Positions 1-64,000 of a stretch of 64,000 nt of DNA are shown here, piece after piece. Every line of letters starts with the position of its first letter. Position 1 is the first letter of the stretch. The stretch is from Paralichthys olivaceus. Lineage: Eukaryota > Chordata > Actinopteri > Pleuronectiformes > Paralichthyidae. A program made the translations under genes and the position numbers. Under the pieces are notes generated by a model. The model did not search any database and was not told where the DNA came from. It was given only the letters and a program-made list of their open reading frames with translations. Where the stretch lies: assembly GCF_024713975.1 (NCBI RefSeq), contig NC_091095.1:1862501-1926500 (forward strand), read 5' to 3'.

Positions 1-522
1 TTAAATTCTTTCTCTGACGGTCACAGTTCCTGAGAAACTTGAGTTTAGTTTCCTGTTTGACTTCAGCACAGTTCAACAGATCAGATATTCAAGCTGTCGT
101 AACAAATTCAACACTTGAGGCAAGAAGTGATTTAGAAAATGTCTCCACCGTCCTTATCGCTGTGGGACATGTGGACGAGGAAGAGGAAGCTGTGTCAGAT
201 CAAATTCGTGTAAATAGTCTGATCTGTGACGTTTGTACTGACGGTGAATTTTCTGGACGTACCGCGAGCTCCGTGCTGTTGATGGTGAAGGTTTGTGATG
301 ATACGTCGGACGGAGTTTAAAAGTGGAGTGGAAATGATGCAGGATGTTTGAGAGCCGTCCTGCAGTGATGAATCATGGGAAACAGCACTGCGGTGAGGCC
401 TTCGCTCAAAAGAAGAAGTAAACTTATCTACGAAGCTGCAAACGAGACCGAATCTCTCTGAACATCTCTTCCTCCTCCAGCTCGTCATCTTTAGCCTTGA
501 TTGTTTGTGACCTCTGTTGCAG
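1..522 (+). other. Upstream flank of the LAMP3 last exon, probably its last intron
   Basis: The acceptor AG at 521-522 follows a pyrimidine-rich stretch and marks the start of the terminal LAMP exon. I find no LAMP luminal-domain coding (paired cysteines, N-glycosylation sites in a continuous frame) in 1-520. The reading frames here on both strands have no family resemblance and no splice support. This is probably the distal part of the last intron, with earlier exons outside the window. Confidence 0.5.
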
Positions 523-662
523 AGGTGGAGTGCTGGGCTGACTACAACAAGCGAGTGATTCCCATCGTCATCGGGGCCACGGTGCTGTGCATCATCCTGA
601 TCGCTGTGCTGACCTTCCTCCTTCTCAAAGACCGCAACAGACAAGGCTACGACAGCCTCTGA
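523..662 (+). CDS. LAMP3: Lysosome-associated membrane glycoprotein, last coding exon (LAMP3-like, partial)
   Basis: Terminal exon only, entering with a split codon (two bases after the acceptor) and ending at TGA 660-662. It encodes a short luminal stalk containing C-W-A-D-Y, one hydrophobic transmembrane segment of about 23 residues, a basic stop-transfer KDRNR and a short cytosolic tail ending GYDSL. The tail fits the GYxxPhi lysosomal sorting signal of LAMP proteins, and the C-x-A-D-Y before the membrane segment resembles LAMP3. The LAMP family is clear from membrane segment plus tail. The LAMP3 assignment rests on this motif and on the position next to MCCC1, as in human. LAMP proteins are type I glycoproteins of the late endosome and lysosome membrane; LAMP3 is an inducible member. 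Earlier exons are not in the window. Confidence 0.75.
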
Positions 663-812
663 GAAATCTCCTCCTCCTCCGTTTGTGTTTTCTCCTTGTA
701 ACCGGTGTGAACCTGAATTTACATTTGGATTAAATGTGTCTTTAATTTCAGAGATGACTTTATTTCAGTTTGGTTTCATTTTCTGATTTGTTTGTATTTT
801 AAAAAGTTATTT

Positions 813-818
813 AATAAA
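813..818 (+). terminator. LAMP3 polyadenylation signal
   Basis: AATAAA about 150 nt after the LAMP stop codon in AT-rich DNA, followed by a T-rich stretch. It is the first canonical signal after the stop, so it is the probable 3' end signal. Confidence 0.6.
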
Positions 819-1440
819 AACGGAGACTGAAAAGTAGTTTTTATTAATTAAGATTAATTAACTGTACACAGACAACATCCACAATCAATTCAGATGGCTG
901 CGCTCCAGGTGCATGCTGGTCCTGGATCTGTCTATGGCACAGAACTGTGAAATGTTTTCGTTTCTTTTTTAGAAACCTCTCTTCTTGTCAACAAAATACA
1001 ATTAATGGATTTAGAGTGAAAGTATTAATAATAGTGTTACTGTAATAATGAGTCATTTGCTGTAATTCCCTCCTGTGAGTTTATGAGAATAAGGAAAACT
1101 GCTGCTACAACTAATGATGATGATATTAATACAATAGTAATGATGTATTATTATTATTATTATTAGTGGTAGTATTATTACTGTTGTTATTTAAAGAAGC
1201 AAGTAAATACTAAAAACTAAAATATACAAATAATAAACTATTATTATTATTTTTTAAACTAGTAAATACTTAATAAAAAATATATACTATTATTATAATC
1301 ATTTAAATAATGTACTAAAACAAAAATATCACAAATATACATAATTATTATTATTATTTACAGATATTACTCAATAATAAAAACTAAAATATACAAATAA
1401 TACATTATTATTATTAGTATTGTTTAAAGTATATGCTGTG
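819..1440. other. AT-rich intergenic spacer between LAMP3 and MCCC1
   Basis: Strongly AT-rich, with TTA/ATT trinucleotide tracts around 1146-1165 and 1240-1425. The block 'ctaaaactaaaatatacaaataata' recurs with small changes near 1212 and 1381, suggesting local duplication. I see no coding signal. Confidence 0.6.
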
Positions 1441-1760
1441 AAACACTCCCCTCTGCTGGCGGAGTGAACTCACTACAGCGTCCTCCCCGCCTCCACAGCT
1501 CCTCCTCCCATTGGCTGCTGACGCTACGGAAGCCCGGAAGGATCACACGCGTAAAAACCTAAAAACCCACGGTCGCGTGTCTTTGAGTTTTTCTCTCGCG
1601 TGTTTCGCAGTTTTCACGCGACACGTTTCTCTCGCGGCTTCACTCCGAAGTTTCGGCCGCTTCTTTATTTTGACATCGGCTCCTTTCAGAGGAGTTTCCG
1701 CTTCGGCTGCTCGGTGTTGTGGCTGGAGCTAAGCTAGCAGCTAGCTAACAGCTGGTAGCG
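1441..1760 (+). promoter_or_regulatory. TATA-less GC-rich promoter and 5' UTR of MCCC1
   Basis: Base composition changes sharply from AT-rich to CpG-rich. An inverted CCAAT box (ATTGG, about 1510-1514) is followed by an ETS-type site CCGGAAG at 1534-1540 and many CpGs up to the start codon. No TATA box is visible. This layout is typical of nuclear genes for mitochondrial enzymes. The transcription start cannot be fixed from sequence alone. Confidence 0.55.
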
Positions 1761-1822
1761 ATGGCTGCAGTTATCCTGAGTTTCCCGAGTCTGCAGAGTG
1801 TGAGGGTGTTTCCACAGTGAGT

Positions 1823-1878
<56 letters not shown>

Positions 1879-3634
1879 CTGACCTCTCAGCTCAGGAACA
1901 ACACTCAATAAATAGTTTTTCATTTGAAACAGACGAGACGTGAGCAAGGTTAAATAAAGGTAGCAGCTAGCAGGGTTAGCATCGTGCTGCTGGTTCAAGT
2001 CCTCATCGGTTCATTGATATATAAATATATATAAATATATACAAATATATATAAATGTAAAACCACGTGGTTCCTGACTGTTTCCTTCGTGCAGCTTCAG
2101 TTCGTGTGTTTGAGTGACGCTGATGTTTGTGACTCTCGTTTCTCTTCTGTTCAGAAAGTTGTCATGGAGCAGAGGAGGCGTGAGGCTCGTGTCAGGAGGT
2201 GAGTGGAGTTCACGACCTGAAGCCAGGTAGAGAGAGCTTCACGACCTGAAGCCAGGTAGAGAGAGCTTCACGACCTGAAGCCAGGTAGAGAGAGCTTCAC
2301 GACCTGAAGCCAGGTAGAGAGAGCTTCACGACCTGAAGCCAGGTAGAGAGAGCTTCACGACCTGAAGCCAGGTAGAGAGAGCTTCACGACCTGAAGCCAG
2401 GTAGAGAGAGCTTCAGGACCTGAAGCCAGGTAGAGAGAGCTTCACGACCTGAAGCCAGGTAGAGAGAGCTTCAGGACCTGAAGCCAGGTAGAGAGAGCTT
2501 CACGACACACAGCTTCATAAACACCCAGAGGTGCTGTGAAGTAACGACCTGTATGGAGTGTGTGTGTGTTGTAGACATCTGTGTGTGTTGTTGGACATTA
2601 GAACATCAGTGTGTGTTGTTGGACATGAGAACATCTGTGTGTGTGTTGGACATTAGTGTGTGTGTTGAACATCAGTGTGTGTTGTAGACATCTGTGTGTG
2701 TTGTTGGACATTAGAACATCAGTGTGTGTTGTTGGACATGAGAACATCAGTGTGTGTGTTGTTGGACATTAGAACATCAGTGTGTGTGTTGTTGGACATT
2801 AGAACATCAGTGTGTGTTGTTGGACATTACAGTGACTCAGTGAAGCACCAACAGTCTCCTCATTGAACCAGGATGTCCTTCAGGGACATCTGCAGGATTC
2901 TCTTTCTTTGACAGCTGAGATGAGAGTTCGAAGACAATAATTCATGGATGCTGATGAAACTTCTCTTATTTGTTCTCTTGTGTTTGTGCTCTCATGTTGT
3001 GTGATCATTGTTTGCTTTCAATTCAAATGTCTTAACGTGCGAAGCATCAAAATGTTCTTTATAAAGAAAGATTATCATTATTATGTGTTTGTAATAACTT
3101 GTTCTTTTATTACTGAGCTAACGAGCGAACAGTTGTTGATTCTTCAGTTTCCGCTCCGTCTCCTCCAGGAGTGCGAAGGATCGAGAAGGTGCTGATCGCC
3201 AATCGAGGAGAGATCGCGTGTCGCGTGATGCGCACGGCAAAGAAGATGGGTGTCCGCTCTGTGGCGGTGTACAGCGACGCAGACAGACACTCCATGCACG
3301 TGGCCATGGTGAGAAGCTCGATAAATCTAGTTTCTGCTGTGGCTCGTTGTTCCTGGTTTCTTGTTTCCTGCCCGTTGATGGCGTCCAGTGTTAAACAGTC
3401 CGGTGTTTCTCCTGCGTTGTCCTGCAGGCGGATGAAGCCTATCACATCGGTCCTCCGCCCTCTCAGCAGAGTTACCTCTCAATGGAGAAAGTTTTCGAAG
3501 TGGCCAAGAAGTCTGGATCACATGTGAGTAATCCTGCGAGAAGAGACACTTGTAAACAAGTCTAGACTAAAACATTCAGGTATTTTTAACCCTATATCTA
3601 ATAATGTTTATTATTATTGCTCTTATTTGTTTAA

Positions 3635-3668
<34 letters not shown>

Positions 3669-4154
3669 GCGGTCCACCCTGGTTATGGCTTTCTATCAGA
3701 AAACACAGAGTTTGCAGAAGCTTGTAAACAGGAGGGCATCATCTTCATCGGGCCTCCTTCCTCTGCCATTCGAGACATGGGCATTAAGAGGTGACGTCGT
3801 ATATTAAATATATTCACAACGTCTCTCTGGTCGTCTCCAAGTATTTGATCGTTAAAACAATCAAAAGACGAGAAGCCGTCGTAAAAGCTGAATTTTCCTT
3901 GTATTGCTTTTCGTCCGTTTTCAGCACATCGAAACACATCATGTCAGCCGCTGGGGTGCCAATCATTGGTGGTTACCATGGAGAGGACCAATCGAACGAG
4001 AGGCTCCAGGCGGAGGCTGCTAAGATCGGATACCCTGTGATGATTAAAGCCGTCCGTGGAGGAGGAGGGAAGGTAAGAGGACGTGATCGAATCCAGAATA
4101 ACTCTAAAACAATCCTGGACAGTTTATTCAACAGTCATCGCTCAAATACCTCAA

Positions 4155-4194
<40 letters not shown>

Positions 4195-4361
4195 TTATGT
4201 GTATATATATGTGTAGTAACTCACTGTTCCTGTGTTCAGGGGATGCGTATCGCACTTTCACACTCAGAATTCTTAGAGCAGCTGGAGTCTGCAAGACGAG
4301 AGGCCAGGAAATCCTTCAACGATGACGTCATGCTGATTGAGAAGTTTGTAGAGGACCCCAG

Positions 4362-4433
<72 letters not shown>

Positions 4434-7400
4434 CACTATGTGTGTGTCTCCCTCAGACATGTGGAGGTTCAGGTGTTCGGAGACATGCACGGTAACGCCG
4501 TCTATCTGTTTGAGAGAGACTGCAGCGTCCAGAGGAGACATCAGAAAATCATTGAGGAAGCACCGGGGGTGAGTTCACGAAGCTCTGAAGACGAGAAGTT
4601 TTTAAAGTTCCTCGAATCCACTGATCAACTTTTGTCAACTGTTTAATGTTTCCTCATCGTCGTTTTCAGCCTGGGATCAGTCCTGAGGTCCGGAGGAAAC
4701 TTGGAGAAGCAGCAGTTCGTGCAGCCAAAGCTGTGAACTATGTAGGAGCAGGTGAGAGACACACAAACACAGACTCACAAACACAGACTCACATCTCCTC
4801 ACGGTCCCTCAGACCCACAACAGTTATAGTTTATTTACTTCTCATCTGACTTCCTGTGAAGGTACGGTGGAGTTCATCATGGATGCCAATCATAACTTCT
4901 ACTTCATGGAGATGAACACGAGGCTGCAGGTGGAACATCCCGTCTCTGAAATGATCACTGGAACCGACCTGGTGGAGTGGCAGCTCAGGGTGAGACGGAG
5001 GGAGGGAGGGAGGGAGAGAGGGAGGGAGAGGGTGGGAGGGAGGGAGAGAGGGAATCAGACTGGAGAAAGTGACGGTGGGAAACATGAGCTGATCTTACTT
5101 TGTGAAAATCCTCCAGGTGGCAGCAGGGGAGCGTCTGCCGCTCCTCCAGGATGACATCATCTTAGGGGGCCACTCATTCGAGGCGCGGATCTACGCCGAA
5201 GACCCGAACAACGACTTCCTCCCAGGGGCGGGGCCTCTGCTGCATCTCTCCACCCCTCAAGCGGACCAACACACTCGCATAGAGACGGGAGTCAGGGAAG
5301 GTAGAGAGTCTAAATCATACTGAAGAGCTGCTCCCCTTCATATAACTACACGTTTAAACACACACTAACTGTGTGTGTGTGTGTGTGTGTGTGTGTCTGT
5401 GTGTGTGTGTTTTCAGGGGATGAGGTGTCGGTACATTATGACCCAATGATCGCTAAGCTTGTGGTTTGGGGCGAGGACCGACCAGCTGCCTTAAAGAAGC
5501 TGCGCTACTGTTTACGACAATATAATGTGAGACGCCGAGACCCTGAGCTTCAAAGTCTCCGTGTCCCATGTGATTAAAAATGACTCAGTCTCTGTGTGTT
5601 CTCACTTTCTTCTTCTGCTCCTCTCTCGTCCTCAGATCGTTGGACTCAACACGAACATAGATTTTCTGCTGAGTCTCTCGGGTCACCCTGAGTTCGAGGC
5701 TGGGAACGTGACCACCAGCTTCATCCCCCAACACTACGCCGACCTGTTCCCCGCCCCGAGAGCTCCTTCTGGGGAAACCATCTGCCAGGCGGCCCTGGGT
5801 CTGGTGCTGCAGGAGAGGAGACGCACACAGGAGTTCACGCACGCCTCCACAGGTGAGGGGAGGAGTCTGACAACGTCAGGGGAAATGATTGGATTTGAAA
5901 AAACAAAAAAACAAGTGTAATTAAGTGTGTGTGTGTGTGTTTTCAGACCCCTTCTCTCCTTTCGGCTCGAGCAGCGGCTGGAGAAACAACATTCAGTTCA
6001 ACAGAAATATGACGCTACAGGTCGGAGACAAAAGCAAGTACCACTCACTTACTTGACCTCTACTGCCCCCTGGTGTACAGGAAGAGAATGAATGTCTGAT
6101 TACAGAGTTTAGATCACAGTTCATTTGAGGCTGCAACAAATAATATATATATATAAATAAATACATGCATATTATATGTTGCAGTGTTTTGCACCCTGGT
6201 GTCTGACTCTAGTATTGGCTGTAACCCCCCCTCCTCCATGTTAGAGCATGGAACGTGGACCAAACTAAAGTAAAAGTACACATCAGGTACATGGACGTTG
6301 GTTGCTCCCTGTGGAGTTTCCTTTTATTTGATGTTGAAAAAACAGATGAAGCCTCATGATCGACAGCTGGAAATTACTTTTGTGTTGTGCTGTGTGTATC
6401 AGTGGGATCGTAACACGCTGAGATTATTACACACTCCAAATAATATCACGAGTACAAGACGGTGAGGGAGGAGGGAACACACACAGTCATATATACACAT
6501 TCATACACACATGTAGGTAACGGACAAACTGTGTACAAATACATGAGTCGTATGTATTTAGTTTGATTCTCTTCACTTATTTAGGATCATCGTGAAGGTT
6601 TGAGTTCTGGTCTCAGCAGCTGAGGACGTGTTTTAATTTAATTCCAGTTTGAATAATTAAGTTCAGAGACAGTTTGTTAATGAAGTCACATTCATTATTC
6701 AATGTTTCTATTAAAAATGTTTCTGCAAGTCCAGAAATCAGTCCAGTGCTGCTGCAGGAAGAGGAAGATGTTTTAATGAATCCTGACTTTTTAAAAACAT
6801 GTCCTCTCGTCCGTGTCTCCAGAGGTTGATGTGGTGATCAAGTATAACAAAGATGGAAGTTACAACATGCAGGTGAGCTGAAGAAAAGGTTTTTTATTGT
6901 ATTGCATCGTAAATAAACCGTGTTTTAAAATGATGAGAAAAGTGGACAAGTAGTTTTTTATTCATTCCATAAAACAAAACAAGTTTTCGATCTCGTTTCC
7001 GTTTTATATTTGATTTAGTAAAAATTGTACAATTAAGAAATAATTCTTAATACAAGCAACAAGTTGAAATAAATGTAAAGTATCGATCATCGATGAACTA
7101 AATCACTGTTTACTTTGTGTTAGCATCACTAGCAGTAGCATAAGAACTACAAAATGATTGTTTCTTCTCTTCCTTCAGATCGGCGAGGACTTGTACCATG
7201 TGACCGGAGAGGTGGAGTTGGAGGGCGGAGCTTCGTTCCTTCACTGCTCCGTCAACGGAGAGAAGTCTCGTCCCAAACTGGTGATTCTGGAAAACACGGT
7301 TCATCTGTTCTCTATGGTTCGTTCAGACTCTTATTATAATAATTATCATTATTATAACAGCGAGCATGTTTCTGCTTCTACAGAAGATTTTGGATGAACC

Positions 7401-8824
7401 TTTAATTCACTGTCTCTTAAACTAAAACCTTTACTTGTTAAACTTTGTGTTTGTGATCCGCAGCAGTTTAAAGGCTGTAAGATCAAAGTCAGTGTTTGAT
7501 CGCGTGACCTGCTTCTGTTTTCACTTCAGTTATTTCAGGTTCGTTGTCCCGAAGCACAGATTTGATGAAAGCTGAGAATCAAAGCGTCGCTCAGTCCATT
7601 TAAAGAGAATCACTCTTCACCGCTGACGTCAGGGGAAATTAAAGTCCGTCCTCTTCCCCTGACCTCAGTTGAACTGTCACTCCTCGTTTCTGACGTGTCT
7701 CCATCTGCAGGAGGGGACGTCCCAGGTGTCGGTGCCGGTGCCCAAATATCTGGCCGGTGTGAGCGGCTCCGGGGCTCAGGGCGGAGCCGTGGCCCCCATG
7801 ACAGGAACCATAGAGAAGGTCAGTTTGATGTCGTTGAATTTCTTTATTTCACACCTTTTTAAATGTAAATTATATTTGAACAAACCTTTTCATAAAACTC
7901 AAGGTACAGCAGTACTACAAGTATTATCTTCTGAGAAAAAGTTCTGAAGAAAACAGTGATTTTACTTTTAACTGGGATTTAAAACGTGTCGTTAGCAACG
8001 TGAATTCAGTAGAGAAATAATTCAGGTCGATCGTTTGACAGATTTTCTGTAAACAAAACAAACCGTTTGTGTTTTGAATTTTAAATAGTTTTGTGAGAAT
8101 CTGGTGACGTGGGAGAAAGTTATCTAAGTTTGTTTCTGTAAAATCCATCTGATAGAAGCAGATTTCAAAAAGGGAGAAATACTTTGTACTTTAATACTTG
8201 AGTGTACTTCAGTTCTTTGCAGCTCATCGTCTTCAGCTCCTGTGCAAAGTTTTTAGATTTGCAGAAGCTTCATAACAAAAACATAAAAAGAACTGACTGA
8301 TGGTTTTAATATCTTCTCGTTGTGTTTCTCGTACTTTAATTCTCCTGAGGAATAAACGTTTGTCCATTACTTCAAGTTTATGAGGAGACGTCTGAGCATA
8401 ATATTATATTTAAAACACACTGACTGTGTAGTGAAGACGTGTTCGAGGCTCTTTACTTCAATGTGAATATTCTGTGTCCAGGTGCTGGTGAAGGTCGGAG
8501 ACAAAGTGGCGGTGGGAGACGCGCTGATGGTCATGATCGCCATGAAGATGGAGGTGAGCGGCAGATTTCTGCTCCTTAACGAGATCTCACTTTAATCTTT
8601 ACTCTAATCTGAAGTTTAAAACTCGCTCGGCTGAGTTTTTCCGTTCGAGTTGATCAGTTTTCTCTTCGGTGTTTTTTCCGCAGCACACGATCCGGGCGCC
8701 CAAGTCCGGTGTGATCAAGAAGGTTTTCTTCAGCGAAGGTTCTCAGGCCAATCGCCACGCTCCTCTGGTGGAGCTGGAGGAGGAGGAGGGGGAGGAGGCT
8801 GACGTGGAGGGAAGCAGCCAGTGA
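1761..8824 (+). CDS. MCCC1: Methylcrotonoyl-CoA carboxylase subunit alpha, mitochondrial (19 exons, complete)
   Basis: Coding exons: 1761-1816, 2155-2198, 3169-3308, 3428-3523, 3669-3790, 3925-4072, 4240-4361, 4457-4568, 4670-4751, 4862-4989, 5117-5300, 5417-5526, 5636-5852, 5947-6033, 6823-6872, 7179-7316, 7711-7818, 8482-8553, 8684-8824. The sum is 2157 nt (718 codons plus stop), close to the human protein, and phase is continuous throughout. Residues 1 to about 35 are arginine-rich and lack acids, fitting a mitochondrial presequence. The biotin carboxylase domain starts at [11 protein letters not shown] (40-50), has the ATP-grasp glycine loop GGGGKG (198-203) and the catalytic block [12 protein letters not shown] (324-335). 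The C-terminal biotinyl domain carries AMKM with biotinyl lysine at 670. The enzyme carboxylates biotin, which the beta subunit (MCCC2) uses to carboxylate 3-methylcrotonyl-CoA in leucine catabolism. All introns are GT-AG except intron 14 (GC-AG); the exon 16 donor (GTTCGT) is weak. The tail is unusually acidic (runs of Glu). Confidence 0.96.
1824..1878. repeat. (CA)n microsatellite at the start of MCCC1 intron 1
   Basis: About 27 CA dinucleotides beginning a few bases after the exon 1 donor at 1817. Reading frames across it (poly-Val/Cys) are repeat artefacts. Confidence 0.9.
2211..2500. repeat. 29-bp minisatellite, exactly 10 units, in MCCC1 intron 2
   Basis: Ten head-to-tail 29-base units begin CACGACCTGAAGCCAGGTAG and end AGAGAGCTT. 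They are identical except for one C-to-G change (CAGG for CACG) in units 8 and 10. The array starts 12 bases after the exon 2 donor at 2199. Each unit contains CAG/GTAGAG, which resembles a 5' splice site. Such near-identity points to recent expansion. Confidence 0.95.
2560..2830. repeat. Second minisatellite, degenerate GTGTGTTGTTGGACATTAGAACATCA-type units
   Basis: Units of about 26-30 bases combine a short GT run, TTGGACAT and AGAACATC(A/T). Roughly nine copies of variable length occur. It lies 60 bases after the 29-bp array in the same intron, so this intron is an expansion hot spot. A short frame through it (repeated C-V-L-L-D) is only the repeat being translated. Confidence 0.85.
3638..3666. 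repeat. (GT)n directly upstream of the MCCC1 exon 5 acceptor
   Basis: About 14 GT units run straight into the acceptor GTGCAG, so the repeat stands in for the usual pyrimidine tract. Exon 5 starts at 3669. Confidence 0.85.
4155..4215. repeat. (AT)n microsatellite in MCCC1 intron 6
   Basis: Alternating AT interrupted by a few C, T and G, about 25 bases before the exon 7 acceptor at 4238-4239. Confidence 0.85.
4365..4430. repeat. (AC)33 making up most of MCCC1 intron 7
   Basis: Intron 7 is only 95 nt (4362-4456), and 66 nt are an uninterrupted AC repeat starting 3 bases after the donor. The remaining 26 bases hold the pyrimidine tract and acceptor CCCTCAG. Confidence 0.95.
5370..5412. repeat. 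(GT)n upstream of the MCCC1 exon 12 acceptor
   Basis: About 20 GT units with one CT interruption, ending a few bases before TTTCAG at 5411-5416. Confidence 0.85.
6034..6039 (+). promoter_or_regulatory. Non-canonical GC splice donor of MCCC1 intron 14
   Basis: Exon 14 must end at 6033 for the frame to continue into exon 15 (6823), giving [17 protein letters not shown]. The intron then begins GCAAGT, the consensus of the rare GC-AG class, and ends in TCTCCAG. The nearest GT is 4 nt downstream (6038); using it would shift frame and give a stop within three codons of exon 15. Confidence 0.85.
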
Positions 8825-8987
8825 ATTCAACAAACACACACAGACGGACAGGAAGGAGGGAGGGAGGGAGGGAGGCGGGAGGGAGGGAGATGGACGAGTT
8901 ACTGAGACAACGAGAGCGTCCAGCTTCAGAGGAAAGTTTCTGAAAGTCCTGACGTGACCCTGGGCGGAGCCGAGATCACAAACTGTA

Positions 8988-8993
8988 AATAAA
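8988..8993 (+). terminator. MCCC1 polyadenylation signal
   Basis: AATAAA 164 nt after the stop codon. The 3' UTR before it carries a GGGA-rich tract (8857-8890). It is the first canonical signal downstream of the gene. Confidence 0.6.
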
Positions 8994-11900
8994 AATGGAC
9001 GAAGCGTCTCCACATCGTCTCCCAGATACGAGCGCCGTTGCTTTATCTCCTCGAGTCGTTCGGAGTCGGCGCTGTAGCGATCGCGGGACGAAGCCGCTGA
9101 CGCACGTCCTCCACCAATCGTGAGTCGGTCTAAGCTGTCAATCATCTTCATCCTGTGTTGGTTGTTTTTACAGAATCAAAAAAAACAAACAAACAAATTC
9201 ATCTTCACAGAAACACTAAGATATTTTTGGTCCATGTCCCACTGATGAACATGGAGGAGACATCATGACCAGCCACCAGGGGGCCATAAAGATAATTTCC
9301 CTTTCATGTCGTCCATGTTTATTTACAGTAAATGATGAAGAGATCTTTAAGGAGAGGAGGTCAGACTCTGTTGGTTTCTCCTCCTTCTTCTCTTCTCCTT
9401 CTTCTCTTTCTTTCCTCTGTTTCTTTCTTTCCTCTTGGTTTTGGTTCCTGTCGCTGTTTGTTCTCGGAGTCGTGTTCTCTTCCTTTGACGCACTTTGTCT
9501 AATTAGACTTCAGCACATCAGGATTAGTTACTGAACTCCAGAGGATTCATTATCGCTGCTCAGTAGAAAAACTATTTAACCTCCAAGTCAGCTGGATTTT
9601 TTTTTTTTTCCTATTTCTTCTGATGAGTTAAAGTTAAACTGCTTTTATAGCAACTTCCTGTTTGTTACAAAGCTCGACCAGTATTTAAACCTGAGCTCGA
9701 CTAATCCGTGTTTGTGGGAGTAAAAGTTTTCAGATGTCTTGACTGATTCGTCATCAGAGACTTGACCTGAACTTCATTTAAGAAAATAAATATTATTTAT
9801 GTGAAATTTAAACAGAAATCCACGTTTATTTGATTGTTGGTTCTGTTTCGATGTTTTTAAAACTTTGACTCGTCTGTGAAAGTCTCATATCAGACAACGT
9901 TATCGGCCAAATGATAAATTCATGGTCAGCGACCTCACGAGAAACGGATCTGTTGAAAAAGTTTTCAGGGACAGAAACTCCGCTCTGTAGTTTTCTACTG
10001 TGAGTTCAAGTTTCATGAGGTTTCTTGTCTCTCATGCTCTGTCCTTCCAGACTGAATCAGAACTTTTATTGTGTGGAAATAAAAAAGAAAAGTTTTGAGC
10101 AGAGTTGAACTCTGATGACAGAAGAGGCAGAAAAACACTCCAGAGATAAATGAGCTTCTTCTTTCTCTACTTTTGTTTCCAGCTTCAGGCTCGAATTAAA
10201 ACCTGAAAGGATGAAACGTGGGTCACAGGATTTGAACAGATGTTTTCTTGTGTGTGAATCAAACTTGTCCGTCACTAACGTTATTAACCGTGTGTTCCGA
10301 GGCCTTGTAGAAACAGACAGGATCATTCTGTAGATACCTGAGGTGATTTTAAAAAAGCAGATGATTAAACAAGCTGCTGTGATTCTGTAATAAAGGTTTG
10401 TTAAAGTAGACACTCGTCCTCTTGTCGTACTTGTGAATTTAATCTGTTAAAGTTTTCAGACTTTGGAAAAGTCTGCTTCACAACAAATATGAGAAAATGT
10501 CTCTGGGACGTCGGAGACATTATGAATGTGTTTGTGTGTTGACTGAAGATCTGAACATGCTCCTCGGTTTCTTATTAATCTGGAGCGAACAGACTCGTCC
10601 TGTGTTTTTAATATATCCGAGGCTGCATTTGTTATTTTCATCATCAGATCTTTTTTTTTTTTTTATCTTCAAATGAATTTTCAGTCTTTAAAAAGTCATA
10701 AACATGTGAAACATCCGTTTTCAGGCTCCACAACCAACGTTAACATATTTTAATAGAATTTAAAATGTGAATCAAACGAGCAAAATCATAAATGTTCAAA
10801 CTGAAAACACAGAAACATCGTCACGTTTAAGAATCTCTGACCAGCAAATAAATTAATCTTAATTATTCAGTTCCAAAATTCTGGATTCATTTGTTTAACT
10901 GACTGTTTCAATGCTAAAATCCCTTTGAATGGTTAAAAAAGTTCGTTAATCTGCCACTTTGAGTCGATATGTTTTTAATTTGAGAAGCTCGTTACACATC
11001 GTCGTATAAAACACAAACTACGTTTCTTAGATTCTTTGCTTTTTTGTCCCTGATGCAAACTCTTAATTGTATTTTTCTCTCCTTCATTAAACATGAAGAT
11101 TTTTCTGAGCTGATTTCTTCTTACTTTTCTTTCTGGTCAGTTAATATTTAAATGAAATGAAGTCTCACTCCGAACAGTAGTTTCTTAAAAATGTGTTTAT
11201 TTCGTAAATAGAGCATCTTCATAAACATCCACTATAAGACAGATCTATGGACAGAGGAGGACGAGGAGGACAGACATCAGTCAACAGAAGAGTGACGAAG
11301 AATTAACCATCGGCTGAAGCCAGATTTACTGATGAGAGGGAGGAAGATGATCTGCGGCCTCCAGTCTCGCTGCCCGACGCTGACTCACAGGAAGTTCTGC
11401 AGAAACCCGATCGCTCGACCGTTTCATTTAGTTTCCTGTTTTTCAGCTGATTCGTTTAAGAAAACCTTGATTTGATTCAGGCCTGTGAAACGAGGCTGAG
11501 AGACTCTGACGTCACGGGCCGAACGAGACTTTCAGGAAGATTGTAGATAAACCAGGAACAATTTATACAATAACATAACTCATGAACAAAATCTCAGCCG
11601 GCGAGTCTGGAACATGTTGTTGTATCTGATTGAAATGTGGATGTTTCTCAAGCAGAAGACGAGCGAACAGCTGATTTTAGTCTTTTCATCTATTTCCAGG
11701 AAGCAGAGAAACTGAATTTAACAGCCGAGTCTTAAATAAGATCCAATTAAACTCAGAGGGTGATTTTGATGAACGACACGATCGTCACCTAGTGATGAAA
11801 TATTAAATGTTCATCTCCTGCTTCGAGAAATAAGCTGGAGGCCCCGGAACCAACCTCCTCAGCTGAGACGGTTTGTTTCCGTCACATCTGAGTTCAACAA

Positions 11901-13133
11901 CAGATTCAACAACAGTTTTCTGCACAAACGGCAGCAAAAGTTCAATTCTGTCTCTAATTACACGAAACCCAAAGTGTTTGAAATGTTTATTTTTCAACCA
12001 AGAAATAATTCTATGATTTTAAACGGTTCCTCCGCCCAGAAGGTTTTTTTTTTGTCTCGTGTTTTTTCAAAATTTCTCCCAAAATCTCATCTTTTTTGTG
12101 AGAATTCTTTAAATCACACTTTGAGGGAGAATTAAAATTGGAATTGACTGATATTTTATCATCATGTATTAAGTTTTAAGCAGTTTTTCATATTGTTTCT
12201 TTTTGAACATGTCAGTTTATCACATTTATCTTTATCAATATTCTAACTTTCATTTTGAACACTCTGGGTTTCCGTAGATGAACACAAGGGGGCATCACAG
12301 CTGCTCTGACGCTGCAGGGGCTCCGGCACAGATCAGCTTCTGCAGCGTCAAACAAACTGAGATGAGGCTTTTCAAGTTTGTTGCTCCCGGCGTGGATCTA
12401 GTTTTTCGTGTGACGCCATTAGAGCTGCGAGATGAGTCAACAGATCGTCCACTGAATCATGACGCTACGATAACGAAGAGTTTGTACGAGTGCGTCCACG
12501 TTGACGAGTTTTATCAAATGAGGTCAAATGGTTCAAAATAAAAACTAAGATATTTCCTGTGTAACTATTGAAACAGGAGTGAGAGTAACAGTATGATGAT
12601 CAGTATCTGGAGTAACTTACGAACTGTAACTTTAACTTCCTGGTTCAGAGCGTAGACGGGGGTTCAGCCTCCCGATCACAGATCCAGGGTCAGAGGTCAA
12701 ACGTCTCGGGGAGTGGCTGATATATTGATATGTGAGAAGGGTTCAACACAAACAGAGGAATAAAGTACTGCAATAATAAATAAGACACTTTCCTTGTCAT
12801 GTGTGAACGGACAAGAAATAAACTGAAAATAAACGTCCAGAGGATTCGATGAATCGGCGAAGAACACGAACGAGTCCTGTTTAGAATCGGACAAAACTTC
12901 TTCTCCAAACATCGTCCGCAGCGAAACAGAGACATCCTACGACTGCGTGTGTTCCCTGTGCGAGCTGAGGCAACTTCACGATTCTCGTCAAGTTTAAAAC
13001 GGTTGTCTCGTGAGGTTTCGATATCGAATCACGCTTCTGTCGCCTTCTGGAGTCGACTTCTCGTCAAAGGAAGAAACGAGAGAACAAAGCTGCGTACCAC
13101 ACGTCCTTCAACCAACATGGCTGCCATACACAG

Positions 13134-13165
<32 letters not shown>

Positions 13166-14575
13166 ACACACACACACACACTTCATCAACAAGAGACGCA
13201 CATGACGAGAACATAAAAGCAGAAACATGACGGGGATGGTTTGAATGGTGACGGCTGAGCAATGATTGGAGAAGTGAGTTGATATGAGACTTGTGCAAAC
13301 GCTCTGCTTTCCTGTTCACCTCCTGCCGAGTCATTAATCTGATAAATCTACCTCTGTGAAGAGAGACACATTCTGCTGTCCGGGTCAACGTGCACCCGCC
13401 CTGGTTTGGAAAAAGCATCTCGCCATTAAAGACATTTTTCGTCTCACCGGAATCCAATCGGAACCATTATCCCGTCGGGGCCTCGGGGCAGATTTCCAGG
13501 CGACTGAAGGAGGTGATGGTACCTCGAGTTCGGTCTGCGCAGATTGTTCTCAAAACAGATTGGGTCAATTTTTGCTTTTCGAACCCGACGTCATGAGTTT
13601 AAATGCTGAGATGCTTTCTAACCAGGCAGAGTGAGAAAAGGCGTTCAGGGGAACACAGTCACCACAGCTCCTGTCTGCAGCACCTTCAGTACTCAGAGAA
13701 TCCCCTTCTTGAAAAGGTATGGCTTTTTTTCTTCTTTTTTTTTTTTCAAACAGGCGCCCCGGGGAGACGGAGGCCTGAACAGTCCGGACGAGGAAGCAGC
13801 ACGAACAATAATAATCGTCTTCGGAACAACAACAACGGAAGCTTCTGTACAATCAGGCACAAAAATACACGTTTTCTCTGACAAACTCCAGAATCCTTCG
13901 TTCTTTGGTTCCACAGTAGAGGGGAAGCTCCTCCCACAGTATCGAGAGAATCCCGGCGGTCTGAAAGTGAGGAGAGTCGCTGCGTCGGCAAAAAGCTCTG
14001 GATGCTACAGGGCTGCGGGGGAGGGGGGGGGGAGTGCAGCGGTTTCCACAAAAGCTCAAAAAGTTTCTATTACATGACTTCTGCTGCCAGCCGACGACCC
14101 CACGGAGGTTCTTCACGTCGTCTGGTTCTGGTTGCTACATGTGTGATCCTGGTTTGTGTTAAAGCGCCTCAGTGACGATGGTCGATGGTCGATGCCAACG
14201 AACCAGCTGGGTCATATGGTACAGTCCAGGTCAGGAGTCTCCATCCTGTGTCCACAGCTACGTCTCACTGGATCACTTCAGTTTCAACCAAAACAAGTTT
14301 GGAACCTGCAGGAAAATGATCTGCAGAGAGTTCACCCGTTAAATACAAAACTCAACGCATCGAGTCTGAAGCTTTCAGATTTTTCTGCAGGACTCAGTTT
14401 CTCTCCGCAGCAGAGAGTCTGATCATCGTTGCTGTTCAGACGCCGTCTCGTCTTTCAACGTCGCTTTCAACGTCTCTACCAAGAAGGAAGAAATAAATCA
14501 GGAAACGTCCTTTGGTTTCAAATGATGCAACAGCTCCTGTGTCAAGTTCGCTTTGCAACTCGCTGAAGTGAGTTT
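8994..14575. other. Convergent intergenic interval with the unmapped ATP11B 3' UTR
   Basis: MCCC1 (+) and ATP11B (-) point toward each other here. I find no exon with splice support and nothing resembling DCUN1D1. Several minus-strand AATAAA candidates exist (TTTATT on the plus strand, e.g. 11986-11991 and 11196-11201), so the ATP11B 3' UTR could extend far into this interval. Visible repeats are a (CA)n tract at about 13134-13180 and short homopolymers at 9599-9610, 10650-10664 and 13725-13747. The rest looks unique and mildly AT-rich. Confidence 0.5.
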
Positions 14576-14581
14576 TTTATT
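14576..14581 (-). terminator. Candidate proximal polyadenylation signal of ATP11B
   Basis: The plus strand reads TTTATT, i.e. AATAAA on the ATP11B strand, about 100 nt after its stop codon at 14678-14680. This would give a very short 3' UTR; more distal signals near 11.99 and 11.2 kb are alternatives. Confidence 0.35.
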
Positions 14582-14677
14582 GGAGTGTGTTGATTAAAAT
14601 GGCGGCAGGGGGAGTGGTCAAGACTCAAAGGAAAGTGTCCCCCGGCTCTGTGCGTTACGGTCAGTGGCCCCTGGGAG

Positions 14678-14759
14678 TCAGCAGTGGGTGGCCTCGATGG
14701 GCGACAGCGTCAGGATGCTGCGATCGTTAGAGTAGAAGTTCTCCGTGTCGCCCCAAGAC
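14678..14759 (-). CDS. ATP11B: ATP11B exon 30: shared C-terminal end
   Basis: This exon completes an Arg codon begun upstream (two bases in the previous exon plus G), then encodes [19 protein letters not shown] and a short end before TGA at 14680-14678. The NDRSILTLS block matches human ATP11B as I recall it. Only an upstream exon that exits in phase 2 keeps this frame; skipping both candidate exons 29 would give ten residues and a stop. Confidence 0.93.
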
Positions 14760-14797
14760 CTGAAAACAGGCAGTGACCGAGGATTAGGACACTGATG

Positions 14798-14834
<37 letters not shown>

Positions 14835-15635
14835 AGGTGTTTTGTGTTAACAATCATCACAACCAGGCTGAAGAAGCAGAGTGAGAGGTGGAGGAGTGAA
14901 GAGTTAGTGATGAGTGTGATGTTGTTAGTGATGAGGATCTCAAGTCTCCACCTTCACTCACTGAACCAGAGTCAGATTTAAGATCTGGATTAATGTCCAG
15001 ACTAAATAATGACGATGAGTAAATTCTTCATTCAAAACTTTAACTGTGGATTATTCAATGAAGAATAAAGCTGCAGAGAAACAGAGATTTAAAGTGTTTT
15101 CTGGTTTTGTTCCGAGGTGAGAGGAGACCTGAGATACACAACTCGTGAACATGAAGTCAACAATCACCATAAAGAGAAATCAATCATGAATCACACTCGT
15201 GCTACACACTGAATACATCTGCTCCCAACCAGAAACAGAAGTAGATTTCTGATGAGATATAAATACATAAGTACAGCAGGCGGTTTAAAAATCTCAAGAA
15301 AAATATATGTCTATACTCAAACTGTACGATCTTCTCTCACAACATTAAACGTACGTCTACAGAATCAAACCAGCAAACTGGGTCTGTTTTGACAACGTCC
15401 GGCGAAGACAGATGCAGACCAGTGCACGATGTCGTCTTTTTATAAAACTCTAACTAACAGTCTACGTCGAACACGGACAGAACATCCCGACACGGATTCA
15501 TCAGGAAAGAGGCAGAGGATGTTCTGTTGAAGGTCACGACCACCGAACCTTTACTGCATCAAACAGGAACCAGAGCCAACGATCAGAGCCGAGAGTTCAA
15601 ACAGTTCATCCCCTGATCTTCACAAGACTGCGGTA

Positions 15636-15679
<44 letters not shown>

Positions 15680-18600
15680 CTCTGACCACTGTTTCATACC
15701 AGAGAATACACTAACAGCAGCCTTGTCTCATTTCTGTTCCTTTCCACCTGTTTGTTTATGTCCTTTAATTTTCTAAATGTCAGTCGACCTGCTCTGAATA
15801 ATTCTCCCGACCTTTAATTTAACGCTGCTCTGCGAGACGAAGACAACCGTTTTAAAAACCTGGTAAACATGAAAACAGGCGGATGACTCAAATGGTGGTT
15901 TGACTGGAGGCGCTCTCACGTGCTACGTGACTAGCTCAGCTGTCTACCGGCGGTGAGGTCAAACAGGAAACATCTCGGTGCTAAAACCATCTTCGCTCCC
16001 CGGGTTACGACGGAACAAAGACGACATTAGCACCGAAAAACACTTTTGGGTTGAGCCAGTGGGAACGTGAACCCAAGAAAGGAACAGGACAAGGCGGAGC
16101 TCACAGGGGACATTAACAGCACAGGAATAATTCATCTGGAAGGTCGAACAACATTATGCAGATTTCAGACACAAAGGCACAAGGACACAGGAAGACAGAG
16201 GGGACAGAAAAAGGACTAGTGCAAGAGGATGAGTGTGTGCGGGGGCACAGATACATACAAGTTTACATAGAATACAAAATACCAAAGGCAACAGCAGCCC
16301 CCATGCAACAAGACAGAGTCTGGGCATGCTTGTTTTGTAGCCTGTAGGGGGCGCTACACCCAGGTTATAAAACAAGCATGCCCTCAAAGTTGGCCTCTTC
16401 TCAGAAGCACATATAAGGCTTCGGGATCCAGTAGAAAAAGACTGTTAGATACATGAAGTAGCAAAAACCAAAGAACTCTCAGATACTACACTTCCCAGCA
16501 GCCTCTCTGGTTCAGGATGTGGTCCCCTTGTTTTACGAGAGGAGGAGGAGGAGGAGCGAGAGATGTCTGACAGTAGCTGAATCTTCATCACTGGACTCAA
16601 CTGATGTTGTTCGATGTCTTAGTTTAATTATAAACGTAATTATAAATAACTGGAAATAAAAAAGCACAAAATATAAAAAAGTTAAATATAACCACACTCC
16701 TCATAAAGAAACACGGTACTGATTTGTCTGTAGACGGCTCACAGATCCTTCTGCTCCACGTTGTTAACTTTAACAGTTTAATTTCTATTAAAAAACAACA
16801 AACTGGGTTTGAAGCTGACTTTAAGTTTGCTAATTAAATAATCGTAAAAGACGTTTTCAAAATGATTGTTCAGAGTTGTCGTGGATGTATTCCTGCTAAT
16901 TGAAGCACGTCAAAAGACTCAATTTGATTCAGCTGCTGTTAAAAAACATCTCGGACTCCTCACGTCCGTGTCTGTTCCTGCTTTGTCGCTCCAGGACATA
17001 TTTCAGCTGCAGCCAGCATTCAACGCTGCAACAACAGACCAAGTCAAGCAGCCAGCTACAGTTAGGCTTTGAATAAATATCAGATTAATTCTTGATGTTT
17101 TATATACGTTGCTAATATGCTTGCTATACGTCCCTTCCAGTCACTGAGCGTGTTATATAGGACTGGGTGATTACATTCCCTCCCCCCTATGGCAGTATCC
17201 TAGCATTAAGGCCAAATGTGGGAGTCTCACTAATCGCTCTCTGTGGTTTTCTGCTTTGTTTACTTAAACCCAGAGGGTGAGGAGGGGCCGACAGGTAAGA
17301 GAGAGGGGGGGGACACACGAACTAAAGCATTTTACTAATGTTCATTGTTGGTTTTTATCCCTCTGGGAGTTTAAATCGACGTTTGCTCAGATGGAATCAT
17401 GTAATTAGTCGAGGTCAGATGATGCGTAAGATGTTTGTTATTTGTACTGCGGCCCAGCAACCTTCGCCAAATTACAGTCAGTCACAATTATATGTCTCAG
17501 CGATGAGATTACTCATACAGCTGGATCCCTCAGACCTGACTGACTGTGATGACACAGTCGTCTGCTCAACTGCAAGGGCTGGCAGGTTGTCGCCCAGAGG
17601 GGCTGAAAGAAGAGAGGGGGGGGGGGGGAGAACAATGCAGTGCAGTGCATCCCTTATTTTACCTGCATGCTGTCATAACCTTTACTCAAACACACGAACA
17701 TGTACGTGTCCACAACCTCTGACTGTGCGAGGTCCACTGCAAAACACTCAGACACAAAGAAAGCTACATCTTCATAATTGATCTGATCGATACCGAGTGT
17801 CCCAAAGCAGTTTTGGGGATTATTGATTGCTCAGCAGAAAGGGCCGATCAGGTCAATTAATCAATGACCTCCGCACTCTGGGATTCAGGTAAAAAAAGAC
17901 GCAACAACACAGAAACTGCAGACTGAGCAGACCCGCAAACTGTGAACTCAGCGCCCTCGTCTTTAAAGCTGCACTAGGCAAAAAATATTTCGTGGGAAAA
18001 AAAATAGATAAATCAATAAAGAAAATGAAGTTGTTGATGTTTTCTCACCCTTTATCACAAAGTTGTGCTGCAGCAGAGGAGGAATTTGATCTGCAGCCAC
18101 TAAGAGTTCACTTTGTGCAGGAAACAGACATCATGTTTTGTTATATTTACCTCTCACGGACGTTTAGGGCTCCCAAAATGCTAAATTGCTGAGTGCAGCT
18201 TAAAAGCTGAGTCACAACAAACTCCCACTTGATATGAAGCACTTTATGTCCCTTCAATCCCCGGTTATAATACTAGAGATGTGCACACCCACATTTGGTG
18301 TTTGGATCATATACGATTCCAGTAGCTTCATCTCAAGTGGAGAAGTCCAACAATGAACAAGAGGAATCACAGCAGAATATGGAAATCAACCTAAAGCTAT
18401 TAAGTCAAATCAATAACTGACATATAGACGAGGGTGTCATCCGCTAAAGTGCATTACAGAGAACACAGTTGTGCTTGAAATCAGGCAAACTCCCAACCTT
18501 CGATTTCAGACGTGTTGAACAGAAACGGGACAGAATAACGGATGATAGACGATAAGAACAGAGACACGTGGTTAATAGACGGACGCCCTAATGTAGAGGC

Positions 18601-21600
18601 AACACAGACAAGACAGGTTACAGACTATAGTGTAATGGAGACCTGTTGGGTAGAGCCCGACAGATATATCACATAGATGTCCCACAGGAAGTCTTTGGGC
18701 ATGGACACATTTAGAAATGCTGAATAAATAAATGATGAAATAAGTTGTCCTGCTCGGGGACAGACGGACAGAAAAGACAAAGCACAGAGCAAAGGCTCTG
18801 GGAATAGAACAAATCCACTGAGGTTCAGAAGTCTGAGCTTTAGACCTCATTGTATGATTAATATTGTCGTCTGGTCGATATTAGACGTATCGGTCGGGCT
18901 CTACTCTTGGTTGTCTTCAGTCTATTGGCCTCAATGAGATTACTGGGACCCACATTGTCCAAGGCTTTCCTGCCAAACATCCATATCTGCATGCTACATA
19001 GACGGCATGGGCATATAGATGTATTCAGTCACTGGTCTCTATAGTTTTGGTTGCTGATATTCCTCTCATCATACACCACGAGGTTAATATTTCTGTCTGG
19101 CTAATCGAACTGTCCAGACACGGATGGAAATAAGAAACCAACAATGCAGTTCATCTTGATCCAAACATCTTCAGCCTCCTCCTTCAGCTGGATTCCCAAA
19201 GTCCTGCTAAGCCACAAACCCGTACACCAGTTTCTATGCCCATTAGAAACCCAGCTCCCCCACGGCTGCATACCCAAACCAAATATGAAACGGAACAGGC
19301 AAAACTTACAGTTGAGCTGTGGCCACATTATGAGCTACAGCTCAGAACTGGAGTCCAAATTTTTGAAACCACGAGGTGGTGTCGGTTCGTCAGGTTTCAT
19401 AATCATTGTTAGTAGTCGTCGTGGTCCTCCCCACCTGTTGTTGCAGCTGGATGCCGGGCAATGGTTGTCACCGGCCGGGCACTGCCCTGTCATTTGCTCC
19501 AGGAAGCAGACCAGGCGGGAACAGCCGCTCTGCCCATGTTGGTAGCAGCACAGGGACTCCACACAGCTGAGGGTCTGCGCGGGGGCTGATAGAGACTGAA
19601 GGAAGGTGAAGAAGGTTGAGAAAGAAAGGGTGTGAAAGGTTGGAAGCAAAAGAGAAGGAAAGAGGGGGAAGTGAGAGGACAAAGAGAAGAAATGAATACC
19701 AACACAGTCACATTCTGAGAGGATGATGAGGGTGACGGCAGGATGACGTACTGCATGCTGTCACAACAACAATGATGGACAGAGGAGAGATTTCACACAT
19801 GCTACACGAGGGGGTGACATGTTGCAAATACATAAATCATAAAACTAATAAACAAATAAATAAGAAAAAAGAGTTTTGACTTCAGTTAAAAACAAGACCA
19901 TCAAGAAAGTTCAGTTCCTTCAGACTGAGCTTTATCAATGGCTCAGCTCGAACCTGCTTAGTGTTGTTGTGTGACTTCCGAGCTGCTCTAAAGATGGCCT
20001 CTCTCTCTGTTGCAGTTCTTTCTGTCACTTCTATGATGGATCACTCACTCTGCATCCAATCCATAACCCGCAGCACAAACTAACCGTGATCCAAGGCCAG
20101 TCGATCACAGCAATAACAGCCAAGCTCTTTTTTTCTTGACTACCTTTCCATCAAAATGATATTTTATGTCACACTTGATAATTTAATCTTCACACAAATT
20201 GTATAACTTCATGTCCTGGGATAAAGATCATGGATATTCAGCCTGCTTCTATTTTACCTACTGATCATATGGACAGTATGTGTCATGAGAAATGAGACAG
20301 TGTCGTCATCGTCTATCCAGATCTTCTCGTTTTCATGATACGTTAAAACCAAAGCAAAGTATTGTCTACACTAATGTAGGAGTTGGCAAGCAGTGGAAAG
20401 AAATGAGACTGGCAGACAAAGCTGAATGAAGTTGCTGCCAAGAAACCTGAGAGATCAGGTGGCTCTGCTGTCTTGAGTCAGCACCCGAGAGAGAGACAGA
20501 GAGACAGAGAGACAGAGAGAGTGTGAGGGAGAAAATAAAGAGCAGAGAGACGAAGAGAAGACAGAGACAGAGAGTGAGGTTACACTCATGTCGTCTGCAT
20601 CCTGATCAGGACAGAGCAGCATCATTAGAGATTAACCTCAGAGTAAATTTAGTGACCCATCTGGTCCGTGAATCAGCTTCAATTTGTACTTTTTGCAATA
20701 ATCAATTACGGGCATCATCGATTTCTCAAGATCAAAACTTGCAGAGCAGCAGACTTTATAATTCTCTCCACATTCACGTGTGACTGAATGAAAAGTTTTG
20801 ACTCCGTCGGGTTTAAAAACCTCCAGCGTCTTTCATCAAATGGAGAAACACCGAACTCTAAAATGCTTCTTTACGGCGTAGAGGCAGCACATCGGATATT
20901 TTAAACATGAGCCCTGATGTGGCCACAAAATTGTTGTGTTGTGTGGCCGAACGTGTGACGCTTGCTTTGGCTTGTGACGTTGCTGTTTTTACTTTTCTCT
21001 GCAGCAGAAATTGGAGACACTGCTGGCATGAAATCAAACTATTGTTTTCCTGAAGCTGGAAAACACTGACCAAACTGAAAATGGATTGTGCTGGCAGTGT
21101 CAGACGTCTGTAAATAATATTGTGAGCGCATTGTTTTGCTCTTAGATCAGAACATACTGTCTTTTACTGCAACACAAGACTCACCAGAAAACACACAAAC
21201 CAACAGAAAGTAGCTGTGACAACAACTTCACCACAACCGTACCCAGATTGAAATGTTTCCCAGACTTGTGTTCATTTGTTGTTGAAGTGTCCTTGGTGTT
21301 TTTATGTTGGTGAGACCACATGGGTGATAAATGTAGGTTTAAGCTGTAATGACCCACTCAAACCAACCGAGCGTCAAGTGGTGAAGTATCAATCAGTCAA
21401 CACCGAGGCAGAGGTCAACAGGGTTCACATTCTGCAGTTTTCATGTTAGATTCAAAGCTGCTCCTCTGTCTGGATTATGGGGGAAGCTCAAGAGAGAAGA
21501 ATCAACTGAATGAGCCACTTCACCACCGCAATGTTTGTGACAAATTGCCAAACCATGACTGACTGATTATAGTTCTCTTTAACAGTGAAGAATTCTGAGA

Positions 21601-24600
21601 AACAGATCCTAGAATTAAAGGTTTTGATATAAACTGAGCAGGGCCTCAGTGAAAGCTGTATAACTGACACCATTTCCCTGGCTGATTTATTTACTGTATG
21701 TTCAGCCACAAGCATTTTAATTAACTAAAGGCTGATTAATGCTCAATATTCGATGCATATACAGAAACGGACGGAGCCTTTTGTCTTGTGATGAAAAAAG
21801 ATAAAATAAAAGAGGAACGTAAAGAAAATAAAAGATATGAATCATATAAAATAATGGTTTTATGAGATATCAAATACTCACAAGTCATCGAATGAATAAA
21901 ACATCATTCCGACGTCAATATGAAATGTGTTGGGAATAGATGGTTGAACAAAAGCACGGTGAAGACAATGAAGTCAGCATGCCAACAGCATTCTCCCTCT
22001 TTAACCCCTGAACCTGTGTCTGAGCAGTAACCAAGAGGAATGGATGTGCAGCAGGTTACAGGGAAAGGATCATGGCTGGTTAGGGAGGAAGGGGTCACAA
22101 GGATTAGATTATCCATGCAAGGGTGGATGGATGGGGTTGACCATGACTGTCATTCATACAGGGAATTGAAATAAAGGGGCAGTTTAGGGGCATTCAGCCA
22201 TGGGGGCGGGGTGCAGAGGGTTGGAGGCCTTAATGCTGGGGTAGGGACATCATGAGGGGGGGGGGGGGCAGTGAAATACACGGATGGTACTACCTAGGGG
22301 AGCAGGGGTCTGGGCCGGGGGTAGCAGGGGGAGGATAAGCAGCTAGCAGGTGCCAATTGTCCTCCCCTGGGCTCCGCTGGACTTTAACAGGGTCATATTC
22401 TGGGCCGACTGAACCCTCACCCTCTTCCATCTGAGGGACACAAGATGCTTACAGTGAGCCCCGCTGGCTCGTTACACATCTCATCCATCAGGTGCACTGC
22501 TGTAAAACCAGCCTGCTGACGAACCAATCACGCTGCAAAAAATATCCACTTCGGTCTTAATAGCACGAGCACTTTTTAAAATGCTAATGCAGGTGTGTCT
22601 GGGATGTATTCTTGATTTCAAACATCCTGATTTTGAGTTCCATGTTCATTTGATAGTGGTTTGAAATCATCTCTCAGACATCACTGAAGACTTAACGATC
22701 AAAGTTAAGGTGGATATGCTTCTTCAGTGCTGCTTGTTTAGCAATGAGCAGATCAGCCAGTTAGTGAGCCAGTGATCAGTCTGTCAGTAGACACGTTTAC
22801 ATGGACACCCTTATTTTGATATTAACTCCATTAAGAAGTCAGTCTGACTAAGACAGTGCCACGTACACAGCATTTTCTAAACTCATATTCAAAATAACGT
22901 CTCACTGAGAATAAGGTCAACAGTTAGTATTGGTGTCCATTAAACGTCAGTCCAGTAAGCTCAGAACAAGCTGTAAAACCAATGAGCAGAAAGAAGCTGC
23001 AGACATTCCAAATGTCTCAAGGGACGAAGTTCCTTCTAGCGCAGATAAGAGCAAATCTATTAGCATCCAAACCAATCAAGCGGCTGCTGAATCTATCAGA
23101 GCTACAAAGTAGATAAACAACAGGAAACCCAGGAGAGTATTCTGGGGGATTAATTCCCCATCAAATTAGAAAGGACAGAATTGACAGAATTGAATAATTT
23201 GCATTATAGAGCAACATTAAAACACCATTTAAAGCCAGTGAGGGCCTCGTGTAAACTTCCACTGATTCAACAAACAAATTACTTCTGTTCCTGGTTACTA
23301 TGATCTGCAAGTCTACAGTTTGTTTCTGCTCAAACATTCTATGGGATGGAACCTGCATGGATATAATTGATAGGTTGAAATATATACTTAGTTGCCGGTT
23401 TATTAGGTTCAACTAATTCTGTAATAAATCCTACCTTCACAACGTTGAAACTGTTTCAGGAATGTGTTTTTTTAACTTCACCCTCCTTCTATGTATGAAT
23501 GTGATGTTATATGTATTAAATGGGATATTTCCCAATGATTATCTTGTGGAGCTGATCAACGTAAAAACAAACCATAGAGACAAGCTAAGTCTTATATGGA
23601 TCAGAAAACTATTCACAATGTTATTGACATCATGAAGGAATCAATCTGCAGGAATCTCTGCATCCTACAGGATAAAGACACGAAGTTTACATATATAGAC
23701 ACATAATTTATGATCATATGGTTAGAATGCATCACCACTATGAAGTCAGAAAATGATTGTTGTGCATTAACTTTTGCAACCGATTAGATTAAATACAATC
23801 TGCAGCTTAAATGACCATAAAGTTAAATGTCAGGTTGAAGTTAAGATTTACAAGATGTGTTAGACTGCATCTGTTTTTGCAAGATGTATAAACTGGCAAC
23901 TAAGTGAAACGTAAACCACTGTAAACAATAGAAACAACTATTGTGCAAGCATATTCCCAGCAAGAGCTTCAGAATCAGAAAAAGTGTTTTGTTTTATAAC
24001 CATCAGGGTAAAGATATACATGCAGCAAAAAACATATTTGACATAAACCTAAAATACATTACACAACGTATTGCACACGGTTCATTCACATGATCTTGGA
24101 CAATTCAAGAGGCTGTCCAAGATCAAGGGAATATCGTAGTCGCCTGCCGTCATCACAGACAGCTCACACTATCGGTACCATTTCACCTGCAGGCTGTTTA
24201 TTGTGACATCTACTACGACGGCACAAGATCTTCAAGGCATCATTCCAAAATAGCTGCAATAATAACACAGCTGTCTGTCACGTTTCGACTGGGACAGCCT
24301 CATGCTGCTGTGCCCTGACACGTCACGTCTGTCATGCAGCTGCCGTGTTGCTATCAGTCTTCTTCTGTGAGTCTGTTGAAACCATGCAGGGGAACAACTC
24401 TGAGCTAAGAAGGGTTTTCTAAAGTGGGGAAACCAGTCTGAGGGTGTACGGCTGGCAAACGTCAAGAAGATGGACCATACTGTGGAAACGGGGGGGGGGC
24501 TGCACCATGCGACTGATGTCCCTCTAAACATGCCAGACTCAGACTGTGGTTGTATGAGTCCACGATGGTCAGGAGGTGGGTCTGACCAGGTGCTCGGATT

Positions 24601-27600
24601 TGGGACGAATGCAGATGCAGGACGTCAGAGTCAGAACAGAACCAAAACCTCAAATACAGTCCCTGCATGGCAAAACTGTATAATACTGAATAATGAGTTC
24701 CAGGGGAGCAATCAAGATGAAGCAAGGGAGGATTCCCAGGCAATTTCACAGTCTTTCATTCACTCATCCATTCATCTGTTTGTTCATGCAGAGGAGGGAG
24801 TGATTGCATTTCCATGCTGAAGCAGGCAGGAGGTCTGATGGTGGATTAAAGTGCAACACATGCAGCGGCTGAAAGTCACATTCTTCTGCATCGTCTCTAA
24901 CCCCAAAAGACCCAAACATGTTTAATCCCCAATCACGGAGAATGCTGCACTCACATGCACTCACAGACACTAAACAATAAGGTGGAGTTCCAACACTAAC
25001 GGCAGAAAGTGCACTGCCAGTGTCAGAAACAGGAGTAAGTACGACTAAATCAAGTCCAGACCTGGGAGGAAGAACATTCAGTTGTGTATTAATGATGGTG
25101 AAGAGGAGTGCTTGTTCCATAAAGCAATGTTTCTACATTTTAGGGGTTGCATGTGTTACTGGAATTGAGACTTTAAATATATATAAACCTGTGCATCAAT
25201 AATCTACAATTTAAAACAAATCTTTAGATTTGTTTATATATATATATATATATCTCAAACATAATGTGGTTTGTGTAGAATATTCCTATTTAATTACAGC
25301 AAGTGTTAACATATCACTGCATGGTAGAAATTAAAACAACAAATAACTGCATCAAATTACAGATCTTTACACATTTTAAAGTATTACAGTTATTCATTGT
25401 AATAATTCAAGTTATTCTTTCAGGGGCAAAAACAAAAAAGTTTTCTATCTCCTGCTTTGAAAATGAAAGAATCTGAAACTTTTATTCATTACAGATGATG
25501 CAAATGTCTTAACTAAGTGTTTTTCATGATTTATTGATTAATTAAGAAATGCAGCTCTTTTTTTTTTCTTCAAACTAATAGAAGAGAAACTGAATTGTTC
25601 TAGTGTTGGTGGCTCACTATTCACAAACATATTGTGATTCATGCCAGAATCTAAGACTATAGAAGAATTGCTTATGAATGAAGCACTCTGTGTCTTATTA
25701 TTTTATTTGAATTGATTTTTAGAAAGATATTAAGCCCAGGACTGGATCAGTCTCATCTCCTCTACCTAATTTTGCCCAGCTGGCTCTTGGTTCTGGAAAG
25801 AGGCTGCAGAGCGATGAAGTCATCTCCTATTGCCACACGGTTGGAATACATCTACACCAGGAGTGTACACAGGAGGAAGAACACACATAGACACGCAGAG
25901 AGGTTAGATATCAAGCCCTCACACACACACAGTTCATTCTGACCCCACTCTTAGAATCACACACACACACACGCAAAGACAAAACTGGACAAAGTTTAGA
26001 GCAAAAACAACAAACACCACATTTGCTTTCTGCAAAAACAAGAGGAGTTTTGAAAAGAGGAAAGTATAAGCTAAGACACGAATAGTCTCCAGCTGGATAA
26101 ATCAGTTCAATGACAGCGTGGCTCGGCTGAAAGGTGACCGTGCAAACTGTGTCCGTGCAGAGTTGAGTCATGTGGCGTGCGTGAGGAACCATGCTGTTTG
26201 CGTAAAGAAGTGGATTACTCGTGACAACAGAAGCTGAGAAAATAATGAGCTGTTTCTCCGATATGAGTCAGAACATTTTCTTTCTCTGTCGAGAAGTCGA
26301 GCTACCTTGACATTTTACTTTGTTTTCTCCCTCCAGGCTTTTATTGTCTCACATGAAATATTAGTTCAATTATTGTGATGCAAGTAGGAATAAGTATTCG
26401 ATCTAACACTGTGCACAGGAGAAGACAGTTTCAATAATGGACTGTGTTTCGGACATTCTTGACATTTACTTCTGGGCCTGCAGATCTAACAGGAAACCCA
26501 GACCTACAGAAACATCACGTGTTCCATGAATTCACCTCCATAAAAAGGATTTAATCTCGGCTACAGTCACAATCGCCCTAAATGCAGATATACGTAGGTC
26601 TGTGAGTGGATCCGACTCACTTATTCACGATGTGAATAAAAGAGGGACTTCTTGGAGTCTGGCCAGAAGGGTGAAAGACAAATCTTATAAAATCTCAGCC
26701 AATTTGAAAGAAGATCCTTTTCCTTTTTTTTTTTTTTTAAACCAAAGAAAGAAAAATCCTTTTAAGAAGAATTACTGGCTCTGAGTGCTTCTCTTTACTT
26801 TCCCCCATTAATCCCTGTGTTACCTGACTCTTCTGCGTGCTGGTGGGCTTCAGGTGTCTGTAAAACACCTTCTTCACCACGTCAGGGAAGAGGCAAGTGA
26901 TGACAATGATGATGATGGCGAACCAGGCGGAACCGCTGGAGAGCAGCTGCACGAATACAAAGTACATGTCCTGGGTGTGGAGGAACGGCCTGGAGGGGGC
27001 GGGGGGAGAGAAAGAGTGGTTACCTTGGGCAGCCGAGGGGAGGGGCTACACGTTGGTCTGTCTGGAAGTGACGATAACATTCTGGCTAAAGTTAGCATCA
27101 GGTCTGATTAAGGTGGTTTCAATCCACAGTAAGGGTGGGCAGACAGGACCAGCTCAGTGACATCACATATTAAGGACCACAAATATCATTTATGGTCCAT
27201 TTCTATCAGGACGGCTCCCGCTAGTCTGTGAGCTGACTCTTAATAATTACTTAATAATCATGATTCTAACAAAGCTTCAGTGACAGGAGTTCAAAATCAT
27301 TTTGAAGCAGAAGAAGCTGTTATTACCAGATGATGCCTCCGTAGAAGAGAGAGAAGATGAAGTAGAAGGCAATCGAACCCCAGGTCACAAAATGGTTCAT
27401 CCACGTCCAGAAATGAGTCTCTATAGCAAGCTGTCATCAAACACACACACACACACACAGACAGAGAGCGACGTAAGACACCGAGAAACTGTATATCTGC
27501 CTCAGAGCTGTAAAAGAGACCTTGACCTCAACCTGGGACAACTCATGTTCTCCCATTAATGGTCACCGACATCACAACATACTGTAATTCATACTGGCAC

Positions 27601-29459
27601 CACATACAGTGCAACTCCATAGACTTCAACATCAGTTTGAACGATCGACACGTCCATGTGAGCACTAAATGATGTCAGCAAAAGAATAAATACAAGAACA
27701 GGCTCTGTTGTTGACGAGATTGAACTCACCTTTAACGTGACGGTGATGACCATGACCGTGAAGACCAGCGTTCCAAATGTCCAGTTACCGAACATCTGAG
27801 AAACAAACATACAACTGTGAAATAGTGTCCACGTTGACATACACACACACATGACCATTACCCAAGTAGTGGCAATATAATGATATGGTAACATCACATA
27901 ACTTCTGAATGTGCACATTAGTGCCAGTGTAATAATATAAATCATAAACAAATAAGATATTTGACTTTGATTTCAACACAATTAACAATGGATACCAAAA
28001 ATTAATAATACTTTATAATTATGATATTTAAATAATTGTGATTATAATGTGATTTTAATAATTTTCATTGGCCTTTTAATTAACTTGTGTGTTTTAATTC
28101 CATTGTTTTCTAATTGTTATATTATTTATTAGTTGTCACTCGTTTGCCTGATGGACGTGTGAATACGTCACAACAAATTGAAAATATACTTGATCCTGAT
28201 TCTATTTGAAACCAAATAACAGTGATGAGCATCAACTTCCAGATGTGGATTAAAGAGACACAACTTCTACAAGACAACAGCCTCAGGTAACAAGATGTGT
28301 GGTACAACGGTGCCTTTAACGACGCCCTGCCCTCCCACTGCGTCACTGCCACTGGAGGCTCCGCTTCATATGAGAATCACTCTACTTGGTGTTTAAGAGC
28401 TGGAGGGGGGGGCTTTGTTTTTGTTGTTATCCAATTTCAAGACCCTGCTGGAGTCGGAGCTCTGAAAACTAATGGTGAGTAATGTGAGTGACTAACAGAG
28501 AGAAACTCAGAGACAACTTCTGGGCCCTTTAATGGAATATGTGTTCACGCTGTAGTTAATTCATCAATCTGTTAATCGTTGAACCATCATCGCTGCTGAA
28601 ACAAACTTTCACTGTGGCAGTTTTTTATATTTCAAACACATGTTCTGGCCGTGGTTCTTCTAAAAAAGTCATAAATATGTTGGTTGGTTGATACAACAGG
28701 GTGGGAAGCAGATTATCTCTGCAGCTATCGGCCCGTGAGATAAATCCAGAATATATAATTGCACATATGATGAGAATACACAAACATTTGTACGGGTAAT
28801 GATTGATGTATGTGTGAATGTGTAGGACTTGTTAGAATCTATGGAAAATGAACAGAAACTCGATTATATTCTTGAGCCTGACAAATGAATGGATTGACTT
28901 TCAGCCATGTTTTCTAATATTTACTGACATTTTAGGTAAAATGTGTTTATTGTCTTTACTCAAGTTCTTTTTCTTCAGTTATTTGTGTTGAAGTTATGGT
29001 TAAACTTTAAAATATCAAGCCTCAGTTGCATTTCTTTGTCATAATGGTTTGATAACAACATCTTGGGAATCATTGTCATATTTTACTCCCCAGTATCTGC
29101 ATCTGTGACGTTCAGGCCTTAATGAAAATGTTTTTCAAGTGTAAGTGGACGTGAAGTCACAATAAACTTTAAGAGACGATGGAGTGATCAGAAGTTTTCG
29201 TAATAACCAGAACAATCAGGGATCGGTGTTTAAAAACTCCTCATCTCAATGATTCAAATATGAAAACTTCTGTATTTGTATAAAACATAAGAAGAGGAAT
29301 CTTCCTGATGTTCTCATTTAACCCCCAAAGAGACATGCAGTCAGCTGTAGAGCAGACTCTTACCAACTGCCTGTTAGCTCGCAAGATCTGAAGACATGCA
29401 CAGCGTGAAGGCAGAAGGAAAAAAAGAGTAATCAACAAAAGATAGAGGGGGAAAACGAG

Positions 29460-29492
<33 letters not shown>

Positions 29493-32400
29493 AATATGAG
29501 TGCTTCATACAAGATATGCAGTGGGAAAGAAAAGAGAAGAACCAGAGACACAGAAGATATGATGAGAAGAAAAGGTCAAATTACAAGAAATTGCTTATTA
29601 ACAAGTGAGTGAGAAACATGCTCTATTTAAAAGGCTGTTAAATACAGAGACAGAATGAGGGAGGAGAGAGTAAGTAACTGCGGAGAAACCAGCAGGCAAC
29701 AAGTTCCATCAATAATTCATCATAACATGCACACAAACAGTTATCTTGCATTTCTTTACTGCCTGTCACGTTTGCCCTTAAGCAACATCTTCCTCATATG
29801 GGTTTGAAAAGATCATCTCAGCAGGGATTCCTACAGAATAAAATTCATGCAGTACATCTTCTCACGCACAGACACAGACACACACAGACACACACAGACA
29901 CACACAGACACACACACACCTGTCCATTGCCCATAAGCGTGGTATCTTCTCCCATCAGTATGTACGATCCAAAGAAGAAGACAAAGGCGTGACAGAAGCC
30001 CAACAAGGTCCAGTACAGGAATGTCCGAAAAGACAGGAGAGCGTTTTTGCTGATGTCCCTGTAGGACACAGACAGAGGACAGAGGACAAGTTCACTGTAA
30101 CGCTTTACTACGATGATGGTCAGTTAATTATTGTGATCATTTGCAGAATGATTCAGAAAAAAACATTTCATTACAAGGAGACTAAATACTATGGACATGG
30201 GCAACAAACTCAAACTCCTTGATTCATTAAATGTTGCATGAAATCTCTCTCAGCCTCCTTCGCTGAAGTTGCTTCCCACAAACCATCGATCGACAGGCTC
30301 ACCTGTACAGAGCGGGTTTAGTCTGCAGGACGTGTGGATGGACCAGCTGCTCAAACAGACTGTACACCAGAATGGGCAGCGAGGTGAAGCAGATGTTGTA
30401 GAGTGTCAGATAAACGCTGTCGTACAGAGTCTGGGGTGACAAGACAACATGTCACTCAACACAACCGCATTAACTAAATCCACGGCTCATCCAGCCAAAC
30501 GCTGTGGGCAGATGTTGAAGAGTCAGATATATTATTCAAATAAGAAACACTGGTGGCAATATACTTTCTGTATGAGATATATTATTGATGTAGTGTGGCA
30601 GAAGGTTGGTGGTTCGTTCCTTGTGATCCGATCCAGTGGGTGAATGAACACACTATACACAGGTGCTGCATGAATGTGTGTGTGAATGTTGCTCAGAGTA
30701 TGAAGAGCTTTGATTGGTTAATAAAGAAAAGAAAAGAAAAGCATTATACAAATACAGTTCATTTATCAAATGACAGGTTGTAATGTGGTCAGGCTTCCCT
30801 CTGTAGCTCTGTGTCTAAGGGTTAGTATCGTTAGTAGTCTTAGTATAATTTCTCAGGATTGATATATTTCTTGTCTTGGACCAAACTAATAACCTTAACA
30901 ACAGACTTAAGACTTAATAACAGACTCGCTGCCAATTCACGTTTGATTAAACATTTAACAAACATTCACTCCAAAGCTCTAAAGCTCTGTAATTAATATT
31001 ATAATGATCTTGAGAGAATTCAGAGATTAAACTTGGGCTTGAGATAAAACGAAAGACATAAAGATACTTACTTGTTGTGAAAACAAGCAGAAGAACTGGT
31101 ATAAAAACTGGGGTGTAATAAAACACACATTCTAGAAAAGAGAGAGAAAGAAAGAAACGTTAAATGAGTTTCAGTGAAGGAGACGTGACTGAACACAATC
31201 TTGATAAAGGCCCATTTAAAAGACCATTTCTGTAAATGAGAATATGCTGGTTTACTGGTATTTGCATCAGTATCTGCTGCTGTTCAAGTCTAGGTATGTA
31301 TTTAAAATTCTAAACCTAATGACCACCTCAGTCATTCACTTACCTTGTAGAAAAAGTACTGTACAAGCGTAGCTATTCGAATGTAGTAGAAGTGACCGTG
31401 GACCAGCAGGAGTTTCGCCAGGAACCTAAACCTGGCAATTGCATAGTCACTGTTTCTCACGGCCTGACGACCCTCCTTCCCCATGATACCTGGAGGAGAC
31501 ACACAGTAACACACGTTAGAGAGGAAAGAGGAGTATACAAATACAGCCGTGTGTGTGAGTGTGTGTGGAGTTGTTACCTATGCCCACGTGGGCTTCCTGT
31601 ATCATACTGACATCATTGGCTCCATCCCCAATAGCTAAGGTGATGGGTTTCTCTGGAGATGTTTTTAAAAGACGTACCACCTGGATACAGTTAATGAATC
31701 AGAGCAAGGATTGAAACTTTGATGACAATGACAGTTTGTGTTCTAGCTCATGTCAGAATATTGTTCGAAATATGATCTAAGTTTTGTTGAGGTGAGAGGT
31801 GTGAGAGGCAAAGCACCGGTACCTTTGCTTTCTGCAGCGGGGCCATGCGGCAGCACAACACAGCCGAACAGTTTTTACACACTTCCATGAAGAGCTTCTC
31901 GTGCTCCCTCAATGCTAAAGAGAGACTGGCTCCATCCACGACCAGCCCGTGCTGTATGACATGGTCCTCCTTTATCCTGAGAACAGACAGAATATTAAGT
32001 AATTCAATGACACACAGACATATTTAAAGTCATGAGAAGACGAGGCTTCAAGATGCATCTTAAAAGAATCTGTTTCAAAAGGAGAATCACACGCTCACCT
32101 CCTGGCCAGTCTGCGGAGCTGCTCGGCACACTCGTTGTCTGAGCGCTGCTGCAGAAGCTCCAGGATGTTCATGGTTCGGTGAAAGTGACCACAGGACAGG
32201 CTGACGCTGACCGCTGTTTCGTGTTTGTCCCCTGTCAGCACCCATACTTTGATCCCTGCCAGCCGCAAAGCCTCAATGGTCTCCTGGACTTTGTCTTGGA
32301 GTCTGAGGGACACGAGGAGGAGAAGGAATAATCTTCAGATGCATGTTTGATTTATTGTACACACAAACATTCACGTGACTCCTTTATGAAATCAGGTCAA

Positions 32401-35400
32401 CTCTCAGGTGATGTGAGCCTGAAGGTTTTGTACATACTGTGGCTGAGGTGGTGTAGCTAGATGAGACTGACATTCAGAACTGGTGTTTTTGTTGCTTAGC
32501 GCTTAATGTGGTCAAACCCTGGAGGCTTGTTAGTAAACTAGAGTGCTGGTAATTCAATAAGACCAATTAGATGAATGTAGGAGGTATTTTCCCTAAAGCT
32601 TCTTTTATTGGAAAGGTTAAGTCTGAGTACGGACAAACAGGTTTTGAAGAAACCAAGCATCAAATAAACAAACAAATATGGTGAGACGAATAGTTAACAG
32701 ACTTCTCATACAGCAAAAGATCAAACTAAAGGATCGAGGCATCCACGCACTATTTTTCTGATGTCTCTTTTATTTACAGCATCTATTAGAGCCTGGCTGA
32801 TTTTGATTATCGGCCAATAATGAATACAATATAATATTACCACGACTATGAGGTTTTTTATGGACTTAAAAAGAAAAGAAAAAAGAAGGAATTCCTGGAG
32901 TTGTCTTCTGTAACAGATGAGATCCTGTGATTGTGACCACATGTGCCTGAGGAGGAATTCATCCCAGATACCAAAACAGAACAGCAGAGAGGAGCGAGAG
33001 AGAGGGAGAAAGCGAGGGGGGGGGGGGATATAAATGGAGTGGGAGAAGCGAAAGGCTTATGTGAGGAGCAGATGGTGAGCGGATGCAAACACATATCAAC
33101 ATTCATTTCCAGAGAGGCTCAGTGAGGTGGCGTCCCCATCTCCCTGCAGCCTGTACGTTGTTCCACAGTTAGATTCTCTCTCCCACTGTTGAGCTGTCTG
33201 TTCCTGCCAGTTTATTTTCTACTGTTTCATAATGCCCTACTTTTTCTAGTCAAACTATTAAAAACAGTAATAATGTGGCTAAAAGGAGCTTCAAGGACAT
33301 AATATAAAAAAACTATTTTTCTAACCATGTGAAACTAAACCTTCTGCTTTACCCATGTGATATTTCCTAACTGCCAACACATGATGTAAAAACATATATA
33401 TGACATAACTTTACATCACACTGTGTGTTGAGCAGTTGAAGTGGCTCTCACGTCAAAGTAAATCACGTACATTATAATGGGCTTTTACTTTAATGGAGCA
33501 GTTTGATGGTTTATTCAATTTCTTGAGACTGTGTGATCGATACCACTAATAGCCATCAGGTGATTAGCTTAGCATAAAGACTCAAAGTAGGGGAAACAGC
33601 AAACCTGAATCTGTCCTAAGATATATTATATATATATATGTGTGTGTATAAGTTGTCAAGTGTTTTTCTTTTGTACTGGAACACGAGTTGTGAAAGAAAT
33701 CAAGTATCCAGGGGCAACAATAATATCATAATAGTGCAATTTATCCTTTAAATGTTCATACTTGTCCTCCACCCCTGTTGCTCCCAGGAGCTGCAGGTCT
33801 CTCTCGATGTAGCTGAAGGCCTCCTGAAGTCTCTCCTCCCTCTGCTGCAGCGCAGTGCGGGCACTGTTCAGTCGCCTGTCCACATCGATGTACTCCTCTG
33901 GGCTGAAGTGACGACATGCGACCACCAGGGTCCGCAAACCTTTCTGCGGTTGGAGGAGGTGGGTGAGGGATGGGGGAAGAAAAAACAAGAGATATGAGAG
34001 AGCATGCAGGAAAAGATATAATGACCTTCAAAGATAAAATAAAGTTTATGTGGAAAGCAGCGGTAGGTCAAGAGGATACGGGAAAGGAATACGAATCGAA
34101 GCAGAAAGAGAAATAACAGAAAAACAAATTATCAAAGCTTGGTTTTAAATCATGGAACCAGCCTGAGGGGTAGACGACCACAAATCAACCCAGTCCAGAG
34201 CACCGACTCCTGGGTACTGACGTCCGATTACATGATGTGGGGGCCAGATACGCGTGTTTGTGTGTGAGTGTGTGTGTGTGTGGCTGTTGTGGTGAAGAAT
34301 TTACAGTCTAATGGGAACAGAGAACGACAGAGCCAAAAGTAATTACTACAATGCTGTCAAATGTCAGGCCTACACATGAAGACGCACAAAAGAACGTGTG
34401 CTTCAACAAATGTTTGAATTATTCATCATAATATTCAAACATTTTCAGAACACATTCTCTGACTGTTGGGTAAACAGAGTTTAATCAATCTGCACATTCA
34501 CAGAAAGTCATGTTTAAAGATGTTTGTTACTGATTTCATGATGTTCAATCTAAAATGTAATAGATTTTGAATTCTTTGCTGACCAACAACCACTGAGCAG
34601 ATATTTGTAATCCAATGATGAACGCAAGTTAAGTTCCTGGAAAAGATTCTCAGACACAAGAACTGCATTTCCATTTTTTTTTTTTTGTAAAACAAATGAT
34701 TCCTCACCAGTGCAAACTCATCCACGTGCAGTCTCGTCTTCTCGATCTCACCCCCGGTGCTGAAGGGCAAGATGGCGGACTCCGCTCCCTTGGTAAACAG
34801 CACTTGACCTCCTTATGAGTCAAGACATTCAACATGTTAAAATTCATATATAATATGTTCAAACTGTTTTTGCTGTTGCCCTTTGAATGCACTAGGTTTA
34901 CCATTTACCATCAGTGCAGAGAGGTAGAACATGGTGTTACCTGAGGGAGTCTGGAGTATGACGCTCATCCTCCTGCGGTCGGCATCAAACTCTAGTACAT
35001 GGAGCAGTTTGTACCTGAGTGAACAAAGACAGCATTTTTGGACTGACAGGTCTTCCGGACAGGCAGGTATCCAGTCTACAGTCTAGAGGTTTTAGTTGCA
35101 TGAGCATAGGCCCAATATTGAATGTAAGCATTAAATGAGAATATTGGCCACTGGCTAAACAGTCATGTACTTAAATTAGTGAACACAAGAAGCGTAACTT
35201 TTAGACATATGAACTAATGTTCACAAGAAAATAAGCTTCACTTCACAGCCAACAAGAATATTTTGAGTATTTGTGATTTTGAGGGTGACACGTACTTCTC
35301 TGACTTGCCAAATGTTTTGATTTCCAACGTGTCTCCGCTGCTGCCACTGAAGGCCACTCCGATCCTGAGAAAAAAGAGGACAGAAGTTATTGATTAAAAT

Positions 35401-38400
35401 TCTGCGGAGAACGAAGACTTTGACCTTGAAGTTATCAGAAATACGAGCCTTTAAAAAAAACTCAAAACTGTAACTTTCATCCACAGCCCTCCCTCAGGTC
35501 ATTAAATCATCCTCTTATCAATCTCTCTCAGTTTCATGTCATGTGCTCATACTGAAGGAAAAAGGTGGTAAATCCTAATAAAACTCAGGTGAACCAATAG
35601 AAAACCGAGACTCCAAACAAGGTAATGAAATCCCGGACCTTCTTGTTGTAATGTGACGGTGCCAGCCCAGCACGTATTTATATCTGATCTTGTTCCATGT
35701 TGTATCTATCTACCACTGATTATTGAGCTCAGGGCTCCAACTGTGTCGCCTTTAACTTTATATCATCACAGACACTGTGATTCAGTGGAGCGTGGAGCCG
35801 CAGGGGGGGGGTGCAGTCCCTAACTGCTCAACATAATTTTATTTAATGGTTCGAAAACTGCATTGACAAGAATTAGTGACTCGACGCACCGTTAAAATCT
35901 TGACACATCGGTCTGATAATTTAGCTGGGTCCTACGCAGCCACATTTCATAATCATCGATTCTCCACGGTTTCTCTGAAGAGCTGGAGGATTTTTCATTT
36001 TTTCTTTTACAACCACTCTTTTTGCACGGGTATGGTAGAATCTCTTGTTTTTCAACCAGCCCCTTGACATCAAGTTGCTGCCTGTGCTTGATTTCTAGAG
36101 CAATAAAATAAGCCAGCCGTCCGACCTCCACAAATATTTCAAAGTCCCTGAGCAGCTCACAGCCAGGAGAGGTGGAGCAGCATGTAGACTTTAACCTCAC
36201 TATTTCCATATTTCTAGGTTCTAACCAGATTTTAACGTGTGTGATATTCACAACAGAAGAGAAGTCTCTCATGTAGCCTCACCTCTTCGCTGCCTCGACT
36301 AAAGCTTTCTCGTCTGGTGAAGAGGCATAGTATTCCATGTGATTAGAAGAGAAACCGTTTGCGTGGGAGAACGGGTCTCCTCCAACCAGGCAGTCGGGTT
36401 GGTCGTAGCTGATCTGAACTGTGTGACACAATGACACCGCCTTGAGAAATAACAATTCCTCCCCGATCTGTAAGGAGAGAAGACGGAATGATGAGGAAGA
36501 AACATCAATTGTTATAGAAGACCTCTCGCAGTTCTACGTCTTAGCTACACAAGTGTATTAGTCTAATTATATATATTACTGAGTATATAAACAGTGAAAG
36601 AAAAAAACTATGAGTGAGCTTGTTTGATGTAAGTGTGTGTGTTTTGTGTTTGTGTGTCTGCCAAAAGAAAATGCATGTAATGTGTGTATGTATGAGAGTT
36701 ACCAGCTGAGGTATAGAACCGTCTGGAGAATCGTCACTCATTCCCTCTGGAACCAATTTGCCATTAACCTCCCGGTACTTTGTTCCATTAATTGAACACT
36801 CGCGGAACTGCATCTCGTTTTCTGTTAGCGTTCCCGTCTTATCAGTGAAAACATATTCCACCTGAAAGACAGAAACACACAATAGTGCACATGTAGGTTA
36901 GGTCTGACTGAAGGAGAGGCCGAGATGTTTCCACTTGTTCTGTCACATTAAATCTGAATTGTAAATATTAAACAAACGCCGGATTTATCGATTAATCATA
37001 TCTGTTGTTTTTGCTGTGTGTATGTGTTTGTGTGTGTGTGTACTTTTTCCCGTACCTGCCCCAGCTCCTCGTTGAGGTCGGAGGTGTTGACCTGAGCTTT
37101 CTGGTCGCTTTCCTCGTGGTAAAGGTCCAAATCCCAGCAAATGAAAAAGGAGCCCAGGAACTTCTGCATCTCCACGGTGACGTAGAGTGAGATGGGGATG
37201 ATGAAGTTGTAGAGGACCAGAAATGCCAAGAAGTCCGAGATGAACTTCAAGATCTAAAGGAGGCAGGAGAGAATCACACTTTTATTAGAATGACACACAA
37301 GAGGAGCATAAAGCACAAACTTAACATATGTGAACAGGGTGTGCTGTCTTCAACTGTAAGCAAAATAAATATGCTTAATGCACATCTGTTTCCCACACAC
37401 ACACACACACAATACTGGTGTGTCAGCTCGAATCCTTTTAAATGGAAGCAGGCAGAGTATCACAGTATCACCAGTTATGCATAAGTAATGTTAACAAGAG
37501 ATAAAGTCATCGGTAAAAGGTTTAGACTGTAATGGGGCCAGTGTGATATTATCAAATCTAAAAAACACAGCCATTGTTTTACGGCTCTGTCTTCGAGGAG
37601 CAAGATGTCCAGTTTACAACTTAGATTCTTCTTGTCTCTCTGTCTCAATACATAGAGGAAGCTGACTGACTGGTGTTGGCAGGCAGGCTGCTGGGCTACC
37701 ACACTTGTCCTGCGGCGGGCACTTCCTCTTTTATGCCCAGTCACAAAATGCTGAAACCCCAACCTCAGATTGTGTGTATACACGTACATCTTCATATCTT
37801 CACTAACTTCATTTAAGTATATCCGCAGGCGACAGAAAGAGTAAAGAGGATAATGTTGAATATCTCACTCTCTGCCGCTGATAGCTGCAGTTCTTACAAG
37901 AAACTAATCAATAAGAAAATGTTGAGCTGCTGCTTATTTCTGAGCGGACTAACCGGACTGCTGTTTCTCTCTTGTTCAGTCTTTTGGTTGTAGAAGGGCT
38001 CGTCCCACTTGTCCTCGGCCTGCCAGGCATACTTCAGGATGGTGCTGAGGACCGCCTCGAACAGCAGGATGCCCAGGTAGATGATCAGGAAGGTATTCAT
38101 GGACCTGACACAGGAAATTACAATTAGCTAAATGTTTGATGAAGTATATTCGGAAGCATGAGAAAAGTGCTTACTTCTCCACTGCAGAGCGCTTCTGGGA
38201 CTTGCACTTATAGTTCAGGGCCATCTTGGACTCCATCCCTGTGTAAACGGCCACACCTGCAGCACAGTTGGTTTGTGAGACCTTCGTTTATTGATCGTGT
38301 GCACAAGATATCAAAATTCTCCACGTGTCTCCGGCAGGTCATTGGCTCTAGTTTTCCAAGCCAAGCAATTACAACAGAATACATTATTGCACATTAGAGT

Positions 38401-41400
38401 CAAACCCTTTTAATATTCAGTCTCTGAGCACAGTTAACAAAATCTGACTTCAGCCATATGATAATGAGCAGCCTGCCCTTCCCGTAATGTCCACGGAGCT
38501 TGGCCTTGAATATCCAGAAGCAATTCTTTCTTGAACAGCTATATTGAATCTTCCCATTGCAACAAACAGATCAGCTCTGTAGCTGCTTCCTTCTCAGTTG
38601 AAGGTTTCAGTTCAGAGAATCATTTATTGTGCTTCTCATTGTACTGACTCACCAAAAATCTCTTTGGTATTTTTCAACCTGGCCCCTCGCAGCAGCAAAT
38701 TCTCCGGACCAAGAGGTCTGACATAAAATCAAAGAGACAAATATATAAATACAGACAAAGACATATGTGATTAAATGACTGTGGTACCGACAAGACACCG
38801 TAGGACCTTGATAAAAAACAGTGCATGAGTTGTGTGATTATTAGTTAAACCAGATGGATATAAATCTCACCTGACAATCTCCTCCCCCTGCTGAGTCACC
38901 GTAATCCGACCAACAAACCTGGAAAAGACCGAAGAAATTTCAGTTGATCAAGAGAGGCAATAACTCTCACACACTCTCTCACACACACACACACACAGCT
39001 GGTCAGAAATCCCATTGCTCCCCTTTATTCAGATTGTGACAGGCATTAGATTAATGTCTCTGCAGCTTTACTGAGCGTGCGGACCGACAGAACAGAGAAC
39101 AAGCTCTGTGGTGAGCAGCTTTTCTGTAACCGTGAGACTGAATCCATGTTAACCAAAAGTAAATAATGTTAAAGGAGCTAATACTTTCAGATTCATCTGG
39201 ATTTTATTTTGAAGACAAGGATGCATTACAGCATATGCTGATGTTCCTTTCCATCTCTTCCATCTCCTGCCACAGATGAATAAATGATTAAACACAGTAA
39301 AATCTACCTACAGCAGAATCTAAAAGTCCAATGTTGTAATATTGGTTTAGCGGGGAGTGCTTTGGTTCTCAGTGTGAGGGTGTGGCTACACGCAGGGGCG
39401 AGTTACCTGTACAGGTCAGCTTCTGGCTGTTGACACTCCACCACGGCCTGCAGAGACTCCAGCCGGGACACTGACTGGCACACTGCTGTCTCTGCCACAG
39501 AGTAGTGGGTCTACAGACACACAAACACAACACAGTGAAATGTTGACAAAGATTCTTTAAATATAATCCTTGAATTGTTTTTGAAGCTCAGCACGGTCTG
39601 GCCCCCAGTTATATTACAGAGCCACTCAGTTCCTTCGCTCCAAGCCGTAATTTAAGATCTTACAAACAACACTTGCTGGTAATTCACTACCGGCTTTTGC
39701 CATCAGGGCCTGAAGACTCAACAACTTCTTGCCTGAGGAGATTAAACTTGGAGGCACTTTACCTGTTAGATAAATGTTATCTTTCTTATTTTTGTTCTTG
39801 TTTTGTGTAATTTTATTCCCATGTACTTTGAAAAACACTTGATAAACACTTGTTTTACTTGTTCAGTTTAGAGGAGATGTTTTTCATACAAAAGAATTCC
39901 TGAACAATCTCATGAACAAATAGATAAACCAGAGTTTTCTATTGGTGTCTGGAGGATTGATTCACAATCGAGGCTTGAAGACGGGTTCATCAATCATCAT
40001 CCCAGCTTTAACCAATGTATCTTACTGACCTAGCAATGTTTAATAGGTAGAAAGTATTAGTAGAGTTGTTAGCTCTCTAAAAGTCTACAACTAGAACAGA
40101 TATCTAAAGCTATGTGATCCAATGATACTGAAACTGCAGTATTTTGGCAGCCTGACTCCCAAAGGGAAGGTACAACTGCAGTATGACTGCATTACACAGA
40201 ATACAAACAGCTGCAGTGGAGATGAGGTAGAGATATATGAGTATCTCAAAAAGCTGCATATCCTGTACAAACACATTAGTAGATCAAAAAACCAACCACC
40301 TTAATTTGTACAAATAAACTGTAACAGACGCAGCAGGAAACTGTTAGAGATAAAAATTAAGCTACACAGCCTCTGGCAAGACTGGGAGGTAAAGAAGAGA
40401 GTGAAGAGGAGAGAAGATATTTGAGCACTGAAATCATTTCTGCTGACGGAAGTCTGCCAACGAAACTCCATCTTCTGACCGGACTAGTTCTCAATATATG
40501 CAAACTGTGAGTCTCAATTAGGCTCTTTTAGCTTAGATCTTCAATATGAGGTTCAATTAGTTTCAGCAGCATCAGTCTGCATCACTGCAGCTATCACTGT
40601 TAAGTAGATTCCTAAAACTCCCCCTGCTGCAGTGCCTCACTACACAAAGCTACACAACCTACAACTTGTTTTACTGAATCTTATTATTATTTAATAACTC
40701 CACAGGCTTGTGAAGGATTGTAGCGTTAACAATTCTTCAAAGTTTTCTCAGCACAGATCGTATCGTCACGTACGCTCCCAGAGGTAACGCGCTCAAACAC
40801 ACAGACCTTGAGGTTGGTCTCTCCATCCAGGCTGGCTGTGGTGATGTGACAGGTGCCGTCTGCACGATCCGACGACAGCAGCACCAGGTCAGCGGGAAAC
40901 GTTTCATCTTTCGCCACACGAACAATGTCCCCGACCTGGACGGACGGGCAGAATAACACACTGACGCTCACACACATGATACAATCAAGTATTACAATTA
41001 AGGCGTTATATACTTTTGCCCAACATGCCTTCAAACTATGAAGCAGGTATTTAAAAACAGCACAAAATCATGTTACATAATACGTCTGCCTACAGGAACG
41101 TCTCCTCCGCGTTTGCATTTTAGATTTTCCATGCATTCTACTTCATCCTCTCTGAGTTATACAACACTATTAAAAAGACTTGAGACAAATGAGCAATTTC
41201 AATTTTGTAACTTTGTGCTAAATATTCAATTTTCAAATTTATAGTGACACCTAGTTATTCTGCACAACTTTGTATATTTCTATCAAATAAAATCTTTGAC
41301 CTTTGACTAAAGGGACACATGCCACTGAGGCAGAGTTTCATCAGTGAGAGCAGAGGTTATATTAAGAATTGTTGTTCACCAGCATTCCATACATTAGTGC

Positions 41401-44400
41401 TGGTTGTTGTTGTTGATATCCACATAAAGAACTGCTCTGTTCATTTCAACATAAAGTCTAGTTCTACAAAACCTGTTCTGACTGTTGGCTGTGAGGCGTG
41501 GCCCAGGTTTTAGCATCTTACCCTGATGTTTTTAGATCTTGTTTGGACCAGACTTCCACTGCGAACCACAAACACTGGAGCACCATTCACCTCGTTGTCC
41601 GCCTTGTGTCTCAGCCAGTCCTCATAGCCCTTCGAGAACATTCAGTCAGTGACCAACCAAACACAGCAGCTCACGGACTTCGCAGTGGAATATTGCATTA
41701 TTGCTGAACAGCGGTGACACAGGGACAATACGTCACTGATCAACTGTAGACTTTTATGTTAACTTAACAGTTTGGTCTAAGTTTAAAATTTGAAGTCAAT
41801 ATCAAACTCAGGTGGAAAAAAACTTGGACATCATACTGCATTCATCTTAAGTTCCGTCTTTTCATCAGAATAAAGATACAAAGAGGAAGCCCCCGTGTGC
41901 TTGTGCTCTCACCTGTTTTATGGCCGTTACTGTGATCACAAAGAAAAGAGGCAGCCCACTGGTGACTGGGGAAGTTGGAGTATCTATCATCAACTGCAAA
42001 GACAAATACAGGGAAGGGGTTGCAGAGATGTCAACAAACTGGAAGTGCAGCGGTAAAAAAAAAAAAAAAAGAGAGAAAAGAATGATACCACAGTCTCCAT
42101 GAGAATGGGTGTGTCCCATTCAGAGAGATGACAAGACTCTTAAAAAGTCAACAGAGAAGTAGCAGCTGAGGCTTCAAACAGGAAATCTACATAACTTCCC
42201 TCAAAGGTTAACTGTCACTTCAGAAATACACACACACATTTACTGGACCAGACACGCCTCAGCTTTCTTAACGTCGCGTGAATCAGTGATGAGCTGTTCG
42301 TTAACATGGAGTCAAACTTTGTGGTTTTCACACGTTTATTCCTCAAACTGCAGTGATACAAAAATAAAAGCCAACGCATTCCTCTCTACAAATGTTTCCA
42401 TTGTACTGTTAATTCACTCACTCGTTTAAAAGGATATGCTCAAAGGTTCCGATGGCATTTTTGTCTTTATTGAAGAGTTGATAATATAGAGAGGCAGGAA
42501 ATGAGCGGAGAGTCAGAGGGGATATGACACGACAGCCCTGATTCAAACCTCACGATGTCTGTGGCTATAGAGTGTCACTGAGCTCATTGTGTCCCTCAGC
42601 CTGGCCTATATAAAAATGTTTCTGCAGACGTGACGATAGTTTAAAGAAGCACAGCGATAATGTTTTAACAGTGGGTTGATTATAAACCATGAGTGTAGCT
42701 ATTGGCTGAAAATGCATCTCGTTCCCGGGAATTTACTTTTAACTTCTAACAAAGAGATTAAGTCTGTGTCAAGCTACGAGGGCAGAGGAGTAAATGAAAA
42801 GAGAAACCTGTTGAGGTATTGAACTTATTCTGTGGTTATCAAAATTCACATTCGTTCCAATTGTTTCACACTATTCCACAGATCAACAGGCAGTGGGGAA
42901 GCAGAACACCAATAGAAAGTAAAAGTGGATGTAAACGATGAACGTTTCAAATTTGAAAAAAATCTGTCTTACAAATGTTTTATGAGAAAAAAATCCTCGA
43001 GGAAACACACAATGAATTTATTGGGCCACACTGATCAATAACTAACATCATTTCTTTACTTGGTTGGTTGGAGGGGTTCAACAGTTCACAGCAGTTATCT
43101 AGGAATCCATCTAGGCCACTTACAAAGCGACAATCGAAGAAAACATCACGTTCATAATGTCAAGATAAAAAGTGGTTTGAGCCTGAGCCGACTTCTGCGT
43201 CACTGACAAGCTGAGTGGGTGAAAAAGAGCTTTAGACAGAGTCAAGTCAATTTCTTTGGCTTTGTTACCCAGGCCCAAATAAATAAGGAGAAGAAGCCTG
43301 AAAATTTGAAAGCCAAATCCTCCTTCACCACGAGCTGACTGATGCAATATGAAGCCCAGACGCCTCTGGACAGCTTGTAAAGTCACACATATTATTTAAT
43401 GTGTGGGCGTAATGTGTTAATACAGATGAAGACCTGTCTCTCTGCTGGGCCCTGGAAGTCCATGAGTCAGAAACTCAGGCTCAAACAGACGTTTGTATTG
43501 AGGACACGGACATTTGTATTTAGGGCAAGAAAACTGAGGACACTCTTGACCCGAGAACATCTGACGGAACAGAACATGTACAGTTTTCCCGCGATAAAGA
43601 AAAGTTAGCGTTTTATGCATTTGTGAGTGTTTTACCTGTACAAGGAAGATAATGATAAAATAGAAGTTGGCTATTCTCCTGAACTGCTCAAAGAGATTCT
43701 TGGGGACAAAATTCCAAATGGTGTACTGAAAGAGGAAGAGGGAAATACAGTCAGGTTAGAAATACAAACAATACATGCACAGATTTCAAAAAGACATTTT
43801 TATGGTTTTTGAATGTCAGATGGAATTGCATTTGAGAACAAGACAAACAAGCAATACAACACAAATGTATAAGGTAGTAAAGACATCCTACTTCTGTTTA
43901 TTAATTTCCAAATTAAGAATCGGAACACCATGAATTTGTTTTTGTGTAGTATAAAAGAAAAGCCATGTTTGGTTTAGTCACTTACATGGCTGACAAAAAA
44001 AGGATTTTGGTTTTGATCCTCAGATGTTTTCGCTGCATGAGTCAACACATCACATTATAAAACTTCAAAAGGTGATGTTTTCAATAAACAGGTTGACATC
44101 CTGTATAGGAGCGCTCACAGTCTGCAGATACATGATGCAGGAGTTCACCCACTTGTGCTGCGTACACAGTTTTTGTTTTTTTGTTTTTTTAAAGGTGGTG
44201 CTCACTCGCTGCTGGGACTACTTTGATCTCAATTCACCACTTCCTGTGCAGCGTGGTCTTAAACGCACAGACACACCGAGGATTGTCTTCTTTGTATGAG
44301 AGCTGTTCCTGTCTCTCCAAAAGTACGACTTGAAATCAATTCAATAAGTAACTTGGATTTTCCTTTTGTTCTGCATTCTTATAACTAACTCAAGAATCCT

Positions 44401-47400
44401 CTCACCACCAAAGAAAACGTGTGTGTTTGTGTGTTGACCATCTCATCGACGAGTCGCTCTTCACCTCTAATCTCTGTACCAGTGACTTATTTTTCAAAAC
44501 TACAGAAACTGGTGCCAGAAAACACGTTTGTGTTCTTCTGTCACGCAGTGTCAAGATTCATATCTTTCAAAAACAAAACCAGAAGTGCCTCAAACCACCT
44601 TAATTGTGACTAAAAGAAAAAACAATAATAAGCGTGTCTATATCTCATCTGTTAATGGGGGGGGGGGGAGTTATGGTACAGGTTTAAACATTGTCCTGAA
44701 ACAAACCTTTACTTCCTCATATTTAAAAGACAATAAAAGAAAAACTGGCTCAGGCAACATTTGGTACCTTGGATGAGATGATCCTGTTGTCGGCAAAGCG
44801 CTGGGGGATGTAGTGGCCATGTTGGGGGAAGCGGTTTGCCACATAAACCGTTCTGGTCTCGCTCTGATGAGGGGGGTCAAAGCCCTGAGGGGAGGGAGGA
44901 TACATGAGAAGAGAGAAGGTGTGGAGAGATCGAAAAGAAGAGGGAAGCATTTTACTTATAGCACATAACAAGTCTTTGTACATCTCACATATCAAAGATG
45001 TTTTAATAAGCAGGGCAGTGCTGCTGAGCTTGAACTCGTGTTTAGCTGAAATGTTCAGTCGACACAAAATTAATCAACAAGTAGCTCGAAGATTTAAAGG
45101 AATAATGCACAAGATCTTCTGGTCTTCATGAATTTTAATACTTTTTTACTTTGTTTTATATTGAGGGGCGTTTGTTTGACAAAATGAGCGTTCACCTTTT
45201 TGCCTTTTTGTATTTCACAATTTTTTAAGCAAAATAATTAATTGAGATATTAATCTTCATTTCAATCAACAATTAAAATATTCCTTCTTTCCAGGCTGAC
45301 ACTTTAGAAAATAATTAATAAGTCCTAACTAATAATTACTATTATTGAGTAACAGAGTGATGACATAACATTTGTGTCCAAACTATGAAAAACAGAAACA
45401 GCTTGGGAAATTTAATTCAAAATATACTTTGAAGAAGAATATATAGTATAGACATTAGACAACTGACTGAAATCCAGTGTTTGCTAGTGGTGCAGAGGAA
45501 ACGCCTTATTTTAAAGCAATTCATTTACAAGTCATTTACATTAAAGAGATATATCCCTGTATACACACTAAAATCCACTTCTGGCAACAGTTTGTGCTTC
45601 TACTCAACCTCATTTTAACGAGTGTGTCTACACAGTTAAGCCATTTCTCTCGGCTGTTTTGTCTTGTGCTGCAGTGGTTCCTCTAGAAACAGAGACATCC
45701 TGCTGTGAGCAACCGAAAACAATAATATACCTGAAGCTACACCACTGTTCCTCTGCATCATGCAAGAACAGGTAGTGGTATATACGTGTTGTGCTCACCT
45801 AACTAAGCAGCAAGACAAAAGTTCCTAGTTTTTCTACAGAAAAAAACAGAAACACTTGAATGTTAATGAAAAGACAACTTGTATGAAGAACATTTTTGGA
45901 GCCCAGCTCCAGAATTCAACACGGAAGAGATGCTGAAAACATGTGGGACGCTCGACTGACACTGCAAAAACTTCTCATAATAGTTACCATACTTTTGTTC
46001 ACTGTGGGGAACTAAGGTTAATTTAGTGGAACATATTCTGACTGGTTTAGTTCTAACATCATTTTCAGGAACTGTCCTTTTTGTCACAAGCCAGCTGCTA
46101 CAATGGGAAGGTCAATACAAGTGCCTCAACCCTTCTGCAAATTTGTGTGACGTAGGTGTGACACACACTCACACCCATACGCACACACAGAGGAATGTAT
46201 CTGTGCCACGTCACACACACTTCTGTGCAGGAACACATGCAAACTATTACTGTCTTCCCTCACGCTCTCCCTGTGCTGCTGCGTTCTGTTGCGTAAATAA
46301 AAGCTCGAACCAAAAGCTAAACAAACACTGTGCGATTCTTTAAAATGTCCGCGATGAAAAGCTAAAGCTGACGAGTTAAGTGCTCTGACTTTACCAAGAC
46401 CTGGCTGCTCACGCTCTACATCAACCACCAGCCCCTCTGCTGAGGTCTGGCTATTGGCAAAGACAAAGAAGTTGCGCGGTGTTTGCTTTCACAATGCCGC
46501 CAAGGAGGAAATGCCTTGACTGTAGGTGCTGTTCTGTGAGCTCAAATGTCAAATGTATGTCTGTGTTGCCACAGCTCCACCAGTCTGGCCTCCGTGTTTT
46601 CTTTTCCATATAATGCGTCTTTTCTTCCTAGTTTCACTTTCCGGTGTTTTGACATTTCACGCAGCCAAGGTGAGAAAGAAAGGGTTGGGGGGAGGTTTGG
46701 GGGAATGGACTCTGATACTTCAGGAATTCATCTGACCCCACGACAACTGGTCCGGCTCAGAGCGAACTGTGCAATGTACAACACACGATGCACAACACAG
46801 GATTTTTCCATTTCTGCTGATCCATTCTTTTCCACTTTGCTCACAGCTTTCAAAAGATCGTCCGTGTGACATTTCTCTGTCGTTCAGGAGCATTTATTTT
46901 CATCTTAGTCACAGTTGTCCTTTTGCTCAGCACACAATGGATGGAGAGGTCGTCAAAACTGTGGCTACAGTAGAATAATAGCAACATTTGTGCAGCCTGT
47001 AACAACACAATTGCTTTCTCACACTGCACATCACTGATTCCATGTTTTCAAGGCAAAACAATGAGCTAAACATTGAGCTCCAGTGACAAAACACAAGGGA
47101 TACTCCACTCTGTCCTGCTGAACCACTAAATCGAAGGCTTCCTGTAAAGAAGACTCACACGGTCAAACAAACACTACAGCGGAGACACATGAGTCTCAGC
47201 AGCGTGCTGACCCACACATGGCAAACAGCGGCATTTCTCAACTGACTGTGAATTCCTGACCTGGGAAATGCAGCCAACAAAGGAGGCTCTCACACGGTAA
47301 ATGAATGAACCCTGGTTAAAAACTTCTCAGTGTATCGTGCTGTGTTGAATTCTTATGAACAGTAGCCTACACATTCAGAAATTGAATTAAAGCTGCGGAA

Positions 47401-50400
47401 GAGTCACATGTAATTATTTCCTACAGCACAGTTTCCTTCTTATCAGTCTTTCAACACAACTCTGAATATTATCATCAGAAGGATTGAAACAGGAAGTTCA
47501 GCTGAGCACGTCAACCAGCGAAGGGGAGGTGGGGTCGTCCGGCCTCAGCCGCAGCACATGAGACAATTTTATCCAGCCCACAAGGAAATGAATAAAAACT
47601 TTAAATAAAAACAAATAGATGTTCATGGCAGAACAACCTTTTTTCTGTGATAAAGGAAAACCCATTAATAGTTCAACATGCGGTTGGCCACCCCCCCCCC
47701 GGGGCTGTCGATTGCCCAGGTCATGGTCACGGTGAAAATAAACACGCATGTAACACTTACATGTCATCACTGACATACATCATAGTGGCAAAAACAGACA
47801 AGTGGATGTGGAATGTTGGGATTTCTAAGAAAAACGGACAATCAGTTGTATTTGTTGAATTAGAAGACGAACTAGTGCGCCAATATTGTGAGATCACAAG
47901 AATGTTTGATACGTGCACCAAAGTTTACACGTCTGTTTGGGACAATCTACGGCTGTGAACAAAACTTGACTCGTGCAGCTGAGTGAGTAGCATCGTCATC
48001 ACGACCATCTGATATCAGACGCCTCAGCAAAGACAGTTCTATCCGTTTCAATAGAGGTCAGTGTGATTTACTCTATTTAACAATTTAGTACAGCCCTCAA
48101 ATATTATAAATATTGGAATGGCCCTGGATTGGAAAGAAGAAGTCCCCACTGAAGCATGTCAATGAGGGTTCATTGTTGTGATTATGAACGTGCACACAGG
48201 AGGCTCTCATGCGCTACCGAGCCGGGTGACAGGTACACAGAGAGGGCAGGTCTGTCTGCCTGCTGAGAACTACATGCCCGTCACGGAACAGCAAAACAGA
48301 AACTCCCGGGTTTAAGATGACTTCTACCTGCCAAGGATGGAAAAAAAACAGGTTCTTTAATGGGCCACTGATGCGGCAGGACGGGTCAATAAGCTCCACA
48401 AAGAGGCTACAGCGTGGAACGCTAAGTTAGAGCTCTTTTATGTTATTAAAAGATTCAAAATGTTAGTTCATTATGAAACTGTGGTCGGACAAGTTAAAGT
48501 ATGGAGGGCTGCCACAGTCTGACAAATTAAGCTTTAAAATGATTTCTAATTCTATTTCTCCACCCAGTTTTTCAGACAGTCTGAGGTTCTCGATCACCAT
48601 CACGTCGATCAAGTGTCAAGTCAGGTTGCTTAATCGTTTATTTCTTTGCACATGAAAGCTTAACTTCAGCTCATTGCTGGCTGGGAACACACTTAACTTC
48701 CTTTTGTAACGGTTGCAAAGATGAGTGATTGAGAAACGAAGGGAAGCACCTTAACCAATGTTTCTTCAAGCACTGCAATGAAGCTTTAATGTAGTGCTCG
48801 GTCACAGCAGGAGGGTCTGGAGATTTCTAGCTCTGAAAGCAGATACACATAAACAATGCTAATGTCCCTGTGCTGTGGCCTATCCTAAATCAACAGAGGC
48901 AGTCAAAGTACATAATGGTACAATAATTTCATGTTTGTGGATGAGTCACTCCCAGTTTGTAAATTATAACTGCTCCAGCAGTGAAGTAAACATAACACGA
49001 GGGTGGACACGGTAATTTTCGCCCCTTTACTGCGCTATGACGTCTTTCAGAGCACACAAACACCAGTCACCTGCCCAGCGCGGTGCTGTTAAACCAGTAA
49101 AACTGTGACTACACCTCAGTTTAATGCAGTCTACTACAACACAGCTACACTGGCTAGCTGCTATCCACCACACAGGTCCACTGAGTGAGCACAGCCTGGA
49201 TGATGGGTTTTAAAGCACAGCAATGAGATTAATCCATGTAGAAGAAAATACTGCAATTAAAACGCATGTATATTACTGTCAGTATAACGTGACGTGCAAT
49301 GTGACTTTTTTGTTCCCGGACTTTCTTGCCCTCTTCAATTTGTAGGCTGACAGGTAATTACTGCCTGCATGAAGCCTACAGGTCCCACAGTGCTTTGTGG
49401 GGAATCATTGCCCTGAACAATGCCCGGGAGACAGACTGAGGCCTCGCACTAAAGGCAAAGCACTGAGTCGTATTACAGAGGCATTTAATCAAATGGGATG
49501 AGCTAATCAGAGACGATAGAAGGAAGAGATTGAGTTGCATGAAGAGTGATGGTAAAGACAGAAAGACTTCAGAACAGAGAGGAAGAGAGAGAGAGAGAGA
49601 GAGAGATCCTGTATTCTGATGGTATTACTGATGACAAGAGAAACGCTAACATGACCGTAGGCATGCCAAACAAATATCTAATAACATGAGGCATAGAATG
49701 AATCAGAGAAGATGAGGAACTCTACAGTTTGATCGATTGTGGAATAGATCATTTAATAATCAGATGTTTTACTGCTTTATTACAGTAGAATCTACTGAGT
49801 AGATTATCGCTGTAGAAAGAAAGATCGTAAACAACACTGTAAAAGTCTGGGACATCGTGTTATCTCAAAAGGCTGAGGCTAAACTCACACTACTTCGGTT
49901 ACACATCACCATTTACGGCAATTTTTATCTCGTTTGCACTAAGTTAGCAAGTAGACAATGTGCCTTCTGTTTATACTGGTACACACATTCCCAGTGCACA
50001 TGAGTGGTCATGTGATATGCATTTTCATGTGTGTTAGTAAAGACAGAGATAATTATTGAGCTAAATCGTTCATGTGGACGGACATCGTTATAGTTTAAAA
50101 ACAAGAACTTAGTAGTGTGGATGTAGCCTAAGATGCATGATATAAATATCTCTTCATAATCAGCTCCATTTTTGTCACAATATTATATTACTATTATAAT
50201 GATTATATTATATCTCACCTCTTAGTGCACTAAAGCAATATCCATCTCCTAAATTACACATATCAAGCCTTGCTTCAGAAAAACTCGTAACAATTAAGTC
50301 GTAAAAAGTGGCTATGTGCTGCGGTGGTTTCTTGAATTATTCAGCTGTCAGATCACACTTCTACTAGAAATATGTTTTTTACCCTGGCTCTGTACAGTGG

Positions 50401-52029
50401 CCTTGGAATGGCACTATATAAATTCAAGTTAATTATTATAATTTTTATTATATTTGTGACATACTAAGCATTTTCAGAACAGATGTTAGAGTTTTCCCTT
50501 GTACTGAAGGCATTCTTATTCTCTTACTGTGATTATAGATGGTCCTTTATGATATAAATACATCGTTAGCATGATGCCCGTTCTACCAAAGACGCTAAAA
50601 GCCTTTCACAGCCAGTTCAGACTCCCCCACCCTTCCCCTCCTCCTTTCTCCCTCTTCACATGGACCAATGTCACCAGAAAGAACCCGATAAGAAATACTG
50701 AGAGAACAAACACCTGTGCTTTACATTCCAGCTGATTATCAAGGTCAGACGAACGGCCCCAACAAACTTTTTCCATCAGGTGGAGTGAGATGCATTTTAA
50801 TTAACATTTTTAATTAACCGAGGAGGTCAGTAATATGGAATGGGTCAAATGAACGGAGCTATTTCAACTGGACGCAAACTCTCTGTGGTGCACTTTAATC
50901 TCTGAGCGTAGACAGAAAACTTTTTGTACACATTGACAAAAGTTGAAGACTTTAATAAGTGACATGCTAACAGAATGTACGACCAGGGGGCATTCAGTAA
51001 CTGGGACGTGGCAGCTCACTAACCTCCTCTTCATTCATTCATTCACATGCTCACACAGCTCGTCGCTCTCATGTTCACTGCAAATGTTCCTATACAAACT
51101 TTTTTAAACTCTACTCAGACCAAACTAAAGAGACACACAAAGGTCACTGCAGCAGAACTTAAACACAAACCCTAACTGACAGCAGCATCATTGGAAGGTG
51201 AGTTGATCCACTGAAGCCCTGTTACTCTGTGTACCGACGACACAAGTCACAAATGAACTCACGATCACAACAGCAGGATCCATCAGGTCTACAGTGAGTG
51301 ACTCACAGCTCAGGTGAGGCCTCAGCCTGTTTGTAGACAAACAACAGGTGATGACAGCAAACACGACTCTCCCTCAACATATGGGACCGGTCCGCTAACC
51401 GATGCTACATGTCAGTCGCTGCGAACAGTTTTAAATGTAAACACAAAGTTTAAAAACCACAGTGGAGACGAGTAAAGTTAAAGTTAGAGGCAGGAGACTG
51501 GAGGTTTCCATGCTGCTGTCAAACTAGCTGTTAGCTTAGAAAAGTCCATGTAAGTCAGAGCCTGTGTGTGGAGGTGGAGTTAGCATCGCTGTTTTAAGTT
51601 GGCCAAGTTTATCGCTGTTAGCCTGCTAGCTTAGCATTACCTGCGTTGACTAGATAGTGAATATCTTTTAAATATATATTTATTTATTTATTTTTCCAAA
51701 CTGCAGGAAAACTTTTCCATCGACTCACAGCCCAGACCGTGGTCCCAGCTCGGCGGAGCGGAGTGAACCGGTGTCAAGGGGCAGCTAGCCGGGGAGGCGG
51801 CTAACGTGTTCACCCCCTTACACCTGGATGTCCCCGCGGAGACAACAGTGTCGGAGACTCGCCGAGGCAGCGGCTCGTTAGCTGCCTTCTCTCGATGAAT
51901 CACACGCAAACAAAGTTGACACCGCTCCGGTTAAGTTCGGTGCTCTACCGCTGTGAGCTAACGGAGGCTAACGTTCAGAGAGAAGAGGTGGGAGATGTTT
52001 ACCAGCTGCTGGCGGATCCACCGGAGCAT
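14678..52029 (-). CDS. ATP11B: Phospholipid-transporting P4-ATPase ATP11B (30 coding exons, complete)
   Basis: Exons in transcript order: 52029-52003, 44884-44768, 43725-43636, 41993-41913, 41629-41522, 40935-40807, 39510-39407, 38918-38871, 38717-38653, 38256-38175, 38104-37954, 37253-37056, 36861-36703, 36467-36283, 35364-35296, 35014-34941, 34811-34708, 33943-33762, 32302-32099, 31976-31823, 31680-31578, 31489-31344, 31131-31072, 30430-30303, 30058-29920, 27795-27730, 27430-27327, 26989-26824, 19595-19435, 14759-14678. Total 3486 nt, 1161 codons, every junction in phase. P4-ATPase marks: DGET 178-181 (actuator), PISL 354-357 in the fourth membrane segment, DKTGT with phosphorylated Asp407, KGAES 570-574 (nucleotide domain), GDGAND 795-800. 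The tail NDRSILTLS is ATP11B-like. The family flips phosphatidylserine/phosphatidylethanolamine to the cytosolic leaflet with CDC50A. The exon 13/14 linker is shorter than I recall for human, explaining 1161 versus about 1177 residues. Start ATG at 52029 gives MLRWIRQQL, matching the family N terminus. Confidence 0.96.
16322..16383 (+). other. 62-nt inverted repeat / hairpin in ATP11B intron 29
   Basis: Arms 16322-16344 and 16361-16383 pair over 23 consecutive positions. The outer 15 (GGGCATGCTTGTTTT against AAAACAAGCATGCCC) are perfect, and in plus-strand RNA two of the inner 8 are G-U. The loop is about 16 nt and contains the partly self-complementary GTAG...CTAC. On the ATP11B-sense strand the two wobbles become mismatches. 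It could be a small-RNA precursor, a cruciform-prone site or a collapsed transposon end; sequence alone cannot decide. Confidence 0.6.
18651..18903. mobile_element. Non-autonomous hAT-like element (MITE) in ATP11B intron 29
   Basis: The 253-bp segment begins TAGAGCCCGACAGATA and ends as its near-complement TATCGGTCGGGCTCTA. TAGAG termini fit the hAT superfamily. Flanking 8-mers CTGTTGGG (18643-18650) and CTCTTGGT (18904-18911) match at 6 of 8, as an aged hAT target duplication would. There is no transposase frame. Superfamily assignment is inferred from ends and duplication length. Confidence 0.65.
19435..19595 (-). CDS. ATP11B: ATP11B exon 29: cysteine-rich cytosolic tail
   Basis: This 161-nt exon enters in phase 0 and exits in phase 2. 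It encodes 53 residues plus a split Arg and has eight cysteines, including a CC pair (SLCCYQ). That resembles the cysteine-rich segment before the last exon of human ATP11B. Acceptor CTTCAG and donor CAG/GTGGGG are good. It lies after the last membrane segment, so it is cytosolic; tail cysteines could be palmitoylated, but that is speculation. Confidence 0.88.
22294..22430 (-). CDS. ATP11B: Candidate alternative ATP11B exon '29b', mutually exclusive with exon 29
   Basis: On the minus strand a pyrimidine-rich acceptor GTCCCTCAG precedes a stop-free 137-nt frame that ends at a strong donor CCTAG/GTAGTA. It enters in phase 0 and exits in phase 2, exactly like exon 29, so exon 28 - 29b - 30 is fully in frame (1153 residues in total). 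It starts [15 protein letters not shown], is acidic then proline-rich, and has one cysteine instead of eight. It contains YDPV (YxxPhi) and DNWHLL (DxxxLL). Joining 29b to 29 would shift frame and stop inside exon 29. That supports true alternative use, but transcripts are needed. Confidence 0.62.
22791..22950. mobile_element. MITE-like element with short inverted ends
   Basis: The left end CGTTTACATGGACACC (22794-22809) and right end GGTGTCCATTAAACG (22932-22946) are inverted repeats with one indel. GTCAGT occurs at both flanks (22782-22787 and 22946-22951). 'gtttacatggacacc'-type ends recur in teleost genomes as far as I recall. No coding capacity. Confidence 0.5.
26824..26989 (-). CDS. ATP11B: ATP11B exon 28: last membrane segment and start of the cytosolic tail
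   Basis: This exon completes the Trp codon begun in exon 27, then encodes [16 protein letters not shown], a hydrophobic final helix ([13 protein letters not shown]) and the basic juxtamembrane [17 protein letters not shown]. It exits in phase 0. This is the branch point for the two tails: next comes exon 29 or the candidate 29b. Confidence 0.93.
29334..29339 (-). promoter_or_regulatory. RBFOX motif downstream of the candidate microexon
   Basis: The plus strand reads CATGCA, i.e. UGCAUG in the ATP11B transcript, starting about 25 nt after the microexon donor. RBFOX proteins bound downstream of an exon generally promote its inclusion. Confidence 0.55.
29364..29387 (-). CDS. ATP11B: Candidate 24-nt ATP11B microexon (adds 8 residues, ILRANRQL)
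   Basis: The transcript-sense sequence is a pyrimidine-rich tract ending GTCTTCAG, 24 bases, then donor GTAAGA. Neighbouring exons 25 and 26 exit and enter in phase 0, so the insert keeps the frame. It would add ILRANRQL after residue 969, in the loop between GNGQ and MFGNWTF, which I predict to face the lumen or cell exterior between two late membrane segments. UGCAUG sits 8 nt upstream and about 25 nt downstream. I do not recall this insert in human ATP11B. Support is splice consensus, phase and flanking motifs; transcript evidence is lacking. Confidence 0.6.
29395..29400 (-). promoter_or_regulatory. RBFOX motif upstream of the candidate microexon
   Basis: The plus strand reads CATGCA, i.e. 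UGCAUG in the transcript, ending 7 nt before the microexon's first base. Upstream RBFOX binding generally represses inclusion. A UGC close to a 3' splice site is also typical of neural microexons under SRRM4. Confidence 0.55.
29461..29491. repeat. (GA)n tract in ATP11B intron 25
   Basis: About 15 GA units, 70 nt upstream of the candidate microexon in transcript sense (a CU tract in the RNA). A long CU tract could bind PTB-type repressors; this is inference. Confidence 0.8.
29876..29919. repeat. (CA)n/(CAGACA) microsatellite containing the ATP11B exon 25 donor
   Basis: The repeat runs into the exon boundary at 29920. In transcript sense the donor is CAG/GTGTGTGTGTG, so the 5' splice site is the first GT of the repeat. 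Confidence 0.88.
30590..30785 (+). repeat. Degenerate tRNA-derived SINE-like copy
   Basis: The segment has GCAGAAGGTTGGTGGTTCG (like a polymerase III B-box) and ends with CTTTGATTGGTTAA...AAAGCATTATACAAATACAGTTCATTTATC. I recall this as the degenerate tail of a very common teleost repeat ('...gcgctatataaatgcagtccattta'). No coding capacity. Confidence 0.5.
31578..31680 (-). CDS. ATP11B: ATP11B exon 21: Mg2+-binding GDGAND motif
   Basis: Encodes [20 protein letters not shown] and EAHVGI and exits with one base. GDGAND (795-800) is the invariant P-type ATPase hinge sequence, whose aspartates coordinate Mg2+ during phosphorylation and dephosphorylation. All key residues are intact, so the enzyme should be catalytically competent. 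Confidence 0.95.
32787..32850. mobile_element. Possible fragment of a hAT-like MITE
   Basis: TAGAGCCTGGCTGATTTTGA followed by TTATCGGCC resembles the inverted end of the element at 18651-18903. I find no matching right end, so this is a solo end or an old truncated copy. Confidence 0.35.
33555..33625. repeat. Teleost interspersed repeat fragment
   Basis: TTAGCTTAGCATAAAGACTC then GGGGAAACAGC...CTGTCC closely resembles a very common percomorph repeat ('agcttagcataaagactgg...ggggaaacagctagcctggctctgtcc'), recalled from memory. It sits in ATP11B intron 18, just before an AT tract. Confidence 0.55.
35892..36272 (-). other. Unexplained 126-codon open frame in ATP11B intron 14
   Basis: A long stop-free minus-strand stretch begins 11 nt after the exon 14 donor. 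The translation has a plausible composition ([14 protein letters not shown]...[18 protein letters not shown]) but matches no family I recognise. It cannot continue from exon 14, since read-through meets TGA at once. It may be a chance frame, a transposon remnant or an old retrocopy. Confidence 0.25.
36703..36861 (-). CDS. ATP11B: ATP11B exon 13: catalytic phosphorylation site
   Basis: Encodes [19 protein letters not shown]. Asp407 in DKTGTLT forms the aspartyl-phosphate during the transport cycle. The exon is 53 codons, phase 0 at both ends, and closes with an acidic serine-containing linker (SDDSPDGS) into the nucleotide-binding domain. I recall human having a longer serine-rich linker here; intron 13 (36468-36702) contains no hidden exon that I can see. 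Confidence 0.95.
37056..37253 (-). CDS. ATP11B: ATP11B exon 12: membrane segment with the PISL motif
   Basis: A 66-codon exon, phase 0 at both ends, encoding the hydrophobic stretch [20 protein letters not shown] and the conserved run [24 protein letters not shown] (354-357) is the P4-ATPase signature in the membrane segment that handles the lipid headgroup. Its presence distinguishes flippases from ion-pumping P-type ATPases. Confidence 0.94.
39590..39850 (+). mobile_element. LINE-like 3' remnant in ATP11B intron 6
   Basis: A plus-strand frame from about 39600 reads [20 protein letters not shown] and continues with KQHLLVI. This resembles the region after the reverse transcriptase of L2/CR1-type LINEs ('P-Y-I-T-x-L-L...P-S-R-x-L-R-S'). 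A recognisable teleost 3' tail follows ('gttagataaatgttatctttcttatt...'). It is antisense to ATP11B and too short to be active. Confidence 0.5.
40807..40935 (-). CDS. ATP11B: ATP11B exon 6: actuator-domain DGET motif
   Basis: A 43-codon exon, phase 0 at both ends, encoding [20 protein letters not shown] and [17 protein letters not shown] (178-181) is the P4-ATPase form of the actuator loop whose Glu drives dephosphorylation of the aspartyl-phosphate. The donor is a weaker AAG/GTCTGT. Confidence 0.95.
44885..52002 (-). other. ATP11B intron 1 (7.1 kb): contents
   Basis: Separates the 9-codon first exon from exon 2. I see no nested gene. It contains a short CA tract near 46161-46190, a C run at 47691-47700, a GA tract at 49586-49606 and a degenerate repeat tail around 50396-50450 (GGCACTATATAAATTCAAG). 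Composition rises in GC toward the promoter above about 51.7 kb. A long first intron is where enhancers would be expected, but I cannot point to one. Confidence 0.55.
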
Positions 52030-52340
52030 CCTTCCAGGAGATAAGTAGCGAGCACAGCCGCTAGCTCCGCGCTAGCAACTAGCTACTCCAACAACACCGT
52101 CCAGAAGCACAAATGTCTCCCCCGGCAGGAAGCTCCTCTCGGGCGCATTACGCGACACATTCATGCGGAGCGAGCGAGCGGAGAGAATAAAGATCCGGCC
52201 CTTCCCATTCCGCGGTAATGTCACACTGGCGAGCCCCGGTTAAAGAGACAGTCTGCGGGTCCCAGGTCCACAGAGCTGCGCACCATCACGGCTCTGCTGC
52301 CACGATCAGAGTCACCCTGCCACCTCACAACTCACAGCCG
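51690..52340 (-). promoter_or_regulatory. CpG-rich promoter, 5' UTR and first exon of ATP11B
   Basis: The GC-rich, CpG-dense block spans exon 1 (start codon 52029-52027) and its flanks. No TATA box is evident, as expected of a housekeeping CpG-island promoter. Nothing on the other strand shows coding with splice support, so I do not call a divergent gene. Confidence 0.6.
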
Positions 52341-52395
52341 GGAATCAGAGCTCTGCTGCGGCCTCTCACCGCCCCCTGCTGCCGGTCTGCATCCA

Positions 52396-52571
52396 CAACA
52401 TCCAGAGAGGGAGGGGGAGAGGGGCGGGGGAGAGGGGGCGGGGGAGAGGGGGCGGGGGAGAGGGGCGGGGGAAAGGGGGAGGGGGAGGGAGGGAGGGAGA
52501 GGGAGAGATGATGGGAGGGAGAGAGAGAGATGATGGGAGGGAGAGAGAGAGAGAGGGAGGGAGGGAGGGAC
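52396..52571. repeat. G-rich (GGGGGAGAGGGGC)n then (GGGA/GAGA)n tract
   Basis: Many runs of four to five G separated by one to four bases, about 370-540 bp upstream of the ATP11B start codon. The density is sufficient for G-quadruplex folding on the plus strand. It grades into GA-rich repeats and then the GATA array. Confidence 0.85.
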
Positions 52572-52815
52572 AGATAGATGATAGATAGATAGATAGATGG
52601 ACAGATAGATAGATGGACAGATAGATAGACAGATAGATAGATAGATAGATGGATAGATAGATGGACAGATAGATAGATGGACAGATAGATAGATAGATGG
52701 ATGGACAGATAGACAGATAGATAGACAGACAGATAGATAGTTAGATGGACAGATAGATAGATGGACAGATAGATAGATAGATGGATAGATAGATAAATAG
52801 ATAGATAGACAGACA
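52572..52815. repeat. (GATA/GACA/GATG)n tetranucleotide array
   Basis: About 60 tetranucleotide units, mostly GATA with interspersed GACA and GATG. A long minus-strand frame rich in Y-L-S is simply this repeat translated. It is likely to be highly polymorphic. Confidence 0.92.
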
Positions 52816-54689
52816 GCAGTAGTACTGTTTCATTGACTGTATTCAAAGTGTGAGTATGAATACCCTCAGTGTAGTATTGCAGGACTCTGAGTCATGTTGC
52901 TGACCAGGCACTTTGTTAAACCTGAGCCGACACAGTCGACACTGAAAGTGGATTTTCTTCCTCCGAGCGTGTTTTTGGTTTGTGGAGCCACAGACAGTTG
53001 GTTTCTCATCTCCTGGGGGAAGGTCCTGACTGAAAATGAGAAACTAACCTCGTCCCTCTCTCGTTCATTCACGGTCCCTCGCTCTAGGGGCTTTTCATTC
53101 TCTTTGACTGACGATACGACTGGAAATTATAAATATAATCATTTAGAGCCAGAGCTTCAGGGAGAGTCCCATCGGTGGATTTGCCTTTTTATTCCTCTTG
53201 TTTAAATCTCTCAGCGCTGCCCTCTAGTCCTCCAGTCGTTCCAGGGTTCCTCTTGTAAGGCATCTCACATAAAGTGAGGTCATCTGAGTATTGGTGGCTC
53301 TCTCACAGTGATGAGTCCACTCCTGCCTCCGCCTCCTCGGAGACTTGGTCGTCGTACATCTCAATCAGTCGATGATGTATGGGACACAAACGATGCCCAA
53401 CAGGGAGGAGGAAAAATGCTTGTTTTGAAAATCTAAGTGACGGATTTGGCTGCACTGTGCGTTTTCTACATCGATCCACCGTGAAGCATGTGATTAAAAA
53501 ACGAGATGTTCCCATCGATGGCAAGAGAAGCTGTGATCATACATTCAGAGCAGAGAAAGCTGCAGCTGTCCAGCTGCATTTTCTTTCAAAACACTCACAC
53601 AAACGTATTTGCATGTATTTGCATTGTTCTTAAGAAGCTCACGTTTGCCCCTGAAGGTGTAAGTGTGACTCAACTCTACCACCCGACGTCCCCGTCCTCC
53701 ATCGGGATTTTTCTAAAGATCATAAAAGCCGGAGAAGCTGAGCCAGCATGTATTTATCTGCAGGATTGACACAGCTTTAGGCCTCTGAGTGAGTCAGCAG
53801 AGCAAGGCACTGACTGTGCCAGAGTTCTCACAGCATCTTGGGTTCAAGACCGACTCATCCATCGTGCACAACAGCCCGGGTCACGTGTTTCTCTGCCGTG
53901 TAGCGTGTCCAAGCAGACATGTCAGAAATGTCAAAACGAAGACAGCTTAACTCTGTGACTAATCTCCTGTTTGTGTGTTAGCCCAGCGACTAACCACACC
54001 CATGTGACTGTCAGGATATAATCTGTAGGTTACACTGACTTACATAACGCCGCTGCAGCAGCAGCAGCAGCAGCATCTGGTCCCACAGCTGGATCGGGTA
54101 GTTTGATGTGAGGGATCTGCAGGGAGGCTCATGGTGTTGGCTTTTTCCTGGAAATGAAAAAAAAAAACCACAGATGGATTCTTTCAGGGTTTGAAAGTCA
54201 CGAGGCGATAAGAGCTGTGGTGTTTAGTTTGAACCCGACCAAACATCATCTCCACATGCCACACTGACGTTTGCACAGAGCTTCTCCCTGTTGTTCACGT
54301 CTTGAAGTTACTGCATCTCACATTGGATGAGCTGCAGTAACTTCACGTGCTTCATGAAGCATGAGTCATATCACTGTGGCCCACGCACAGTTGCTGTCAG
54401 ATGAAATGCTGCCTGTGTATTATCCTCATGCCTCAGACAGCGGAGCCAGTGCTCCATGTTGCCCCTGACGTCTGCCACGGAGGAGGATGGTGTTATCCCA
54501 CACAATGTCTGGCTGCCTGCCCACTAATGTATTGAATCCACCACAGCACCGGTACATGTTCTTGACATATTAAGTGCTTATGGGATATCCTGTGTTGTAA
54601 AAAAAATGCAACTCATTCCATTAAGTGATTTTATGCAACACACCGGCTGCAGGACTTCCACACCGAGCATCCTCGTGTGCAGTGGTGGA

Positions 54690-54800
54690 AGTGAAGAATT
54701 ACTCAAACAGATTTCACTGAAGTAAAGACGGTATTAAAAAGGAAATGTACTCAAACTCCCTTCTTATATGTGAATGAATTATATATGTTCTATATATTAT
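54690..54800. repeat. Teleost interspersed repeat fragment ('gcagtggtggaag...')
   Basis: GTGCAGTGGTGGAAGTGAAG with later AGTAAAGACGGTATTAAAAA resembles a very common percomorph repeat ('gcagtggtggaagaagtactcagatc...aagtaaaagtacc'), recalled from memory. Non-coding. Confidence 0.45.
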
Positions 54801-55298
54801 ATATGTTCTTTTCAAATGAAGTGGAATTCATGAACAAAGTAGCATAAAGTGAAATCGCTTGATTAAGATTTGTACTTTCAAATTGCTGTTAAACTAATTT
54901 CTGTCCATGATGGCTTGTGTGTGTGTGTTCGATGATCAAAGATGTCAATTTGAATTTAACGCATCTATTAAATAGATTCATTTTTCTGGTGCAGGAGCGA
55001 GTGATCCCTGACACAACATCATTATCCACTGATTGATAAATGCAGTTCAACAATTGTACGCAGTTGTAAAAGTCCGTCTCTATCTCAAATTGATAAAATC
55101 CAAAACCTTCCAGCTCACACTGATTAAAGTGTTTATCTATCTGTTCCCAGGGGCCCTCTCTCAGCTCGTGGCCCCTGCTTTCCCCACCCTGTAGCAACAC
55201 CCCTGAATTCTTGAAAGCAGTCGATCAGAGGTCGTGTCATTTTATAGATTCTGACAGTTAACGGCAAACAGAGGCTGATTGTCTCATATAGTCTCTTT

Positions 55299-55378
55299 GT
55301 CTCCTCTCCTCTCGTCTCCTCTCCTCTCCTCTCGTCTCCTCTCATCTCCTCTCGTCCCCTCTCGTCTCCTCTCCTCTC
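55299..55378. repeat. (TCTCC)n / (TCTCG)n pyrimidine array
   Basis: Sixteen or so imperfect 5-base units, all pyrimidine on the plus strand except occasional G or A. Purine:pyrimidine asymmetry favours triplex formation. Confidence 0.88.
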
Positions 55379-55514
55379 AGTATTGGACTGAGGTAATCCA
55401 TCAGGCCTGTTTAACCATGCTGTCGCTGATCCTCTTGGTAAATACACCAGCGCTAAGTGGCTTTCACTAATAATACTAATAGGTTTAGGAGAAGTTTTTC
55501 CTCACTCTGCATAG

Positions 55515-55515
<1 letters not shown>

Positions 55516-55554
<39 letters not shown>
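55516..55554. repeat. Homopolymer run of 39 C
   Basis: An uninterrupted run of 39 C between ATAGA and TCCCTG. It could form an i-motif or G-quadruplex, but a run this long is also a common site of sequencing and assembly error. Confidence 0.85.
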
Positions 55555-55557
<3 letters not shown>

Positions 55558-56177
55558 CTGTGTAACGGATGCTTGCTCAGACTTTGGCTTCCACTCCGTG
55601 CGTATTAGTCTCTGTCTTGTTGCATTAACATGAGTATTCGTCCTCCTGTGAGGACCAGCACCTCGGGCAGCCGGTCCGCTCACCTAGGGAAACACAAATG
55701 GATTGGCTTTTAAACTGAGTCAATACCAATATAAGTCTTGGAAGTAATGAACAAATAAAACATTGCAGGACAAGAAATACAGGCGAGGAGGTGGTTCAGT
55801 TCAACGATAGATTTCCAGAGAGTCAGTCGTGTGTTTCATCTGCAATCACAATCAAATGATTTGATGATTGTCGTAATCCACCGGTTTACTTTTTAACAAT
55901 TTACCAAAGTTAAAGCTGTGTTTGAAATCTGACATGTGGTGTGAGTCTCCCTCTTGAGGACGAACTCAGGTGTTACAACTGCAACCCAATTTATTATTAT
56001 ACTGTATTCAATTTATCAAATGCAACAACGACGAGCCAATAAAACACAAAACACAATAAATCAGACAATAGAAACACAAACATCTTCAAAACTCAAATAC
56101 GTTTTATATGTGTGTGTGTGTGTGTGTTCTTATCGGCTCCTTAAGGCAGTCTGTCACAACCTGGTGAATCACCACAG

Positions 56178-56236
<59 letters not shown>

Positions 56237-56393
56237 GCCAGGTGGATGCTATTGGGTTTCCTAAGGAGCTACTAATTCTTCACCTAACACCCTGACCTCC
56301 TTACTCTGTGACCCAGAGAGACAGAGGGAAGCTCTTCATCTACCTCACTGGAGCTGGTCATGGATGACAAATTGCATGTGTGTGCAAGTGCAT

Positions 56394-56427
<34 letters not shown>

Positions 56428-57020
56428 GATCTGAAAATACAAGAGTCCACTACACTTGTTCTGTGTTTAACCTGCAGTTTAAATGGCTGTTTGAGGAGTA
56501 GAAGTAGTTTTTATATATTTTTATATCAGGTAAGTGTTGGGGGGGTTAGGGATAGGACTGATTGATGAAGGGCCTGCTCCTCCCTCTTCTTCTTCATGTC
56601 TATGGGTGGAGGAGGGTCCGGCTTTCAGGGCAGAGTTTTGTTGTTGAACTCTCTTCAGTCCCTGTGGACGGAACATGTTTCACTTTTAATCAGAACCTGT
56701 GACATTATTTGCATCAGATATTTAAAAACGGGAGAAATGAAATGACCGGGGACGTTTCCTTTTCTTGTTGTTGATGCAAACAACCTCCGCTCCCTGTTTG
56801 TTTGTATCTGATAAGATTGGTTCAATGTTAAAGCAGCTTTTTTTTTTTTATCTCTGCACCCACTTTCAAGTTTACTGCATTGCAACCCATCTCCACGACT
56901 GTTCGGAAAGATTCAGAAACTGATTCTCGGAAATGAGTCATGGTTTTTTGGTGATGCAGGACAGCCACCCACAGAGCAACTGAGTCTCATGTCAAAGGGT
57001 TTCCCTCCGATCCCAAAGGT

Positions 57021-57021
57021 A

Positions 57022-57071
<50 letters not shown>

Positions 57072-57088
57072 TGTGTGTGTGTGTGTGA
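57021..57088. repeat. (GT)n microsatellite
   Basis: About 30 GT units with two GA interruptions. The minus-strand poly-(Thr-His) frame here is an artefact. Confidence 0.9.
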
Positions 57089-57969
57089 AGGAAGGGGCAA
57101 TCTATGCTTTGCTGCTTTTCCGATCTGCTTCGTTTCTATCCCGACAAGAAGCTGCATGAAAAAGCGAACCCTCGCCCCTCCATCATTCTGACACACACAA
57201 ACAGACATTTTCTTTTCTGAGTGGTTTTTGTTAAAGATGAAATCCTGCCTGTGATGATGGTTCACTTCCTTGTCCCGGATACAGAGAGAAGACATTCACT
57301 GAAAGAGAGAAATATTATTATGTGAAGGTGGTTTACAGAGAAAACATTTGAAAAAAAAAAAAACAATAAAAAAGGAAGTTTCTGGAGATAAACTCCCTTT
57401 TCAGCAACTTTTTCCATTTTCTTGAGCTGTTTGATGTAAAAGGTGAGAAAACTGTTTCCTGGATTTCCTGGAACTTCTTAGAATCAAATTTTCAATATGT
57501 GTATAGTCAGATTTTTTATTCCTACGTGTATAAAACAGGACTCGCAGATTATACGTGCACACGCAGAGACACAGGTGTGTGTAGAAAGAACCTGCATGCA
57601 TTAAAGTGTCGACAATTAACTGTGATAAAACCTCCAGAGTCGACCACACATCCGTCCGCTCCTTGATGAGGTGTGTGTGTTTTGTATTAAGTTACTGTGG
57701 TAACTCTAGGTCACAACATGCATGTGCCTGTGTGAATGCATTTGTGTGTTTGACGTTGCTGTGGTAACCTTGGCCCCTGCTGACCTTGGCCTTTTAGGGC
57801 CCCTATCCTCCCTGCCCTGGCTCCCCGGCTGCATGTGAGTGAGTGAGCGGCAGCTGGCTCGGACCGGTGCGTCCACATGAGTTCAGACATGCTCAGCGGC
57901 ATCTGGTTTATTTGAGCAGACAGAGCCGCGATGTGTTGTTTCTACTTATCCAGCAAAAGTTCTCCCTCC

Positions 57970-58415
57970 GTCACCAGAGTAGAAGTAGAAGTGCTAAAAA
58001 AAAAAACTCCATGAAAAGAAAAGGTCTGCATTTAAATAATGAAGTCAGAAAGATAAAAGTAAATTATTGTGTGAAAGCAGAATGTCCCATATGATAATAT
58101 CAATCATGCTGTATTATTATTGATGATGGATTGTAATTATATTGTTTGTGTTGCAGCCAGGATGGTTAAGTTGAACCTTTACTCTAATAATGTTCATGCA
58201 CATATTATTAGTTTAATGAATCTAGAATAAAACATGTTTTATGAAATGATCATATGTTTTGTTTGTTCATTAGCAAAGTAAAATCAGAGCAGATTGTACA
58301 AAGTTATTTTGAATGTTAGTATATTTGAAGTAGAGTAAAGGTGAAGTATATAGAGCATCATATATACAGTGGTATAAAGTATAATGCTCTACTTAAAGTA
58401 CTTTTGGTAACTTTT
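57970..58415. repeat. Longer copy of the AGTAAAGTA-type teleost repeat
   Basis: Starts in AGTAGAAGTAGAAGTGCTAA and ends in GGTATAAAGTATAATGCTCT then ACTTAAAGTACTTTTGG, with AT-rich, frame-less sequence between. It resembles a common percomorph repeat with 'aaagta' ends; the family name is not certain. Confidence 0.4.
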
Positions 58416-59030
58416 GGTGAATTTGTGTCGCCATGATGATCGGTAAAGAAATATTTTACGTGTGTTGATTGAAATCCTGGAATGGTTTTGGAAAATCTTT
58501 TTTTTCAGGGTAAAAACCAGTGTGTGTGACGCAACGAGCATCAGGTCACACGTGTGCATGTGCAAATGTACATGTGTGTGAATGTTATCAGGAAAAACTT
58601 TGGTTGAACTCTCGATGGATTGCACAGCTCCAGACTTAGACAGCAGGTGAGTCGATGAGTGTGTGTGTGAGTGTGTGAGTGTGTGAGTGTGTGTGTGTGT
58701 AAAGGAGCGAGCCCACATCACGCTCATCAATCACTCCTGTTGAGCGACGCTTCATCACACGAAGCTTTTGTGATTGAATAATGAATAAAGAACAAACAAA
58801 GTCCACTTCACGCTAAAGTGTGAAACCTGTGATGGACTCACACTGTATATTCAACATCTCAGGCCTCCGCAGCCTCCACGCCTCCAGGCAGTAAACCTGT
58901 CTGTCCGTCAGCAGGTCCGAGCTTTCTAATAGTTCACTCACTTTAAATGACAGGCCTTTCATCTGTCTGTCTGCCCTCTCCAGCTACACCACTTTAATGG
59001 CCCTGACATCATGTAAGCCGTAGCAGCTGG

Positions 59031-59067
<37 letters not shown>
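59031..59067. repeat. (GT)n microsatellite
   Basis: About 18 GT units, 134 bp from a (CA)n tract at 59201-59235. The pair is inversely oriented, so the two could base-pair in single-stranded DNA or RNA. Confidence 0.9.
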
Positions 59068-59073
<6 letters not shown>

Positions 59074-59197
59074 GGTGTGTGCACAGATGAACAGAGAGTT
59101 GTTGATACCTGCATGGTGGTGTGGCTCTAATCCATGTTTGTTCTGCTCCAGCACCAGAGGAGAATGTCCCACACACACACTTATGGCACACCTGCAG

Positions 59198-59200
<3 letters not shown>

Positions 59201-59235
<35 letters not shown>
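59201..59235. repeat. (CA)n microsatellite
   Basis: About 17 CA units, the complement of the (GT)n tract at 59031-59067. Confidence 0.9.
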
Positions 59236-59237
<2 letters not shown>

Positions 59238-59852
59238 AGAAAGTTCGTTCCTCCACATTTACGGAACATGGAAAGTATAAGTGGTTTATACATCCTGTTC
59301 GTGTACAAGTATTGATTTTATCATCAAATGCAGGATCATGTTCTTGATAAAATTCTTGAGTCAGAAAAAGTTTCTATATGAAACATTCTAGAAGTAGATT
59401 CAAAACTCTGGAATGCACATTTATTTTTGTGTTTTGTAATCGGTACTCAAATTATTGTTGTACTTGTATGTAGACTACTTAAATATATTTAAAAGTTTCA
59501 TGTATTTTATTTTAAGATAACAAATCTGTTCACTTTGAACTAGACTTTCATAAAAATATATATACATCAGATATTTCACTAAGAATATTTACTACAATTT
59601 GAATACTTCACTGTATTAGTGAATTCATACCTGTGTGTTTAGATGTTTAGGACCAGCATCATTAACACTGTTGATAAAAACATAAGAAAGTGTTCCGGTC
59701 AGTTTCCTTCAGTAAACCTGCAGCAACTCAGCGAGTTAGAGTCTGACTCTCACGTCTGAGAATGAAGCTGTACATACCAGTCAGTCAGTCGGCTAATCTA
59801 AGAGAAAGGCAGACGAGAGCGGACGAGACCACCAACAGAGTCTATCTAAGAC

Positions 59853-59857
59853 TGTGT

Positions 59858-59896
<39 letters not shown>

Positions 59897-59908
59897 TGTG
59901 TGTGTGAG
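59853..59908. repeat. (GT)n microsatellite
   Basis: About 26 GT units with one GA and one CT interruption. Confidence 0.9.
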
Positions 59909-60809
59909 AGAGCCATTATCACTCCACAGCTTTGATATGAGACTGAGTTTGAGCTGAAGTGGAAAGATTTGCATAGTTCATTTCACAACTTCTCTTATCT
60001 GTGCAGACTGATACCAGCAGCACTGCTACTGTGTGTGTGTGTGCGTGTGTGTGTGTGTGTGTGCAAAAAGCACAACATGGTAAGTGTCTGTATTTACATA
60101 CATTGAGGTTATGTACATATCAATAAAACAAAGAGCAGATTTGAAGGGTGAGACACAGATAACTTTCCGAAGGTTTGTGTGGTTGTCGTGGTTCTCACAC
60201 ACTTCAGGTTATGGAGTCAGATCTGTCCCACAGTGAGGTCTGGACAGAGGACACCTTCGACCTGGAGGACAGAGTCAAACCTTTAGACTCAGATCAAGTC
60301 TAGTCTGCGGAGGCTGAAACATAAAACACAAAAGCAAATCTGTTGTTATGATCTTTTCTTCATCTTACAAATGTCTTGAGTCTTTGCTACAGTTCAGATA
60401 TGTCTTGAAACTAGTTGTTGGTTAAACTCTGACATGACTTAACACAAACTTTTTTATGGATTTTGTTTTTATTGCTAGTTCAACCCGATCCGCGTCGTTT
60501 CAATGTTAATAGATGTAAATGGAGAAATGCAGTTTCCGGTGGCCGGCTCTTTGCTCTGCTACATGCAGCGTCAGGTGCGTGTTTGGAGGCGGGCGGACCA
60601 CCATGTTTATCTGACGCCTCCATCAGCCACAGACCAAACATTTGTCCGGCCTGCTTCATCCCCTCTCCCTCCTTTTCTCTCCATCACTCTTTTCTTTACC
60701 CCCATATCTTTTCTTCTGAAGTGGCAGCGTGCCGCTAAACACCCACAGCTTTCAAAGACAAAGCAGGAAATGAAGGAGGACGGGGGCTTTTGAAAAGTGT
60801 CTGTATATA

Positions 60810-60812
<3 letters not shown>

Positions 60813-60852
<40 letters not shown>
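60813..60852. repeat. (GT)n microsatellite
   Basis: Twenty uninterrupted GT units. Confidence 0.9.
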
Positions 60853-60853
<1 letters not shown>

Positions 60854-60977
60854 TAATACCTGCTTCAGAGAGGCCCTGGTCTAGTGGTCTCACTTCTTTA
60901 TGTAAATAACACCAATGATCACTTGAATGTGTGTGTGTGTGTTTATGTCAGGCCAGGGTCAATAGTTTTACATATAT

Positions 60978-60990
60978 CTCTATATGTATG

Positions 60991-61035
<45 letters not shown>

Positions 61036-61150
61036 GTATATTTGTATGTATTTGAAGAACGTTCGCTCACATTTCTTCCAGGAAAAAGCTTTAATCTCAT
61101 GCTGATATATATTATATTATATATTATATATATTTATATATATTTATATG
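60978..61150. repeat. (AT)n / TATG-rich tracts
   Basis: Alternating AT with TATG interruptions (60984-61050), then a second AT-rich block (61104-61150). Tyr/Ile-rich frames across it are artefacts. Confidence 0.85.
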
Positions 61151-62322
61151 CATTCTTGTGTCAGTGTGGTTCTCATGCTACATTTTACTACGTTAATATA
61201 TGTTGAATTTATCACTTAATAAAAATTAAATACAAATATTTTAATATAATCCCGAATGAAGTTTGCTTTTCATGAATTCTGTGGAATTTACAGAGACTTG
61301 TTATAATCAGCTGCACAGTTCTATAGAAAGTGATTTCACATCTGCTTTGCTCGTTAAAGTTTAAAGCAAAGAGGTTTTGTGTATTATTATTCCATCTCGC
61401 TGGATTCTTATATTAATAACTTTATTTTCAGAACATATTTAAAACATCACACTGTGTATGAATATAAATGCTCTTTGGGTATTTTTCTGGGGCCTCACAA
61501 ATCTTTCATCCATCCACTAGATGGTGATATATACTCACCAATAAGCTGCACATTTATTTACCTGACTGGTTCCTAACTGTTTGTTAACCCTCTGATTGTT
61601 GCATACAGTATCCTTCTTTAAATATATATAAATATATAAATACATTAACACATGCACCTTGTTCCCCATGTGCACATACACAAACTCTACACCTGAATCT
61701 ATGAGAACTTTTTTCACATTGAGTAAATATTTGCTTCTTTAACCTCCAAAGATGTTTTTCTAGATTTTTGTCCATATTTGATTTTAAATCACTAAAATGT
61801 TTATTCTCATGATTGTTGAGGGACAAAGTGAAGCGGAAGAAAATCAGAGGTAGTTTGACGATGGGTTATTTTTGTGTTTCAGACATGATGAATGTACAGA
61901 TTTCACTTTCTGCCGTCAGTTCCCACGTGTGTCCCTCCTCTTGTTTATCTCTAAGGTTGACATAGATGGAACTGAGCTTTTGGTCGACAGACACCGAAGG
62001 ATCCTTCAAGTCAAGTGAGTTCATCGAGAGGAATCGATAAAAGCCCGTTCCTGTATCAGGCGACTGAGAGGCATCCTTCCTCAAAACTTAATTTCACTCT
62101 CCAAAAATGCTAATAAGAGGGACGGGGAGTCAGAGCAGGAGCCTGCGACAGCCAACGAGGAGGAGAAATCAGAAGTGGTGGTTGAAGATGATGGTTGTTA
62201 AGGAGAGAGAAATGTCTCCCTCCCTCTCACTCTGGCTTGTCTCTCTCCTTCTTTCCTACCGTCTCACTCCGGCTGCACTATCAATGGGAGCTTTCACTTT
62301 GCTATGCATGATACATATGACG

Positions 62323-62420
62323 GCTGTGTGTGTGTGTGTGTGTGTTTGTGTGTGTGCGTGTGTGTTTGTGTGTGTTTGTGTGTGTGTGTGTGTAGAGAGG
62401 GAGAGAGAGAGAGAGTGTAC
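62323..62420. repeat. (GT)n followed by (GA)n
   Basis: A compound microsatellite: about 34 GT units with T/C interruptions to 62393, then AGAGAGGGAGAGAGAGAGAG. Confidence 0.9.
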
Positions 62421-62522
62421 GTCTGCGTCTGACAGAGTCCAACAGTCCACTCCAATGCATGAGTGGCTTGGAGAGTTGCCAGCATGTAAAACCTAGCAAC
62501 AAGATTTGACTTGGCCTGCGGA

Positions 62523-62535
62523 GCGAGAGAGAGAG

Positions 62536-62596
<61 letters not shown>
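62523..62596. repeat. (GA)n microsatellite
   Basis: About 36 GA units with one CT interruption. Glu/Arg- and Ser/Leu-rich frames on the two strands are repeat translations. Confidence 0.92.
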
Positions 62597-62597
<1 letters not shown>

Positions 62598-63134
62598 GGC
62601 ATATGCACAGCATGGGCATATGGATCTTTGTTTGTCCGTTTTGGACCATTTAGTCATTCTGTCATTCCAACTGGACTACTTAGTGAATTGGTGGTACTTC
62701 TGGTTCACACACACACACACACACACACACGGGGGTGAGCCAAGACTTGACTCTGCTGCTCCACAGTCTGTTACCGTTCACATGGCCTGAGTGAAATGAA
62801 GAACCTTTTCCAATTAATCCTTTTAACCAACATGTGTGATCCCTGGCTCACGTCGACTCAGCCTTCAAACTCAAACAGCCAAGTGGAGACAGTTCGTAGC
62901 CTCTGGGGCTTTTCCTGACCATCAACACTCGATCGCCTCTGGGAGCAAGCGGCCACTGGTTTTCATCCACTTCCAGGTTTAATGTGCGAGGACATCGTGT
63001 GCAGGGTTGATTTAAGAGAGCGGTGTGATTCCGTTCTTACTGTGACTGAGCTCTGACAATCTTTCAGTATGTTTGCATCTAACGCAGAACAGCTTTCAAC
63101 ACTTTGACCCTCGGACACGACACCACAGCTCCTC

Positions 63135-63560
63135 TTGAAGGGATGGTTCACTGGAAAATGAAATTCCCTCATTAATACTCAACACTATGGGGTTTAGTTG
63201 TAACTGACTCCAAAAGAAAATGGACAAAGACTCTGATTCTACTTTACGCTTCTTCTCATTTGAATTATTAAGTCTTCTAACATTTTACAGAGGAGCTCAT
63301 GTCTCAGTCTCTAGTTTCAAGTCCTCTTCAACACGACATGATGTTCATTGAGTAAATTATCGTCTGTTTGAAGCATCGCATTCATTGGGGACGTGGATAC
63401 CTTGTGATTGACAGCTGCGGTGTCCTCGAGTCAGGCTCCACCCCCTGCTCTAATCAAATATGGTTACTTCTGGTTTGAAAGAAAGATGGCGCTGGACAAA
63501 ATACCAACGCTGAGGCATCAAGCTCGCAAAACCAACGGGTGACGTCACGGTGAGTTGACA
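63135..63560. repeat. Composite of teleost interspersed repeats near the right edge
   Basis: GAAGGGATGGTTCACTGGAA then AATGAAATTCCCTCATTA is like a common fish repeat ('gttcaccaaaaaatgaaaattc...tcattatctact'). It is followed by ATGGTTACTTCTGGTTTGAA and CAACGGGTGACGTCACGG, like another ('...gtgacgtcacggtggctac'). Both are recalled from memory. No coding capacity. Confidence 0.45.
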
Positions 63561-64000
63561 CTGAGGTATGAGAACTGAACCCCCCCCCCCCCGCACTCTA
63601 TCACCGTTCATGGTTCTTCTGCAGCAGACTTGCTCTCAGCAGGATTTTTAGTTTTAGGTTTTTCGTCACCGGAAACAAACTTTGAAACGTGCACACGGGC
63701 CTAAAACAACCTGCCGGCGCCGCAGGAGTGAACGCCACTTGAAATAAGTTGAGAGAACTTCTCCGTGTGTCATCTACTCAACACAGCAGCGTGTCAAGCT
63801 TTCCCCTGCGGTTCCTACCAGCTTCAAACCTCAGCAAGAATTAAACCATTTTTTAAATTAGCCCTGTTCAGAAAAACTCTAAATCTGTCATGCTCTAACG
63901 TGGTGTCACATTGCCTCAGATTACCATCATTACAGTAATTAATGCTTTAATTTCTGGGTATGTTTTGAAATGAAACCCAAAGTGCTGTGATTTTAATGTA

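What the first reader, a model, noticed from the sequence alone, without database searches (positions are those of the whole stretch)
22294..22430. Hidden phase-matched alternative exon in the ATP11B C-terminal tail
Seen in sequence: a 137-nt stop-free segment with a strong acceptor (CCCTCAG) and donor (CCTAG/GTAGTA) lies between exons 28 and 29. It has exactly the phases of exon 29 (0 in, 2 out). Using either one keeps exon 30 in frame; using both or neither gives a premature stop. Inference: this is a mutually exclusive exon pair swapping an 8-cysteine tail for an acidic, proline-rich one. Established: the paralogues ATP11A and ATP11C have alternatively spliced C termini that affect where the flippase resides.
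Basis: partly seen in the sequence, partly recalled or inferred. Interest (0 to 1): 0.78.

Follow-up and report, generated by a model that had tools for sequence, protein, structure and literature searches.

The report
Ancient alternative tail of flippase ATP11B
The hidden exon is real, but it is most likely one half of an old two-exon alternative ending of the lipid flippase ATP11B, read in a different frame from the one first proposed, and the same ending is predicted in animals from sturgeon to platypus.

Summary
The 137-nt segment (A) lies at 22430-22294, minus strand, in intron 28 of a fish ATP11B gene, with the phases stated. Sequence alone would not prove it: its donor is weak, and segments as good turn up about once per 7 kb elsewhere in the window. 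Homologues in public gene models make it a real, conserved exon.

The mutually-exclusive-exon reading is not supported: 0 of 123 relatives join A, or the other new exon, directly to exon 30. In 12 models from 10 species (sturgeon, paddlefish, tarpon, herring, lungfish, platypus and others) exon 28 is followed by B, then A. That shifts A into another frame, giving ...[35 protein letters not shown]. The window encodes this tail intact, stop at 22345-22343. It replaces an acidic, cysteine-rich tail (net charge -4) with a basic one (+8) carrying a conserved R-x-x-S site.

Best reading: an ancient alternative C-terminus that retargets or regulates the flippase, as tails do in ATP11C. Transcripts and function remain untested.

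The parts
26824..26989 (-). ATP11B exon 28, last constitutive exon before the variable tail; ends in phase 0 (...PTSTQKSQ)
   Evidence: assembled CDS in frame; same boundary in relatives
25766..25851 (-). alternative exon B, 86 nt, phase 0 to 2, [28 protein letters not shown]; weak donor ATTAG|GTAGAG with an in-frame TAG just past it
   Evidence: 28 of 29 residues identical to Scophthalmus P0007; found in 38 of the proteins held by the pattern, 39 by that; splice scores
22294..22430 (-). alternative exon A (the finding), 137 nt, phase 0 to 2; the better conserved frame is the one entered from exon B
22343..22345 (-). stop codon of the B-A reading ([33 protein letters not shown]), 49 nt before the end of exon A
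19435..19595 (-). exon 29, cysteine-rich (8 Cys), 161 nt from the upstream acceptor (140 nt from the acceptor at 19574, the length used), phase 0 to 2
14678..14759 (-). exon 30 coding end, [30 protein letters not shown]

Best explanation
Exon A is the second half of a two-exon alternative C-terminal module, B-A, of ATP11B. When exons B (25851-25766) and A are both included after exon 28, B's length (3n+2) shifts the frame so that A is read as [29 protein letters not shown] followed by a stop. Whatever follows A is then untranslated. This swaps an 80-residue acidic, cysteine-rich tail ending [16 protein letters not shown] for a 57-residue basic tail with a basic-aromatic patch (KIRWKRVRV) and a conserved basophilic-kinase-type serine (R-x-x-S). 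Shown: the exons, frames, stop, and conservation of the predicted tail from sturgeon and lungfish to platypus. Inferred: that the transcript is made in this fish, that the protein is stable, and that the tail changes where the flippase sits or how it is regulated, as the tail does in ATP11C. The kinase-site reading of R-x-x-S is recalled knowledge.
For: The B-A tail occurs in 12 models from 10 species: Polyodon, Acipenser (two), Clupea, Denticeps, Megalops, Salminus, Esox (two entries), Brienomyrus, Protopterus, Ornithorhynchus. The window's 57-residue reading matches them at 38/56 (platypus) to 49/56 (Megalops). Invariant in the 13 aligned are, among others, FIALQPL, RWK, QSA, MTLLK and the last cysteine. 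Exon B varies at few positions in the 38 proteins that match its pattern. Sequence after the B-A stop drifts, with a length change in Poecilia that seems to alter the exit phase. The tail charge goes from -4 to +8 in the window, and R-x-x-S is kept in 12 of 12 sequences tested (11 proteins and the window; the duplicate Esox entry P0118 was not tested).
Against: No RNA reads could be examined; the relatives are automatic gene models and some look stitched (P0005, P0007, P0023, P0088, P0116). If A is spliced on to 29 and 30, the B-A stop lies 49 nt before one junction and 210 nt (49 + 161) before the next, which predicts nonsense-mediated decay. No percomorph model among the cluster representatives shows B-A; percomorphs show B->29, B alone or A->29. 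The five single-pair tests of frame conservation are not significant (p 0.09-0.39), and sites and species are not independent. The back-translation compatibility test works in both directions, so it shows common origin of the exon, not which frame is selected.
Confidence: 0.72

Rival explanations
1. Mutually exclusive exons: A or 29 is chosen and either joins exon 30 in frame, swapping a cysteine-rich for an acidic proline-rich segment.
For: Phases fit exactly in this window. The frame carries a [DE]xxxL[LI] sorting-like string, kept in 6 of 7 other sequences of that frame (missing in Coregonus), and Y-D-P-V, kept in the two Poecilia sequences only.
Against: 0 of 123 relatives show A->30 or B->30. 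Poecilia models imply a different exit phase for A. The frame is the less conserved one. The two leucines follow from the N-C-stop of the B-entered frame in all 13824 possible codings of G-R-T-I-G-N-C-stop; an acidic residue four before them follows in 4608. Exons A and 29 show no protein-level similarity (tblastx, no hit at E 1). Caveat: the database is clustered at 90%, so such isoforms could hide inside clusters.
Confidence: 0.08
2. B and A are poison exons: their inclusion mainly destroys the mRNA through nonsense-mediated decay and tunes ATP11B level.
For: B-A, B-29 and A-29 all give early stops: the B-A stop 49 nt before the end of A, the B-29 and A-29 stops 55 nt before the last junction. 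Donors are weak, as in many regulated exons (recalled general knowledge).
Against: A stop at 55 nt is at the usual 50-55 nt limit (recalled) and may escape decay. The peptide of the B-entered frame is conserved through to its last residue in lungfish and platypus, which a poison exon does not need.
Confidence: 0.15
3. B, with read-through into the intron, is an alternative last exon: ...GKIR-stop followed by an intronic poly(A) site; A is then only sometimes added.
For: 7 models end at or just after GKIR (6 exactly: P0103, P0107-P0110, P0113; P0112 ends KIRADS). AATAAA at 25707, about 55 nt after the TAG.
Against: 9 AATAAA or ATTAAA motifs lie in intron 28 upstream of A and 8 more between A and 14400, so one nearby is weak evidence. 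Twelve models continue into A and 15 into 29.
Confidence: 0.05

Closest known systems
ATP11C C-terminal tail and its variant ATP11C-b
   Same: Paralogous flippase whose C-terminal tail carries localisation signals: PKC-dependent SVRPLL endocytosis (PMC5680300, passages, one from its abstract) and an LLxY ezrin-binding motif (PMC11460456, passages and reference titles; Takayama 2019 and Inoue 2021 themselves not read).
   Different: The B-A tail of the window has neither SVRPLL nor LLxY. Homology of the exons with ATP11C was not tested.
ATP11A isoforms with different 3' ends
   Same: Human ATP11A has several long isoforms and its C-terminus is reported as critical for endocytosis or polarised localisation (PMC9035003, passages, citing Okamoto 2020, not read).
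   Different: No B or A homologue shown; my one attempt used a human ATP11A tail recalled from memory and gave no hit at B or A.
Automatic RefSeq/Ensembl-type ATP11B (ATPase IF) isoform models of fishes and platypus
   Same: They contain B and A in the same positions.
   Different: Computed models without description; nothing on this tail showed in the listings of my 10 library searches.

Membership tests
ATP11B flippase gene | P4-ATPase coding sequence in frame, closest to ATPase IF | tested here: met
   exons 2-30 in frame; named relatives in the database are called ATPase IF or plain phospholipid-transporting ATPase
Alternatively spliced ATP11 C-terminal tail | alternative exon(s) after exon 28 that change the C-terminus and are conserved | tested here: met
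   gene models only, no reads:
Alternatively spliced ATP11 C-terminal tail | change of localisation by tail choice | not testable with these tools
   needs cell experiments
Mutually exclusive exons | phase-equivalent exons | tested here: met
   A 137, B 86, exon 29 140 or 161 nt, all 3n+2 in the window
Mutually exclusive exons | never both; each joins the same next exon | tested here: not met
   0 of 123 models join A or B to 30; 12 include B with A, 15 B with shifted 29, 6 A with shifted 29; models, not reads
Mutually exclusive exons | sequence similarity of the exons (tandem duplication) | tested here: inconclusive
   tblastx: none for B/A or A/29, a 9-residue match at E 0.009 for B/29; blastn: none for B/A, a 15-nt match at E 0.03 for A/29, only 7-8-nt matches for B/29
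Poison exon (AS-NMD) | inclusion brings a stop more than 50-55 nt before a later junction | tested here: inconclusive
   B-A stop is 49 nt from the end of A and 210 nt from the 29-30 junction if 29 follows; B-29 and A-29 stops are 55 nt from the last junction

The most novel reading that the evidence does not exclude
Exons B, A and 29 all have length 3n+2 here, so the number of them included sets the reading frame of what follows. This gives one locus at least four C-terminal tails (29-30, B-A, B-29, A-29), with exons A and 29 each read in two frames: a splicing-coded frame switch, inherited from the common ancestor of ray-finned fishes and tetrapods, that inverts the charge of the tail and so reassigns the flippase between membranes or between regulated states.
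Probability: 0.25. Interest if true: 0.65.

Novelty: new member of a known kind. Interest (0 to 1): 0.45.

Why it matters
ATP11B is a phosphatidylserine flippase mainly of endolysosomal membranes (PMC12424579, PMC12222028, passages). A second tail predicted from sturgeon and lungfish to platypus, opposite in charge and carrying a kinase-type site, would be a direct handle on how this flippase is sorted or controlled, and would extend to ATP11B what is known for ATP11A and ATP11C. Work with the canonical tail alone would miss it.

Tried and rejected
Rejected: chance open segment (homologues exist); mutually exclusive exons (0 of 123).

AlphaFold models of the B-A isoform (P0095, 27 sequences, mean pLDDT 36.7) and the canonical isoform (P0006, 20 sequences, 34.6) were too poor to use. 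ATP11A and ATP11C in the same genome could not be examined: the genome search answered once. The back-translation test (Salmo and Electrophorus 0 of 2000 null draws, Triplophysa 0.009) first looked like proof of selection on one frame; its reverse control also exceeded its null in 11 of 12 comparisons at 0.05, so I dropped that claim. One search failed on a script error and was redone. In one search the automatic labels missed P0097 and P0098 (B->29 by eye) and left P0002-P0004 without the 29 label; the counts given here include these corrections.

Full report
The observation. The stretch 22430-22294 on the minus strand is as described: 137 nt, open in phase 0, between CCCTCAG and GTAGTA. I assembled exons 2 to 30 of the gene from the window; the reading frame is continuous for 1144 residues (exon 1 not located), and the gene is ATP11B by its named relatives. 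Exon 28 ends in phase 0 and exon 30 begins in phase 2, so A (137 nt) or exon 29 alone keeps exon 30 in frame, while both or neither give an early stop. The donor is weak rather than strong: 2.5 bits, below 27 of 28 other donors of the gene. Outside intron 28, segments as good as A occur about once per 7.2 kb (6 in about 38 kb: 0 in 19.5 kb of the other introns, 6 in 18.4 kb upstream). Sequence alone would therefore not have settled the matter.

Relatives settle that the exon is real. A protein search with the alternative tail returned 84 proteins. One search added two salmonids and Triplophysa. In none of these eight is A joined to exon 30. In the three Poecilia models, Electrophorus and the two salmonids it is followed by a frame-shifted exon 29 (read by eye); Coregonus and Triplophysa look like stitched models.

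A second exon. Two of the proteins (Scophthalmus P0007, Coryphaenoides P0023) had a different insert, [26 protein letters not shown]. The window encodes it at 25851-25766 with 28 of 29 residues identical to Scophthalmus, between an acceptor GGTGTAG and a donor ATTAG|GTAGAG. It is 86 nt, phase 0 to 2, like A and exon 29, and its donor (1.6 bits) is below all 28 others scored, its acceptor (2.4) below 24 of 29. It is present in 39 of the 123 relatives (38 by the stricter pattern) and varies at few positions.

What B and A make together. In 12 models from 10 species B is followed by A. B's length moves A into another frame, giving [28 protein letters not shown] or a close variant, and a stop. The species include sturgeon, paddlefish, lungfish and platypus, which suggests that the module was present in the common ancestor of ray-finned fishes and tetrapods. 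The window's own DNA gives [61 protein letters not shown], identical at 38 of 56 aligned positions to platypus and 49 of 56 to Megalops.

Which frame matters. Over the shared part of A, the B-entered frame varies at 10 of 29 sites across 8 species from sturgeon to platypus, compared with the window. The sites are not independent and the five single-pair tests are not significant (p 0.09-0.39), so this is moderate evidence. A compatibility test between frames exceeded its null in both directions: it shows that the two sets of proteins come from the same ancestral exon, and no more.

Classification of the 123 proteins returned by the three searches (corrected by eye): 76 canonical 28-29-30; 15 B then shifted 29; 12 B then A; 7 ending at or just after B; 6 A then shifted 29; 7 stitched or other (P0005, P0007, P0023, P0042, P0088, P0115, P0116); 0 with A or B joined to 30. 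The searches were aimed at B and A and the database is clustered at 90% identity, so these are not frequencies, and an isoform hidden inside a cluster cannot be excluded.

Mechanism. The canonical tail of the window has net charge -4 and 9 cysteines; the B-A tail has +8. In 12 of 12 B-A tails tested (11 proteins and the window) R-x-x-S is kept, and R-x-R-x-x-S in 10 of 12, not in lungfish and platypus. For ATP11C, phosphorylation of Ser1116 in the tail creates a di-leucine signal that drives endocytosis (PMC5680300, passages), and an LLxY motif binds ezrin (PMC11460456, passages). I infer that ATP11B's tail choice likewise alters sorting or regulation. The motif in the B-A tail differs and its function is untested.

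Limits. No RNA data were reachable. Gene models named isoform X are computed; that they usually rest on RNA reads is recalled knowledge, not a result here. Structure prediction failed, and paralogues in the same genome could not be searched (answered for exon A; 15 other calls did not). Ten literature searches in an open-access library showed no description of this ATP11B tail in their listings, nor did the passages seen of seven papers. Subscription papers were not covered.

Noticed in passing
29387-29364, minus strand: A 24-nt in-frame microexon (ILRANRQL) flanked by AG and GTAAGA lies between exons 25 and 26. Of 123 relatives 47 carry an 8-residue insert there, 62 lack it and 14 did not match the pattern (its count of 15 includes the 45-residue query piece P0001).
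   Followed up: partly
19595 and 19574, minus strand: Exon 29 has two in-frame acceptors 21 nt apart (14.9 and 3.1 bits). Many fish models use the upstream one (SLSAPAQ...), and some relatives differ here.
   Followed up: partly
14681 and 22346, minus strand: Both the canonical tail (most relatives) and the B-A tail (13 of 13 aligned) end in a cysteine as the very last residue; no explanation.
   Followed up: no
whole window: The window lies in a 588-Mb, 25-contig genome. The canonical tail looked closest by eye to Pleuronectes platessa (P0012), so the fish is probably a flatfish.
   Followed up: no
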